From Panorpa germanica (lineage: Eukaryota > Arthropoda > Insecta > Mecoptera > Panorpidae), in assembly GCA_963678705.1 (NCBI GenBank), contig OY783204.1, forward strand, positions 20,470,759-20,534,758: a DNA stretch of 64,000 bases. Reading direction: 5' to 3'. Position 1 is the stretch's first letter. Each line of letters starts with the position of its first letter. A program made the translations under genes and the position numbers. Below are positions 1 to 64,000 of the stretch, one piece after another. The notes under the pieces are model-generated. The model did not search any database and had not been told where the DNA came from. It was given only the letters and a program-made list of their open reading frames with translations.

Positions 1-143
1 GACCAGGCATTATATACCCCTAATAAGTGTTTGATTATGTTTTGTATATTAATCGATTAAGTAAAACGATCTAGAAAAATATACGTCTGTACCCGAAGCC
101 AAAAACATAGCCTCAACGAATCCAAAGAGCTAAATATATTTTC

Positions 144-1290
144 GGTAATTATTCAATATAGCTACACCTTTTGTTTTGAATCTTATAAAAAAACTACTGA
201 ATTTTCGTATATTTTCTGGCACTTTTAATATAGTAAAAACATGTACAAATCCTATTATACCATTTTTTATTAAAAAATAGACAATATTTATCCTTAAGGG
301 GTCTTCTCACTTTGCAAATTTAAAAAAATCGATTTTTTTTTTTTGTAATTTTGAAAGTACATATCATCAAAAATGTTATATCAAAATTTCATAAAGATCG
401 GACAAGTCTAACTACATTTTTGGGCGACCGTTAGGTGACTACCTCAGAGCACCCGGCTTTAAAGGAGCAAACTTTAAACGCTTTTATCTGAAAACAAGGT
501 TTTTCAGTGCCTTGTTGATGAAATTTCGGAAACTATCCGGCCGATTGTCATGAAATTTAAATGACATATTCTTCATAGTTATGGCTATAGCGCATATCAT
601 CAGATTTTTAAAATTTTGATTTGAAGTATTTTTTTTTTACAAAAAACTGCAAAAAAAACGCCTTTTTTTTAGTACTTTTTCAAAAAACGTGCGCCATTTT
701 GTTATTTTCGCGAATATCAAAAATCTGATGATATGCGCTATAGCCACTGATATACTGAATCTAAAACTGTTTTATTCTTTTGTTTTAAATGACCTGTCTC
801 GGAGATACCATCAACATAAGCCACGAACATTACATTTCTACACGAGTTTTTCGATGCTACTTTTTTGTTATAATAATTGTTCAAAAAAATTAAAAAAAAA
901 AATTTTCTTGTACTTGAAAGATGTGTTTATTACATAGGATCCATTTTATCCCATAATTTTGTGCAAAAAGGCTCGAAAAAAAATTGCGAAAATAGCCTAT
1001 TTTCGAGGTGCCTAAAGTGAGAAGACCCCTTAAAGTTGGCCAATAAATGTGAAATATGACGCCATTTTCATTTATATATGAAACATTGTCATATTATTTC
1101 TAACCTCAAATTTGAAATTTTAACTTTAACCATTAATGTTGTCTATTTCTAAATAAAAAATGGTATAATGTATATTACGTAAGATTTGTACATGTTTTTA
1201 GTATACAACAAACGTCATAAAACATACAAAAATGCAGTAGCTTTTTTATAAGATTCAAATCAAAAGGTGTAGCTATATCGAATAATTACC
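144..1290. mobile_element. Fold-back element, interrupted by a second element
   Basis: The arms at about 144-290 and 1139-1290 are inverted copies of each other. Both outer ends read GGTAATTATTC, then a shared stretch containing GCTACACCTTTTG. Further in, both arms carry ACATGTACAAATC and ATACCATTTTTTATT with small indels. This is a long-terminal-inverted-repeat, MITE-like element of about 400 bp whose centre was split by the TTAA-flanked insertion at 298-1029. No transposase is visible, and I could not define a target-site duplication for the outer element. Confidence 0.75.
298..1029. mobile_element. TTAA-flanked TIR element (non-autonomous)
   Basis: The termini are inverted repeats: the left end reads GGGGTCTTCTCACTTT and the right end is its reverse complement. 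Each side is flanked by TTAA (294-297 and 1030-1033), the duplication left by piggyBac-type transposases. A second inverted pair lies inside (GGCTATAGCGCATATCATC at about 582-600 and its complement at about 728-746), so the interior can also fold. No transposase ORF is present; the 82-codon frame at 689-937 is AT-rich and not protein-like. The element sits inside the fold-back element at 144-1290. Confidence 0.8.
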
Positions 1291-3022
1291 ATATTTTCTT
1301 GTATTGGTTATAGTCTTAAGACCCGATTGCGTGATTACTATTGCCGGGTTGCCTATCAAAATAAGGCCGCAAGTACTTTTAATTCAAATTTATCAGCTGG
1401 CACCTTCATTGAATATCTTATTTACACATGTACTGGCATGTATTACGATTTTATTATCGTCTCGTTTTTCATTTGCCCTTCCCCTTGAGAATATTTACCC
1501 CGATTCTCCGACGTATATTGTACACAAAAATTGAATAATACGAGGTAATCAATAGATTTGTGTAATCAACAATTTTATATATTTACTCGTACTGATTATT
1601 TCTTAGCCTTGACAAATCTTTGTATATAATGTACATGTCTGCATTTAAATTGATTTGTTAACAAAAATATCGAGCAATAGGTTATCTACAATTTGATAAA
1701 AGAATATTAACATCTTACAATTTATAAATATTTATTAATATCAATAATAAAATTAAAACAGCGATTTATATTATGAAATTAATAATAATCAAAAAAAGAA
1801 TCTTTAAATTAATATATTTGTTCTGTATTAATTTTAAAATTACCTATTAAAATTATTATTGTTTTTGATATTGAACTTACTGTCGAGATTTTATGACAAC
1901 GAAGTTTTATGTTTGTATTATTTATTACACCTCTGTCTAAAAAATTAATGAATATATTTGGCATATAATTAATTAAGTCAGATGTTCCTGAATTTTTGGT
2001 AGAAACGAAGTGCATTGAGATTCTGTCTGAGAAACTGTCATTTTTTGCTCATAATTATTTGCTCATTATTTGTTCTTCGTGTGATCAATTTGTACGGTGT
2101 GATTATAAATTACAATTTAAACTTCAATTAAATCCAGTGTTTATTTGCTTTAAGTTATCGGGGACTGTAATTTTAGAGCTTTTGAACAAAACAAACTACA
2201 AACTGAAACTAAACAACAGACTATTTGCTTACAAGCTTTGCGGAGAAGCTTATTCTCAGTTTATACCCGGTACAAATGTTATAACAGGTTTATTTGTAAA
2301 GCGGTTAGAGTTTAGTTTTCATTTTTTATAAAGTTAGTGTGCATTCGTTCTATATCAATAATATACTTTATGTAATATAAATTATTATATTAATTTTACA
2401 CAAGCTGAAAAAAATAGTAGTAATAGTAGTCAGTAGGTGGGAATAGCCCTTTATATTATCCACTACTCGTACATTTGGGCTCTGCCTACGTAGGCTGGTA
2501 TATATATTACGTCATATACAATAAAATATGTGACATTATCTTTATAGCGGTCAGACATTAATTAGGATTGTATTACAAAATAAATTATTTCTCATATCAT
2601 TATTATTTAATGAAATTTGTACATTGAATTCGGAAATGAAATCTTGCAACTGTAATACGTCCTTATTAATAAATTGGTGAATAAATTGATGACATTATAG
2701 CATAAGTAGATGTCGTTACGCATATTAATATCACTGTCTGCCTTTATTTATCCCCAGAGGTTCTTAATATGTAATAGTTATGCGAACAAACCTTTTAAGC
2801 ATAAGAGATACAACGATTGTTTTAGCAAAAATAATAAAATAGAAGCCGCGTTCGCAGTTAAGAAAAATGTTGTCTTGAAATTTCTATTGCAGGATAGTTG
2901 TTTTTATGTCCTGTTGGAAAGATCCTCTAATTTTTATATGTATTGATCATTTTTCAAATCCCGAGTCAGCGATGTTTCTTCTTGAATTCGCTCAATTTAA
3001 ATGTCAAAACTGTGGCAATGTT

Positions 3023-3130
3023 ACACTGAGATTATGCTGGAGACTGAGTAGGTACTTCACCTTTTTCTTCGAGATAACATTCAAAACCGTAATTTCTTTA
3101 GATGTTCCGACTTAGGATTCAAACATTTTT
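3023..3130 (+). repeat. Dispersed repeat fragment (family of 19038-19414)
   Basis: This stretch matches 4300-4390 and 19170-19260 by eye. Shared words include CATTCAAAAC, TTTAGATGTTCCG and ACTTAG. It is one of at least three partial copies of a TIR element whose most complete example is 19038-19414. Confidence 0.65.
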
Positions 3131-4061
3131 GTTTTTGATATACGTCTGCAAGTCCGCACTACTTGTATCAAACGTATTAGCTTTTTTGAATATTGGTTAT
3201 TTTTCGAATAAACCTCGTTCGACTATGTCAATTAAACTAAATCATATCGCATCGTTACTGTTGCTGAATACACCTCCCCTCCCGCTTTTCTTCTCCTCCA
3301 CGTTTTATTTAATAAAACCTTTACGATGAGAAAGAAGGTACAACCTAATCATTTGATCCTGCACTATTTGAGTATCTTTTCCACTAATACAGCTGATATT
3401 GTATACTACTATTCATCAGACGTAACATTGCACCACTTCTCTAAAAATTGAGATGGAATATTGCTTTAGATATTAGTAAGAGAAGGACAAAAAGATCTCA
3501 CATGCAATAATACAGTACCAACATTTTAATAAACACATTAACTATTTGTAATAAATCATCGTCTTCCGTTTAGTGTCCCTTAATAATATTCTGTTGTTTA
3601 TATTAACATAGTGTTGCTATAATACTACGATTGTCTCCTGTATATGTATACGTATACATATACATCGCTTCAAACTTACAACTACGTTATGTTTTTGTTT
3701 CCCATGTTGGTGGTGTCCCTTAGTACGTACGGCAGAGTATCGGTTGTATCGTTTTAACTCTTCGCGTATTCTCATCTACTGCTGCTTTCGTATGAGGGCA
3801 TTGAACCCACGTGACCTGGCCCACCACAACCCTATAGGACTGCTCCCCCTTCCCACTATTTTTACCCCCTTCTTACTGCCTAATGTCTCCCATTGTACGA
3901 ATAGGCTGTTAACATTTTCAGTAATATATTTTATATTGATATAAATTCTATATTATTTTACTTTGTCAGTTAAATTGTAATTGTTTTGACCTGGGTTTAG
4001 TCTAAGTAAATGGTTCTTTGTTTTTAAGAAGCGATTATTTTTTTAGACTCTTGGAAACTTC

Positions 4062-4438
4062 TTCAACTAAACATGCGACATTCAACATTTGTTGTAAGAA
4101 GTTGTACAACACGTTCAACTTAATACGTCGGAACCTTTCATATTTCGAACGAAATAGAAAAAAAATATTTACAAAAAAAGTTCAAAAGTTGTCAAACACA
4201 AGTTTAACAAGGGATCAGATCTATTTCATTTCTCTTTTTAAACACCATTCTTAATTATTTTTATTTATTTACTAAACACAACTAAAAAAACGTCAACGTA
4301 CACTGAGATTATACTCGATTCTTTCGAGATCACATTCAAAACCGTAATTTCTTTAGATGTTCCGTCTTAGGATTGAAACATTTTTGTTTCATAAAAATAC
4401 TACCTACAATTTTTTTAAATAGCATAAGGGTTTTATTA
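4062..4438 (+). repeat. Dispersed repeat copy (family of 19038-19414)
   Basis: The copy contains, in order, AAACATGCGACATTCAACAT, TTAATACGTCGGAA, CATATTTCGAACGAA, CATTCAAAACCGTAATTTC and TAGCATAAG. The same order occurs at 19038-19280. The left terminal bases have been lost. No coding potential is visible. Confidence 0.7.
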
Positions 4439-4623
4439 GGGTTAGAAATAATAATTAAGAAAAACAACTTTATATTCAAGATGGTCGAATAACGTTACAT
4501 TGAATCCTTCTATTAATACATATGTTGAGCATGGTTTAAATTTATTATTTATTTCACCGACACAATTTTGAAACATCTTCAATAACACGAGAATATGTTT
4601 TATATATGTATACCTCATATTTT

Positions 4624-5704
4624 CAAGATGGCGGTCCTGAATAACAGAGTTTCTGTGTTTATAATCTACAACTATGGTATTATAAAATCTTGAAGTTTGT
4701 TATTTATTTACATTTCTAATTTGCATATGAGTGTATATCACGACAATGGATTTGCATTTCCTATAGGCTACGGCAATTGTATCCTGCATCGACCACGGGG
4801 CATCTGACATTAAACATTTACTCGTACTCAGTGTACTCAATGCTCATTGCTCAATTAAATACCGCTATCCGGAATAATAAAAGAAGGCCATAGTTTTCCA
4901 TGCGTAAAACATATTATTACTATCATTTTGCCTAGGGCTTACATTAGCTTTGAATAATTTCATTCTGTTTGTACTAATTTAACCTTAAAAAATATATGTA
5001 ACAAAATTTGTTCAATGTACATTCCAAATATGAGCTGGTTTCACTCATTTTACTAGTTTCATAGATCAGGATTTATACTGAATGCGGTAAAATGTTGGTA
5101 AATAAAGTTTTCTGATTAATTTGTTTAAGCTGATTCCAAATATTTTGTTTGCCAGCCTTACTTTTGATAATTTTGGCTTCCATCTTGAAGAAAATGGCGC
5201 CAAAAATGTTTTTTGGAGGACGTAGTGGGTACGGCATTGATGCTTGACGATTGCTGTGGTTTTATCTCCGGAGCAGACTTATATTTTCTAGGTTTGGTTG
5301 TTATCAAGTTAAATTGATTATGTACATACCATATCATATGCAATCATATATTTATTTTAGGCAGTAATGTTGTTTATTTTGACACATCGTTGCATTTCAA
5401 TACGCGCGTATTTTCGAAAATCGAATTCATTTCTTTCGTTTTTTTCCAGTTGATTGTCGTCTGTGTTTGTGTGTTTGTTTATTTACTTTCCTATTGATTT
5501 CATATTCAGACTGATCTAGAGAGAAACGTGAATTTGCTAGTATCATATATTATTTTAAAAGATTTTTAACGTTCTGCAAATTTTATTTAAATATTTTTTT
5601 AATAAATAAATAAATACTTAGTTAGTATTTTTATCTTAGAATCCACTGGTAAGATGATATTACAATTAAAACTGTTTTTAACCGCCATTTTTTCAAGATG
5701 GCGG
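4624..5704. promoter_or_regulatory. Cluster of GATGGCGG (Pho/YY1-type) motifs
   Basis: CAAGATGGCGG occurs at 4624-4634. An inverted pair, CCGCCAT facing CAAGATGGCGG, occupies 5682-5704. A related ATCTTGAAGAAAATGGCGCC lies at about 5183-5202, and AAGATGGCGAC near 8585. The core GCCAT within GCCGCCATCTTG is the known binding site of YY1 and its insect homologue Pho, a recruiter of Polycomb complexes. GC-rich words are rare in this AT-rich background, so the clustering may be meaningful. A regulatory role is only inferred. Confidence 0.25.
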
Positions 5705-5800
5705 CTGGTAAACAAAGTATTTAGATTCAGCATACCCAAATTTGTCATTAAGACTTATTTACAAAGTGATTTAGAGGCGTATTACAGAATAATTGTGCTT

Positions 5801-6072
5801 AGGGGTCATCTTTAAATTACGTCACACAAATGACATGCCACATTGCTAACATAACTAACACCCTCCCTCCCCCTCTTCTCCCTTTGTGACGTTACACATT
5901 TACGTCACATTTGCAAAATAATAATTTCTTTTACTTTTAAGTATAATAATAATATTATTTTTTTTAAAGTCTAATTAAATGTAACATCACAAATCTAATG
6001 ACTCCTATCTTGTCACACTTTGAAGACTCACTCCCCCCTGGTTTGCGTGTGACGTAATTAATGGATAACCTC
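5801..6072 (+). repeat. Palindromic element ending in ACGTCACAC/GTGTGACGT
   Basis: The left end reads AAATTACGTCACACAAATG and the right end GCGTGTGACGTAATTAATGG, which are inverted copies. The interior has C-rich tracts (CCCTCCCTCCCCC) and further TGTGACGTTACAC and GTCACA words. Related copies are at 38300-38511 (same orientation) and 42901-43130 (opposite). No protein is encoded; it behaves as a small dispersed non-autonomous element. Confidence 0.75.
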
Positions 6073-7544
6073 TTAGATATAAGTTTACCATATTCAGCAC
6101 CATAATTAGAGCGCTCACAACTTGTTGTTGTTGAAGCTACTATACTACATATATGTTATAAATAATATTACGTATATTCTTTCATTGTCATATGTTTAAA
6201 ACACTCTTGGCCGTTATATGAGTTTGTATGAAATCAACATTCTAATTTGGGCGTCACGACAAGAACACAAGCACAAGTTCTTGAAAACAACATAACTCAT
6301 CTGTTTCATTAGGAAACAAGAAGGAGTTGAAGAGGTTCACAAGTTCTTGACTGAGTCCTTCTTCTTATTCCATAGGTCGGTAGCTCGTAGCTCTGTTATT
6401 GACAAAAACATTTTCTGCTGTACTTCGCGATATTGAAGTGTCGTTGACTTATGCTTCTAGAGCGGGGTTTTATAGTATACGGCTAAATATAAGACTGACT
6501 GCTAACTTCATTATTGAATCATTGTGCTTACATGACGTCGTCGGCGTGTGGACGGTGGTACATGGTAGATGGTAGTGTTACAGACTTTTCCTTTGAACGT
6601 AATGAAAAACAAGCGGAAGAGTATTTTGAGTGTTGAAGTTCTTTTATTGATATGGTTGTTTTCGACAGCGAATTTATATTTCAAAGGGATTACTTGTCTT
6701 TGAATGACAAATATGTATTATGAAGATTGCTTTCTGTGTTTCTCAAAATATAAACGCTTATTTAGTTAAATTCGATGTTGCTGTCAAAATGGAACATAAG
6801 ATGAATGGTGCATTTTTTTTTTTAATTTAATTTATTTAACTATTTGCGATGCGCTGAGTCTTTAAAGATAAGATCGTATAGGTCTTTTCGTTCAGTAGGT
6901 TTTAGAATTCAGGCTGGTAAAGAAAAGCAATTCTGTACCTACATATGCAGCTACATGAACATTTTTAATTAATTGTTTTATTTGTTAATTTATTTTATAT
7001 TTAGTTTTATTTGTTAATTTAATATTGTTCCATTATTGTTTCTTTTATTGTATGCTGTTTAAGCCAACGCTACTCATTTTTTGTATTATTGACGTCATTC
7101 AAAAATTTAAGCATTCAACTGCTTCCGAGCCACTAACAGCAGACATAGTAACAGATTAGGCTATAATAATTAAATAGTAAAATAATTAATTCAAAACTAG
7201 TGCTTTATTCGTATCTGTTGAGACTTACAGTCAGATCAATACCACATTCTATGCAAGTGATTTCTGGGTTCTTATCCACTGATTGAAGAATTTTCCACAG
7301 GCTATATAGTAAAATCTGTCCAAGTTTTCGCTTATATCTCTGTGGCACGAAATAGTTTTTAGTACATCTTCTATCGTTTGCGCTGGATTTTCAAAATTTG
7401 TCACTTACATCTCTTCTGAAAATGAAGCTTCTAGATGCCTTATATGCACTCTACCGCTGCCTACTTAATTATAATTATGAATTATGAATATATAATCAAT
7501 TTAACTTGATAAGATAAGAAATATATCCAGAAAATATAACTTTG

Positions 7545-7613
7545 CTCCGGGGATCGAACCTGAAGACAATAGTCAAGCATCAAAGCTCTCGCCTACTGTG
7601 TCGTCTGCCTATA
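7545..7613 (-). repeat. tRNA-derived SINE head
   Basis: Read on the minus strand, this has an A-box-like ACACAGTAGGCGAGAGC followed about 30 bases later by a perfect pol III B box, GGTTCGATCCC (plus-strand 7550-7560). There is no acceptor stem or anticodon arm that would make it a functional tRNA. A diverged copy with the same intervening words (GATGCTTGA, TCTTC) lies at 46097-46166, which supports a dispersed SINE. I could not fix its 3' end. Confidence 0.6.
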
Positions 7614-7817
7614 GCAATTTTAAAAAGTAATGTTTTGAATATGGTAGCCTCCTAGAATCCAAGTATATTTTTTTGTCATTAAATTCCAACTAAACACAAT
7701 TATGTATATTTAAGTTTTATCTAACTTATCCATTACGTAAACAGTTTTACCTAATATACAGCTTTTTTTTTTTACCTATTTTACCACTTTTTTAAAAATA
7801 GTTCTACTCTTTTCATA

Positions 7818-7922
7818 TGACTAGATACAATTAATTTTGCGTGGGAGCAAGCATAGAGTTCATTTCAGATAGCCAGCTAGAAAATTGTGACTAAATACAA
7901 TTGATCTCGCGTGAGAGTTATA
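7818..7922. repeat. GACTAGATACAATT repeat pair
   Basis: GACTAGATACAATTAATTTT lies near 7820 and GACTAAATACAATTGATCTC near 7890, each followed by GCGTG and GAG. An inverted copy is at 25635-25670 (CCCACGCAAAATCAATTGTA then TCTAGTC) and a short one at about 30030. These look like termini of one small transposon family. No internal gene is visible. Confidence 0.45.
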
Positions 7923-10655
7923 AAAAAGAAAAAGAAATAGGCCCGCATATTTTGTAACGCCCGTATTAACTTCGGTCATTGATTATAGCACTGTCTGAAC
8001 ATCCTATATATAATATATGCCATCCTATGTATAATAATATTGTAAACCCGATACCGTAAATATTATAAATAATAATGGAAAAATCAACATTTCGTTCATA
8101 AACAATGAATATTTTGATATTATTCACTATTTAGTTAATCCAGTATTCATTGATAAATATTATTTGTGATTTGTATATTATTTATAAAAAAATAATTATT
8201 CGAATAAACTTGTAAAAAGTTTTAATAATATTTCAACAGCCCTCGTGTTACTGAAATAAAACTTTTATTATAATTTCATTCATTAAAAAGCAAGCGATCA
8301 GAAAGATTGCATTATTATTTTGTATATAGAGCTTAGTATTTGATCCATTTTATTATGTAGATTTAGTTCAATGAACTCCGTACATCGCGTTTTCTTTACA
8401 CCACCGCCATCTACAAACAAAATTATCAAACTTAAAGAACTCGTGCCAAAAAATACATTGTATTTATATCTATTTATAGTTTTTTCTGATCACTCTTTAC
8501 TATAAAATACTGAACGGTTGCTTCCTTATCCTATAGCTATAGCTATAGCTGTGTTGTTGATTTTGAGGTTAAAAATAAATTAAAGATGGCGACACTTCTA
8601 TTAGTTACTCGACTGACTTATTTTTTGACATTACAATATTAGTTGCGATGGAATTACGAAAATTAAATAGATTACTTATTTTCTACATATTTACATATAA
8701 TTACATTTGCTTCTGTCATCTTTAATTTGATAATTAATTAAATTATATTTAATTGAAAATTAGTAATATGAGTATAAGTTTTAAACCTGCAACAAATTAT
8801 TTCTCAAAATTATTTTCATCGTCCGATAATCAAAGAAATATTTAATCTATGCCACGACAGCTGCACATTAAGGTTAAATTATTTCTCGTTAGTAAATTGC
8901 AGGTCGTGCACTTGGGCTGTGTACGTACTCGAATGTACTTGTTTATTAGTATCAAAAACATGAAATTATAGACCAGCCGAAGTATCGGTTTAGTATAATC
9001 AACTTAAAATATGCATTTAAATAGTAAATATAAAATTTAACCTGTTACTCATTCTGAGATATATCTCTGTTCATTATCTTTATAAATAGTATTTTTGAAG
9101 TAATCTTAGTAGGTTCTAAAAGTAGAAACGGTAGCGAACTTTTTGAAAATGTTTTAATACTTAATTTATTAATAACCTGTCTGATTTATTATAAACCTTG
9201 ATTAAAACTTTTGTATCTCAGCTTTCATTTTTCTTCAAGCTATAGATATATGAATTTTATTAATAATCAATATTATACCTTTCACACTATCTTTGGAACT
9301 ATATAGTTTTATTTGAAATATATTTTTAAAGAATACTAAACTATGGTGAAGTTTGAATTTCGACTACTTCGAATACTATGGACCGAGTGCTGTATTCCTT
9401 AGAAGATATACATGGAGAGTGAATAGCCTATGTTTCCTATAGATTAAGGTATAAGAAAGGTATATGTTTCTATTTGTTTTCTAGATAGATATAATAAATA
9501 TTAATATTCTATTAAGATATAATAAATAAAATATATGTAAAGAAATTATAGTTCTTTAGTTGGTACAAAGCTCATCTGTCGGTAAAACAGTGACCGTTCA
9601 GTGAAAACATATACTCATAACGCCATAGATTTGTATCAGATGCAGAATCGCCCAAATATTTTACTGTTATTATTTCTCTTTAACTGGCCAAGTTTATAAG
9701 ATATAAAAATACACAATAATTTTATTACAATTATTGCAAGATATAGCGTAGCTGTTGCCATCGAGATAATATAATAATAAAAAAGAAATCGTTGTGCCAT
9801 TTTATTTTTCAAATATGCTTTATATGATAACTCTTTTTGTCAATTAAACAAATTATACGGTAAGAATAAAAGTAATACAATAAATATAATTATGATAATG
9901 TTTCTGTTCTAATACTCCTTCATCTGTATAACGTAACTTATCTAATGAAGTATTGCATATTGTGTTTTAACTGCATATTGTACTCGTATAACTATACACA
10001 TAAATGTTTTTAAGTAGCAGATAAAATTCAGTATCCTAAAAATAGAAAATTGTGTAACGTTCATAAAATTTCAATGTAAACTATTTTCATAAATATTTAC
10101 TGGACTATTTACACTGGGCACGGTCGTTGATATTCCCTCAACGAATAAATTGTTTTCGCTTGATGGAAAACTCTGATGCAAATTAAAATTCTCGGAATTC
10201 GCAACTAATTTCAAGGAATTTCATTTTTGTGTGACATATTTATAATAATATTTCATTTTAAAATTTGTACGTCTTAAACTGATTAAATGTATTAGTTATT
10301 ATTAAGATAGTGTTTTTGTTTATAAAGTAAGATTCAGTATTAGCATTGTGGCCTTCAAAGTTTTCATGTGTATTGCACGTGGATTTTATTATGAGTTTTT
10401 ATTGCCTGTTGTATAAATATTTATGTTATTTTTTAATTTTTTATTCTATCTTTACATTTCAGTATCCTTCTAACACTCCCCACTCTGTAAATCAGTGGAT
10501 GGTAAACTGAGGCCTTCGTGCCAATTGATTTTATTTAATAATTACAGATGCTTTTCAAAAAAATCGAAACCGATGAGGAAGAATTTTGTTTAATTTTTGC
10601 TCTTACGCCAAATGGGCTTCTAAACGTAGAAATAATTGCATTATCACTTGTAAAA

Positions 10656-10773
10656 GGATGTCCCAATAATAACACCGAATTTGGTATCGTTTTATATAGA
10701 ACACTTTATAGATATACAGGCTGTTTGTTTTATATAAGCCGATACTAAATTTGGCGTTAAATTTGGGACACCC
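10656..10773. mobile_element. 118-bp fold-back MITE
   Basis: The left half GGATGTCCCAATAATAAC...GAATTTGGTATCG pairs with the right half CGATACTAAATTTGGCG...TTTGGGACACCC, so nearly the whole element forms a hairpin. A related hairpin with the same inner word (TTTGGTATC and GATACTAAA) is at 59016-59144, and the outer ends of both resemble GGGTGTTTCAATAA. No coding capacity. Confidence 0.75.
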
Positions 10774-13700
10774 ATAATTTAAAATAATTAAACCTTTTCG
10801 AGTCAAATATTGACGCTGTAATCAGGGAATTAGTAACAACTCGAAATATTGGAATAATATCTGTCTCGTTTGTTCTCATACTGCATTTACATAAGTTCGA
10901 CTCGCTTACTCATTGATAGATATTGTTATTTAACATTAAAATTATATGAAAAAATGTTATTCTTGTTATTTTATGAAAACAAATGTAAAAAAATAATTTG
11001 GAGGATACATTATAGAGTATTGGAGTGGAGGTAGGATACTTCCTTTTTATTTAGATTGTAGATAGTTAAAGAGATAATTGAAAAGGAAATTAGTATTATG
11101 TGTTATCATTGCAGAAAATATGAAAGAAAGTTTAATTTTCTTATGTTTTAAGGTTTTAATATTTTAAATTATGTTTCAACATATAAAAAATAATTCATCT
11201 AAATCGGAGTGGGAACCGATGAAGGTTCCCAAATAAGTCACCTTTGACTTCAGTTTTAAGAGACAAAAGAAACACTTGCATTAAAAATGTGACGGGTAAT
11301 AAAAAAATGTTATTTAAGAAATTCAAAAAAACTCATTTAAATGCATAAGTGGGTTATAGAAATATATAGTCACACAAAGCATCATACATAAAAGAAGGTT
11401 AAAGAGTCGTTAAACATTTCTATATAACAACACGCTTAAAAACTATTGTTAACCTCTGTTTTACAGTTTATTAAATTCGTGTGCAGAACGGTCAAACATC
11501 GGGTCAAGGTTTTATCAAAGTGGCCGTGAAATATATTATTCGTATATATTTGATTTATTTGTCATAAATTAAGACTTTATTGTTTTCTGTCTACTGTACA
11601 ATATACTACGCAAATATTATTGTATTTAATTTATCTAATGCACACGTAGTGTCCGTCGTGTCCGCCATGTTGACATTTAGCATTTAAATAACAATAAAAG
11701 ATGATGTAACCCCAGATTATTCAGCCAATGCAAATAAAAAGATGTTAATTATATATATGTTTGCTAAACTCGTTTGCACAGTATATTTATTTATCCAAAA
11801 AGTGGATTTCTCACAGTTGTACATTCAAATATAATACTTTTACAACTTTGAAATATCATTGTATTGATTTTGAAATAATGTAATGATACTTTCAATACTT
11901 TTGAGGAACTGAAAATTAAAATAATTTCGTTCACTAAAACGCATATTTTGTATTTTCTCCTTCTGCTACGATCTACAAGAATTTCGTCCATGATTCCACG
12001 ATCCACATTTCTTTTTCAAATGTGTGTAATATACATATAATATACACTGCTGACAAAAGTAGCATGCTTAACTTACAAAAAATTTAAAAAATGTAAGGAC
12101 AGTAGTTAAATATCTGGACATAGTTGTTATTTAAACGATAAAAAAGAAGCACATTTTTGATAATGTTTTTTGACGACACAGTTAATACATAATTATTTCT
12201 ATAATTACTACATGATAAAATGACATTTGAAGAATACATTGTGAAATTTTCATAAATAAATATCAAGAAATGAGGCATTGACAGCGAATTTTCGCAGACG
12301 TCACAAAAGAAAGTAACATTGCGGTGCCACTCATAACTCATCCCTTTTTCTGAAATCTAAAAACCAAAATGATTTCATCAGTTAATAAGTTTCTGCAGGT
12401 AACGATGTCGAGTTTTTCCTTTTTTATTGATTTTTCAATTTTTTACAGCACTTAAAAGATAAAATACCGATTTTTCATGAAAGAAATCAGAAACTTTGTT
12501 ATTTTAAAATACGTTAAAATTAAAAAAAAACTCGACAGCGTTAGTTCGGCATTTATGTATAGAGTGCAAAATTTCAAAAGAATCGGTGACTCTGAAACAG
12601 CTATGTGTGAGAAATCGCATTTAAAACTTACACGAAAGTAACACTCTCCGACAGTTTTACTCCAATTGACTTCAAATTTTTACACAATAAACTTAATATG
12701 TTGTACAATAATATAAATAAATAAAAAAAAAATGAAAATAAAAAGTTGAAACCTTACTAATTGAGATACAAATAGAAACTACTAATTTACTAGATACATT
12801 ACAAAATTAATAATTTTCTTTAGACGTTATCCCGGTTTTAATCTACTTATAAATAAAAAAAAGAAAGTCTGTTTCGAATTAGCCTCTTAAATTAAAATGA
12901 AAGAGGGTCATATTTAACCTACAAACTAAAACATTTGACAACCATCCGAACAAGTGGCGTTTAATATTTAAATTAAATATAATAATTTCCAGATTTGTGT
13001 AAACAATATAATATTTTTAAATAATTAAGTAGTAGTCTCAAGTTTATTTTATTGACTATATTCTAAATGCCATGGCCAATATGAATTGCAAGATTAAATT
13101 CCTTTACATATATATGTAATTGGTTAAAAATGATAGGATTACAAAGTCTCTTTCAATGACATTCTACTATTTACATATTAACATTGTACTACATATTATA
13201 AATGTTCGTATTAAATTATTAAAAGCAAACAGATCCAGTTACGGGTCAAATGTTAACATGTGCACGAGCATTAGTGTTGGAATGGAATTATATGAGTGGT
13301 AAATAAAGTAACACTGATGGATAGCAATGAAACAGGTTAGAAAATGTTTTTGTTGTATAATACAGTAGAAAGTTATAGTGAAATAAATTATAACGCGATA
13401 TTTGTATTGCAAAATCTAAACAAGCTTCTTTACTGGTGCAACTTTTCTCTAGTAAATCAACTTTTATGTATGTTGAAAGATGTTTCATTCGAAATGTGTT
13501 ATTTTCAGTTATTTTTGTTTTACATTCATTTTGCAATAAAATATTGAATGTTGCACCAGTAGAAGGAAAATTTAAGGTCAAATAGTTGCCTTTTCATTTT
13601 TAAAATGTCGTTGTGAATTTTGTATTTTTTTAAAGTACTATTTTACATCAGATAGCAGTTTTACAACAGTTTTGTCTTCAAAAGAACACGACTAGGTTTA

Positions 13701-13886
13701 AATACGTAACTTATATTTAAATTATTGGATCAGCGCCGTCCATCTCGGGTAGTGATCCCGAACATATTTTCAAATGAATTTTAAACAACCAAGAGCACTT
13801 AGAATCACAAGTAACTTAGAATTAAGTACCGCATGATACTTTTCATCTATAAATAGAATACAAAAATTCACTATGTATATAGCGTT
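10774..13886. other. Non-coding AT-rich stretch
   Basis: No gene is supported. ORFs of 60-97 codons at 11791-12341 and 13120-13581 lack recognisable motifs and have the amino-acid bias of random AT-rich DNA. Homopolymer runs of A and T are frequent. No clear repeat termini were found. Confidence 0.5.
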
Positions 13887-14292
13887 CGTCCAGTTCATTA
13901 GTGACACATCTCCAAAAATTTGAAGAAAACAATATTCGAGTCAAAAGCATTCCAGCAGTATACGGCAAGTTTATGAGTTATCTGAATATTATAGTTCAAA
14001 TTCCGAGAGTTCGGCGGTGACTCATACTTATAACAAGTTGTGGAGTATAAACTGACGATATAACTAAAAAGCACTGACTCACTTATTTTTTTATAATGTA
14101 TATAGAAACGAATAAGATAAAATTCATTATCGTATTATATATTTTTACCGCTCTTATAAACCCTTTTAAGTATAAGTCGCCGCCGAACTCTTATGATTTG
14201 GACTATAAATCAGATATATGGTACAATTTTACATACAACTACATAATCAACTTGAATTTCAATTTCGAGATATCTCACTAATGAACTGGACG
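13887..14292. mobile_element. TIR element, with a second MITE nested inside
   Basis: The ends are inverted: CGTCCAGTTCATTAGTG on the left and CACTAATGAACTGGACG on the right, with GATATCTC or ACATCTCC just inside. Its middle (13990-14207) is a separate palindromic MITE that occurs alone at 20427-20632. A shorter un-nested copy of the outer family is at 59304-59502, and an end fragment is at 29890-29958. The 61-codon frame inside is not protein-like. Confidence 0.8.
13990..14207. mobile_element. TA-flanked palindromic MITE (nested)
   Basis: It begins TATAGTTCAAATT and ends GATTTGGACTATA. It has inverted internal arms GAGAGTTCGGCGG and GCCGCCGAACTC, and shares GCACTGACTC/AATAAGATAAAATTCA words with 20427-20632. 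A TA target duplication is suggested by the TATA at each end. It was inserted into the CGTCCAGTTCATTAGTG element. Confidence 0.75.
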
Positions 14293-16917
14293 ATCGTTAT
14301 CTCACTTATATAATAAAGATATTTACAATAATTCACAATTATTATTTTACAATTTATGCGAGATATAACCTAGCTATAAAAATCGCAATAACATAATTCA
14401 TTTTCAATGTTTAGATGTTAAATTAAGTTAAATTGTTTATACACATACATAATCATAAAATTATTAGGCAGCGGTGTGGTCGTGAAAGGTCTCAGCATTG
14501 AAAATAGGCCAACGTTAAACAATTTAAAATTACCAATTAAAAAATTCAAGAAAAAAACAACGTGATTGTTTATAATCAATAGTATCTTGAAATTAAATTG
14601 ATTGCTAAAAATGGCATTATGATTCAATCCAATACTCCAATTAAAAGGTAGTTACAATACCTACATTTCTCCGTTTTGATTTTCCATTATCATAAACATA
14701 GAACTACAATTTTCAATCTGGATTTGTTCTTCACTGCTAAATAAATAAATTACTAATATGAGAAACCAGTTTATTAATAGCTCTTTCCAATGACAAATCC
14801 ATAATTCTTCATTACCATTAGCATATGCTGCTATACTAACCAATTCAAAAACTATCGTCACCAATAAATATCTCGTGTGGCGAACAAAATCTTTGATCAA
14901 ATTATAAGAAGTTTTCTAATCTAAAGTACCACAGTCCAATGCGTCAAGGTCAAATATTTTTTAATGTTTATTTTATCTAAAACCACTTTAAACCGGTTTC
15001 TAAATTTAATTCGTTCCTCTTTCCCCCTTTACGTCATTAATACTGTACCTTTCACTGCAGAGTGTTGACTGGCTTTAGCACCCATATCCATAACACCTCC
15101 CCCCTTCCCGGTGCTCCACACATACATATGAGTCATTTTTGTTGAAGTGTTATTTTGTTTATAATAAATAGACTTACGAATATGAATGTTTGAAAAATTA
15201 ACCTGGTTTATTTTCGTTTTGTGAAAAACATATTTATTCTAAAAATATTTCACATATTTATTAGAGTTCTAAAACATTTATTATTTGGAATTATATTTCT
15301 TTGCATGTTGAGAACTATCGATACTATTTGTTCATATATTACAAAATTTTCGATTCTCACTGCAAATATGAAAATATTTATTTTGGCGAAATTTCTCTCC
15401 TCTCTATTTATGGTCAATTTCTTTTAATTAATTTTCAACAGTTCTCAACTATAATATAAGTCTTTTCAGCATTAATTTAAGCATTTCTAATTCGAAAAGC
15501 ATTCACTGATAATCAATGTAATGTAATCTTAAAATCAATGCACTTCTTTCGTTTACACTTCTTGCTATCTTGTTATATATTTCTTAATCATCAGGATGTT
15601 CATAAAAACATATTTTATGTTTATTATCACAATTTATTTTATAACACATGTAATACATACACAATATTCGTTGTCACTTGTAACACTTGTTCATAACTAA
15701 TAAGATCAAGTGTGTTTCTCATGGCTAGTGGTAATCCCTTTCAGAGGCGGCCTTTAGAGATGGCAAGCAGGGCAACCGCCCGGGGTCTCGTATTCTCGCG
15801 CAACAACCCAAGTAGAAAAATTAATTACTATATATGTCTTTGAATCTCGCGCTTCGCTCTTTAGAAATCCCACTAGAATCACTGCGTATATCTTATGTAT
15901 TATACACCTTGGTTGAAATCTTTGTTTTTCATCTGCCATTTAAATTGGGATTGAGCATACTTCGATTCTCTGACAAAACTAGAATTGAAAATCTATTTTT
16001 AGGTTAAATTAGTTAGTAAAAGTAATAATGAAACACACGAATTATTAGCTATCAATAAAATTAGGGAATCCCATTACACTCTTTGACAAAACAAATTCTA
16101 ATTTTATTTTAAATTATAAATAATTTAAGAGATATCTAGTTCAGTTTTTTATTACGTATATTTTTATCAACTTTTTAGATACATCGAAAACCTAACCTTA
16201 CTTAATAATATTAAAAATAATAAATACAACCTTACTTTTTATGATTTACCGTAATATTTAGATATTTTCAATAATTCTAAAGGTCAAACTATCCTTTAAT
16301 TGAATAGCCCGTATCATATTATGTGCCAATATTTGCACTGTCTATATTTACATGAAGCAAAACCTCAAATTTTGATATTAAAAATATTTGCTTAAGTTTT
16401 AAAAGTAATTTTTTTTATATTTTACAACTTTATTTCACCGTTATGTTGTGTACATTATACACACCTATACCCCCATAGTGTGTGTGTGTGTGTATGTTCG
16501 TGTCTGCATATGTTTGGCTATCTTTTGTTAATATTTATTTTTGTTATCTGTTTTTAATTTTTTTGTACATATAAAAAGAGTCATTATATTTTATAATAGT
16601 TACAAAGGAGTGTTTTATTATTACAATATTTACTTTTATGATATTTTCTTACATTATTTGAATATTTATTATTATTATGTAATTATTAGTTTGCGTGTAT
16701 TACTAATTAAAAATACTTGTTTATATATGAATGAATCATTAATTGTGAATTATTATAAATGAATCGTTATCGCAATCATGTTCTTATTTTTTTTAGCGGA
16801 TCAACATGTTGACAGCAATGATTTTGAAGTCGATTCCTTGATCAGTTCGAGGTGAAATTTGGTTTATTATAGACAAACATTTAATAGGCAATTATGAGAA
16901 GGCAATACTTCTTTTTA
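14293..16917. other. Non-coding AT-rich stretch
   Basis: No gene is supported. A 79-codon minus-strand frame at 14661-14900 and a 61-codon one at 15754-15939 have no recognisable domain. The latter overlaps a GC-richer patch (15741-15800, GGCGGCC...CGCCCGGGG) like the termini of hAT-type repeats. A short GT microsatellite lies at about 16481-16494. Confidence 0.45.
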
Positions 16918-17040
16918 TACTGTGTGTTTTCTCTCGCTCGTATACACGTTCGTTCTCTCACTAACAACACAGTTCCCTTCTCATTCGGTCCGGGCAGATT
17001 CGAGGCTAAGGTTTGCAATCAGTCGCCACATGTTGCGCAG
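16918..17040 (+). repeat. Dispersed repeat containing CATTCGGTCCGGGCAGATTC
   Basis: The words TTCTCTCACTAACAACACAG, CATTCGGTCCGGGCAGATTC and TTTGCAATCAGTCGCC recur, inverted, at 25908-26058. A more diverged version in the same orientation is at 40575-40682. It is GC-richer than its surroundings and shows no ORF kept across copies. Confidence 0.7.
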
Positions 17041-17195
17041 TTAGAAATTTAGTTGCCTTATTTTTAGGAAATAGTCCTTTGGAAAATCGTTTAACTATAA
17101 CTTGTGCTTTTGAAAAGTAAAAAAATAGGCGTCATAAAGAATCATTCTCACTGCTTTAATTTAATTTTGTATTTAATTTAAATTGTTTAGCATAT

Positions 17196-17449
17196 CCCAG
17201 TAAACAATTTGGTGAAGTGCCCTATTTAGTGACGTTTCTATCACTATTTCATTTCAATTATAGTTCGCATCAACTTTATCTTCATTTGTATTCCGACAGG
17301 TGGAGTAATTTCGCCATCTGTAGCCGATAAAGTAGATATTTTATATGAAAAAATGTGAGAAACTGAACTATAAATGAACTCTTTCTGGACAAAAAAATCA
17401 TGACGCATCTTCAATATGATGTCAAAGTGACTCCAAAATGTTTACTGGG
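17196..17449. mobile_element. 254-bp MITE with CCCAGTAAACA ends
   Basis: The left end CCCAGTAAACAATTTGG and the right end CCAAAATGTTTACTGGG are inverted copies. The interior is AT-rich without a gene. The right half (GATGTCAAAGTGACTCC then AAAATGTT) recurs at 56573-56637, directly beside a TTAA element. Confidence 0.75.
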
Positions 17450-20426
17450 ATGGCAATACGCGTAGTCATTCACAGTACTATATTTAATTTAATTAATTTT
17501 TAGTTTTCTTAGTTTTTTCAGAACCTTACAAGATCCAATGTTTTAAATTAAAAATATTAAATTAAGAAAAACCTTATTATATTATAACCTCCAAAATGTG
17601 ACAATTTGTCAAAATGCAGTAGAGTTTATATTTAAAAGAAGTTCAATGTCAATTTGTTAAAAATAAAGAAATAAAAACAATTTCTATTACTAAGTGCGAT
17701 TTTAATTATGTCACCTTCAATTTTGTCCAACTGTCGAACTGTTAAAACTTATATTACTAAAGGCGCATGCTTACCAACTAAATTAACTAAACTCAAATTA
17801 AAACACGAATGTGGTAACGAATACGTATTCTGAAAACCTGAAATCTAAATTAAAATATTAGATAAAAACAGTAAATTAAATAACAAAACAGTGAATTAGA
17901 ATTACAGATAGAATTAATCATAAAAATAAAAAAAACTGATCAATATTGAAGAGACATAATGTTTTTAACACTTTACATTTTTTTTTCCAAATGTCTGTTG
18001 TCTATAACCGATATCTAGAATTTTAAAAAATGGCGTCCATGAGGTTAGTTCCCCAATCGTACGACATGCACGCCACACGTACGAGCTAATACAGAAGCAC
18101 TAATAAGTAACAATATAAACAACCGACAGCGTTTTTACCTTGAAAATAAGTTTCAGGAATTGAGTATTTACATAAAAATATAAACCACACATTATTTATT
18201 CAATGCGTTGTTTTTTTATAATACAAATGAAATAAATTCCTATAAAATACAAGTTTAAATGTAAACATACTTTTTACCTGTGTATACTCTGTCTGGAACC
18301 ACCGATATTATTTAGCTATTTATTTGTATTATAAACACATATCCGCACTCGCAAATATATACATATGTGTCCATCCATGCCGTGTCCACGTGCTTTTTTC
18401 ATGAGGACGCGATGGCTCACTTGGCTTGTATACATATCTATACTTTGTTTGGGTTGGATACAAACATCTGCCACTTGTGCATGTATTGGTTTTTGTATAT
18501 GTGTATGTTTACATTTTCTGGACTCTTGGACTTTGTTAGGAACCTATAAATTTGAAAGAGATGCTGTAATAAAAATTTAGTGTTGGATACAAGAAAAATA
18601 ACATATGTTAAATTGTTATTTTTATTTATAATTCGTCAAAACACGTTTAATATAATCATTCTGATATTAGTTAAACAAAGAGAGTGTAATTAATTATTGT
18701 TATCGTCTTTTTTATTGCTGGAAATTGCCGTTGTGATCATTATTTTTGTAGCTCTATAATAGTATGCATTTATAACCTTCATTATCTCGTGTATCGATCC
18801 TGTCAAAGTATAAATCAACCTCAATATACACTGACAGAAAAATTTAGAACCATTTGTACATGTAGTAGTAGTGAAAATCTGCTCATTTAAGGACGTTGCC
18901 ATACATCACTTTTATTGCGGTCAAAATTTAAATATATATCTATTTAATAATATCCTTTATACGTAGAAAAAGTTTCAATACTCCTTGCGCTACTAAATTT
19001 TTAGATTTTGAGTCTTAAACTTTGCATTCTTAAGTATGGTACACATTCGTGCGACTTAAACATGCGATATCCAACATTTGTTGTGAGAAATAGTGCGACA
19101 TGCAACTTAATACGTCGGAAAGCTTTCATATTTCGAACGAATTCATTCGAAACGTCAACACACAATATGATTATATTGGAGGCTGAGTAGGTACTCGACC
19201 CTTTTATTCGAGATCACATTCAAAACCCTAATTTTTTTTAGATGTTCCGACTTAGAATTTTAAAAAATAGCATAAGTAAAGGTTTTATTCACATGTTTAT
19301 GTAGCACTAGTCTATACGTTATAAGAACAACATATTTAGTACACTCATATCAATTTATGAATGAAAATATACAAATGTTGGATGTCGCCTGTTTATGTTG
19401 CACCAGTCTGTACCACACATTACACCGATCTATGTTGAAACGTATGTTTTGTAATGTGATTGTTTTGAATAATTTACAATCATTAATTAAGAATATGACA
19501 AATATTATCGTGTAAAAGAAATTACAACAAGCCGTATTTGTTTTTTTTTTTTTTTATAAAAAATGTTGCGCATCAACTTTCCTTTTTTAATTGAACACCT
19601 GTTATAAACATGTTAATATACATGAGGGATCTTTCTGTAGATTGGGGACGATTGTTCCTTAGGAACGTCTTTAATTAGTACGGCAGTATATTAGTATAAA
19701 CTATCGAAAAATTCATGAAGTTCTTTGTAAATTTTTTCGACAAATTCGATTATTCCTCCTGAGATTATTTTCCGACGTTTAGCTATATTCATTATCTATG
19801 AAATGCAAACCCTGTAGGAGTGATATACTCTTGTAAGTATAATTTTGTTTGTTAATTAAGAAATTATTTTGATCATCTTATTTAAAACGTACAGGATGTA
19901 CTCACGTATTCGTATAATAGTGCCACGAATATTTGTTAACATATATTTCAAAATCTCCGTCAATTTACCATCGATTATTTAATATACCACCAATGAGGTA
20001 ATCGTTAATATATTCTACTTTTTTACATAATTATCATTAAGATTTTTGTTTGCTTCCTGTTAGTCTTTAGTTTCGCAATAATTTATTCAGCGAATCCCCA
20101 CCCTCCCCCCTCCCATCAGTAGAGCCCTGCTAAGCCCAGCGTGTGGCTCTGAAATCCTTCCAATGTTGAATGTATACATAATTGTTTATTTTGTTTTTCT
20201 GTTGTTCTAATTAAATCTAACTTGTTAGTGTCTGCAAACTTAGTGATTCTGTTTGTATTGAACCACGCGTTCTAGAAACCATATGCAGGCTTCATCAGTC
20301 TGTTGTCTTCCAGTGTTTCTCAACGTTCGCAGTATTAATTCTGTATCACTGTTGATCTCTTTGAATGTTTGGAAGTTCGTATCGAAATGAGTATGATTTT
20401 CATTTAATAAAGTCTAAACAAGCTGG
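17450..20426. other. Non-coding stretch holding one TIR element
   Basis: Apart from the element at 19038-19414 I see only AT-rich sequence, poly(T) runs (for example near 19540) and chance ORFs of 60-71 codons at 18365-18902 and 19008-19190. The last of these lies inside the repeat. Confidence 0.45.
19038..19414. mobile_element. 377-bp TIR element (reference copy)
   Basis: The left terminus GGTACACATTCGTGCGACTT and the right terminus are inverted copies over about 40 bp; the complement of the right end reads GGTACAGACTGGTGCAACAT. Both continue into CATCCAACATTTG-like sequence. A second GTTTATGTAGCACTAGTC-like end at about 19292 shows internal duplication or nesting. Partial copies are at 3023-3130, 4062-4438 and 30885-31090. 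No transposase is encoded. Confidence 0.75.
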
Positions 20427-20632
20427 TATAGTTTAAATTACGAGAGTTCGTCGGCGATTCGAGTTAAAACAGGTTCTGTTGTATAAATCTGCGATACAAT
20501 GAAAAAGCACATTTTCTTGTAATGTGTATTGTAACAAATAAGATAAAATTCACCATCGTATCATCATTTATGCGGCTCTTATAACCTCTTTCAGGCATAA
20601 GTCGCCGCCGAATTCTCGCAATTTCGACTATA
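20427..20632. mobile_element. TA-flanked palindromic MITE (solo copy)
   Basis: It starts TATAGTTTAAATTACGAGAG and ends CTCGCAATTTCGACTATA. The arms GTTCGTCGGCG and CGCCGCCGAATTC pair. It is the free-standing copy of the element nested at 13990-14207, which shows that the latter is an independent insertion. Confidence 0.8.
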
Positions 20633-23600
20633 TCTTAATATCTTTGGAACTTTTGCATGCTGATGTTGCCAAGAGCATAGGATTGTTTAAGGAATTAAAT
20701 GTTTAATTTTATAATAAAAATCAGTTATTATTAATTACAACATTAAGTGCTTTTTACGATACTATCGCTGCAAATTATAAACCTCATTAACTCCTTTAAA
20801 ATATATAAAATTATCCTTATGCATATCTGTCTTAATTCCCATAAGAAATTCAGAAATCAGAAGAACACCCTTTAAAGGTTAAATAGTCTTTAAACGGTAA
20901 TTCTCTAATAAATTTACTGATGGATAGCTTGTGAGGGTAATAATTAAATACAAAAGAAATCCTTAACTAAGAAATATTTAATATAAATCACTTAAATCTC
21001 TAAGATCATACATTTTCTTTTAGCGAAAAAATTGATATATATGTCAACTTCAATTATTTATGCAATTTCTTTAATGTTATATTTTGGTATCTCTTTCTGT
21101 GTATATAGAATGCTTTTTCAAAAGAGACCTACCATTTTTGAAAAAAGGCAGAAGATAATACTAAAAAACCAAGCATCAGAAATAGAAATATGTAGTACAC
21201 TAACAACCATTTTTTTAATTTTTAGTTAACAAGGTTTATTATAAACCTTGATTGATACTTTTCTTTCTCAACTTTCATTTTTGTTCTAGTTAGTGTTAGA
21301 GCCGGTGTTAACAAACTACTGGAACTTAAAAACCCATGTTTTAGATTAATTTTTAGTTATGCCACTAAATACTAAAATAAAAATAAGTTAAAAACTGCTA
21401 AATTTTGAGAACCTTTGATCAACAGAACGAGTAAATATTTCCCAGCTTAGAACACGAGCGGAAATTATGTGTCCAAAACAAACAAACAATTACAACTAAT
21501 TAATTTTTTTATTGTTATTTTCATTTTATTCGTTTAAACAATTTATATTTATATGTTTTGTTTTATAAACATTTATTGTTGGAATTTGATTAATGAACAT
21601 CACTTTGATTACAAATTCATATTTTGATTATTGTGTTTTATAAATTTCAGTGTATGTTCTTATTTTAAATGACGTCAATTGTAATTTTGGACAATAATAA
21701 ACTAAGTACTAAAATAGATGACTGTTTGTTTATTCTCGTAGAATTGTTAGAAATGTTTTTCTCACTGTGTTTTAGGTTAAGCGTGAACTAAACTAAAAAA
21801 TAGTTTTATTCTTGCTTGGAAATTTAAATCACCTAACTATTAAAGCTAGAGTTTATTTGGGGTATATTTTGAAAATTAGACAAGGTGTTAAACTACAACC
21901 TAGACGCATAAGGTTTTAATGATATAGTAACTTTAATAATGAGAACAATATTTCCTAATCTTTTTTTGTGTATCTTCTTTTATGTCAGGGGTGTAGGTGC
22001 ACCCACTTTTACTCTCTTCTCGGCACCCATGTGTATGTAGATATACCGCTTTGATTATTTATTTACTTATTACGCATAATTTCGAAATAAAATCTAAATT
22101 TAAATATTACAAAAATACGTCAAATCTTTTTGTTTATTATTGAATCATTTACGTGTTAGTTTCACGTCATTTTTAATGATCTACGTAATTAAAATGATTG
22201 CAAAACGATATATATTTGATTGCACAAAATCCTTTAAGAATCAATGCAATCTTGACGTCATTAGCAAAGATTTAAATTATTAAGATAAATATTACATATT
22301 AATATTATCATCATAAATCAAATATAAACAAAGAACATAGATAATTCGATATAGATATTATATAATTAATCAAAGTCAAAATTTATCTTAACCAGATTTG
22401 TTGCAACAAAAAAACTAACGTGCGCTTCCGAACGAATATCCAGATGATGTCATACCTTTAAAGGCTTTGAGGGCGATTGTTATCACGCAAAGCAACCGCG
22501 ATGCAAATATCTTATTATTTTCGCGATGTGGAACGTTGTTAATGTTATCATAATCATTATCGATCTGTAATTAATCAAGTCCATTGTTCAACATTTTTAA
22601 TCGACTCAATAATAAGTTTATCTGAAAATCTATTATTGTTTTCGTTTATCTACAATCAGCTGTATCAAGGATGTCTTGCTAAAGGACTTATTTGTCTAAC
22701 AAGTACGTAAAACTGGTCATATTATCTTTTATCTTTAAACTTTTATCAGATTGAACCGTATTAGACACCCATATCCATCGCGGATAACCTTAAATGTAAT
22801 TTTGAATTTGTGAAAAATTCCTTCTTGCTTCATTAACAGACATTATTTTGTGATAATTACTGTCTTTGTTTAATATAAATTATTGTATTTAATAGAATTA
22901 TTTTTATGTCCTTATATTTCACAAGCTGAACTTAAATCTTAGATTAAAACCCTAAATTAACACTAAAACTCAGTGAGTGCACTATTTTCTCTCACTGTAG
23001 TGTACTCTCACTTCAAAATTCACTTTTCTACATATCTTCCTTCGTTTACTGTTACTAACCTAAATAGTTTCGATGCACCTCCTTTCCATTACTTTTTCTG
23101 TTTTTCTGAACCTTTTTCTATTCTACTTATTACTTTTTCCGCTACACTTACTTTCCGCATTATTATGAATCGCGTTGTATAAAAACTTGTCGAATTTTTT
23201 CTGGCGCGGTATAGAAACTCTAGTTTAAGGAGTTTGGATAATGTAAAACCATATTGCTTATTGTTCCTTATTGTGTAATCAAATTTAAAAACAAGGAATA
23301 AATTTGTTAGCCTCTTGGTTCCTTTTTCCTGGATCAAATATTTCGCAGCTTGAATAAAATCTTTTAAATTTTGTAAATACAGAATATATATGTGTGTGAA
23401 TAGAGAAAGTTTTTAATTAATAGTTAACCGGAAAATTGCTCCGTCATTTTTGTACTATTATTTGAAGCAAGTTTTTAACAACAGAATCAAAAATTTACTT
23501 GCAAATACTTTTTCATATAATTAAATAAATGTATGTGAACACTTAATATAACTAGTAAGTATTATTTTCGTACAGAAGTTGTCTAAAAATCGGCGTTAAA

Positions 23601-24520
23601 AAATTGTGCAGAACCTATTCGATGCAGGATTAAACAAGCTTGGCTGTCATATTAAAAATTCGGTACTGCGCATGCGTACTAATTTGATTTACGAACTGCT
23701 CGAGTAGATGCAGCATAACAAACAGTAAAGCAAATTAATATTATGTGGCAACACTAAATAGTTCAGCTTGCTGTTGTCAGATGACGCTGCTGTCAGTTTA
23801 CTTACTAACCTTCAGAGCGCACTAGTAGCTTAACTTGTAAATAAAATCACATTAAAACTCAATCCTGCTTCACAAATCCGGACAATAATTAGCATATGTT
23901 CTACTCATTTTATTTGAATCATTCTCTTAAGGTTACTAGACAATTAACACCATATGACCTCAAATAGATTTTCAATGTCAGTTACATGGTAGAATAATAA
24001 TAATTATTATCTGAAAATCAAATGATTTATTATTTTATTAGACATGCATTGTTGTTTAGATCTTGGATCTTGCAATGTCACGGCAACTGTCATCTTCTAG
24101 ACCTAGAGCACGTCTTACTCTCGAAACGTAAATGATAGCTTGACATTCAGAAGGACTTTATAAATAGCATCACACTACATAAGAACCTGATCTATATGCT
24201 TGTTTAAAATACAACGATATAATATGTGTAAATGAATGAATCTCAATTACAAATAAATATACTTAATTCAAAATTGATTTCGTTATCAATTGTATCTAAT
24301 CTCTCTAGACTTTCAGGCGAAATAAGTTGTTTCTGTCAGCGACAAAGATTTCTACTAAAAAATAATTGGTAGCGCTACCAATTAGTAAAAAACGGAGCTT
24401 TTGGTACCGCTTTTCAGGTTATTGAAAAGGTTATAGACCCAGTACTACTTTTATTAAATACTTGTTTGATTTTAAGGTTATAAAACTTTATTTCATTAAT
24501 TATTATTTTATTTATATATT
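20633..24520. other. Non-coding AT-rich stretch
   Basis: No gene is supported. A CAGGGGTGTAGGTGCACCC word at about 21987 resembles a hAT transposon terminus without an identifiable partner. ORFs at 21032-21229, 22973-23182 and 23089-23337 are chance frames by composition. Confidence 0.45.
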
Positions 24521-25013
24521 AATTGTGCCTTTCGGCTTTACAATCTACAGTATTATATTTCTAATACATTTCATTCCTATATACATTCCAAACTTAAAAC
24601 TAAACTTAAACTAAACTTAAAATCTTCTCGACTTTTACTACTTCCAAAAGTGCTTTCTGCTTCTTCTTCTTTTGGCCCTCTCTATTATTCTCCACCAGCT
24701 TATTACCACCAGTTTATTCTCCTGTTTTTCCTTTCCTTCTTACTATTTCCGCCATCCACCTCTTTCCTTCACTGCCTCCCTTTAATAGCTGGCCAATATT
24801 CCTTTCGCTTGCTACTTTTTCCTTACACTCAAACTTAATGTGCTCCAGTGTTTCGTCCTCCGCTCCACACATTCTACACTTTCTTTCCTCACTCTTTTCC
24901 CAGTATCTGTTTCCTTTTTCCTCATTTCCCAATCTAAACCTTGCTGTTCTTCTTATGTGTTTTATGTCCTTTTCTATAAGGTACTGAGGCACATTATTTT
25001 CCCATAACCTCAT
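24521..25013 (-). mobile_element. 3' end of a non-LTR retrotransposon (ORF2 C-terminus)
   Basis: A 99-codon minus-strand frame (25013 to 24714) encodes the C-terminal tail of a LINE ORF2 protein. It has an R-x-R-L-G-N stretch followed by the zinc knuckle CRMCGAEDETLEHIKFEC (spacing C-x2-C-x8-H-x4-C). This combination is typical of the R1, jockey and related clades. The reverse transcriptase and endonuclease are missing, so the copy is 5' truncated near 25013, as usual for LINEs. The 3' untranslated part runs down to about 24521 and ends with GTAGATTGTAAAGCCGAAAG before an AT-rich tail. A second fragment with the same 3' end lies at 27498-27740. Confidence 0.85.
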
Positions 25014-25907
25014 ATTTCATTAATTATTTGGAAACCAATAATTTAAACAACAATTATAATAATGCACACTTGCCAAAGGTTTGTGTTCTATGTATTTATA
25101 AACATTAAACTGTTGTTAATCAACAGCCAATTAAGCCGGTTTTGTTTTTCTACACTTCTAGGCAGGGGTGTAGTGGGGAGTAAGCTATTAATTGCAGTAG
25201 CGCGTGTATGATGATGCAGATTCAGATGCATTTCCTACAAATTCTATTACAACACTCAACGCTATGTACAGTGCACCAGGAAGTCTAATGTTGTCAACGG
25301 AGCTGTCAACATGACATTCGCCAATCTTTACAATTTGTTTGTACATATTTAAAATTAGATACAGTTGAAGTGCTACATATTTTAATTGTTGTAAGTGTGC
25401 GTTTATAATGAAAAATTGCATTCGGAATATTCAAATTATTTAAAGTCTACTCTTCTACATTATTCTAGATAGTCTTAAACATATGGTAGAAAACTTATAT
25501 ATTCTGGTTATCTAATATGCGTTTATTCATATTAATCAGTGCCGAATTAATCCATATTGGACCGAGAGGTTATCAAAAAAGTATAAATAATATGCTCGAA
25601 TTTCTCGCAAACTCTTTTAAAAAACTTTTTTCATATCTCCCACGCAAAATCAATTGTATCTAGTCAAACCGTTTTCTTTTTCTTGGGTTGCAATCCTGGG
25701 AGATCTCCATTTCGATCAGTGTTCTCAGTTGTTATTTTTATTCTAGTCGAACATAATTGAAGCTTAACCAATTAAAAAACTTAGGTTAACTTTGTCATGA
25801 GTAAACTGCAATTAAAAAACTCATTTTTTAGGTTAAAATTTAAATATGTCATAACTGAAAATTGAAGGAACAATTCTAAGCCGTTTTTATTTAACAGATC
25901 ATTAAGG

Positions 25908-26058
25908 CACTCCGCACATGAGGCGACTGATTGCAAATCTTAGTCCCGAATCTGCCCGGACCGAATGAGAATGGAACTGTGTTGTTAGTGAAAGAACGAA
26001 AGTGTGTACGAGTAAGAGAAAACACACGGCACGAACGAAACTTCACTGGTTTGGAGTA
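25908..26058 (-). repeat. Dispersed repeat copy (family of 16918-17040)
   Basis: This is an inverted copy: GGCGACTGATTGCAAA, GAATCTGCCCGGACCGAATG and CTGTGTTGTTAGTGAAAGAA complement the 16918-17040 words almost exactly. It continues about 25 bases further on each side than the third copy at 40575-40682. Confidence 0.75.
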
Positions 26059-26140
26059 CGTTTTCAACGACTCTGTTCCTCGGTCGCAGGGCCAAGCTTG
26101 GTTGAATGTGGTTGCATGCTGTTGATGGTGACATCATGAA

Positions 26141-26200
26141 CAGAGATGTGGACAAATACTATTCAAAAGTATTTAAATACATACAAATACAACACAATCG
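26141..26200 (+). repeat. hAT-like transposon terminus
   Basis: The sequence starts CAGAGATGTGGACAAATACT and continues into alternating AAAGTATTTAAATAC words, the style of many animal hAT elements (CAG start, then GTATT repeats). I found no matching right end or 8-bp duplication, so the element's extent is unknown. Confidence 0.35.
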
Positions 26201-27497
26201 CATTTTACAGTACCATGACTAAAAAACATTTATTTCGTAGCTTCCATAATGTAGTAAATAAATTAAAAAATGGTTTATATTTCTAAAATATCAGCATATT
26301 TAAATGAAATCTTCTTGAAATGGAATATAATGTATGTAACATCTGGTGTAGCACCTCTTAACACTGTGATAGTCGATAACAGGGGACTATCACTTAGAGT
26401 AAAATTCCTCGACACAGAAAAAACCGGTTTAGGCAACCTCTTGGAATATTATATCTTCTATGAACTAAAATTATCGGCGACTGAACATAAGAATGGAATG
26501 AAAGGGGAAGGGAGTACACTTCAAAAACCGTTTACGTTAGATAGAGTAAAGAAAATGAAATGAAAGAAATGTTAAAGAAAAATAATAAAATGACGAAAAC
26601 TATTTCTAAAACTATTTTGGTCGATAAGGATGTTCCTTTATCAACTGCACATATAATTCTCATTAAACTTATTAAACTAAAAATCAATAGATCGCAGCAG
26701 TAGTTGATAGTATGGATTCTACGCTACGGCGCCATTATTTAAATAAGAAATAATTGCATATACTCATGATATATTTAGTAAAATTCTGATGACTCCTAAT
26801 TTAGTCAGTAACCTTGTAAAATAATTTCCACATAATTAGCAAATTTAATAAGCAAACCAAGTAAATGATGAAATATAGCAGTGATAAATTATAAAACCAC
26901 TTAATCCAAATTATTAACGGCCGTGAAAATACCTGGCGACTTACTCCTTATTTTAAAACGTTCAAGCAAGTTAAAATTGCGTCACATGTGAACAACTACT
27001 ACCAAATGTTAGAGTTAGTCAAAGTCCTGAATGTCAAAATGCAAACGTGAGTTATTTTGAAACACAAACACATATTTTTCCACCCACTGACGCCGTTGAA
27101 AGTCACCAGTTCGAAATATACTTTGTAGATTGTACCAAACACCGTCGTGCCGGTCGTACGTTCGTTGTACCATATATTGGTGTAGGATATACTATAGAGT
27201 ATAGAGTATAGAACATTTTATTTGTATGAGTACTTTTCTATCCACGTGTCTAAATAACCAAATATCTCTCCCACATAGAAAGTAGAACATTAAACCTACT
27301 CACATAATGACTTCGATACTGTTTCTAAAAATGGAGACACTTTTATTGTTGTTTATGTCTTATTTTATGTAAATTTTAAATATATTCTGAAGTAATGTGA
27401 TAGCTCTCCAACAGGATGCTTATTTTATTGCAGTATGAACTTTGTAATCCGAACGACCTAAATATATGAATAATGCATTGTAATACATTCTATTCTA

Positions 27498-27740
27498 TTA
27501 TATTAATTGTTCATCTTTCGGCTTTACAATCTACATTCTTAATACATTTCATAGAACTTCAACTTGAAATTAAACTTAAACTATTCTAGACCTTTTTATT
27601 TCCAAAAGTACTTTCTGCTTCTTCTTCTCTTGGCCCTCTTCCTTCATTTTCCCTAGTCTTCCTTCATTCTCACCGTTTCCTCACCTCTTGTCTTCTTTGT
27701 CTCCTCTCGGCAAACCGTTTCCTGCTTCTCCTTCCTAATA
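27498..27740 (-). mobile_element. Second 3' fragment of the same LINE
   Basis: Its minus-strand 3' end reads GTAGATTGTAAAGCCGAAAG, as in 24521-25013. The upstream words TTTAAGTTTAATTT, AAAGTACTTTTGGAAAT and GGCCAAGAGAAGAAGAAGC also match, with several indels. It retains only 3' untranslated and very distal ORF2 sequence, with no intact frame. Confidence 0.75.
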
Positions 27741-29150
27741 CATTCTATTATTATTATTATTTGGCACTACATTCTTGTGCCTTAACTCATTTATTTACAT
27801 ATCATTGTGCTTTATTCAATTTTGATCCTTAATAAATCTAAACATTTCCACTCCTTCCAAACGAAAAAAAATATATATAAATTCATCCTATTGGCAATAA
27901 ACCTGAACCCGGGAGCCGGGTAGAAAACCCCACGGATCTGACGGACCCGACAGTCGAATGCTTTTGCTGGTGTAATTGCAAAATTAAATAAAACCCAAAG
28001 GGTGCCGCCCGAATTGTACAGCCCAAAAATTTAAAATATTTATTTATATATCAATAAACAAATAAATCATAAAATTTAGTAAAGGATTAGCATAAAGTTA
28101 TATATATTAAAATGGACGATGTTATTATGATGTCGAGATGATCACCAGACATCAGACCAATTAAAATAAAGAACTAACAGGATTAAAGTAATTTAAATAG
28201 CTATTTAAATGAAAAGAAATTTTTAAGTTTTAAAAATATTATACCCCCCATGCGTAATGTTTTCAATTCAAAAGTAAAGTTTTATTATTTATAATTACAA
28301 AATTATCTTTACTAGTATGTTAATCTCGCAACACTATATTTGGAACCGCAGTCATTTTCAGTTCAAAACCATTTTTTCCGTATATGAGATTTATCATTTA
28401 CTCACACAAAGTAATAAGGTACTAAATATACAAAATACCGAATGAGCATGAATCAAAATAATCAGTAACTAAAAACACTTGAACTTGTAAATTTGAAGCC
28501 TCAATCTTTAAATTCATCTTTTAAGTATTACCTAATAGAAATACCACGATGATTGATTTGTAGCTATTTTTATATGTAATTAATCAATTAATGAATTGTA
28601 CATTTAATAGATTAAAATGTCATTCAATGATTGATTTATGTGTTGAAATCAACTTCTCTTTCATAAAAATAAATAAATAATAATCATTATTTAAAATGAC
28701 TTATCAATTTTTATTTTAAAATCCTTATGTCAAAATTAGGTGTATAATCTGGTAACACAAAAATCTGTAACAAATATTTCATATGTATGTTGTTGCTGCA
28801 TACATCGTAATGACTTTTTGAACTGTGTTAAAATTAGATTTTGTTGTTCATTTAAACGTCGAAACGAAATATATACTTTATGTATATATATACAAGTATA
28901 TATAAATTGAATATGTAACATCCTATAATGATATAACGAGCTAGAAGAGAGCAACTTAGCTCGCTGGCAGCGGAATAATACGCGTAAATATATGTAGTAG
29001 TACGACATAACCTCAAAATCATTTCGATTAAAATACTCTTAAGTTCCTATCAGTGGTCTCTCGTAAAACATTAAATTAAAAGTATATCTAGTAGTAAATA
29101 ACAGTTTATTGTAACAGTTAGTAAAGTTGAGTGTTTTAGATACTTTCAAA

Positions 29151-29293
29151 TATTATATATCAATGAAAATAATACTTATATAAGATAACGAGTCCATTTA
29201 AAGTTATTTTGACAGTTGTGTTTTCTCTAAATCCAAACATCTACCTACGGTTTATATACTTTGTATGTGTGTGGTTTTTACTGGTGTTTTAAA
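29151..29293 (+). promoter_or_regulatory. Possible TATA promoter and leader of the 29294 exon
   Basis: TTATATAAG lies at 29176-29184, and an initiator-like GACAGTTG follows about 35 bases later (29211-29218). This would leave a leader of about 80 nt before the ATG at 29294. TATA-like words are common in this AT-rich DNA, so the support is weak. Confidence 0.25.
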
Positions 29294-29412
29294 ATGGGTT
29301 TAGCTCGTGAAATGAACGATTTGAAAGGTAATATGACACGGCATTCGCAGGATTACAGTCGGAGGGATCTGAAAGCCAACTTGCATAGAAACATGACGCG
29401 AATGCTAAGCAG
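29294..29412 (+). CDS. bun: TSC22/bunched, alternative first coding exon (distal)
   Basis: This is a 39-codon open stretch starting MGLAREMNDLKG and ending MTRMLS, followed by two bases (AG) of a split codon and a consensus donor, AG|GTAAATAG at 29413. The phase matches the acceptor at 60049 exactly. The joined product would read ...MTRMLS-S-ASGTSAVAIDNK, the layout of short TSC22-domain isoforms, which have a variable N-terminus fused to the common TSC box. The peptide is basic and contains an imperfect internal repeat (NDLKGNMTR and RDLKANLHRNMTR). I do not recognise it from a named isoform. It lies 30.6 kb upstream of the shared exon and is on the same strand. It could still belong to another gene, but the composition (GC-richer than its flanks), donor quality and phase argue for a real exon. 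The ATG is preceded by AAA, a good insect start context. Confidence 0.65.
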
Positions 29413-29889
29413 GTAAATAGTATTTCTATGTTATTTTTTTTTCATATAGGCACAATAAACTCATTAAGCATAGTTCATTGGAAAAGTTAATGCGGAAATC
29501 GTAAAAATATATTAAGTATTGTCTTGAATACGAATAAGCTAAATGTCTAGGATTATATTTTAGTATAAAATATTAATACCTAAGTCTGGATGGCGTGATC
29601 TTAAATGTGATTTTAATTGCAGCCCTGAAACAGTCTGCCTTAGTTGCAGAATTTATTATAGTCTGGAACCCAAAATTTGTCTTTATAGTTCTTTATTTTC
29701 GTAAGCTGAACTGAGGCGGTGTTTTTTTTATTACTTTCTAATCCTTCCAGACTTGCTAAATTTTTCACAGGATTATTGCTATCCTTTTTATAAAATATTT
29801 TACTTCTTCCTGTCGGGTATATTTGTTTTGATGCAATAAAAATATTTTGACCCTTTTTTTCTTGGTAATAAAATACAAAGTATTATTTT

Positions 29890-29958
29890 ACATATAACTG
29901 CACATTCAATTGAAATTTAGATTTCTTACTAATAGAGATATCTCACTAATGAACAGGG
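29890..29958 (+). repeat. End fragment of the CGTCCAGTTCATTAGTG family
   Basis: CATATAACTGCACATTCAAT, TTGAAATTTAG and GAGATATCTCACTAATGAAC match the right end of the element at 13887-14292. The left part is absent, and the terminal CTGGACG is changed to AGGGC. Confidence 0.6.
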
Positions 29959-30884
29959 CTTTTATTTTGTAAAACAATTTTTCTTAAATTTGTAATAGCT
30001 TTCTTGCTTTTTTTTTAGATCGTACAAACTTAATTGTATCTAGTTACAACTACCTTTTTAAGAAATTATATTTTTTTTTAGCTATCACGTTAGGATGCAA
30101 TACAAAAGCACATCTTTTGTTCAATAACCTAGGCAACGAGTTCATGTAATCAATTAATAATGAGTATAAATTATCTACTAGAGATAGTTTATTTGAAATG
30201 GTCGAAATGTCATATTATATTGAGACATATCGTTTGAAGATTGGTAGTATCTATGTGTCAGTTATCCTACGAACTTATTGAGTGATGTGTTAGTATTTTA
30301 TAAATGAAACATTTCCAAATCTGAAAACTACAACCAATTTTGAATTAATTAACATCATCAAATGAAACGATCTGATAACTTTTCTCGAATGTTAACAACA
30401 TCAATAATATTCTCCTAATATTTAATTACCCGATAAGGAAATGCACCATTTCAACTGAGGTTATTTTTAGATGCTCTAACTTTTTATAGCTATATAAATA
30501 CTGATTAATTTCACTTCGTAGTTCTAGATTTATTATTGGATTCTACTCATACGCGAAACAAACATACAATTCGTCATTGTTGTTTTGATTTACTCGAATT
30601 GAACGTACGTCTAGTTGGTTCCCAATTAACCAATAAATAATATTGACCTTTAATACGCGATCTTACGAGCGAGCATTGGACGTTTATGATTATTTTTATC
30701 ATTGATATTAATTAGATCGTAGTGTGGGTTATTCATTTGTTTGACAAGATTGAAATATTCGTATTTGAAAGGAATGTTTTAGTGACGTAAATGTTATATT
30801 AATAAATTGATAAATCTTCATCATCTGCACGTGTAAGTCGCAAGAATTTAATTTGGAACATCAATTTTGTAAAGTACCATACAG

Positions 30885-31090
30885 ACTGGTGCCACTTATA
30901 CATGCGACATTCAATATATATATATTTTCATTCATAAGGTGAAATTATTTAAACCGAATGTACTTGTGTTGTACTTTTAACGTACAGACTAGTGCGACAT
31001 AAACATGCGACTATAATAAAACCCTTACTTATGCTATATTTAAAAATTCTAGGTAATATGTTTATGAAACAAAAATATTTCAATCCTTCG
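30885..31090 (-). repeat. Dispersed repeat copy (family of 19038-19414)
   Basis: It has two tandem-like ends, ACAGACTGGTGCCACTTA and ACAGACTAGTGCGACATA, each followed by CATGCGAC. The stretch AAACCCTTACTTATGCTAT is the complement of the internal TAGCATAAG part of the 4062 and 19038 copies. It is truncated and rearranged. Confidence 0.65.
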
Positions 31091-34000
31091 GCGGCACTTC
31101 TAAAAGGATTGCGATTTTGAATGACGAGTATTAAAAATGAATATAATTTATTAATCAGAGGTGATTTACTTGAAAAACATCTGTGTAATAAAGAGGAGAT
31201 CTGAGATCGAATCCAGCTTGTGAACGATATTTTAATACTTATGAAATTAATGACATGATATAACGAGAACGTGAACCTTCTCTATAATAACACGTCAAGT
31301 GAGGACTTGTAATTTTCTTTAAAGAACAATATGTGTCATATTCTCAATTAATGATTCTAAGTTTTTAAAAACAATCGTAAGAAAATTACTATTGTTATAT
31401 CACAAAACTTACGTATAACATAGGTCGATGTAGGGTTCGTATGTTAAATGCAAATTTTAAAAATCAAAATCTACAAATTTAACTTTTTCTACTTCTAAAG
31501 AACATTAATAAATATACACGTATATTTAAATATTCAAGATAATTGTAAGGAAAGTCATTTTATTGTGAGCATGCTCAAACTGCATAAAATAGAAGAAGGC
31601 TTTATAAAATAAACGGCGTCTTTCTAAAACAAAATTTTACCTACACTTTTTTTAAATTTTGAATTAAGCCTATTTTTAGACAGACTTGTATACGTCGCAA
31701 AAATATAGGGCAACTCTAACCATATTATTAACCAGACGTCTTTAAAGCAGTTTTTACAATGTACCTGGCGACAGAAACTAAAGAAATTTATTGCTTTGAG
31801 AGGTAATATTGTCTCGACAAATATTTCCAAAGGATTCAAATATTTCAAAAGGATTAAAGTAATAAAAACTAAAAATCTAAAAATAAACTAATAAAGTACG
31901 ATTTATTTTATGATATAGTCAGCAGCTTAAATTTTAGTTACCCTTTTCTACTCATAACGTAAGGGTGGACGCTCACCCTTACCTGAAAACATGTACCTGT
32001 GGGCCGTACATAGTAGGCGGACTCTCTTAAAACATCTTATACAAGCATGACGAACGTTCCCCCCACTCTTATTGTTGGTTATAATAAATGAAACACACAA
32101 AAATTTTGATTTTTGCAAAATATATTTAATAAGTAAAAAACCGAAAATAATAATATAATACACATAATAAAAAATTAAAAGAGAGTACATATCATAATAG
32201 AATCCTGATATAACGGACAAAATGGCGAAAAGGATGATGAATAAATCTACTATAAGTTAAAGGCCTATTATAATTCTTTTTTCATGCTTTTATATTTGGT
32301 AATTCACATTTTAAATTTACTTACATTCATTTTTGCAAGTTCTTTATGCTCTACATTGTCACTACTATTCTCGTTGGATCTTTTATAATCTTCTGTTTCT
32401 TTAAATTTACTGAATGACCTTTCAACACTAGCTGTTGTTACCGGCAATGTAAAAAATATGACATTATTGCAGTGTGTATCTCAGAAAAGTAGCTATCCAA
32501 TTATTTCTAGAAGTAATTTTATTTATCTAGACCGTATTGTTAAAATTATATACTTTTCTCAGTTTACTTGTCGAAGGGCCCCGCACACATGGGGCCGAGA
32601 GGTAGTCTGCTTTATTAATGAATACAAGTTCATATATTTTCCTATAGCAATCACTTCTGGATTGTGATTTAATTTAATCCGCCCCTGATCGTAACTGCAT
32701 TCTGCTCTTATAACTACAATTAATGATGTCCTATTATTGACAGTCACGTATTATATGTTATATCATCAATTACCAGTTCTTCATTTGTTTTCTAAGCTTA
32801 ACTACTACTACGTAACAAGACTATTAATATTTTTAATTATAGTACTTGACCTTGAGCTCTAACATCTAAACATCTACTAAAATATACAACAAGAAATATA
32901 TAAATTACTGTTTTTAAAGAAGCATTGTGACATCACCATTACTAATTTTATAAATTCCATCACTTGGATTTGTCAAATGGCTATCAGCCAGGTTCACTAT
33001 TTCATAAATTTCCTATTTTGTAGAGAAAAAAATTGTTTTTTTCAAAAGACTTTTGGCGTCCCCGGATTTTTCCCTGAATTTCCTGGAACTTTGGAAAAAC
33101 TGGAAAAAAAGTGACCCCTTTTTTGTTGTATAACTTAGAACTTATATCTAGAACTTATATCTAGAAAGGTAAAATTTTGCATGTGTATTACGCTATTGAA
33201 TGCGAACATACGAGTATTTCAAGTCAATTCAAAATTTTCATTCGAGTCAATTCAAAATTTTATAAAAGGGGCTCTAAGAAATTTAAGGGATTTTTTGGGA
33301 TTTTTTTTTAAGGGAAATTTTGGATTGTGTAATAATTGAATATCATATTAATAAAAGTTCAATATTTCAAAAGTTTATTTGGAGGGACGGGGGCGGTTTT
33401 TGCCGAGGGTAAAAATTGTGCTAGAAAGTTGAATTTTTTTTATATAAGCGCTTTGATACCTAATTTACAAATCAAAAAAAGGTGGTCCAGAAACGCATAA
33501 ATTGAAAATATTTGTTATTTTGTTGAAAAAAAAATATTTTTTTAGTCGGTTTATAAGAAAAATTATTTGTTTTTATATGTAAAATTTATATAGAACGTAT
33601 TAAATATTTCATTTTAAAAATGGAATTAAAATTTGAAATGAAATTCAATTCACACACAAAAGACAGTCGTTGCTTACGATGGGGATGGTATATTCTATAA
33701 ATATTATAAAATAGAAATAATCCCGCCCCAAAAAAGGTTTAGCCAATAAACCACCCCCACCCTAAGTAAAAGGGGTGGGTGCTAACTTTTTTTCTTTTTG
33801 GTATATCTAAGTAATACACATTTCTAAATTCAGTTGTATACAATCCTTTGACTGATCAAGTATTGTTTATTAATATTCTGGTGCTAGCGCATTTATTAAA
33901 AATTTATAATAAACTTATATCATTTTAAAGTAGTGTTCAAACAATTGTGAAGCATAGTGATTTTTATTACAGTAATTACTCGTGAGCTAGTGTATCGAAA

Positions 34001-34184
34001 TATATTATTCATTCTGCGTTGTCCACTTTATATAGATGGATGTTGTGCTCTGTATCTTGGTGTAACAAGCTAGTCGCATTTAGCAAGTGAATCAGTGTTT
34101 TTAGTGCATATATAAAGAACTGTTCAAAGTTTTTAGTGATATATAGTGTTACAATTTGTGTGTTTTGCTTTTCACATCATAATT

Positions 34185-36122
34185 ATGTCTAACTCACAAG
34201 CGTATTTGGGAAGGCGGTCGTCAACGTCATCTTTAATACAATACGTGCTTATTAGTGCTCAAATAAAAAAAGAAAAGTCTCATCCGTTATATCCACTACA
34301 AATCGAAAACAGTTCAAATAATAATATCAATAGACGCGGGTCGGCACCTGCTCTAGCATCAGGAGGTTTCCTGTCAGCTACACCTCAAGAAGATTGTAAC
34401 AGTGTCCAATCACCGGATGTATCAGATACGCAAAATTCAAGTAATTGTAATACTAATCATGCTTGCAATTCATCTACTAATCCTACATCATCATCAACCA
34501 TTAACACTTTAAAAGAATCATCTTTACAAAGCCCTTCTCAAGAACCCATTATGAAAGTAAAAGTTGTTATCCGTGAAGGTCCTAAAGTTTATACCGTGCA
34601 ATTAAAAATAATTGATAAACCACGAACAAACGTTTCTAATGAAAACACAAAATCAAAAGATGAAACAGTAAATTCAAGACAGCAAGTTCATTTTCACTTA
34701 CCCATTACTAAGGCAAACGTTGTTAACCATGGTGGTTCATCTACAAATGTTGACACTAAATCAAAAGAAGATAGTAAGAATAATTATTTATCCCAAAAAG
34801 AAGACAACACAAAAAGAAATTCAAGACAAGAAATCCACCATACTACAGCCGCACAAATTCAAAATGATCGAAGTAATACAGCTCTACTTTACGCTACTCA
34901 AACGCCTTATCATTTCCACTTACCTATTACTAAGGCCCAAAAAGAAGACAACACAAAAAGAAATTCCAGACAAGAAATCCAACATACTGCAGCCGCACAA
35001 ATTCAAAATGATCGAAGTAATACAGTTCCACTATACGCTACTCAAACGCCTTATCATTTCCACTTACCTATTACTAAGGCCCAAAAAGAAGACAACACAA
35101 AAAGAAATTCAAGACAAGAAATCCAACATACTAGTACTACAAGTTCATTTATTCATTTAAAAAGTTGCCTTAAAAAGTCAAATAAGAATCATCTTAAATC
35201 TAAACCGTTGAACCCTTCTCAACGTCATGTTCGTTTCGTTTTACCCATTACTGTGGCAAAAGTTGGAACCCTTGATGGCCCATCTACAAATGTTGATGCA
35301 AATATTCCTACCAGTAGCACTAAATCAGAAGAAGATTGTAAGAATCATAATTCATCCCGAAAAATAAATTCAAGACAAGAAATCCAACATACTAGTGCTA
35401 CAAATTCATCTATTCATTTAAAAAGTTGCCTTAAAAAGTCAAATAAGAATCATCTTAAATCTAAATCGTTGAATTCTTCTCAACGTCATGTTCGTTTCGT
35501 TTTACCCATTACTGTGGCAAAAGTTGTAACCCTTGGTAGTCCATCTACAAATGTTGATGCAAATATTCCTACCAGTAGCACTAAATCAGAAGAAGATTGT
35601 AAGAATCATAATTCATCCCGAAAAATAAATTCAAGACAAGAAATCCAACATACTAGTGCTACAAATTCATCTATTCATTTAAAAAGTTGCCTTAAAAAGT
35701 CAAATAAGAATCATCTTAATTCTAAACCGTTGAACTCTTCTCAACGTCATGTTCGTTTCGTTTTACCCATTACTAAGGCAAAAGTTGTAACCGTTGGTAG
35801 TCCATCTACAAATGTTCATGCTACTAGTAACACTGAATCAAAAGATGATTTTAAGAAAAATAGTGCTACAAGATCACCTGTTACATTTGAAAATATTGAA
35901 AATATATCAAATACGGATCATACTAAACTGCCGGAATTACAAAATCATGAAAATGATACAGCTACATCAATCTCATCTGTTACAGTTGAAAATATTGTTA
36001 ATATACCAAATAAGGATCATACTAAACCGCTGAAATTACAAAAGCTTCAAAGTAGAATAACTAAAATATTAAGTTCAGTTTTTATATTAAAAAATAAATC
36101 TAAAATGTCAAATGAGGATTAA
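34185..36122 (+). CDS. Tandem-repeat Ser/Asn/Lys-rich protein with SCLK...RHVRF modules; possibly long bunched exon
   Basis: The first ATG is at 34185 (MSNSQAYLGRRSS); the open frame begins slightly upstream but without an earlier ATG. It encodes 645 residues. Residues 1-130 are polar, with RRSS and RRGS sites. Residues 163-560 are modules that start NSRQ and end LPIT-x-A, six times (LPIT at 172, 246, 294, 353, 440, 527). Two are 48-residue units (204-299) and three are 87-residue units (308, 395, 482; the third diverges at its end). Each long unit carries SCLK (327, 414, 501) and, about 20 residues later, RHVRF (347, 434, 521). This is the order and chemistry of SILK and RVxF docking motifs for protein phosphatase 1. 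There is no signal peptide, membrane segment or recognisable catalytic domain. The C-terminus has two VT-x-ENI-x-NI-x-N-x-DHTK units. The TAA at 36120 sits where a sister unit has CAA, so the frame may have been longer. It lies between two bun first exons on the same strand. It may be the rapidly evolving long-isoform exon, a separate nested gene, or a decaying gene. Confidence 0.6.
   Translation: MSNSQAYLGRRSSTSSLIQYVLISAQIKKEKSHPLYPLQIENSSNNNINRRGSAPALASGGFLSATPQEDCNSVQSPDVSDTQNSSNCNTNHACNSSTNPTSSSTINTLKESSLQSPSQEPIMKVKVVIREGPKVYTVQLKIIDKPRTNVSNENTKSKDETVNSRQQVHFHLPITKANVVNHGGSSTNVDTKSKEDSKNNYLSQKEDNTKRNSRQEIHHTTAAQIQNDRSNTALLYATQTPYHFHLPITKAQKEDNTKRNSRQEIQHTAAAQIQNDRSNTVPLYATQTPYHFHLPITKAQKEDNTKRNSRQEIQHTSTTSSFIHLKSCLKKSNKNHLKSKPLNPSQRHVRFVLPITVAKVGTLDGPSTNVDANIPTSSTKSEEDCKNHNSSRKINSRQEIQHTSATNSSIHLKSCLKKSNKNHLKSKSLNSSQRHVRFVLPITVAKVVTLGSPSTNVDANIPTSSTKSEEDCKNHNSSRKINSRQEIQHTSATNSSIHLKSCLKKSNKNHLNSKPLNSSQRHVRFVLPITKAKVVTVGSPSTNVHATSNTESKDDFKKNSATRSPVTFENIENISNTDHTKLPELQNHENDTATSISSVTVENIVNIPNKDHTKPLKLQKLQSRITKILSSVFILKNKSKMSNED
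34794..35081 (+). repeat. Two tandem 144-bp coding repeats
   Basis: Units start at 34794 and 34938 (QKEDNTKRNSRQEI...) and end in HFHLPITKA. By eye they differ at about six of 144 bases. A third, truncated start at 35082 runs directly into the first 261-bp unit, showing that the two repeat types share the NSRQEI head. The multiple-of-three length keeps the frame. Confidence 0.9.
35106..35862 (+). repeat. Three tandem 261-bp coding repeats
   Basis: Units start at 35106, 35367 and 35628, exactly 261 bp (87 codons) apart. The second and third are nearly identical until about 35780; the third then diverges. Each encodes HLKSCLKKSNKNHL and SQRHVRFVLPIT. The high identity indicates recent duplication or homogenisation by unequal exchange. 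Confidence 0.92.
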
Positions 36123-36488
36123 AATCATGAAAGTAATACACCTGCATCACCTGAAACTAATAGACACTTTACTGAACCTAAGAAAACTTCTATTGATGCA
36201 GAAAATTTACCTACTTCAGAATCACAAGACGATGATAAAGAAAATGTAGATGGCAATTTATTATATCGGGATTATATTCAAATCAAGCGTCCGTTTGCCG
36301 AACCTTTGACTGAAATCAAGAATCGAAGAAATCTCGGACATTAAATTTTACATCAAAGTAATTTAAAATCATCTACTGTTGACGAAGATACTAAATATAA
36401 TACTTAATCAGGAAATTCTCACATTCATCATCTAAATTATATCATCAAATCATTGTATAAACATTCTCGAAGAATTACTATTCCAGAG
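36123..36488 (+). pseudogene. In-frame continuation of the repeat protein beyond three TAA stops
   Basis: Reading on in the same frame past the TAA at 36120-36122 gives 73 protein-like codons (starting NHESNTPASPETNR, including ESQDDDKENVDGN), then TAA at 36342-36344. A further 20 codons follow (SSTVDEDTKYNT), then TAA at 36405-36407, and then SGNSHIHHLNY... to 36488 (ITIPE), where a possible donor GTAATA begins. There is no frameshift over this distance and the composition matches the upstream protein. The bases around the first stop align with 35940-35969, where the equivalent codon is CAA (Q). This looks like decay by nonsense substitution, or a transcript using stop-codon readthrough. Confidence 0.55.
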
Positions 36489-36794
36489 GTAATAATCATT
36501 TGCTAACAATCTATAAAGTGTCTTAAATCATTAAGAGCTGTCATCTTCAGTATATATGGTTCAATCAAGAAATCAATACAGTTATCATCCATATCTTCTT
36601 ACAAAATAATGAACTCATTCGCAATCAGAGCTAATCATCAATGCATTCTTCATCAAATCATGTTCAAAATATCATTCGTTCATTAACATCATCTACTAAC
36701 AAAGAAGAGAAGCCGCATGTATTTTCATCATCTTCTAACACTTCATCAATCATCAATCATCAATAAATCGTTGGGATCTTCATCATGTATTTAA
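36489..36794 (+). pseudogene. Decayed Ser-rich coding sequence
   Basis: The frame used upstream closes here, but another frame is open at 36641-36766. It encodes 41 Ser/Asn/His-rich codons (starting MHSSSNHVQNI, with STNKEEKPHVFSSSSNTSS), much like the neighbouring protein. This suggests that indels broke an originally continuous reading frame. TCA/CAT-rich trinucleotide composition persists through the stretch. Confidence 0.35.
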
Positions 36795-37057
36795 AAAATA
36801 TGTGATATTTTCTCAGCAACAAGTTATATTCCAGCTCATACAACAATGCATAAACAATGTTCAATTGATGAATCTCCCAAATTGACCAGTGCAACAAATA
36901 GAAATGCATCTTCAAGTGTAGTAGTGCTTCGGAAGAAATCTAGGAGTCAAGATCCTTTACCTAAAGAAACTTTTTTAAATAATTCGGAGACTTATTCCAC
37001 AAGTGACAATAGTTCTTCAGTCATAAAATCAACCAGAAGAAACACTTGGTGTATGAA
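36795..37057 (+). CDS. Last open segment with phase-2 donor; possible bun long-isoform exon end
   Basis: An open stretch in the same frame as the 34185 ORF runs from 36795, contains an ATG at 36846 (MHKQCSIDESPKL), and ends ...STRRNTWCM plus AA at 37057. The strong donor GTACGTGA follows at 37058. Two bases of a codon are left over, exactly what the TSC-box exon at 60049 needs (AA+T gives N, then ASGTSAV). A TTTTCTCAG acceptor at 36808-36816 could start it as an internal exon. The segment is Ser- and Lys-rich with SVVVLRKKSRSQ. I do not recognise a domain. Read as part of one ancestral block, 34185-37057 would be a 2.9-kb long-isoform exon with stops; read alone, it is a short first or internal exon. 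Confidence 0.4.
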
Positions 37058-38299
37058 GTACGTGAAGTATTTTCTACATTTTAATTATGTTTTATGTATA
37101 TACTAATATTTTGTCTTAATTATTTTGTTATTTAATTATTGTATTTAATTATTCGGATATATTACTTCTAAGAAAATAGTTTTAAGGACCTGATGGCGTG
37201 ATAATTTTAAGTCGGTTAATAATTATAAAATTTCAAACTTAAATTAGAATTACAAAATTTTAAAAGTATCTTAGAAATTTGTTTTATATAGACTAATGAG
37301 TCATAGAAATGTATGCGGAACAAAAATATAGAAAATAAACAAAGTTATCTACATGTATATATTATACTTGAGGAAAAATTAAAACAATATGTACACACTT
37401 GTATGGCGCTACATTTTTCTGCGAAATTTTAATACGATAAAACTTTCTTATCAGATACTGTGATACTATACACTTACATTTCTTACTTACGCTACATGCT
37501 AAGAGGGAGAAGTGGTTAGAAATATTATCACATCTGATCTAAAATTCAGTTTTCACAAAGAAAAAAATAAGATCAAAAAACAAAGAGACTGCTTGTTTAC
37601 TTACCATACAAGGTGACTCAAAAATACAAAATCCTTTTCTAACAATGTAAGCTGTTATATTTTTGGAACACTCTGTTCTCATTCTCATACGTGTGTACAT
37701 ATTGTAAATCAAACACTGCTCTAATCACACGCAGGACAATGATATTTGAACTGAATCATATTTTTGATAAGATTATTTCTCATTACAAACGAAACTATTT
37801 TTAATTAATTAAAGTATTTATAGTTATCGATTATAATTCACGAGTATCTATAACGTCGAAATATACAAGTGTATTGATTTATTGATAAGCATTTTAAATT
37901 GTGAACTGCCTTTATTCTGTGATATGCTGTTTTGAACTGAGTACATATTTAATAATCAATAATAAAATTTAATTGATGAAATTAAAGTAACCTATTTATT
38001 CAATGTGTTCTTTTTCTCTGACGTCATGAATTGTATTGGTGTGATATTACTTTGTTTGTTAATACTGGCAAAGAAAAACTTAACCAAATTTTCACATTTC
38101 ACTAAAATTTTATGTGCCATTCTCAGAGCATATATATGGGCATAGAGAACAAATAGGAACATATACCTTTCTCTCTCGCACACATCTTTTAAACAAATGA
38201 ATATCACACAAGTGTAATAAGACTAAATTTAATTGATTGGTAAGGAATATATAAAGTAGTCTGTATTTTAGCTGAGATCGTTAAGACGTTGAGCTTGAC

Positions 38300-38511
38300 A
38301 CTTTTGTCACGCTTTGTCACACATTGTGTACCCCATCCTTCCAGTTGTGACGTCACACATTTGAAATAAAAATGATTTTAGTATTCTTTTGCTTTTTGGT
38401 CTTAATAATATTATTTTTTAACTCTAATTTTAGATTAGATTTACATGTTGTCACACTTTGGGGACAACCTCCTCCCTGGTATGTGTGTGACGTAATTAAT
38501 GAATGGCCCTA
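38300..38511 (+). repeat. Copy of the ACGTCACAC/GTGTGACGT element
   Basis: TTGTGACGTCACACATTTGA, TTGTCACACTTTGGGGACAA and GTGTGTGACGTAATTAATGA match the middle and right end of 5801-6072. The left terminus is missing or strongly diverged. Confidence 0.65.
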
Positions 38512-39309
38512 AATCTTAAATACTCGTAACTGTATTAGCGGGAATTTATTTAAAATTTACATTATATTTCATGTATTTTTATAAGTACAGAATTGAAACG
38601 CATTATTAAATGTTCAAGGTTAATTTTTGTACTATATTCTTTCACCATATTATATCTCTGAATAAATAACTTCCCGGAACTGGCTATTCATCAGTAAATA
38701 CGGGTAAACGAATGCTTATTCTGCACAATTATTTATACTGCTTACCCAAACCCACAAATATCTGACCGCAGAATATTCTCGATCAATTTTTATCACCAGT
38801 CAGCAGTTTTATATAACGCATATTAGAAAGGAAATCATTTCTATTCTTAAATCATCATCATTTTTATACAGGTAGATATTTTTTAACTTATTTGTGCTAT
38901 TTAATTTCTGTAATAAGATTTCCTTAAATATTTAATATTTGAAGTTCATGAAATAATTTATTAAGTCTTTAATGTTTATTTTTTATCGACACTTAGGGCC
39001 TTATTCTGTAAAGTATTTCCAGCGGTGAAAAAATTTCATCGCTGTAAAATGACGTCACAAAAGCGATGATTTTCTTATTTGGTATGCTGTAAGAAATTTC
39101 CATCGATTTTATTTTTGTCGCTGGCTTTTAGCGGTGACTTTAAAATTTTCCATCGCTGTATTTTTAAGAACTGTCAAACAATTCGAATTATAGTTTGAAT
39201 TTCAGTACAAATTTTTTAATACACAGTATATGTATAGTCATATGAATATACAAATATAAATATTTCAGAAAGTGAGGTTATGTTGCTTGTCAATTGACTT
39301 GAACAATTA

Positions 39310-39588
39310 AAACTTATTATTCTTTGACTGGACTTTATTATTTGGACTACCAACAGCTGCAAAACATTGCCACAGCACTGACCTACTCAAACGTATGAAA
39401 TGCATTTCACGTCATAGAAATGGCCGACCATTTCTACCGCGAAAACTACAATTCAAATTTTTAATTGCTATATCTCCGTCAACATTAATATATTCAATAT
39501 AATAGACACGCCAATACACATTTATTAACATCAATTTCAATCAACAATTGAAAAATCGACCACTAAAAAATAAGGACACAAGGCCATT
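39310..39588 (+). repeat. 280-bp dispersed repeat
   Basis: It is co-linear with 58714-59004: AACTTATTATTCTTTGACT, CAGCACTGACCTACTCAA, TTTTAATTGCTATATCTCCG, GACACGCCAATACACATTTA and AAAAATCGACCACTAAAAAA occur in the same order in both. The other copy is the right half of a TIR element (58366-59004), so this is a partial copy. Confidence 0.8.
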
Positions 39589-40574
39589 CCCAATTTTCGG
39601 CATGCTAGGACCTGCTCCTTAGACTCTTGACACAGCCGAAATTTATATTTTTTTAACAAATGCCCTTTCAAAAATATGTAGGTTTACCATAAAATAAAAA
39701 TCCTGGAATGTACAAGTATAAACAAATAACATGCATTTTTAATGATTCACTGAATTCGGTAAACGGATAGCGGTATCAGCGGTATCACTATCAAACGAGG
39801 AATACGAGTTCATTTATGGAAATATTGCTATTAGTAATACAATGACCATAACCGCCGGAGTACATAGTACGTATAATATACGTATTATAATAATTAAATT
39901 CATAATTTCGTAATACGATAATAAACTTCCTGTGGGTTTGATATTACAAGAGATAGAGAGATGGTTTATAATTATTAGTCACGAACGGATGTAGATCTAC
40001 GTTTGTCCGTCAAATATTTATTTATATCAAAAATTCAACTTACATCCTAATTTACGTTATTTTTATCAATTTGGGGATTTTGTGAAGTAAAATATTGCTA
40101 ATATAAATTAAAAATTCTAATAACGGAGTACAATCATAATATTTGGATAGATTATACACTGTGAGAGATATCATTAGAACTGTTTAGAATATTCCAGAAA
40201 TAGAGGGTCTTTTGCTAACTATCTGAGGAACAGAACGCAGCGCTGTCCAGTGTAACCATTCTGATTATTTTTTATACTGTACTTACATTAGTAGTTTTGC
40301 ACACCTGAAAAGCGACGCCGGTCGTAAATCAAATTATTGCGCATGTTTTTAATTTTCAACGAAACCTAAAAACGAGCCATGTCGAGCCGTGTTTCGTGAC
40401 TATAGAATTTTTAACAATAGCACAATAGGGGATTTTCTTGTGCCGTATTATAAGATATTTGAAAACTTTTTACTTTTGATTTACTTTTACTCATGATGTC
40501 ACTATCAAAAGCATGCAACGTAATTGCCCTGCGACTAAGAAACATTGTCGCTCAAAACCAATTTCAAATCAGTT

Positions 40575-40682
40575 TTTTTTCGTTCGAGCTTCTGCGTTCT
40601 CTTAATAACAACACAGTTGCATACTCATTCGTTCTTGCAGATTCGGGGCTCGCGTTTGCAATCAATCGAGCAAGAGTAATCG
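40575..40682 (+). repeat. Diverged copy of the 16918-17040 repeat
   Basis: GTTCTCTTAATAACAACACA, CATTCGTTCTTGCAGATTCG and GTTTGCAATCAATCG correspond in order to the 16918 copy, with several substitutions. The short ORF across it is not kept in the other copies. Confidence 0.55.
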
Positions 40683-41549
40683 TATACTAGGGACGATTCC
40701 TACTTTAGACGCCATTTAAAATGCATACAAAAACAACGTATTTGCTTGTGAGATGTCTTCTTGCAAGTGTGTTTAAATCAAAATATAATTTCCTTTAATA
40801 ACCACCAGTGTACCGCGGCCTACGTCTTACCCCACCTGTGACATACATCAAAGAGTTACTCTGGCAGACTTTTGTATAACTAATGTCTAGATTCTAATGC
40901 TGGTGCAAGCACATTAATCATGAAGTATTATTGTTCTCTGACGTCACTAGCTAATCCTTTTAGAGTAAATAAAAGATCATATTTGTTTTTAAAAAATATT
41001 TATTTTCATGCTAAATTTAACTTCTAAATGATTATGTTTTCTAGGTCATTTATTTAGGTCTTTTGTTTCTTGACCTTTGATTGTTTCTTTTGGAATTGTA
41101 ATTAGTCATTAATTTTTAATTTGTATTTCGTATTTGCGTCTTAATTATTAGGGCAATTTGTTGTGTAGGTTAATCGTGTGACCTAGAAAGAAATGGAAAA
41201 TTAAGTTTTTACTGAAATTGTTGAAACTTGAGTGTCGATTTTTGGTGTTACCTTATAATATTTTTATTTATGTAGAATGTAACAAATTGCCTATGAATAT
41301 AATTGTACCCGAAGATGAGTTAGCAGGACCACTGCTATTACATATAGTTAACTTTATTAATTAATGTAAGTATTATTGTCACAGTTATGGGGGTACCTGA
41401 TGTTTGTAACGCCAGTACAATAAAGCTTAATGTAAAAATAACAAGGTTATACTCAGGTGAATATACACAGCGTGCCCATTCATTACTAATATAGCATTTT
41501 TCCTAGATGTAGTAGTGTCTTGCTATTGACTTTCAATTCTCATGATAAA

Positions 41550-42069
41550 GGGTGCGTTTCACTTGCTTGCAAGCCGAGTATACACTCAAGTGGAAGAATG
41601 TATTATGGAGCGTTTTGAATGGTTTTGAGCGTTGCAAAAATAAGGATTGCGATACTTGATTAAATAGCTCTGTAGCAAAAGCTATATCTACAAAGAAAAT
41701 AACTTTTTCATAAAAGAAATACATTCTAAACGATAATGAACATTGTTTATTTATTAAGTTAGGTTTTGGTATGAGGAAAAGTGTATAAATGGCAGTTAAA
41801 TATGAATTAAAATTAATATTATAATAAAGTAAAATATCTCTTTCCGAATCATATAAAGTAATTTTTTCTATCATCATTATCTTTAAGTTTTGCGTTATGT
41901 TTAAACATTGCGCCAAAATGTTCAACAACGACCAGTACGACCCAACTCTTCAGATGGGTCATTGTGAGCTTGGCGCGAGAAAAATTAGTGACATTTTCGC
42001 CGCGATCACAACGATCCTGGTCGCCATAAGGAACGGCTAAAATAATATGTTTCTTAGTGGAACGCACCC
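41550..42069. mobile_element. 520-bp element with GGGTGCGTT ends
   Basis: The left end GGGTGCGTTTCACTTGC and the right end (complement GGGTGCGTTCCACTAAG) are inverted repeats. The 131- and 72-codon minus-strand frames inside overlap each other and contain no transposase motif that I recognise. The right third is GC-richer (GATCACAACGATCCTGGTCG). Flanking AAA on both sides is too short to be a convincing duplication. Confidence 0.6.
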
Positions 42070-42900
42070 AAAGAGTACTAATACGAAATAACTCGAATAC
42101 ACACTATCACGATAAGTGTGAGACCAACCTAACACGAATATCATCTTGTCGTATTATTTCAGCAATTCATTAATTAAATAATTTTTAATTACGATACGGT
42201 GATTACACTTTAGCAGTAGAGTTGAATACGTTATCACAATTTATAAAATAAATAAACATTATACCATATATTTGATAAATATAACTTTATGCCTTTTAAA
42301 ATTCATTGGTATTTAAACACAATTCTAGGAATGTAGTTGCGTAAACTTAATTTATTCATATCTCTTTCTACTATCATTGCTTCAATGATACGGATGGAAT
42401 TCTAAACACAAGATATCAGCATCTGTGAACGATGACCGATGCGCAAAGAAGAGCTCAGGCTCGGGAAGCGCAAGCAAAAAAGTTCACACGATGTATTATG
42501 CTATTCTTTCAATTCTGATTCTACCGCTAGCGTTAGCTCTACTACATAGTCAGTAGCAAGTAAACAACTCAAACGCAAAACAAACATATTCTATTATTTC
42601 TTTGTGTGTATTCATTTACATAGTGCGACTGTTGTATGTTCATGAAGTTGGTTACATCACACAATTTATAGTGTACTCAGGTTTATCATTGCTGTAGTTT
42701 TGTGGGCTAGGAATCAGTAGTTAACAAAATGTTTTGAAAGTCCAACAAAAAATAACCTTTTATTCTTATATTACATAAATGTTGTTCATGTTTGTTTTTC
42801 GAACTAACTTTCCTTTGGCTCTTAATTAAAAGTGTGATGTGTTCGTATTAGATAAGTTTAATAAACAGCTTGCAAAATGAGCGTAAATCACTGTACATAG

Positions 42901-43130
42901 CACGTCACACAAAAACCAGGGGGGAGGGGTCCCCAAAGTTTAACAAGATGTGACATGGGGGAGGGAATATCACATTTAATCTAAAACCAAAAAACATCCA
43001 AAAACCGAAAAAAAGACTTTTTTTAAAATGTGTAACGTGACAACAGGGGGGACTAGGTGTGACAATGAGAACGGGAAGGTTTAAAAAATCATTAAATTTG
43101 TGTGACCTAATTTATTGATGATCTCTAAGT
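42901..43130 (-). repeat. Inverted copy of the ACGTCACAC element
   Basis: It starts CACGTCACACAAAAACCAGG followed by G-rich tracts (GGGGGGAGGGG) and ends TTTGTGTGACCTAATTTATTG. It is the reverse orientation of 5801-6072. The G-runs on the plus strand could form G-quadruplex-like structures. Confidence 0.7.
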
Positions 43131-43299
43131 TTTATGATCCTTTTTTTTTTGTTGATGGTGATAAAAAATTTTACATAATAAAGTACATCTTCTCATGACA
43201 GCAATTTTCTGTACGTCTTATCAATTTGTTCAAAATAAGAGCTTAAATTATAAATAAAGAAAAATTTGAGCCAAAATCCTTGCTATAAGACCACTTAAG

Positions 43300-43878
43300 T
43301 AGGTACAAGACGGATCACAATGCACAATGCAAAAGTTTATCTCACACTAATACGAAATATATGAAAATGAATTTTTCCAAGTAAAAATTATTATTTGATG
43401 CATATAATAGTTTAATAATTAAAAAAATACATATAATTAATGTCATTCATATTAATTCTATTCAAATCCAAATTAAATATTTGTAAAAAGTCATAATTAA
43501 TTTGGCAACACTGTCAAAAGAAATGTATCATGATGTAAAACTTAACTTTATTCATTTCTTGGAGTATGATCTCCTTTTAATTAGAATTTCCATCTCGACG
43601 TACCACTTGCAACGTTGCCGGGACATGTCCCACATTTACTGTAGTTGACTACTTTTATTTAATAATTTTCGAAAATATATATTTTTGTGATAATTTTCTT
43701 TTTTGAAAAGTTTCAAAATATAATTTGATATATGTATATAGAAATTGGCTATTCTTAATCATTAAACAAAACTTTAAAAACTAGATCACTTAAATTTTAA
43801 GACAGCAGCATGTATTTTAACTATTTTGATTGATCTTTTTAATTTCACGATATTTCCATGACTACATTTTCTACTTCC
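43300..43878 (-). mobile_element. TTAA-flanked element, diverged copy 3
   Basis: It is flanked by TTAA at 43296-43299 and 43879-43882. The left end GTAGGTACAAGACGGA is a diverged form of the GGAGGTACAGGACGTA terminus. Internal landmarks shared with 61098-61838 are GAATTTTTC, GCATATAATAGTTTAATAA, TTTGGCAACACTGT and GCAACGTTGCCGG. At 579 bp it is shorter than the other two copies because of internal deletions. No transposase is encoded. Confidence 0.75.
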
Positions 43879-45844
43879 TTAAATTATCCGTTTTGATAAT
43901 GTAAAACAAAAATTTCAACGTTTTTTCTGGCCTAGTATTCATTTAAAGCTATAAATCTCTTTAAAAAAATGAATACAAGTCTAAATCCGAACACAACACC
44001 ATGTAAAATTCAATAAATCGATACGTATTACATGCAACTTCCTCAATTAAAACAAAATTCAAGGTTAACAAATAAACGAATCATTATGCTCGAATTAATA
44101 ATTCTCTCACATTCATTCTAGAACACAATTCATTCGTTGTTTTCTTTCGATTAAACACACAAACACCAACCAGTGTTGTTAAGTGTTTTATTAAAACAGC
44201 AAACAAAATAATACTCGTATATACAAAACATTTGCACTCGTTTGTACACAATAACAGAGAATACAATATATGAATAAAAGTCATAGTTGCGTATACCCAT
44301 ATAAATTAAAGCAATTTACATAAATGGAACATTACATCTCACTAGATTTGAATAATTGTGAGTTGAGTTTTACTATTAAATTGTTCATATTTTATACAAC
44401 AAACGTATAATTATTTCAATCTACGTCGTCTGTTTGAGTAGCAAGACCTGTTTTTTTAAAGCTAATAACATTAAACCTGCTAGAGAAACTGGTGGACCCC
44501 GTTTTACCTTTTATATCTAGTTTTGTGGTTTTAGTCAAAGACTCCATCTCGTTCATTATGCATCATTTTACGCACACGTTTTGTATTATATTTTATTTCG
44601 TTGTTGTTCAGATAGTAATTCTAAAATTATGACATGTACACCATCTTTGTTTTTGTTACTTTCTACTTGTAGTAAAGTGAACCTATTAAAATCTGAATGT
44701 AGGCGAGTATAAAATAATTCAAAAACATGACTTAGGAAAATGTATTTTGTACTTAGTATTCTGAGTCGAAAATAAGCAAAAATAACAAAGTATTAAAGAG
44801 TAAGGTTAAACCTATGGGTCTATAAGTTCAATTCTTTAATATTCTAACCTTAAGTGCAAAATGAAGCACCTTAAACATTGCAAAAATTAGTACTTTTTAC
44901 GAATTAATTTATACTAATTCCATACAAATTTTTAAAATGTTTAGAGGTACTACATATCTCTACAATATCTAAAGTTTTATCTCCACAGACAATAATAATA
45001 ATAATTTAGGTAAATAGTCAAAATCTTCTTAGGTTTATTAGCCTTCGCCGAGTCGATTACGCTTAAAAAATAGGTAGTTGTTTCAATAAAATAAAGCATA
45101 GTTTTTTATTTTTAAAACCAATAAATAATAATATTATTTATTTAGATTTTTTTTTCATTATGTAACTTGATCAAGGTTCTTTTAACGGAGGGGGCAAAAT
45201 CGTACACTTGTTCCCCCTTAAGGATAGTCCACCATTAAATAAAATGAATTCACAGCTGCACATAATGAGGACATCGCATTATCAATCCTGAATAATTTAT
45301 AATCATTCAATGCCAGTAACATGTAAGCACATTAATATCAGTCTGCAAAAATTTCTACTGCAGTCGACATAATTTGAAATTAATTATAGTTCATTTAATT
45401 TATTATGATGTTTACGCATGTATTAGTAAAATTAACTAGCGTTATACTAAACTAACAGCTATCGTGTTAAAACTACTTTCGTGCCAAATAAACTCAATTT
45501 ATATAGTGATTTATTATATCCCATAGTATTATTTTGGAGATCGCAGAGATATATCACTGCAGAACTATCTACAGATACTAAGGAAGTGAAATGTTTATGA
45601 AATTATTAGTGCTGCTCACAAGACTTTAAAAACTTGAAGCAAACAATCTCCACTGGTATTTGGAAAATCAAAGAAATATTATTTCTACAATTACATATTT
45701 CCATTTCGACAAACTGCATTCTCAATCTATTTTTTTAAATTTATTTTATTCAACGTCTGCTTATTTCCAATGATGAGTCCTACCACAGACGGCTTCCTAC
45801 TATGTTGGCAGTTTTTGTGGTATCATACTGTCATATATGTCAGC

Positions 45845-46016
45845 TAGTGCCCGATTTAGAGATGTGGAGGCCCTGGGGCAACGAAGGTGCGGAGGCCCTT
45901 AATTATTTTCCGAATAAAAGGAATAATGTATTGCTTCGATCTCTATTGTGGGGACCCCTCTCTTATGGAGGCCCCGGGGCAGTAGCTTTGCCTGCCCTTC
46001 CTCAAATTCGGGCCTG
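45845..46016. mobile_element. 172-bp hAT-type element with 8-bp duplication
   Basis: Identical ATGTCAGC octamers flank it (45837-45844 and 46017-46024). The ends TAGTGCCCGATTT and, inverted, CAGGCCCGAATTT form short TIRs of the YAG type used by hAT elements. The interior is GC-rich with GGGGC and GGCCCC words. The 71-codon ORF crossing it is not a gene. Confidence 0.8.
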
Positions 46017-46096
46017 ATGTCAGCTACACCGCTGCGTAATAAGTTTATGATTATAAAACTCGAAAACATCCAAACTCAGAAAATGTAACTCTACTC

Positions 46097-46166
46097 TTGC
46101 GATAGAATCCGAAGACACAGTAGTCAGTATCAAGCATCAATGCTCCCACCCACTATGTCTTCACCA
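46097..46166 (-). repeat. Diverged tRNA-like SINE head
   Basis: On the minus strand, CATAGTGGGTGGGAGC (A-box-like), GATGCTTGA and GTCTTCGGATTCTATCGC (decayed B box) occur in the same order and spacing as at 7545-7613. Confidence 0.5.
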
Positions 46167-46453
46167 TTCACTATTATGTTGCACAATTTACATATCTATT
46201 TCATTGCAATGAAGATTAACTTCTTGACACACTACATTCCTGTCTTTCGTCTTGCATTTCAAAATACTATACTGTGTACACGGTTTTGCTCTACTAGAAT
46301 ATATGTAATTGAATTAATCTCACTCGCTCTGATTCAGTGTTCAATTCGCCTAAATATCAGCACAGTCTCAAAAAATAATGCTCATCCTTATTTAGTAGTT
46401 AAGTGACGTCGATATAGTGCGGTTAAAAAATAAATGAATGAAGATAAGTTTTT

Positions 46454-46680
46454 TTAACGATAAAACTTATAAGTAATTCTATAAATTAATAATGTTAATT
46501 CTAACATGGGCATTGGCTTTACACGTGATTTTTTGGCAAATGTCATGTTTTCTAGTGGTTGTGGATCGGTCTTACTAACCGGTTGGGAATGTACTGACGC
46601 AAATCGATGCGAGAGTGGGATTCTGTACACTGTTTTTGGCAACGCAGAGGCACTGGATTTTGTCATATAGGCTGTCTAGG
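46454..46680 (-). CDS. Unrecognised minus-strand ORF or exon
   Basis: A 70-codon frame (46666 to 46454) begins MTKSSASALPKTVYRIPL and continues with SHRFASVHSQPVSKTD and FAKKSRVKPMPMLE. Its mixed amino-acid use and higher GC content contrast with the random F/I/N/K/Y frames nearby. On the minus strand a TATTTTCCTAG acceptor sits just upstream (about 46687-46677), and GTTAGTAAG at about 46582 is a good donor sequence. It may be an exon of an antisense or nested gene, or an undescribed repeat fragment. I recognise no domain. Confidence 0.25.
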
Positions 46681-48474
46681 AAAATATTAATATTATAAAA
46701 TATTGAACACATAATACTAACTTCATTTATTAAAATATATCAATATATTATCGATTTAATAGCCTCTTATCTTTTAAATTTCTTTGAGATACTTAAATAA
46801 AATTGTAATGCTTATAATTAATCAATCTTTCAGCTCCGATATTTCTGAGAGCAGTAGTATAGTCTGCCACTTAATTTAAAATTTCTTTTTGCTCATAACT
46901 TTTTTATTATAAAAATTACAACAAAAAGTTATTTATAAAAGTTGAAGATAATACTATTACCTACAAATAAGCTTTTTACAAAAATGTTGTGGAAGTTATG
47001 GTTTCCAAGATAAACGAGAAAAACTTTACATTCATATTTTCAAGACAGCGGACGAATTCCACCGTGAAAATTCGAAGTTAAATCCAACTTTGTTAAATAC
47101 CTTTTTACATATTGAAAAAATCAAATTGCTTCCTTCCGAAATGCTTGCATCGCTGACTAAGGACCTTATTTTGTAAGTTTTTCTCTAACGTTATGCATCA
47201 AGAATTGAACTAGTGTGATATTCATTTATTTGTTAATATAACGTCGAAGAAAAATAATATTATATTATAATATTTTCAATACACAAAGAATGTTTCTCAT
47301 CAAAATTATTTGCAATAAAATAAGAAATTCATTTAAAATACAGTTTTTTTATACAATACAGACAGCATGTTCTTTGTTGAACGTTGTTGATAACAGTGCG
47401 GAACTTTGTAGACGGGGGAAGGTGGGGTAGGAGCTAGGGATATTCCGAACTGTGACTCATCTATATGACAATACATCCAAGAAATAAAAAGGGAAGCTTT
47501 TATGGCAGTATATATAAAGATAAACTAATAAAAACGAATTGATTTTCTTATAAAATTGGTTTAGAGTAAAATATATGATTTAGAACGAAATATATTTCTA
47601 ATGAAACTGTTTTAAATAATTAAAAACGTCAGTTACTTTAAGACAGTTCACATTTAACACATTTTTTCAATGTCTTGTTAGTTATTGATCACGATGAACC
47701 TTGGCATTTTGTTACCGTATTTGTACTTGCGAAAGAAATAAAAAAAATATATCTACAAAGTTTCCATATACTCGTATATTATTTGCGCAGTCTGTTTGTT
47801 AGTATGTGTTAAAATATTTTATCATAAAGAAAGGGGAAACCTGGAAACTTCAGCAATATCCCGTTGGATGATATATATATGTTACCTGTTATCTATATAG
47901 TATATGGATCAGGGAATTTCTCTTTTTATGTATTGAGCATGCGCAGTGTAAAGAAGCAGCTTATTGGGTAAGAATTTCATATTGCTTATAGACGCTAAAG
48001 CATAAAGCATTGATGGCCATTGAATTAACTTCCGGTAACACATTTAAATTAGTTGATTTTAGCGATCATGCCTTCTGCTACAGGGTGTTATAAAAGATAC
48101 GTATATATGTTACAGTTCAAAAATACTTCGAAGGTTATAGTTCTATTAATATCATTTATTCGAGTCTTTTGACATAGTCTTAATAACGTTAAGTTTAATC
48201 GTCTCTTTGAATGGGTGTTTGTTGTAATTATAATATATCCAAGAATATATAGTATAGAGAGGTCGTAGAAAATGATTAAGCATCTATTTTTAAACCATTG
48301 TATATAATAATGGGTTTATTTAATAGATTTAATTCTATATTAAAATGAGCTCAATTACTTTGTAGTGCCATTTTATATTCTTTGAATTTGTATTATCGGT
48401 ATTCATTTTTCAAAAATAAAACACTTTAACTGCTACAGTAAACAGTATTGTTTCTTAAAGAAAATTACCCACAG

Positions 48475-48757
48475 CAGTGGCGTAGCTACCGTCGTATCTG
48501 CCGTATCAATGATACGGGGCCCCGGGCTACAGGGGCTCCAAACATGTGTAAGCAAAAATTCATACAATGTTATTCACAATCTCACTTAAACTCTTAAACC
48601 GCATTTAGCTTACTTCCAAAGGACTATTAATTGTAAGTAATAAGGTTAGGTAAGGTAAGGCGAGAGTTTTTGTACCTTTGTGAAAAATCTTTACCCATCT
48701 CTTGGGCCGTCTAACAAGTATTGATACGGGGGCCGTCCAAGTAACGCTACGTTACTG
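48475..48757. mobile_element. 283-bp hAT-type element with perfect 8-bp duplication
   Basis: The flanking octamers ACCCACAG at 48467-48474 and 48758-48765 are identical. The left end reads CAGTGGCGTAGCTACC and the complement of the right end CAGTAACGTAGCGTTAC, giving TIRs with the hAT-type CAG start. The interior has GGGGCCCCGGGC and GGGGGCCG words common in these repeats. There is no transposase. Confidence 0.85.
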
Positions 48758-49278
48758 ACCCACAGTACAGTTATGTATTAATAAACATTAAAAGAAATGT
48801 TCATCTCTTGATAAAGTGTACTTATGTAAAACAAATCGATACATCTTATTCAAAAAGCCTACGTCAAAAGTACCTCAAAGCTTTTTACGTCTAAATACAT
48901 CATATTTTTTTGACTAAGTGAAAATTCAAATATAATTTGAGGTTATACTTTTATAAAATAAGTGCTACATATTTTCGGTTATCTTTTTTCAAAATTGTAA
49001 TGTTATCGCGAATTTATCTAAGCACTACTACTAGTGGTATCTTTATGATAATCAATACGTGAGGAGTCCTTGAAATTTTGTGTTTAACATCAGCTTCTGT
49101 TTAATCTAAATTTGACAACATAGTTTTTTAATTAAGAAAACATTGTCAAAAAGTATTGTAAATATTTTAAAACGTGAATGAAACAATCATATTTTTTTTG
49201 GGTCTCCCTGCTGTAGTCATTTACCTAAAACTCTTGATCGCCGTTAAAAACATAAAATACCGTTTTGGCCATGTTTAC

Positions 49279-49778
49279 TATTGTATGTACTTCGTTGTCC
49301 GAACTCCGAAGACCGCGCCGCGACACACAGGCTGGCTGGCTGGTGAAGAATATTGCAGCAGTGTTGTGTTGTTGGTACTCTGGGTCTGGGTTTAGGTACA
49401 CTCTGAACGGGCATTCAGAACAGCAGAACACCGCGCTCCTTCCTTTGCGTCGAACCATTAGCCGAGCCCCGCTGATGTTGCTGATGTAGCCTCCCTCTTG
49501 GGCCTACAATCGAGCTATACATAATACTGTACTGTACGAAGCACGAAGCGAGACTCGCTGCCATATTCTTCAACCTTTCAGTTTGAATTCAGCTGTGTGA
49601 CCATAATAACTTTAACACAAAACGTAAAAGTTGAATTAAATACTAAAAATTAAAAGTACAAATATAGTGGAATATTATTGTGATATTTTGAAACTTAAAA
49701 CTATTATTAAAAAGAAACTGTAGCTGTGTGGATTATTTTTATAATATAAAATATACATAAATAATAAAATCATTCAAA
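49279..49778 (+). promoter_or_regulatory. GC-rich promoter and 5' leader of the proximal bun exon
   Basis: From about 49290 to 49560 the sequence becomes much richer in G and C, with several CpG (GACCGCGCCGCGACAC, GTCGAACC, CGAAGCGAGACTCGCTG), unlike the AT-rich flanks. TTTCAGTTTG at 49576-49585 matches the arthropod initiator TCAKT, with A at 49580. No TATA box lies 30 bases before it. From there an AT-rich leader of about 200 nt runs to the ATG at 49779. The overlapping ORFs of 73-77 codons on both strands reflect this GC-rich patch and are not genes. Confidence 0.55.
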
Positions 49779-49879
49779 ATGAAAGCTAAAGTATTAAACG
49801 TGCAATATCCCTCCGTTGTTACCAAACAAGATGTACTCAGAGAGGTTGTTATGAAATATATAGACTATTTCTATCCAAA
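49779..49879 (+). CDS. bun: TSC22/bunched, alternative first coding exon (proximal)
   Basis: ATG at 49779 opens 33 codons starting MKAKVLNVQYPSVVTKQDVL and ending YIDYFYP, plus two bases AA, then the strong donor GTGAGTAG at 49880. Unspliced reading would hit TGA one codon later. Joined to 60049 it gives ...YFYP-N-ASGTSAVAIDNKIEQAM, a short TSC22-domain isoform. Such proteins are leucine-zipper transcriptional regulators with a variable N-terminus; insect bunched acts in growth and patterning downstream of several signalling pathways. The ATG is preceded by CAAA, a good start context, and lies about 200 nt after an initiator in a GC-rich promoter. I recognise the gene from the downstream exon, not from this peptide. 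Confidence 0.85.
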
Positions 49880-52800
49880 GTGAGTAGTCGATAATCGAAT
49901 TACTTTATTTTACAACAAATAAACTATTGAGACATAAATACATGACCTACATAATGTTTTTAATGTGTGCGTTTAAAAGCGTGAGCCAAATTTAACACGT
50001 CAAATTTGTTTTTAAAGCTTTTTGGTCTATTTTTTAATGTTATTTTCAATGATGATATTTTAAATGTCAAAATATATTAAGTATGGCTTCATGGTTCGTA
50101 TGAAACCTTGTCTTGTCGACTCACGAACATTATACAGCCGATTCTATACAGATACAAAATATATAAAAACAACATGGCTGCCTTAAAAGTATCACACGTA
50201 TAATGAAGGTGTTTTTAAACTAGCTATTAATTGTGTCAAGTAGAAATCTTGCTAGAACGAATACATTTAATGCTTTACGAATATTTATAAGATTTGATAA
50301 ACATTTAGTTAGTAGCGCTGACATATATTTCCTTATATAGAGATTGTCACCTGACTATATGTTTATTATTATCCTATTTTTAAACAAAGAACATTAATTA
50401 TAACCTTAAAAAATATCTATGCTTACAAAATAGCATTTAAAATATTCAATAAGTTGTTTTCTAATTGTGTAATTTTAGACAGGTTGTTTTTAATGCCTTA
50501 AAGAAAAACTATACGCCTATCAGCCTTTGGAACTTGCACATGAGTGTGTAGTAATATTACAGGGTACTAGATTGCATGATACTTGTGGCATGACTAGATA
50601 TTATGATATCAATGCATGTACATTGTTCGTTTACATTCTTTTTACCCCTATCATTGGATTAATTAAACCAGCTGGTTAAGCAAGTCTTTTGTTATTTTGC
50701 CACGGGCTGTGGGGTACCTAGTTTTAAGATACGCTCTATGCGTATAGAAACACTGATTTTGTTCTTGGATCTGCATTAGACCCTGACTGCGTACAAACAC
50801 TACGAGTATGTAGTTTGATGAAATTTGAGGTGCGATGTTTTTAGCAGTTAGTTAATGACAGCAAAGTTCTGCCATCAATCATACGATCTACAAATGCGCA
50901 TTAGCATTTTTTTAAACGTCAGCTTAATGTATTTTATAATTAAAATTGCTGATTTAGGTCATAAAAAGGAATTGTTTACATTTTTATCTTGCCTTGTAAT
51001 AGAAAACTTTATTGAAGTAAATCCTTCATAGATCGGTTGTTAATTATATTAACTGAAAATGGGCATAACCTTAGTAATTACTAATAAATGTGTAGGCTAA
51101 GACTAACATTTAATACCAGCAAACATGGTGTGTGAAACAAGTGTCATATTCAGAGGTATTTGTCATTAGTTGAAGCTTATAACTTAAAATTTACACTAAT
51201 GCAATAATTTACGATGGATAGAAAAGAATGAGTTTGTTTCGCTACCTGTCAAATTATTTACGGACACTAATGGCCGCACCCCAGATTATTAGAGCCGTAA
51301 TTTAAGAATTTTGGGAAGCGTTCAAATCAGTATTACATAATTTCGTATTAATTAGTTCACAATTATTAATCTGAAACTAGCAACAACATATTTATGTGCT
51401 ATTCTTTAAGATAAGACTGTGAATACAACTAGACAATAAAACCAATGCATTTAATGGTTACCTTAATTAAAACTCTTTGGTATGAGAATACAATAGAGCA
51501 ATGCAATTGAATTTTAACCTAAAAATGAATAATTTGTTTTCCATACTGGCAACACTTGAAGTTGCCTTATCTCAATATGGAATTACTATAACTCGCATAG
51601 TACTATGTATACTACGAGTGTTTAACCTTCAAATTGTTGTTTGCATGCATACAAATTAAATTAAATAAGCTTACAAGACTAGATACATGAATACGTCATA
51701 CTAGAGAACCTGTTTTCTCCATCATGGGGCCAACAGCAGTCGATGTTCGACAAGTCTGTTGAGTTGTTACTCTGTAAACGTACAGGATAAATAAATAGTT
51801 AATCTGTGTCGACGCACTCAGCCATTTAAGCTATTCACTTAACTGATGAAGCGGAAATAAATACATTATAAAATGAAACCTTTGAAAATAAAAGAAAACC
51901 TGGAGAAAACTGGTTCATTTCTCTTACTTGTTTATTCATTTTGACGTAACTTTATTATTAAGTCATAGTTTTGAAATATGTTACTTGTTATAACCAGTAC
52001 CGTATTCAGGCGTTGGCCCCTTTTTATGCTCTCATCCACAATACACTTCTCATTGTGAAACTATTCCTTAGATATAAAATACACAATTGAAAGATGGAAT
52101 AAAATACTGTTTTGGTAAACAGTTTTTTTAGTATTTCTGGTTTTATAATTGGCAATACTTCTATAAATTAAAAGGGACGTTGAATTTTGAAATGTGTCTG
52201 TATTCAGTTTGTAGTGATTCAACAAAGCAGATAGATCTTGTTAAATAAACCTGTTATTTTTAATTTATTTTGTTTAAAGTTATTAATTTTTTCAATTGTT
52301 TTGTTTTATCATATGGTCGTAGAAGAAATTATCCTCAAGGTATAAATATTATATTAAAGTATGAATTTTATTGCATTGATTATTTGTGGATCCAAAAATG
52401 ATTTTGTAAGTTCTTAAATTCTATAAAAAAATTAATACATAATGTTATTTACTTTTTTTTAATTTTAGTTATTTTTTCTTTTAGTTATTTATTAAATATT
52501 TTATAATTTAATTGAATTTGATAACGAAACACACAAAACATTTTAATGGTTTGTTTAAACAGAATAAATATAACAATTATTACTTGTTTTAGTTAAAGTT
52601 TAGTTGATAATTCATGAATCGTATTTTTAAATAAATTACATTATTATAATGTTAGATTTAAATATATAAAAATGTAAATATTAGAAAATATTTACGTTGC
52701 GCATGGCTAGTCCTCCATTTTGAATTTATTGATGCTTCCAGTACAATGTTATATTAGTAAAGTAAATTGTAAAATGTTAAAAGTAAATACTTTGATTCGG

Positions 52801-54719
52801 TTGACAGAAAAATGGTAAATCAAAGTAAATCATTAATTTTTATTGAAGAATTTTCGTTTATTTTTAAATCAATCGCTTACTTTTTTTTACTCTTATGTCA
52901 AATGTACATTCTTTTTAGTTCAGTCAGCATCAATACGATTAAGTTCATTTGTTGATTTTTGTAAATTTCAATGAGTTAAATTCCAATTCTATTCTTTTTA
53001 ATTATTAAAAGATTTAGTGCTTCTTTTTTGATAGCTTCCGAATATAATTATGTTCTCCGATGCATTAATTTTCTAGTTTTTCTTTTTTGAACTTAACCGC
53101 ATTGGCTTCAGAATGAATAGTTATAAACTCGCCATACTAATTAAAGCAGATTTATTGTTTTAATTTATTTTGTTCTTTGGTTGGCACCTGTGTGAATAAA
53201 TTGTGATTAGCGGCTCACTAAAAGAATACTTGATACAATAAGACCACTTGCAAAAGATCTCAATTTTTCTGCGGCAATTGTGTGTTTAGAGTACCACACC
53301 TAGAATCACTTTATTTCATTATCGGGCAACACCGGATAATTCTCCAGTATATGATTTACGATACGAGCATCACTTACTCGTATCCTCCAAGGTTTCAAAC
53401 ACACTACAATTAAACAAACTGCGTACTAAGTCCAAGGCCCGGACACGTGTCCGCCTAATGGTACTTTATTTCCTATTTGTCCTAAATGGTAAACACAATA
53501 TGATTCTATTAGCTGGTGTTGCAACGAACAATCTTATCAATTGACTCCTAAACACATTTTAATGAGAATAATAACATTAATATTTAATTATAAACAATAT
53601 TATATGAGTAACAAACAATAATAGGCACAATTATAAAATAAATGGAATTTAAAAAATAAAATATTTAGTTCATTTCTATTTATTTGAATAAATATTTTAA
53701 ATTTTAGTTTGAAAATATTTATTATTTTTTTAATAAAACTTAATTCGCTTTTTGTGTTCTATTATTCATACGTTCATTTTAATTAAAATAGTAATTATGT
53801 GAATGTATTTTTTTATCTACAGACTAAATAATATTTAAAACATAATATTATGTACATAAACGAAAAATGGTATAAAATTTTCAAGGTAGTTCACATAAGA
53901 ACACAAAAATATAGCTTATACTTTGCTATAAAAGGTTAAAAAATTATTGTGTTATTAATTTGTATTATAATTATTTCATCACGTGACTTTAATTATCCCA
54001 GACTATCATTTCCTAATTAAAAAACTTTCAAAACGATATCACAAGAACTAAATTTCCTAATTTTAAATTATTTAAAATAATTTCCGAATTAATTTTTAAC
54101 TGTAATATCATTTAAATTAAATTATAAGTTTTGTTTAAATTTTAACAAAATTTACATAATTGTTATGTAATACAAAAAATTTCCAGACGACCTAAATAAA
54201 ATCCCTTTAATGAAATACATGCGCTGAACGATTACCTAACTAACTGTTTATAATAAATTAAATTTGTTTACTAAGCAGGAACAGTTTATATTAGAATTTT
54301 ATGTTGATGTTTAATCTACTTTCTATTTTTATAGAAAAACATGGCTAAATGAATGGCCACCGTACTTGCCGAGGCAGCAATCAAATTATGTCTCCATAAC
54401 TAATTCCCATGCTGCAGTTTTACAATAAATGAAAAAAATCGGAAATATTCCCATTAATTTATGTTTTATGCAAAAAACAAAATAGTCAGTTCTTAGTGAT
54501 ACACTCGTTTCTCCAAAAATTAATTAAGTCCATATTTTTAAATCAACTATAGCAGAAAAATCATCACATTTTTTATGGTTTATAATAATTCAGTTAAACA
54601 TAAAACATATCGTAAACGTAACATTACATTTTATTATGTATCGAAGTTTAACATAATCGTGTTTCATTGTCATTAAATAATTGTAAAAGTTATTAAAAGT
54701 CTGTAACATTATATAATTT

Positions 54720-54747
54720 TGACGTCAGAAACACTTTATTGACGTCA
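54720..54747. promoter_or_regulatory. Two CRE palindromes 20 bp apart
   Basis: TGACGTCA occurs at 54720-54727 and again at 54740-54747, each followed by GAAA. This octamer is the full CRE bound by CREB/ATF-family bZIP dimers. The exact 20-bp spacing puts both on the same face of the helix. An enhancer role is inferred. Confidence 0.35.
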
Positions 54748-56572
54748 GAAAACATATTTATATCTATAATTTGTTTTGTTATATAATTTTACATTATATG
54801 AACCAATAAAATATAAATAAAAGGTAAACATTTGAATAATAAATAAATCTTACATAGACGTAACTGCGTTCAGCGGATTAAAATATATTTAAAAATTATT
54901 ACTTCAATTTTAAATAATAATATTACCAGAAATATAATAAATGTACCACCAAAAATGGATGACAAAACTCGACCGACATATGGTTGGTTTCATTTTTAAC
55001 AAAAAGTAACTTTTTTAATAAAAGTTTGTTTCAAAGTTTTTCGTTTCTTGATTTAAAAGTTATAACAATATACTCCGTATGCCAGAAGAATAATTTATTC
55101 TATTCAATTTATTTAATTAAAGTTATGTGATAAAGAAAAAGTACAATTTGTTACAACAAAGTTTAAGCTGAATTGTTTTTGTAATAATTCAATAAAATAA
55201 AGTGAGATTCTTTTTTGCTTATGTATTTTGTGTTGACTATACTATTTGACATATAATACCAAATAACATAAAGAAAGAGATATTTAATATTTGTATATTC
55301 TGCAAAATACAGTTACGAATATTTTTTCTATACAAAATATAAAATTTTTCTAAGCATGAAGCACTTTCAGATTTTATGCAAACAAACATGTCTATGTTTT
55401 AATTTATGTCAATTGATATTAAAATTAATTTGGTACAGAATTTTCAATGTGATTGAAAGGGCCAATGCGCTGATATAATATTACAAATCAAACTAATATA
55501 TTAGCAAAATAATTTAATGTTTTTTACATTTATTTAATGACATTGTAACAGAGTTATTTTAATCTTAGATAAATTAGAAAACAACGTCAGCTAAATAATA
55601 TTACGTTAAATAATACATGAGCTTACGTTTTGTAATTAGAGGGTAGCCTATGCTTAGATTAATTTATATACAAATATTTAAATATTAGATTTTTACTATC
55701 TTCACCAAATGATAAAAATCATCGTAACTTCTATATATAAATAACCGCATACTGGTATCTATAACTTTCTCAAGTTCAATGTTAACACAAGATTTAATAA
55801 TTTGCGTTTAAATTACATATTATCTAAGGCTTATCAATTAATTTGCTAATATAAGTATTATTATAGGTTATAATAGGTCGTATATTTACTCATTAATTTT
55901 TTTTAATTACATTTATTTATCACTTGTTTATAGTTTATATAATAAATACATAGATATTATAATATTATTACAAAATTCATAGACAAGAATGTTATAACCA
56001 CCTGTTATAATATTATCCCGGCCTATTGTTATTTGAGTAATATTATTCATTTAATTCGATTGGTTATAGCGAATAACTTTACTATGATTCAATTCTATTT
56101 TGTAACAATTACGTTCTAAAAACAACAATATTTTATTCTTACTAACTATGCGTGTCATGCGGACCTGTGCACGCCTACTTTATGTATTAACTGTGTATTT
56201 TGTTACTTCTTATAGGAACTTTTAAATAATGTTCACAAAATTCAAACTACCAAACACAGAAGTTTACAAAAGAATACTATTCTGTCTCTTTCCAACATCA
56301 TACAATTAAATGAAGATATAGTTGTTGTCTCTTTTACATTTGAAAATATTTATTTTAATATAGATAAAATTATACACTCATTTCACAAACCACATAATAA
56401 GACATATCACAGAAAAAGAAACAAGATATATCTGTCTCTGTTACACTTGAATGATTTATTTGCAACTTCATTCAATACTGGTACAGTAGTGTGATCAGAT
56501 AAGTGATTTTGCTATTTGTAGTTCATATCACTGACATTTCCCTTGAATAAGTGAAATCAAATTGAATTGTTT

Positions 56573-56637
56573 TATGACAAAAGAATCATACGCATCTTCT
56601 ATATGATGTCAAAGTGACTCCAAAATGTTTTACTGGG
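56573..56637. repeat. Right end of a CCCAGTAAAC MITE
   Basis: CGCATCTTCTATATGATGTC, AAAGTGACTCC and AAATGTTTTACTGGG match the right end of 17196-17449. The TTAA duplication of the next element starts two bases later, so the two elements abut. Confidence 0.65.
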
Positions 56638-56642
56638 CTTAA

Positions 56643-57387
56643 GAAGGTACAGGAGGTTAACGTAAATGATGAAAACGTTGTGAAATTTGGAGGGTCGATA
56701 CAAATAGTTAAAATACATGCTGTCTCAAAATTTTAGAGACCTAGGATTCATAGTTTTCTTTTTATACATGATTAAAAATAGTCATTTTCCATACAAATGA
56801 TAATTTTTAGCTCAATTTCATCACATAATATAACTTTTAACTATAAAAAAATGGTGACACGGCTTTCAAAAACTAGGTGTATATAAAATAATCTTTTCTG
56901 TAACTATTGCAAAAAGAAAATAATCAAAAGGATACCTATTTACGAAAATATTCAAATAAAACCTTTAAGAAACAGTAAATGTAGGTTATTTGCAACGTTG
57001 CAAATCCCAATTTGAGCGGGAAATTCAAAATCGGAATAAATGTTATATAAAATATAACAATTTATTGGTCAAAGAACCAAATCACGCATGCGTCAACACA
57101 CGTAAATTTACAGCGTTGCCAAATTTATTATTCCCTTTTCAAAATATTTAATTTGAATTTAAATTGAATTAATATAAATTTGATATTAATTATAGGTAAT
57201 TTTTCATTTATTTAACTATTATATGCATAAAAAAATCTTTTTAACTAGCAAATAGCAGTTTAATAGCGAATTGAAAAATTCGTTTTCAAAGATACAGTCC
57301 CAATATTTGCTCGTCCTTCATGTACTTCGTATTTTGCATTTCGTATTACCGAGATATACATTTTTGCATTGACGGTACGTCCTGTCC
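56643..57387 (+). mobile_element. TTAA-flanked element, copy 1
   Basis: TTAA flanks it at 56639-56642 and 57388-57391. The left end reads GAAGGTACAGGAGG and the complement of the right end GGACAGGACGTACCGTCAAT. Over about 745 bp it is the inverted counterpart of 61098-61838, sharing GACACGGCTTTCAAAAACTA, CGCATGCGT, AAATTTACAGCGTTGCC and TGTACTTCGTATTTTGCATT. No ORF is intact. It lies in the intron 2.7 kb before the TSC-box exon. Confidence 0.85.
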
Positions 57388-58365
57388 TTAATATACATTA
57401 CATACATTTTAAATATACTTGTTCATACTACAGTTTATTAATAATTGTTTTTAAACCAAGTCCTGTATATGACTGGTACTCATCGTATCCATACAATACA
57501 CTTCGTACATATTTATAAATTTAAAGTGCATAACATTCATAGTCCGTAGTTATTTTTAATTATATATATTGAATAAATAACAAATAAACGCATAGTGATA
57601 AATATAGCATGAATTTTATGGCCGTGTATGACACATATATATTTACAAACATACACTTACACTACAATAGAAACATAAATATATGATAGTATATGTATAT
57701 GGGAATGTTTTCTCTCTTGTAAACACTAACCAGTAGCTGCCTGCTAGCTTTGTATTACCGTTGTTACACATATTATTATTTGTACAGACCATATTTGAAT
57801 TACTAGAGTTGTGAAGTAACAATCTATGTACGAGTAGATGATGAAGACAATGAACTCACATTTGTAATAATGAATCATTTTTATAAGTCTCTTCGCTTTG
57901 AAAGGTCTGTCGTTAATAATTTCATATTCATGCTTAGGGTTTATTATTATAGATTAGTTTATATATTAAAAAGGCTATTTTACTCAGGGCCGTACTAAAG
58001 TATATAGGAGCATCTTCGTTTTTATTTAAAAAAAAATATTCAATTAATTTTATACAGTTTTAACATAATGAAAATATGATGCTATCGCACTTATGTGGAA
58101 AATGGCCAAACATGATTTTAAATTCTAATTTGCGGGGTGAAAGTCGTCCCGCCCGTTTGGCCGTCATCTTGATTAAAAAGGGTCTATTCAACCTTTTTTG
58201 TTTATCTTAAAAAATATATATTTATTTGAGTACATCAACTTTCAATAGATATTAGCACTTAACAATATATACATTTTACAAACAGTTTGTATTACATAGC
58301 TTATAATTCTGCTATACTATAGTTTCATTTTACATTTCCTTTTACAATAACTATAACTTCTTCAC

Positions 58366-59004
58366 AATGGGCTTGTGTCCTATGTCTTAATTTCTATAAA
58401 ACTGTACTATATATTGATAAAGTGGGTTACTAGAACCTCAAATGTTCAATTATTTTTTAATAACTCCATATATGTTAGGAGATATTAACAATTAAAAAAG
58501 ACATTTTGTCTCTTTAATTATTAAAGGGATTCAACGTTGTACAAACTCCAAATGCATGTGACATCACAAACCTTGTGTAAGGTTACCAACCTTACAGATC
58601 ATAAATCTCTGCTCTATGTATTTATATATCAAAATATCAAATATTATTTACAGTTATTTCAAGGAACAATAAAATTTCAATATTATGTCTGCCTTAACAG
58701 GGTTAAATAAAGTAAAAACTTATTATTCTTTGACTTGACTGGATTGTTTGAGTACCAACAGCTACAAAACATTACCACAACACTGACCTACTCAACAAAT
58801 AACTGACGTTAAAATGCATTCCATGTCATACAAATATGGCCAACCATTTCTAGCGCTAAAACTACAATTCAAACTTTTAATTGCTATATCTCCGTCAATA
58901 TTTAGATATTTAATAAAATAGACACGCCAATACACATTTATTAACATCAATTTCAATCAACAATTGAAAAATCGACCACTAAAAAATGAGGACACAAGCC
59001 CATT
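58366..59004. mobile_element. 639-bp TIR element
   Basis: The left end AATGGGCTTGTGTCCTATG and the right end (complement AATGGGCTTGTGTCCTCAT) are inverted repeats. The right side is followed by AA, giving TTAA, but the left flank (CACAA) does not match, so a TTAA duplication is only partly preserved. The right half recurs at 39310-39588. Confidence 0.6.
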
Positions 59005-59015
59005 AATCTTCTAAT

Positions 59016-59144
59016 GGTCTTTTAATAAGAGTGCCAGATTTGGTATCATCTCATAAAAAACAACTTGATACAACTTATATCGATATACAGAATGCTTGTT
59101 TAATATGAGATGATACTAAAACCGGCAATCTTATTGAAACACCC
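59016..59144. mobile_element. 129-bp fold-back MITE
   Basis: The arms AATAAGAGTGCCAGATTTGG-TATCATCTCAT and ATGAGATGATACTAAA-ACCGGCAATCTTATT pair over about 31 bp. It belongs to the same family as 10656-10773 by its TTTGGTATC core and GGGTGT-like ends. It begins 11 bases after the 58366-59004 element. Confidence 0.75.
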
Positions 59145-59303
59145 TATAGAACTTCCACAAAAATGTTGCGAAGACCTTTTTTGTAGATAATAATTATTTT
59201 TTACAGTTAAAAGTTATAAATAGAAATGAATCTTAAATTAATTGGTGTAAATGAACTGCTAATAACTAATGTAATACAATCTGTTCATTACACATATATA
59301 GAC

Positions 59304-59502
59304 CGTCTAGTTCATTAGTGCGACATCTCCGAATAATCAAAATTTGTGGTAAGCATTTATATGCAAAATTGTTTCAGATCAAATAACCAAACCAAAATAT
59401 AAAGTCGAATACCGCTGTATATAAATGAATACAACTCAAATATTGCATTCGTTGTTATTTCTGAATGAAATATTTAGAGATGTCTCAGTAATGAATTGGA
59501 CG
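59304..59502. mobile_element. 199-bp copy of the CGTCCAGTTCATTAGTG family
   Basis: The left end CGTCTAGTTCATTAGTGCGA and the right end (complement CGTCCAATTCATTACTGAGA) are inverted, each followed by CATCTC. Unlike 13887-14292 it lacks the nested MITE. Confidence 0.75.
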
Positions 59503-60048
59503 ATTAATATGTACATTTAAGATTTATTTTTTGCTTATAACCTTTTCTTTGAAAAACATTTTTGGAGTAATAGAAGTTCATTTTTGTAAAATGACATTTA
59601 AATATGTATTTCTGCATTGTAAATATATATTCCATATTTGTTTTTATATGATTTGATTGCACATATTGATTTAATTATATAATTAATTGCAAAATGTATA
59701 TTGCATATACGCTTATATAATAAAACTCGATTCCTGGGGGTATAATTAAATTAAAACTCTGCCACAAACATCTTGACATAAACAAGTTGACAATAAATCA
59801 ACGCCACATTTGCTAAGACTCTATTATTATTGCAATATATTATTTATACATATTGTTATTTGCAAATTATGCATATTAAAACGATCGACCATGAACATTT
59901 GTATACTCACATTAATTGAAATTTAATGAAAACAATTATAAATTCATAATAAACAAAGTTAGATAATAAAATGACCAAACTATGCAATGTTATTTGAATT
60001 TTTTGTACAGTTATACGTTTTTTAACATTTCTTTTTTATTCTTTTCAG

Positions 60049-60100
60049 TGCTTCTGGTACGAGTGCCGTTGCTATTGACAACAAGATCGAACAAGCTATG
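60049..60100 (+). CDS. bun: TSC22/bunched, common TSC-box exon
   Basis: The exon is 52 nt long, from the acceptor TTCTTTTCAG to the donor GTGAGTTC at 60101. With the last two bases of any phase-2 upstream exon it encodes x-ASGTSAVAIDNKIEQAM and ends in phase 0. SGTSAVAIDNKIEQAM is the near-invariant start of the TSC box in the TSC22 domain family. The family sequence continues DLVKSHL and a leucine zipper, which must be encoded beyond 64000. The TSC box and zipper mediate dimerisation and partner binding. Three upstream coding segments in this window (ends at 29412, 37057 and 49879) are phase-compatible with it. It is the firmest gene assignment here. Confidence 0.93.
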
Positions 60101-63100
60101 GTGAGTTCAAAAAACATTTATTTATTTTTAATATTCAATTTTTTAAATGTAAGTCGTCAATTTTGTAAACGTATACATGTCTACAACTATATCCGGTAAT
60201 CTTTATCACAATTTTTATAACATTCATTTATATTACGCCAACTTTTTTAAATGTTGTTACAAAATAAATTAAACCCTATTTCCACTCACTCAGTTTTAGT
60301 GTTAATTTAAGATTTTAACCTAAAATGGCAAGTGTTACACAATTCAACTGTGTTTTTAATTACGTGTTTTTAAAGTTTATACCTTAACACCTTTTTTAAC
60401 AATTAAAGATTCTTTCTTGCGGATCTTTTTTGATTAAATATTACTATGTATGTATGTATGTAAGGTAACATTCATGCTTTGACTTAAGACTTTCTCTAAT
60501 TTTAAATTTGGTCTCGTTTTGTCTTATTAACACCAGCTATCAAAATTACAATGTAATTGAAACATCAACATTGTAGAATGTAATCAATTGTTTAAGAAAT
60601 CATTTTATTTAAAATACATTCTTAAGTGATTGTGAAATTTATAAACTATCTCAAGTACAATTTTATCTATAACAATTGCAAGCCGATATTATAAATAGAA
60701 ACACTTGTATATTTCCGTTATCATAAGAAAAAAACTTATAAATTGCTAAATACTTAATTGGAAACTAATCTAGTAATAATTTTATTTATTTTGTAATAAC
60801 ACTTGAAAAGTTTCCGTGATATATTCGTAATGTACTTTATGTAAATCCTCTTATAAATTGGTTAATATATTATGGAACATTCAGACTAGAGTAATATTTA
60901 TATACGCTATGTTTTGTTTCACTCACGCTCATTTTATTATGGAGAGTGCGAGCGAAACATAAAATATACTGCACGGGTCTGGATGGATTATTACACGTTG
61001 CATAAAATAAGGAAGGTTGCATAAAAAGACATAAATAAGGTCTAGTACACACCCGAATATGTTGGAGTTGACTTCGAGCCGAGCCAACATCAGTTAAGGA
61101 GGTACAGGACGTACCGTCAATGGAAAAAGTTGATCTCTCGGTAATACGAAATGCAAAATACGAAGTACATGAGGGACGAGCAAATATTAGGACTGTACCT
61201 TTGAAAATGAATTTTTCAATTCCCTATTAAACTGCTTTTTGCTTGTTAATGCATATAGTAGTTTAATAAATGAAAAAATACCTATAATTAATATAAAATT
61301 TATATTAATTCAATTTAAATTCAAATTAAATATTTTGAAAAAGGAATAATAAATTTGGCAACGCTGTAAATTTACGTGTGTTAACGCATGCGTGATTTGG
61401 TTCTTCGACAAATAAATTGTTATATTTTATATAATATTTATTGAGATTTTGAATTTCCCGCTCAAATTGGCATTTGCAACGTTGCCGGTCATAACCCACA
61501 ATTACTTTTTCTTACTGGTTTTATTTAAATATTTTCGTATATAGGTATCCTTTTGATAATTTTCTTTTTGCAATAGTTACAGAAAAGATTCTTTTATATA
61601 CACCTAGTTTTTGAAAGCCGTGTCACCATTTTTTTTATAGTTAAAAGTTATATTATGTGGTGAAATTGAGCTAAACATTATGATTTGTATGGAAAATGAC
61701 TATTTTTAATCATGTAGAAAAAGAAAACTATGAACCCTAGGTCTCTAAAAATTTGAGACAGCATGTATTTTAACTATTTGTATCGACAATCCAAATTTCA
61801 CGACGTTTTCATCATTTACGTTTACGTCCTATACCTCCTTAACATGAGCCTTAGTTAAAATTTCACGAGTCTTTAGTTAAAATAATTCTTAAATAAAAAT
61901 AATAATCCTAATTTTTATATTTGTGTGATAAACAATACAATAATATATTCTTTTTAATGTATTTTCCATCGGACTCAAAAACGATCAGACATGTTGGTCG
62001 AGCCAACTTACGCAAACGTGTATAGGACCTTTATCTGTTAACTGCCAATCGTACCAATAGCATCTCATTGCAATTCACATCTTCATATTTCATTCTGATA
62101 ATCTTTAAGTAGTAGCTCTTTGTGTGGACAGACATATATTAATAGAAGATCATCTCATCGAGAAATGAACCAGATCTATCAAACTCGAATCCCGCAGTAA
62201 TATTAGCAATGTTTTAAAAGCTTTCACTTTTAAATGAATATATTCTGTTTTAAATTTCGAAATATTTATTTAGATTTATCTTTATTAATTAAGGTTAATT
62301 ATTATAATTTAAATAATATTTCAAAACCCTTTTATTCGTATTTAAAATAGATCCATTTTCTAAATAGATTAAATTACAAAATTATTATAGTTTTATAAAT
62401 AAAGATATGTGATGAGACTATTTTTAGAAATTCAACACCAATAAATAAGCGATATTATTTAGTACTTTCCATTGTACACATTTCGCGGATGTGCAGATAG
62501 TTTTTGTTTTAACATGCGCTTTGTAACTGAAAGTGGGCCGGAAGAAAATATCACAATTTTGACTTCTTTAAAAAGACCTTAATAAAAAGTCTCACGGTAA
62601 CATTTTTAAAAGTATTCATATGTGAAAACAGCGAAAGGTCATAGCTAAAATCGAATTTGAAATAGGTCCTCTGAAATTTGGAGTACAACATCCAGTTAGT
62701 ATTTAATTTTGGGCAGTTTTTGTCTGTATCTCACTAGCTACAACCCTGCAACGGCAATTTGAGTAAAAGATCCCAAAAAAAAAAACAGTTTTCAAATTAA
62801 ATTTGTTTTTACACACAACAACATTATCATGGACTAGTTTCTAATAGGCCCATAATAAAATAGTGATTATAAATCCACATACAGTGGCGCGATATAATTT
62901 TAAAAGGGCTTGGGCAAATTTGAATTTGATGGTCCCACAGTTTAAATTTCAATGTTTTTGATACCATAATGAATTTATAAATGAAACGATATATTATAGA
63001 TTCTATTATATCCAATGGATTTCTTTTTAAATTGGTTTGTTTAATACCACAGGTGCCCCATATATTTTTTATTGAAAAAGTTCATCTACGTATTACAAAA

Positions 63101-64000
63101 TTATAAGTAATTGGGTAGATACAAATTATCATTTTGCCTTTTTATAAATAACAAATTACTTAAACACTTACTCCCTTACGCTATAGCCTAAATCGTAATA
63201 CACCCCTGCATTACATACCTATAATTTATAATGACCTTGAGTTACACAACGTATGCATTACGTCTATTGATTTTATGCTGCAACATTACTCGTACGTACC
63301 AGCACATACTGCAGAGGAATCCGTCTGCAGGTACTTTTAAAATACACCACGGTACTGATCACCTACATGCAGTACTTCCGGGTTAATAACTCCAGGTTGT
63401 CAGCTCTTGCACGAACTTTAGGGGAATACAATATTTTACATAAGAACACATAAAGGGTGCTATGTAAATGGAGCAATATTCAAACAATTTCTTGCATTAG
63501 GGCAATATTCCACGCAATACTATAAATTGAGAAGAAAAAAAATCATATTAATTAATCTTTAAATTTAGTCACACAAATTTTCTTTAAATAGTTCTTTATT
63601 TGAAAAAAACTTATTAGAAAGAAAATATTGTAGTGAAATAAATCTCTCCATATTCTTTTAGAACAGGTTGAAATTAGTTTAGGTAGTACAAGAGATAGGA
63701 AAAATGATAAAGGACCTTTTTGAAGAAAAATTAATGAATTTTCTAATGCTACCGGTGTTGAGAAATCACAGAATAAAATTTTTAATATTTGTATTTGTTG
63801 AAAGTTAATAAATTTAAATTAAATTTAAAAAAATCATCAATAATAATTTATGATTTTAGAAACATTTCCATTCACAAATTTGCATAGCTCTAGCAAGTAA
63901 AGTATGATGAATATGGTTAGGGTAAAAGTTCATAAGACATTTTTTATGCAAAAGTAATTTTACGGTCTACAAAATTTATCTGAAACGTTTTTGAAAATCT
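60101..64000 (+). other. Start of the next bun intron
   Basis: It begins GTGAGT, and no acceptor followed by the expected TSC-box continuation (D-L-V-K...) is found before the window ends. It holds the TTAA element at 61098-61838, a TATG microsatellite at about 60445-60461 and a hAT-like CAGTGGCGCGATATAA start at about 62883. The 60-62-codon minus-strand frames at 60870-61052 and 62827-63015 are not convincing. Confidence 0.7.
61098..61838 (-). mobile_element. TTAA-flanked element, copy 2 (inverted relative to copy 1)
   Basis: TTAA flanks it at 61094-61097 and 61839-61842. Its ends GGAGGTACAGGACGTACCGT and, inverted, GGAGGTATAGGACGTAAACG form TIRs. It is a near full-length inverted copy of 56643-57387 and carries the same internal landmarks. 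It lies 1.0 kb after the TSC-box exon. No transposase is encoded. Confidence 0.85.

Follow-up and report, generated by a model that had tools for sequence, protein, structure and literature searches.

The 645-codon open reading frame (ORF) at 34185-36122 of the window (the whole 64,000-nucleotide stretch of Panorpa germanica DNA analysed here) is interpreted as the 5' portion of an alternative bunched first exon. It is proposed that 34185-37057 is probably one ancestral alternative first exon of this TSC22 family gene, which was expanded by repeats and then truncated by a stop codon; most likely the exon is of a known kind, its repeat expansion is restricted to this lineage, and it is now truncated. 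The stretch has a long open frame, tandem repeats, a coding signal that runs past the stop, matching splice phases and, at both ends, weak but collinear matches to a lepidopteran isoform.

Alternative first exons of the bunched locus

The surrounding BunA-type, short-isoform, TSC-box and zipper exons put the ORF within the series of alternative first exons of bunched; it lies 5' of the TSC-box exon on the same strand, and its placement inside the bunched locus by the original prediction is confirmed. The ORF and the exons of the locus are as follows.

C1:20386812-20389648 (L012): long BunA-type exon some 115 kb 5' of the ORF; an open frame leads from its ATG to its donor, which is in phase 2
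29312-29412, + strand: bunched short-isoform first exon (...YSRRDLKANLHRNMTRMLS), coding from a putative ATG, with the phase-2 donor GTAAAT at 29413
34185-36122, + strand: 645-codon ORF, ATG at 34185, TAA at 36120-36122
49779-49879, + strand: bunched class-1-type short first exon (...KQDVLREVVMKYIDYFYP), from a possible ATG; donor GTGAGT at 49880, phase 2
60049-60100, + strand: common TSC-box exon (ASGTSAVAIDNKIEQAM), with a phase-2 acceptor
79489 in window numbering (L003:5489), beyond the window: leucine-zipper exon, downstream of the TSC-box exon

The ATGs and donors of both short exons were read by eye. In tblastn, an Anabrus simplex isoform N-terminus (P0014) matched the first short exon at 29354-29410 (E 3.8e-7), and the second has a tblastn match at 49803-49877 (E 2.6e-9). 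The BunA-type exon keeps both long-isoform motifs (KKTSSFQITSVT; RFKVVKIESTEPFKRGRWMCMDYLD), which we take to be those named motifs 1 and 2, and contains very long glutamine-rich runs with both motifs still kept. These three first exons are separate from the ORF and open, and their phase-2 donors supply the phase required by the TSC-box acceptor. The arrangement is like that of the Drosophila locus, where alternative first exons are likewise set on a common TSC box and zipper and a long BunA-type exon carries motifs 1 and 2. According to the accessible part of PMC4653243, Drosophila bunched gives long isoforms such as BunA and short ones such as BunB-E; the long isoforms promote growth, BunA binds Madm, and the short ones, which share the zipper, may antagonise the long ones, so that the choice of first exon matters. 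The open-licence literature searched contained nothing on bunched and TSC22 in Hymenoptera or Lepidoptera, and nothing joining bunched, 'alternative promoter', Drosophila and isoforms.

Organization of the repeat ORF

The length of the ORF is beyond chance, because no other stop-to-stop frame of the window lying clear of it exceeds 138 codons. Frame and motif positions bear out the six NSRQ...LPIT modules first described for it, with NSRQ at residues 163, 212, 260, 308, 395 and 482 and LPIT at residues 172, 246, 294, 353, 440 and 527 of the predicted protein. The three longer modules do carry SCLK (residues 327, 414 and 501) and then RHVRF (residues 347, 434 and 521), with a spacing of 20 residues in 3/3, and the other three have HFHLPIT only (residues 169, 243 and 291).

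34671-35105, + strand: modules M0-M2 (NSRQ...HFHLPIT), without SCLK or RHVRF
35106-35825, + strand: modules M3-M5, with SCLK at 35163, 35424 and 35685 and RHVRF at 35223, 35484 and 35745

The modules span only about residues 163-547, the first 162 and the last 98 or so residues being non-module sequence. TRF resolved two arrays, one with a 144-base unit (2.4 copies, 95%) and one with a 261-base unit (2.8 copies, 96%); both units are multiples of 3, with 0% indels. Over 34200-36100 the codon-usage score is above zero in frame 0 and below zero in the other two frames, a result that is partly circular inside the ORF, the score having been trained on the ORF less its duplicate repeats. The charge-hydropathy line puts the protein on its disordered side (0.397 versus 0.434).

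The protein has one match in its own 464-Mb genome. It had not been recognised in the original prediction, and a whole-ORF search of a database containing insect proteins likewise returned nothing at E 0.01 among the 7991 best word-sharing candidates scored. A Pfam scan gave nothing above cut-off; the sub-threshold match to VanA_C (E 0.04, 14.5 bits versus a cut-off of 23.5) is taken as chance. Viral contigs gave 78 pattern matches, with 0 relatives among them, and a PDB sequence search with module M3 gave 0 matches up to E 10. No orthologue with the repeats is present among the matches listed in the whole-ORF, viral-contig and two bunched-relative searches. A retroelement origin of the ORF was considered and provisionally set aside, the array matching itself alone in the self-comparison of the window; scans for tRNA genes and Rfam families (gathering) gave 0 hits in the window.

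Coding signal beyond the stop codon

The sequence 3' of the ORF was divided as follows.

36120-36122, + strand: stop TAA, which ends the 645-codon ORF
36123-36816, + strand: decayed coding stretch, in frame 0 to about 36450 and in frame 2 at about 36635-36763, with a frame change on each side
Just before 36817, + strand: possible acceptor TTTTCTCAG, scoring -1.95 versus 9.1 for the TSC-box acceptor
36817-37057, + strand: 3' piece, open in frame 0, ending in STRRNTWCM + AA; ATG at 36846
37058, + strand: donor GTACGT, phase 2 in the ORF's own frame

Past the stop, in sequence on which it was not trained, the codon-usage score reaches 43.6 at 36150 in frame 0, against a background maximum of 24.4 (90-base windows at 75-base steps on the + strand, in three frames, over 1-33000 and 38000-59900). 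The score drops to 4.7 at 36450; frame 2 then scores best at 36600-36760 (11.9 and 21.0) and frame 0 again at 36825-36990 (19.7 and 24.3), all four values being within the background maximum. Stops in frame 0 stand at 36120, 36342, 36405, 36504, 36684 and 36792. The frame from the ORF into the TSC box is interrupted by stops and frame changes from 36120 to 36816, so that the repeat ORF as now read could be a TSC22 isoform in frame only if the breaks were spliced out with an intron. Readthrough of the stop at 36120 was discarded, since two further in-frame stops (36342 and 36405) follow within 290 bases.

A partial repeat copy 180 bases upstream of the stop has CAA at 35940-35942, followed by the same AAT-CAT-GAA that follows the TAA. 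Between this copy and the sequence from 36121 on, 25/29 bases are alike, the C/T base lying just outside the aligned stretch; the match was seen in 3/4 comparisons (0, 0 and 1 of 1000 shuffles reach the score), and the fourth gave another alignment (19 of 1000 shuffles). The coding signal past the stop, the CAA in the partial copy and the phase of the donor at 37058 argue for one long exon that suffered a nonsense change and subsequent decay. This donor is weak (2.57 versus 6.5 for the TSC-box donor and 6.7 for the BunA donor) and ranks second among the GT sites of 34150-37300, behind a GT at 34340 (2.82). Because of the acceptor-like sequence before it, 36817-37057 may have been an exon in its own right from the start.

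Lepidopteran matches to both ends of the proposed exon

Relatives of bunched were collected as 229 proteins retained from the best 120 of 1462 and the best 120 of 1319 matches, and all 120 proteins of the first listing, as well as all 229 together, were read for motif matches. An LGRR start was found in 3/229 and both exon ends in 2/229, all from Lepidoptera; unlike the rest of the arrangement shared with Drosophila, the LGRR start was not found in the fly isoforms among the 229 (two fly sequences were read). The two proteins with both ends are Pieris napi P0001 ('TSC22 domain family protein 2-like isoform X3') and Bombyx mandarina P0002 (isoform X1). As in the sequence studied here, both have LGRR[SN]...LLQ near the start (residue 12) and RRNTWC, which in both isoforms stands directly before SASGTSAVAIDNKIEQAM. 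About 90 residues precede the TSC box in these two proteins, without repeats and without SCLK or RHVRF, whereas here LGRR and RRNTWC are about 950 codons apart, with the repeat array and stops between them.

34206-34268, + strand: LGRRSSTSSLIQYVLISAQIK, matching LGRRSLSSKLLQVATAQAHMK of the Pieris napi isoform P0001

When the Pieris N-terminus was compared with 304 kb by tblastn, the two best matches were 34206-34268 and 37029-37052, on the same strand and in the same order and frame. Singly these matches are weak (E 0.97 and 1.8), and 65/200 shuffled queries reach the top score; a collinear top pair was given by 0/200 shuffled Pieris queries, and 2/200 gave two same-strand matches no more than 3 kb apart, in each case to two repeat copies. 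With the Bombyx N-terminus (P0002), tblastn missed the start of the ORF and gave RRNTWC only behind better-scoring unrelated matches (E 3.6). Direct alignment of the LGRRS region with ORF residues 1-80 gave a score reached by 0/500 shuffles for P0001 and 16/500 for P0002; with the whole ORF these numbers are 8/500 and 182/500, and for the RRNTWC piece 2/500 and 9/500. The miss with the Bombyx query and the weak donor at 37058 lower our confidence in the exon reading and raise that in an independent nested gene.

In the history that we propose, an ancestral exon homologous at both ends to the N-terminus of the lepidopteran TSC22/bunched isoform would have grown in its middle by tandem duplication of NSRQ...LPIT modules in this lineage. 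The stop at 36120, probably a CAA to TAA change, would then have cut the exon, and the stretch behind it decayed; the 3' piece at 36817-37057, still open, could be spliced to the TSC-box exon, either starting at its own ATG or as the continuation of an upstream exon. Single-exon ancestry, the order of these events, expression and any activity of the product are inferences. Translation from 34185 would give a protein of 645 residues, largely disordered and lacking both TSC box and zipper. It could therefore not pair with other Bunched isoforms through them, and any action it had would go through short linear motifs in the repeats, PP1 docking being one candidate. The product of 34185-36119 would stand outside the competition between long and short isoforms unless spliced to them. 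If this history is right, an exon grown about tenfold by repeats and cut from its zipper would clearly illustrate how isoforms are gained and lost within a growth regulator.

Alternative interpretations

The exon may also be wholly dead, 34185-36816 being a pseudo-exon whose 5' part is open because its repeats are young or by chance, a reading that we find possible but rather doubtful. It agrees with the stops and frame changes from 36120 on and with the near-neutral differences between the repeats. Synonymous and non-synonymous differences number 2 and 4 for M1-M2, 2 and 8 for M3-M4, 2 and 7 for M4-M5, and 2 and 13 for M3-M5; with the non-independent M3-M5 left out, the other three pairs pooled give a pN/pS of 0.90 (Fisher p 0.81, with low power either way), so that purifying selection between the repeats was not detectable at this power. 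On 37 shared codons, pN/pS is 0.67 (M0-M3), 0.74 (M0-M4), 0.84 (M0-M5), 0.92 (M3-M4) and 3.91 (M3-M5), with 0 synonymous and 10 non-synonymous differences for M4-M5; Fisher p is 0.11 to 1.0 over the six pairs, of which M0-M4, M0-M5, M3-M5 and M4-M5 are non-independent and were kept out of the pooled ratio. Against a dead exon stand 645 codons (444 non-redundant) without disablement, whereas five disablements (the stops at 36120, 36342 and 36405 and two frame changes) were counted from 36120 to 36816. At equal rates over 2,629 bases this contrast has p 0.0013, or 0.0047 with duplicate repeats removed, the count having been entered by hand and the first stop lying on the boundary. The contrast favours a product, but breaks that accumulate behind a first stop are not independent of it. 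Since exon ancestry, a dead exon and PP1 docking overlap and are not mutually exclusive, the likelihoods given to them need not sum to one.

If the ORF were instead a nested gene confined to its taxon, independent of bunched and equipped with a promoter and a 3' end of its own, this would fit the single match in the own genome, the whole-ORF search without a hit and a possible core promoter (33802-33835, + strand: TATAT at 33802 and the Inr-like TCAGTT at 33830, a pattern match to the core promoter consensus), together with an AATAAA at 36762. Further TATA-like strings occur near 33802, and such promoter and polyA patterns are non-diagnostic. The ends shared with a lepidopteran bunched isoform, the donor at 37058 in the same frame with the right splice phase, and the coding signal that continues past the stop all speak against a separate gene, which we judge unlikely. 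Splicing within the repeats could instead reconcile the ORF with the TSC box: GTAAGAAT, a hypothetical phase-1 donor at 34774-34781 with the same string at 35338 and 35599 (+ strand), might be joined to the 36817 acceptor, so that the interrupted stretch would be spliced out as an intron and the TSC22 zipper of the resulting Bunched isoforms would carry zero, one or two SCLK-RHVRF modules. All three sites are in the phase needed by that acceptor, an agreement that counts once (1 in 3) because the sites are copies of one repeat, and 36765-36816 is intron-like before TTTTCTCAG. The donors are poor, however (0.38, -0.16 and -0.16 versus the TSC-box and BunA values given above), as is the acceptor, and such a fusion appears improbable.

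Candidate PP1 docking motifs

The original prediction likened SCLK and RHVRF to the docking pair of PP1 regulators, with C in place of I, and suggested that the ORF would be a multivalent ligand; in the corresponding reading each of the modules M3-M5 would dock one PP1, giving up to three phosphatases per chain. RHVRF is a regular match to the RVxF pattern in 3/3 long modules, whereas SCLK fails [GS]IL[RK], the ORF having 0 strict SILK matches, although SILK is optional in PP1 regulatory proteins and SCLK stands, as usual for SILK, N-terminal to RVxF, 20 residues away. Of 20,000 shuffles, 0.83% give the relaxed pair with its order and spacing kept, a test that is post hoc and uses a relaxed pattern, and 20% of shuffled versions of the non-redundant protein contain an RVxF match by itself. 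Behind RHVRF stands VLPIT rather than acidic residues, modules M0-M2 are without the motif, and pN/pS between the repeats is about 0.9; random substitution between repeats, named in the original prediction as evidence against it, is what was found within the low power of the comparison. The host has PP1 catalytic genes (32 matches). Residues at the positions that we take to form the RVxF and SILK pockets are kept in 15/15 cases in L031 and in 14/15 in L032, the exception being L243I at the edge of the alignment piece; this check took in 2/4 fetched PP1 loci.

Published PP1 partners bear on both halves of the pair. In the portion of PMC3792071 available, REVRF of LAP1B is a mapped PP1 site, SILK is said to be always N-terminal to RVxF, acidic residues are often found behind RVxF, and LAP1B's own SILK match did not mediate binding. 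Inhibitor-3, in the text of PMC10066265 at hand, has a SILK-like element, a basic linker and RVxF in the same order as here, and fills the SILK pocket with the non-canonical LTIK; its SILK removal barely altered affinity with RVxF and CCC present, yet the element contributed once RVxF was lost. Compared with inhibitor-2 and inhibitor-3, the candidate pair studied here has C for I in SILK and three tandem copies. With SCLK off-consensus, RVxF matches frequent in shuffles and the ORF most likely a truncated exon, the self-contained multivalent PP1 ligand is unsupported in the form originally given, and we regard three-site docking as quite unlikely.

A functional pair would link TSC22 signalling to a phosphatase. 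A more elaborate version, in which the bunched exon is a cassette combining a PP1-docking pair and a donor in its repeats, so that splicing would set the number of docking sites on the TSC22 zipper (none, one or two) and the unspliced form would be a free three-site PP1 ligand, is highly improbable. The open-licence literature searched contained nothing joining TSC22D, protein phosphatase 1 and RVxF; for RVxF, tandem repeats, multivalency and PP1 together, one paper, on Rif1, was listed.

Other elements in the window and genome

An inverted pair of 0.75-kb elements (56639-57385 and 61104-61842, 91% alike) flanks the bunched TSC-box exon, and a third, older copy lies at 43374-43859 (about 69-73% alike). 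Fragments of a reverse-transcriptase C-terminus (CR[MV]CGAEDETLEHIKFECKEK), which we take to be of a LINE-like family, occur at 24714-25016 (- strand) and at C1:20348352-20349185 (L016, + strand). A LINE fragment at first suggested Hymenoptera as the host order, but neither the mitochondrial COX1, judged by eye, nor the bunched matches point to any one order. Upstream of the window there are an 862-codon open frame with ankyrin-like repeats, judged by eye (C1:20311570-20314155, L019, - strand), and, 13.7 kb before the window, a 434-codon open frame (C1:20457056-20458357, L005, + strand) that presumably resembles a BED-finger/hAT-type transposase. COX1 has 20 matches in the own genome, one a full copy on C249 with COX2 and ND2 adjoining and 19 partial on other contigs; the partial copies, most of which have internal TGA, are probably nuclear mitochondrial insertions.
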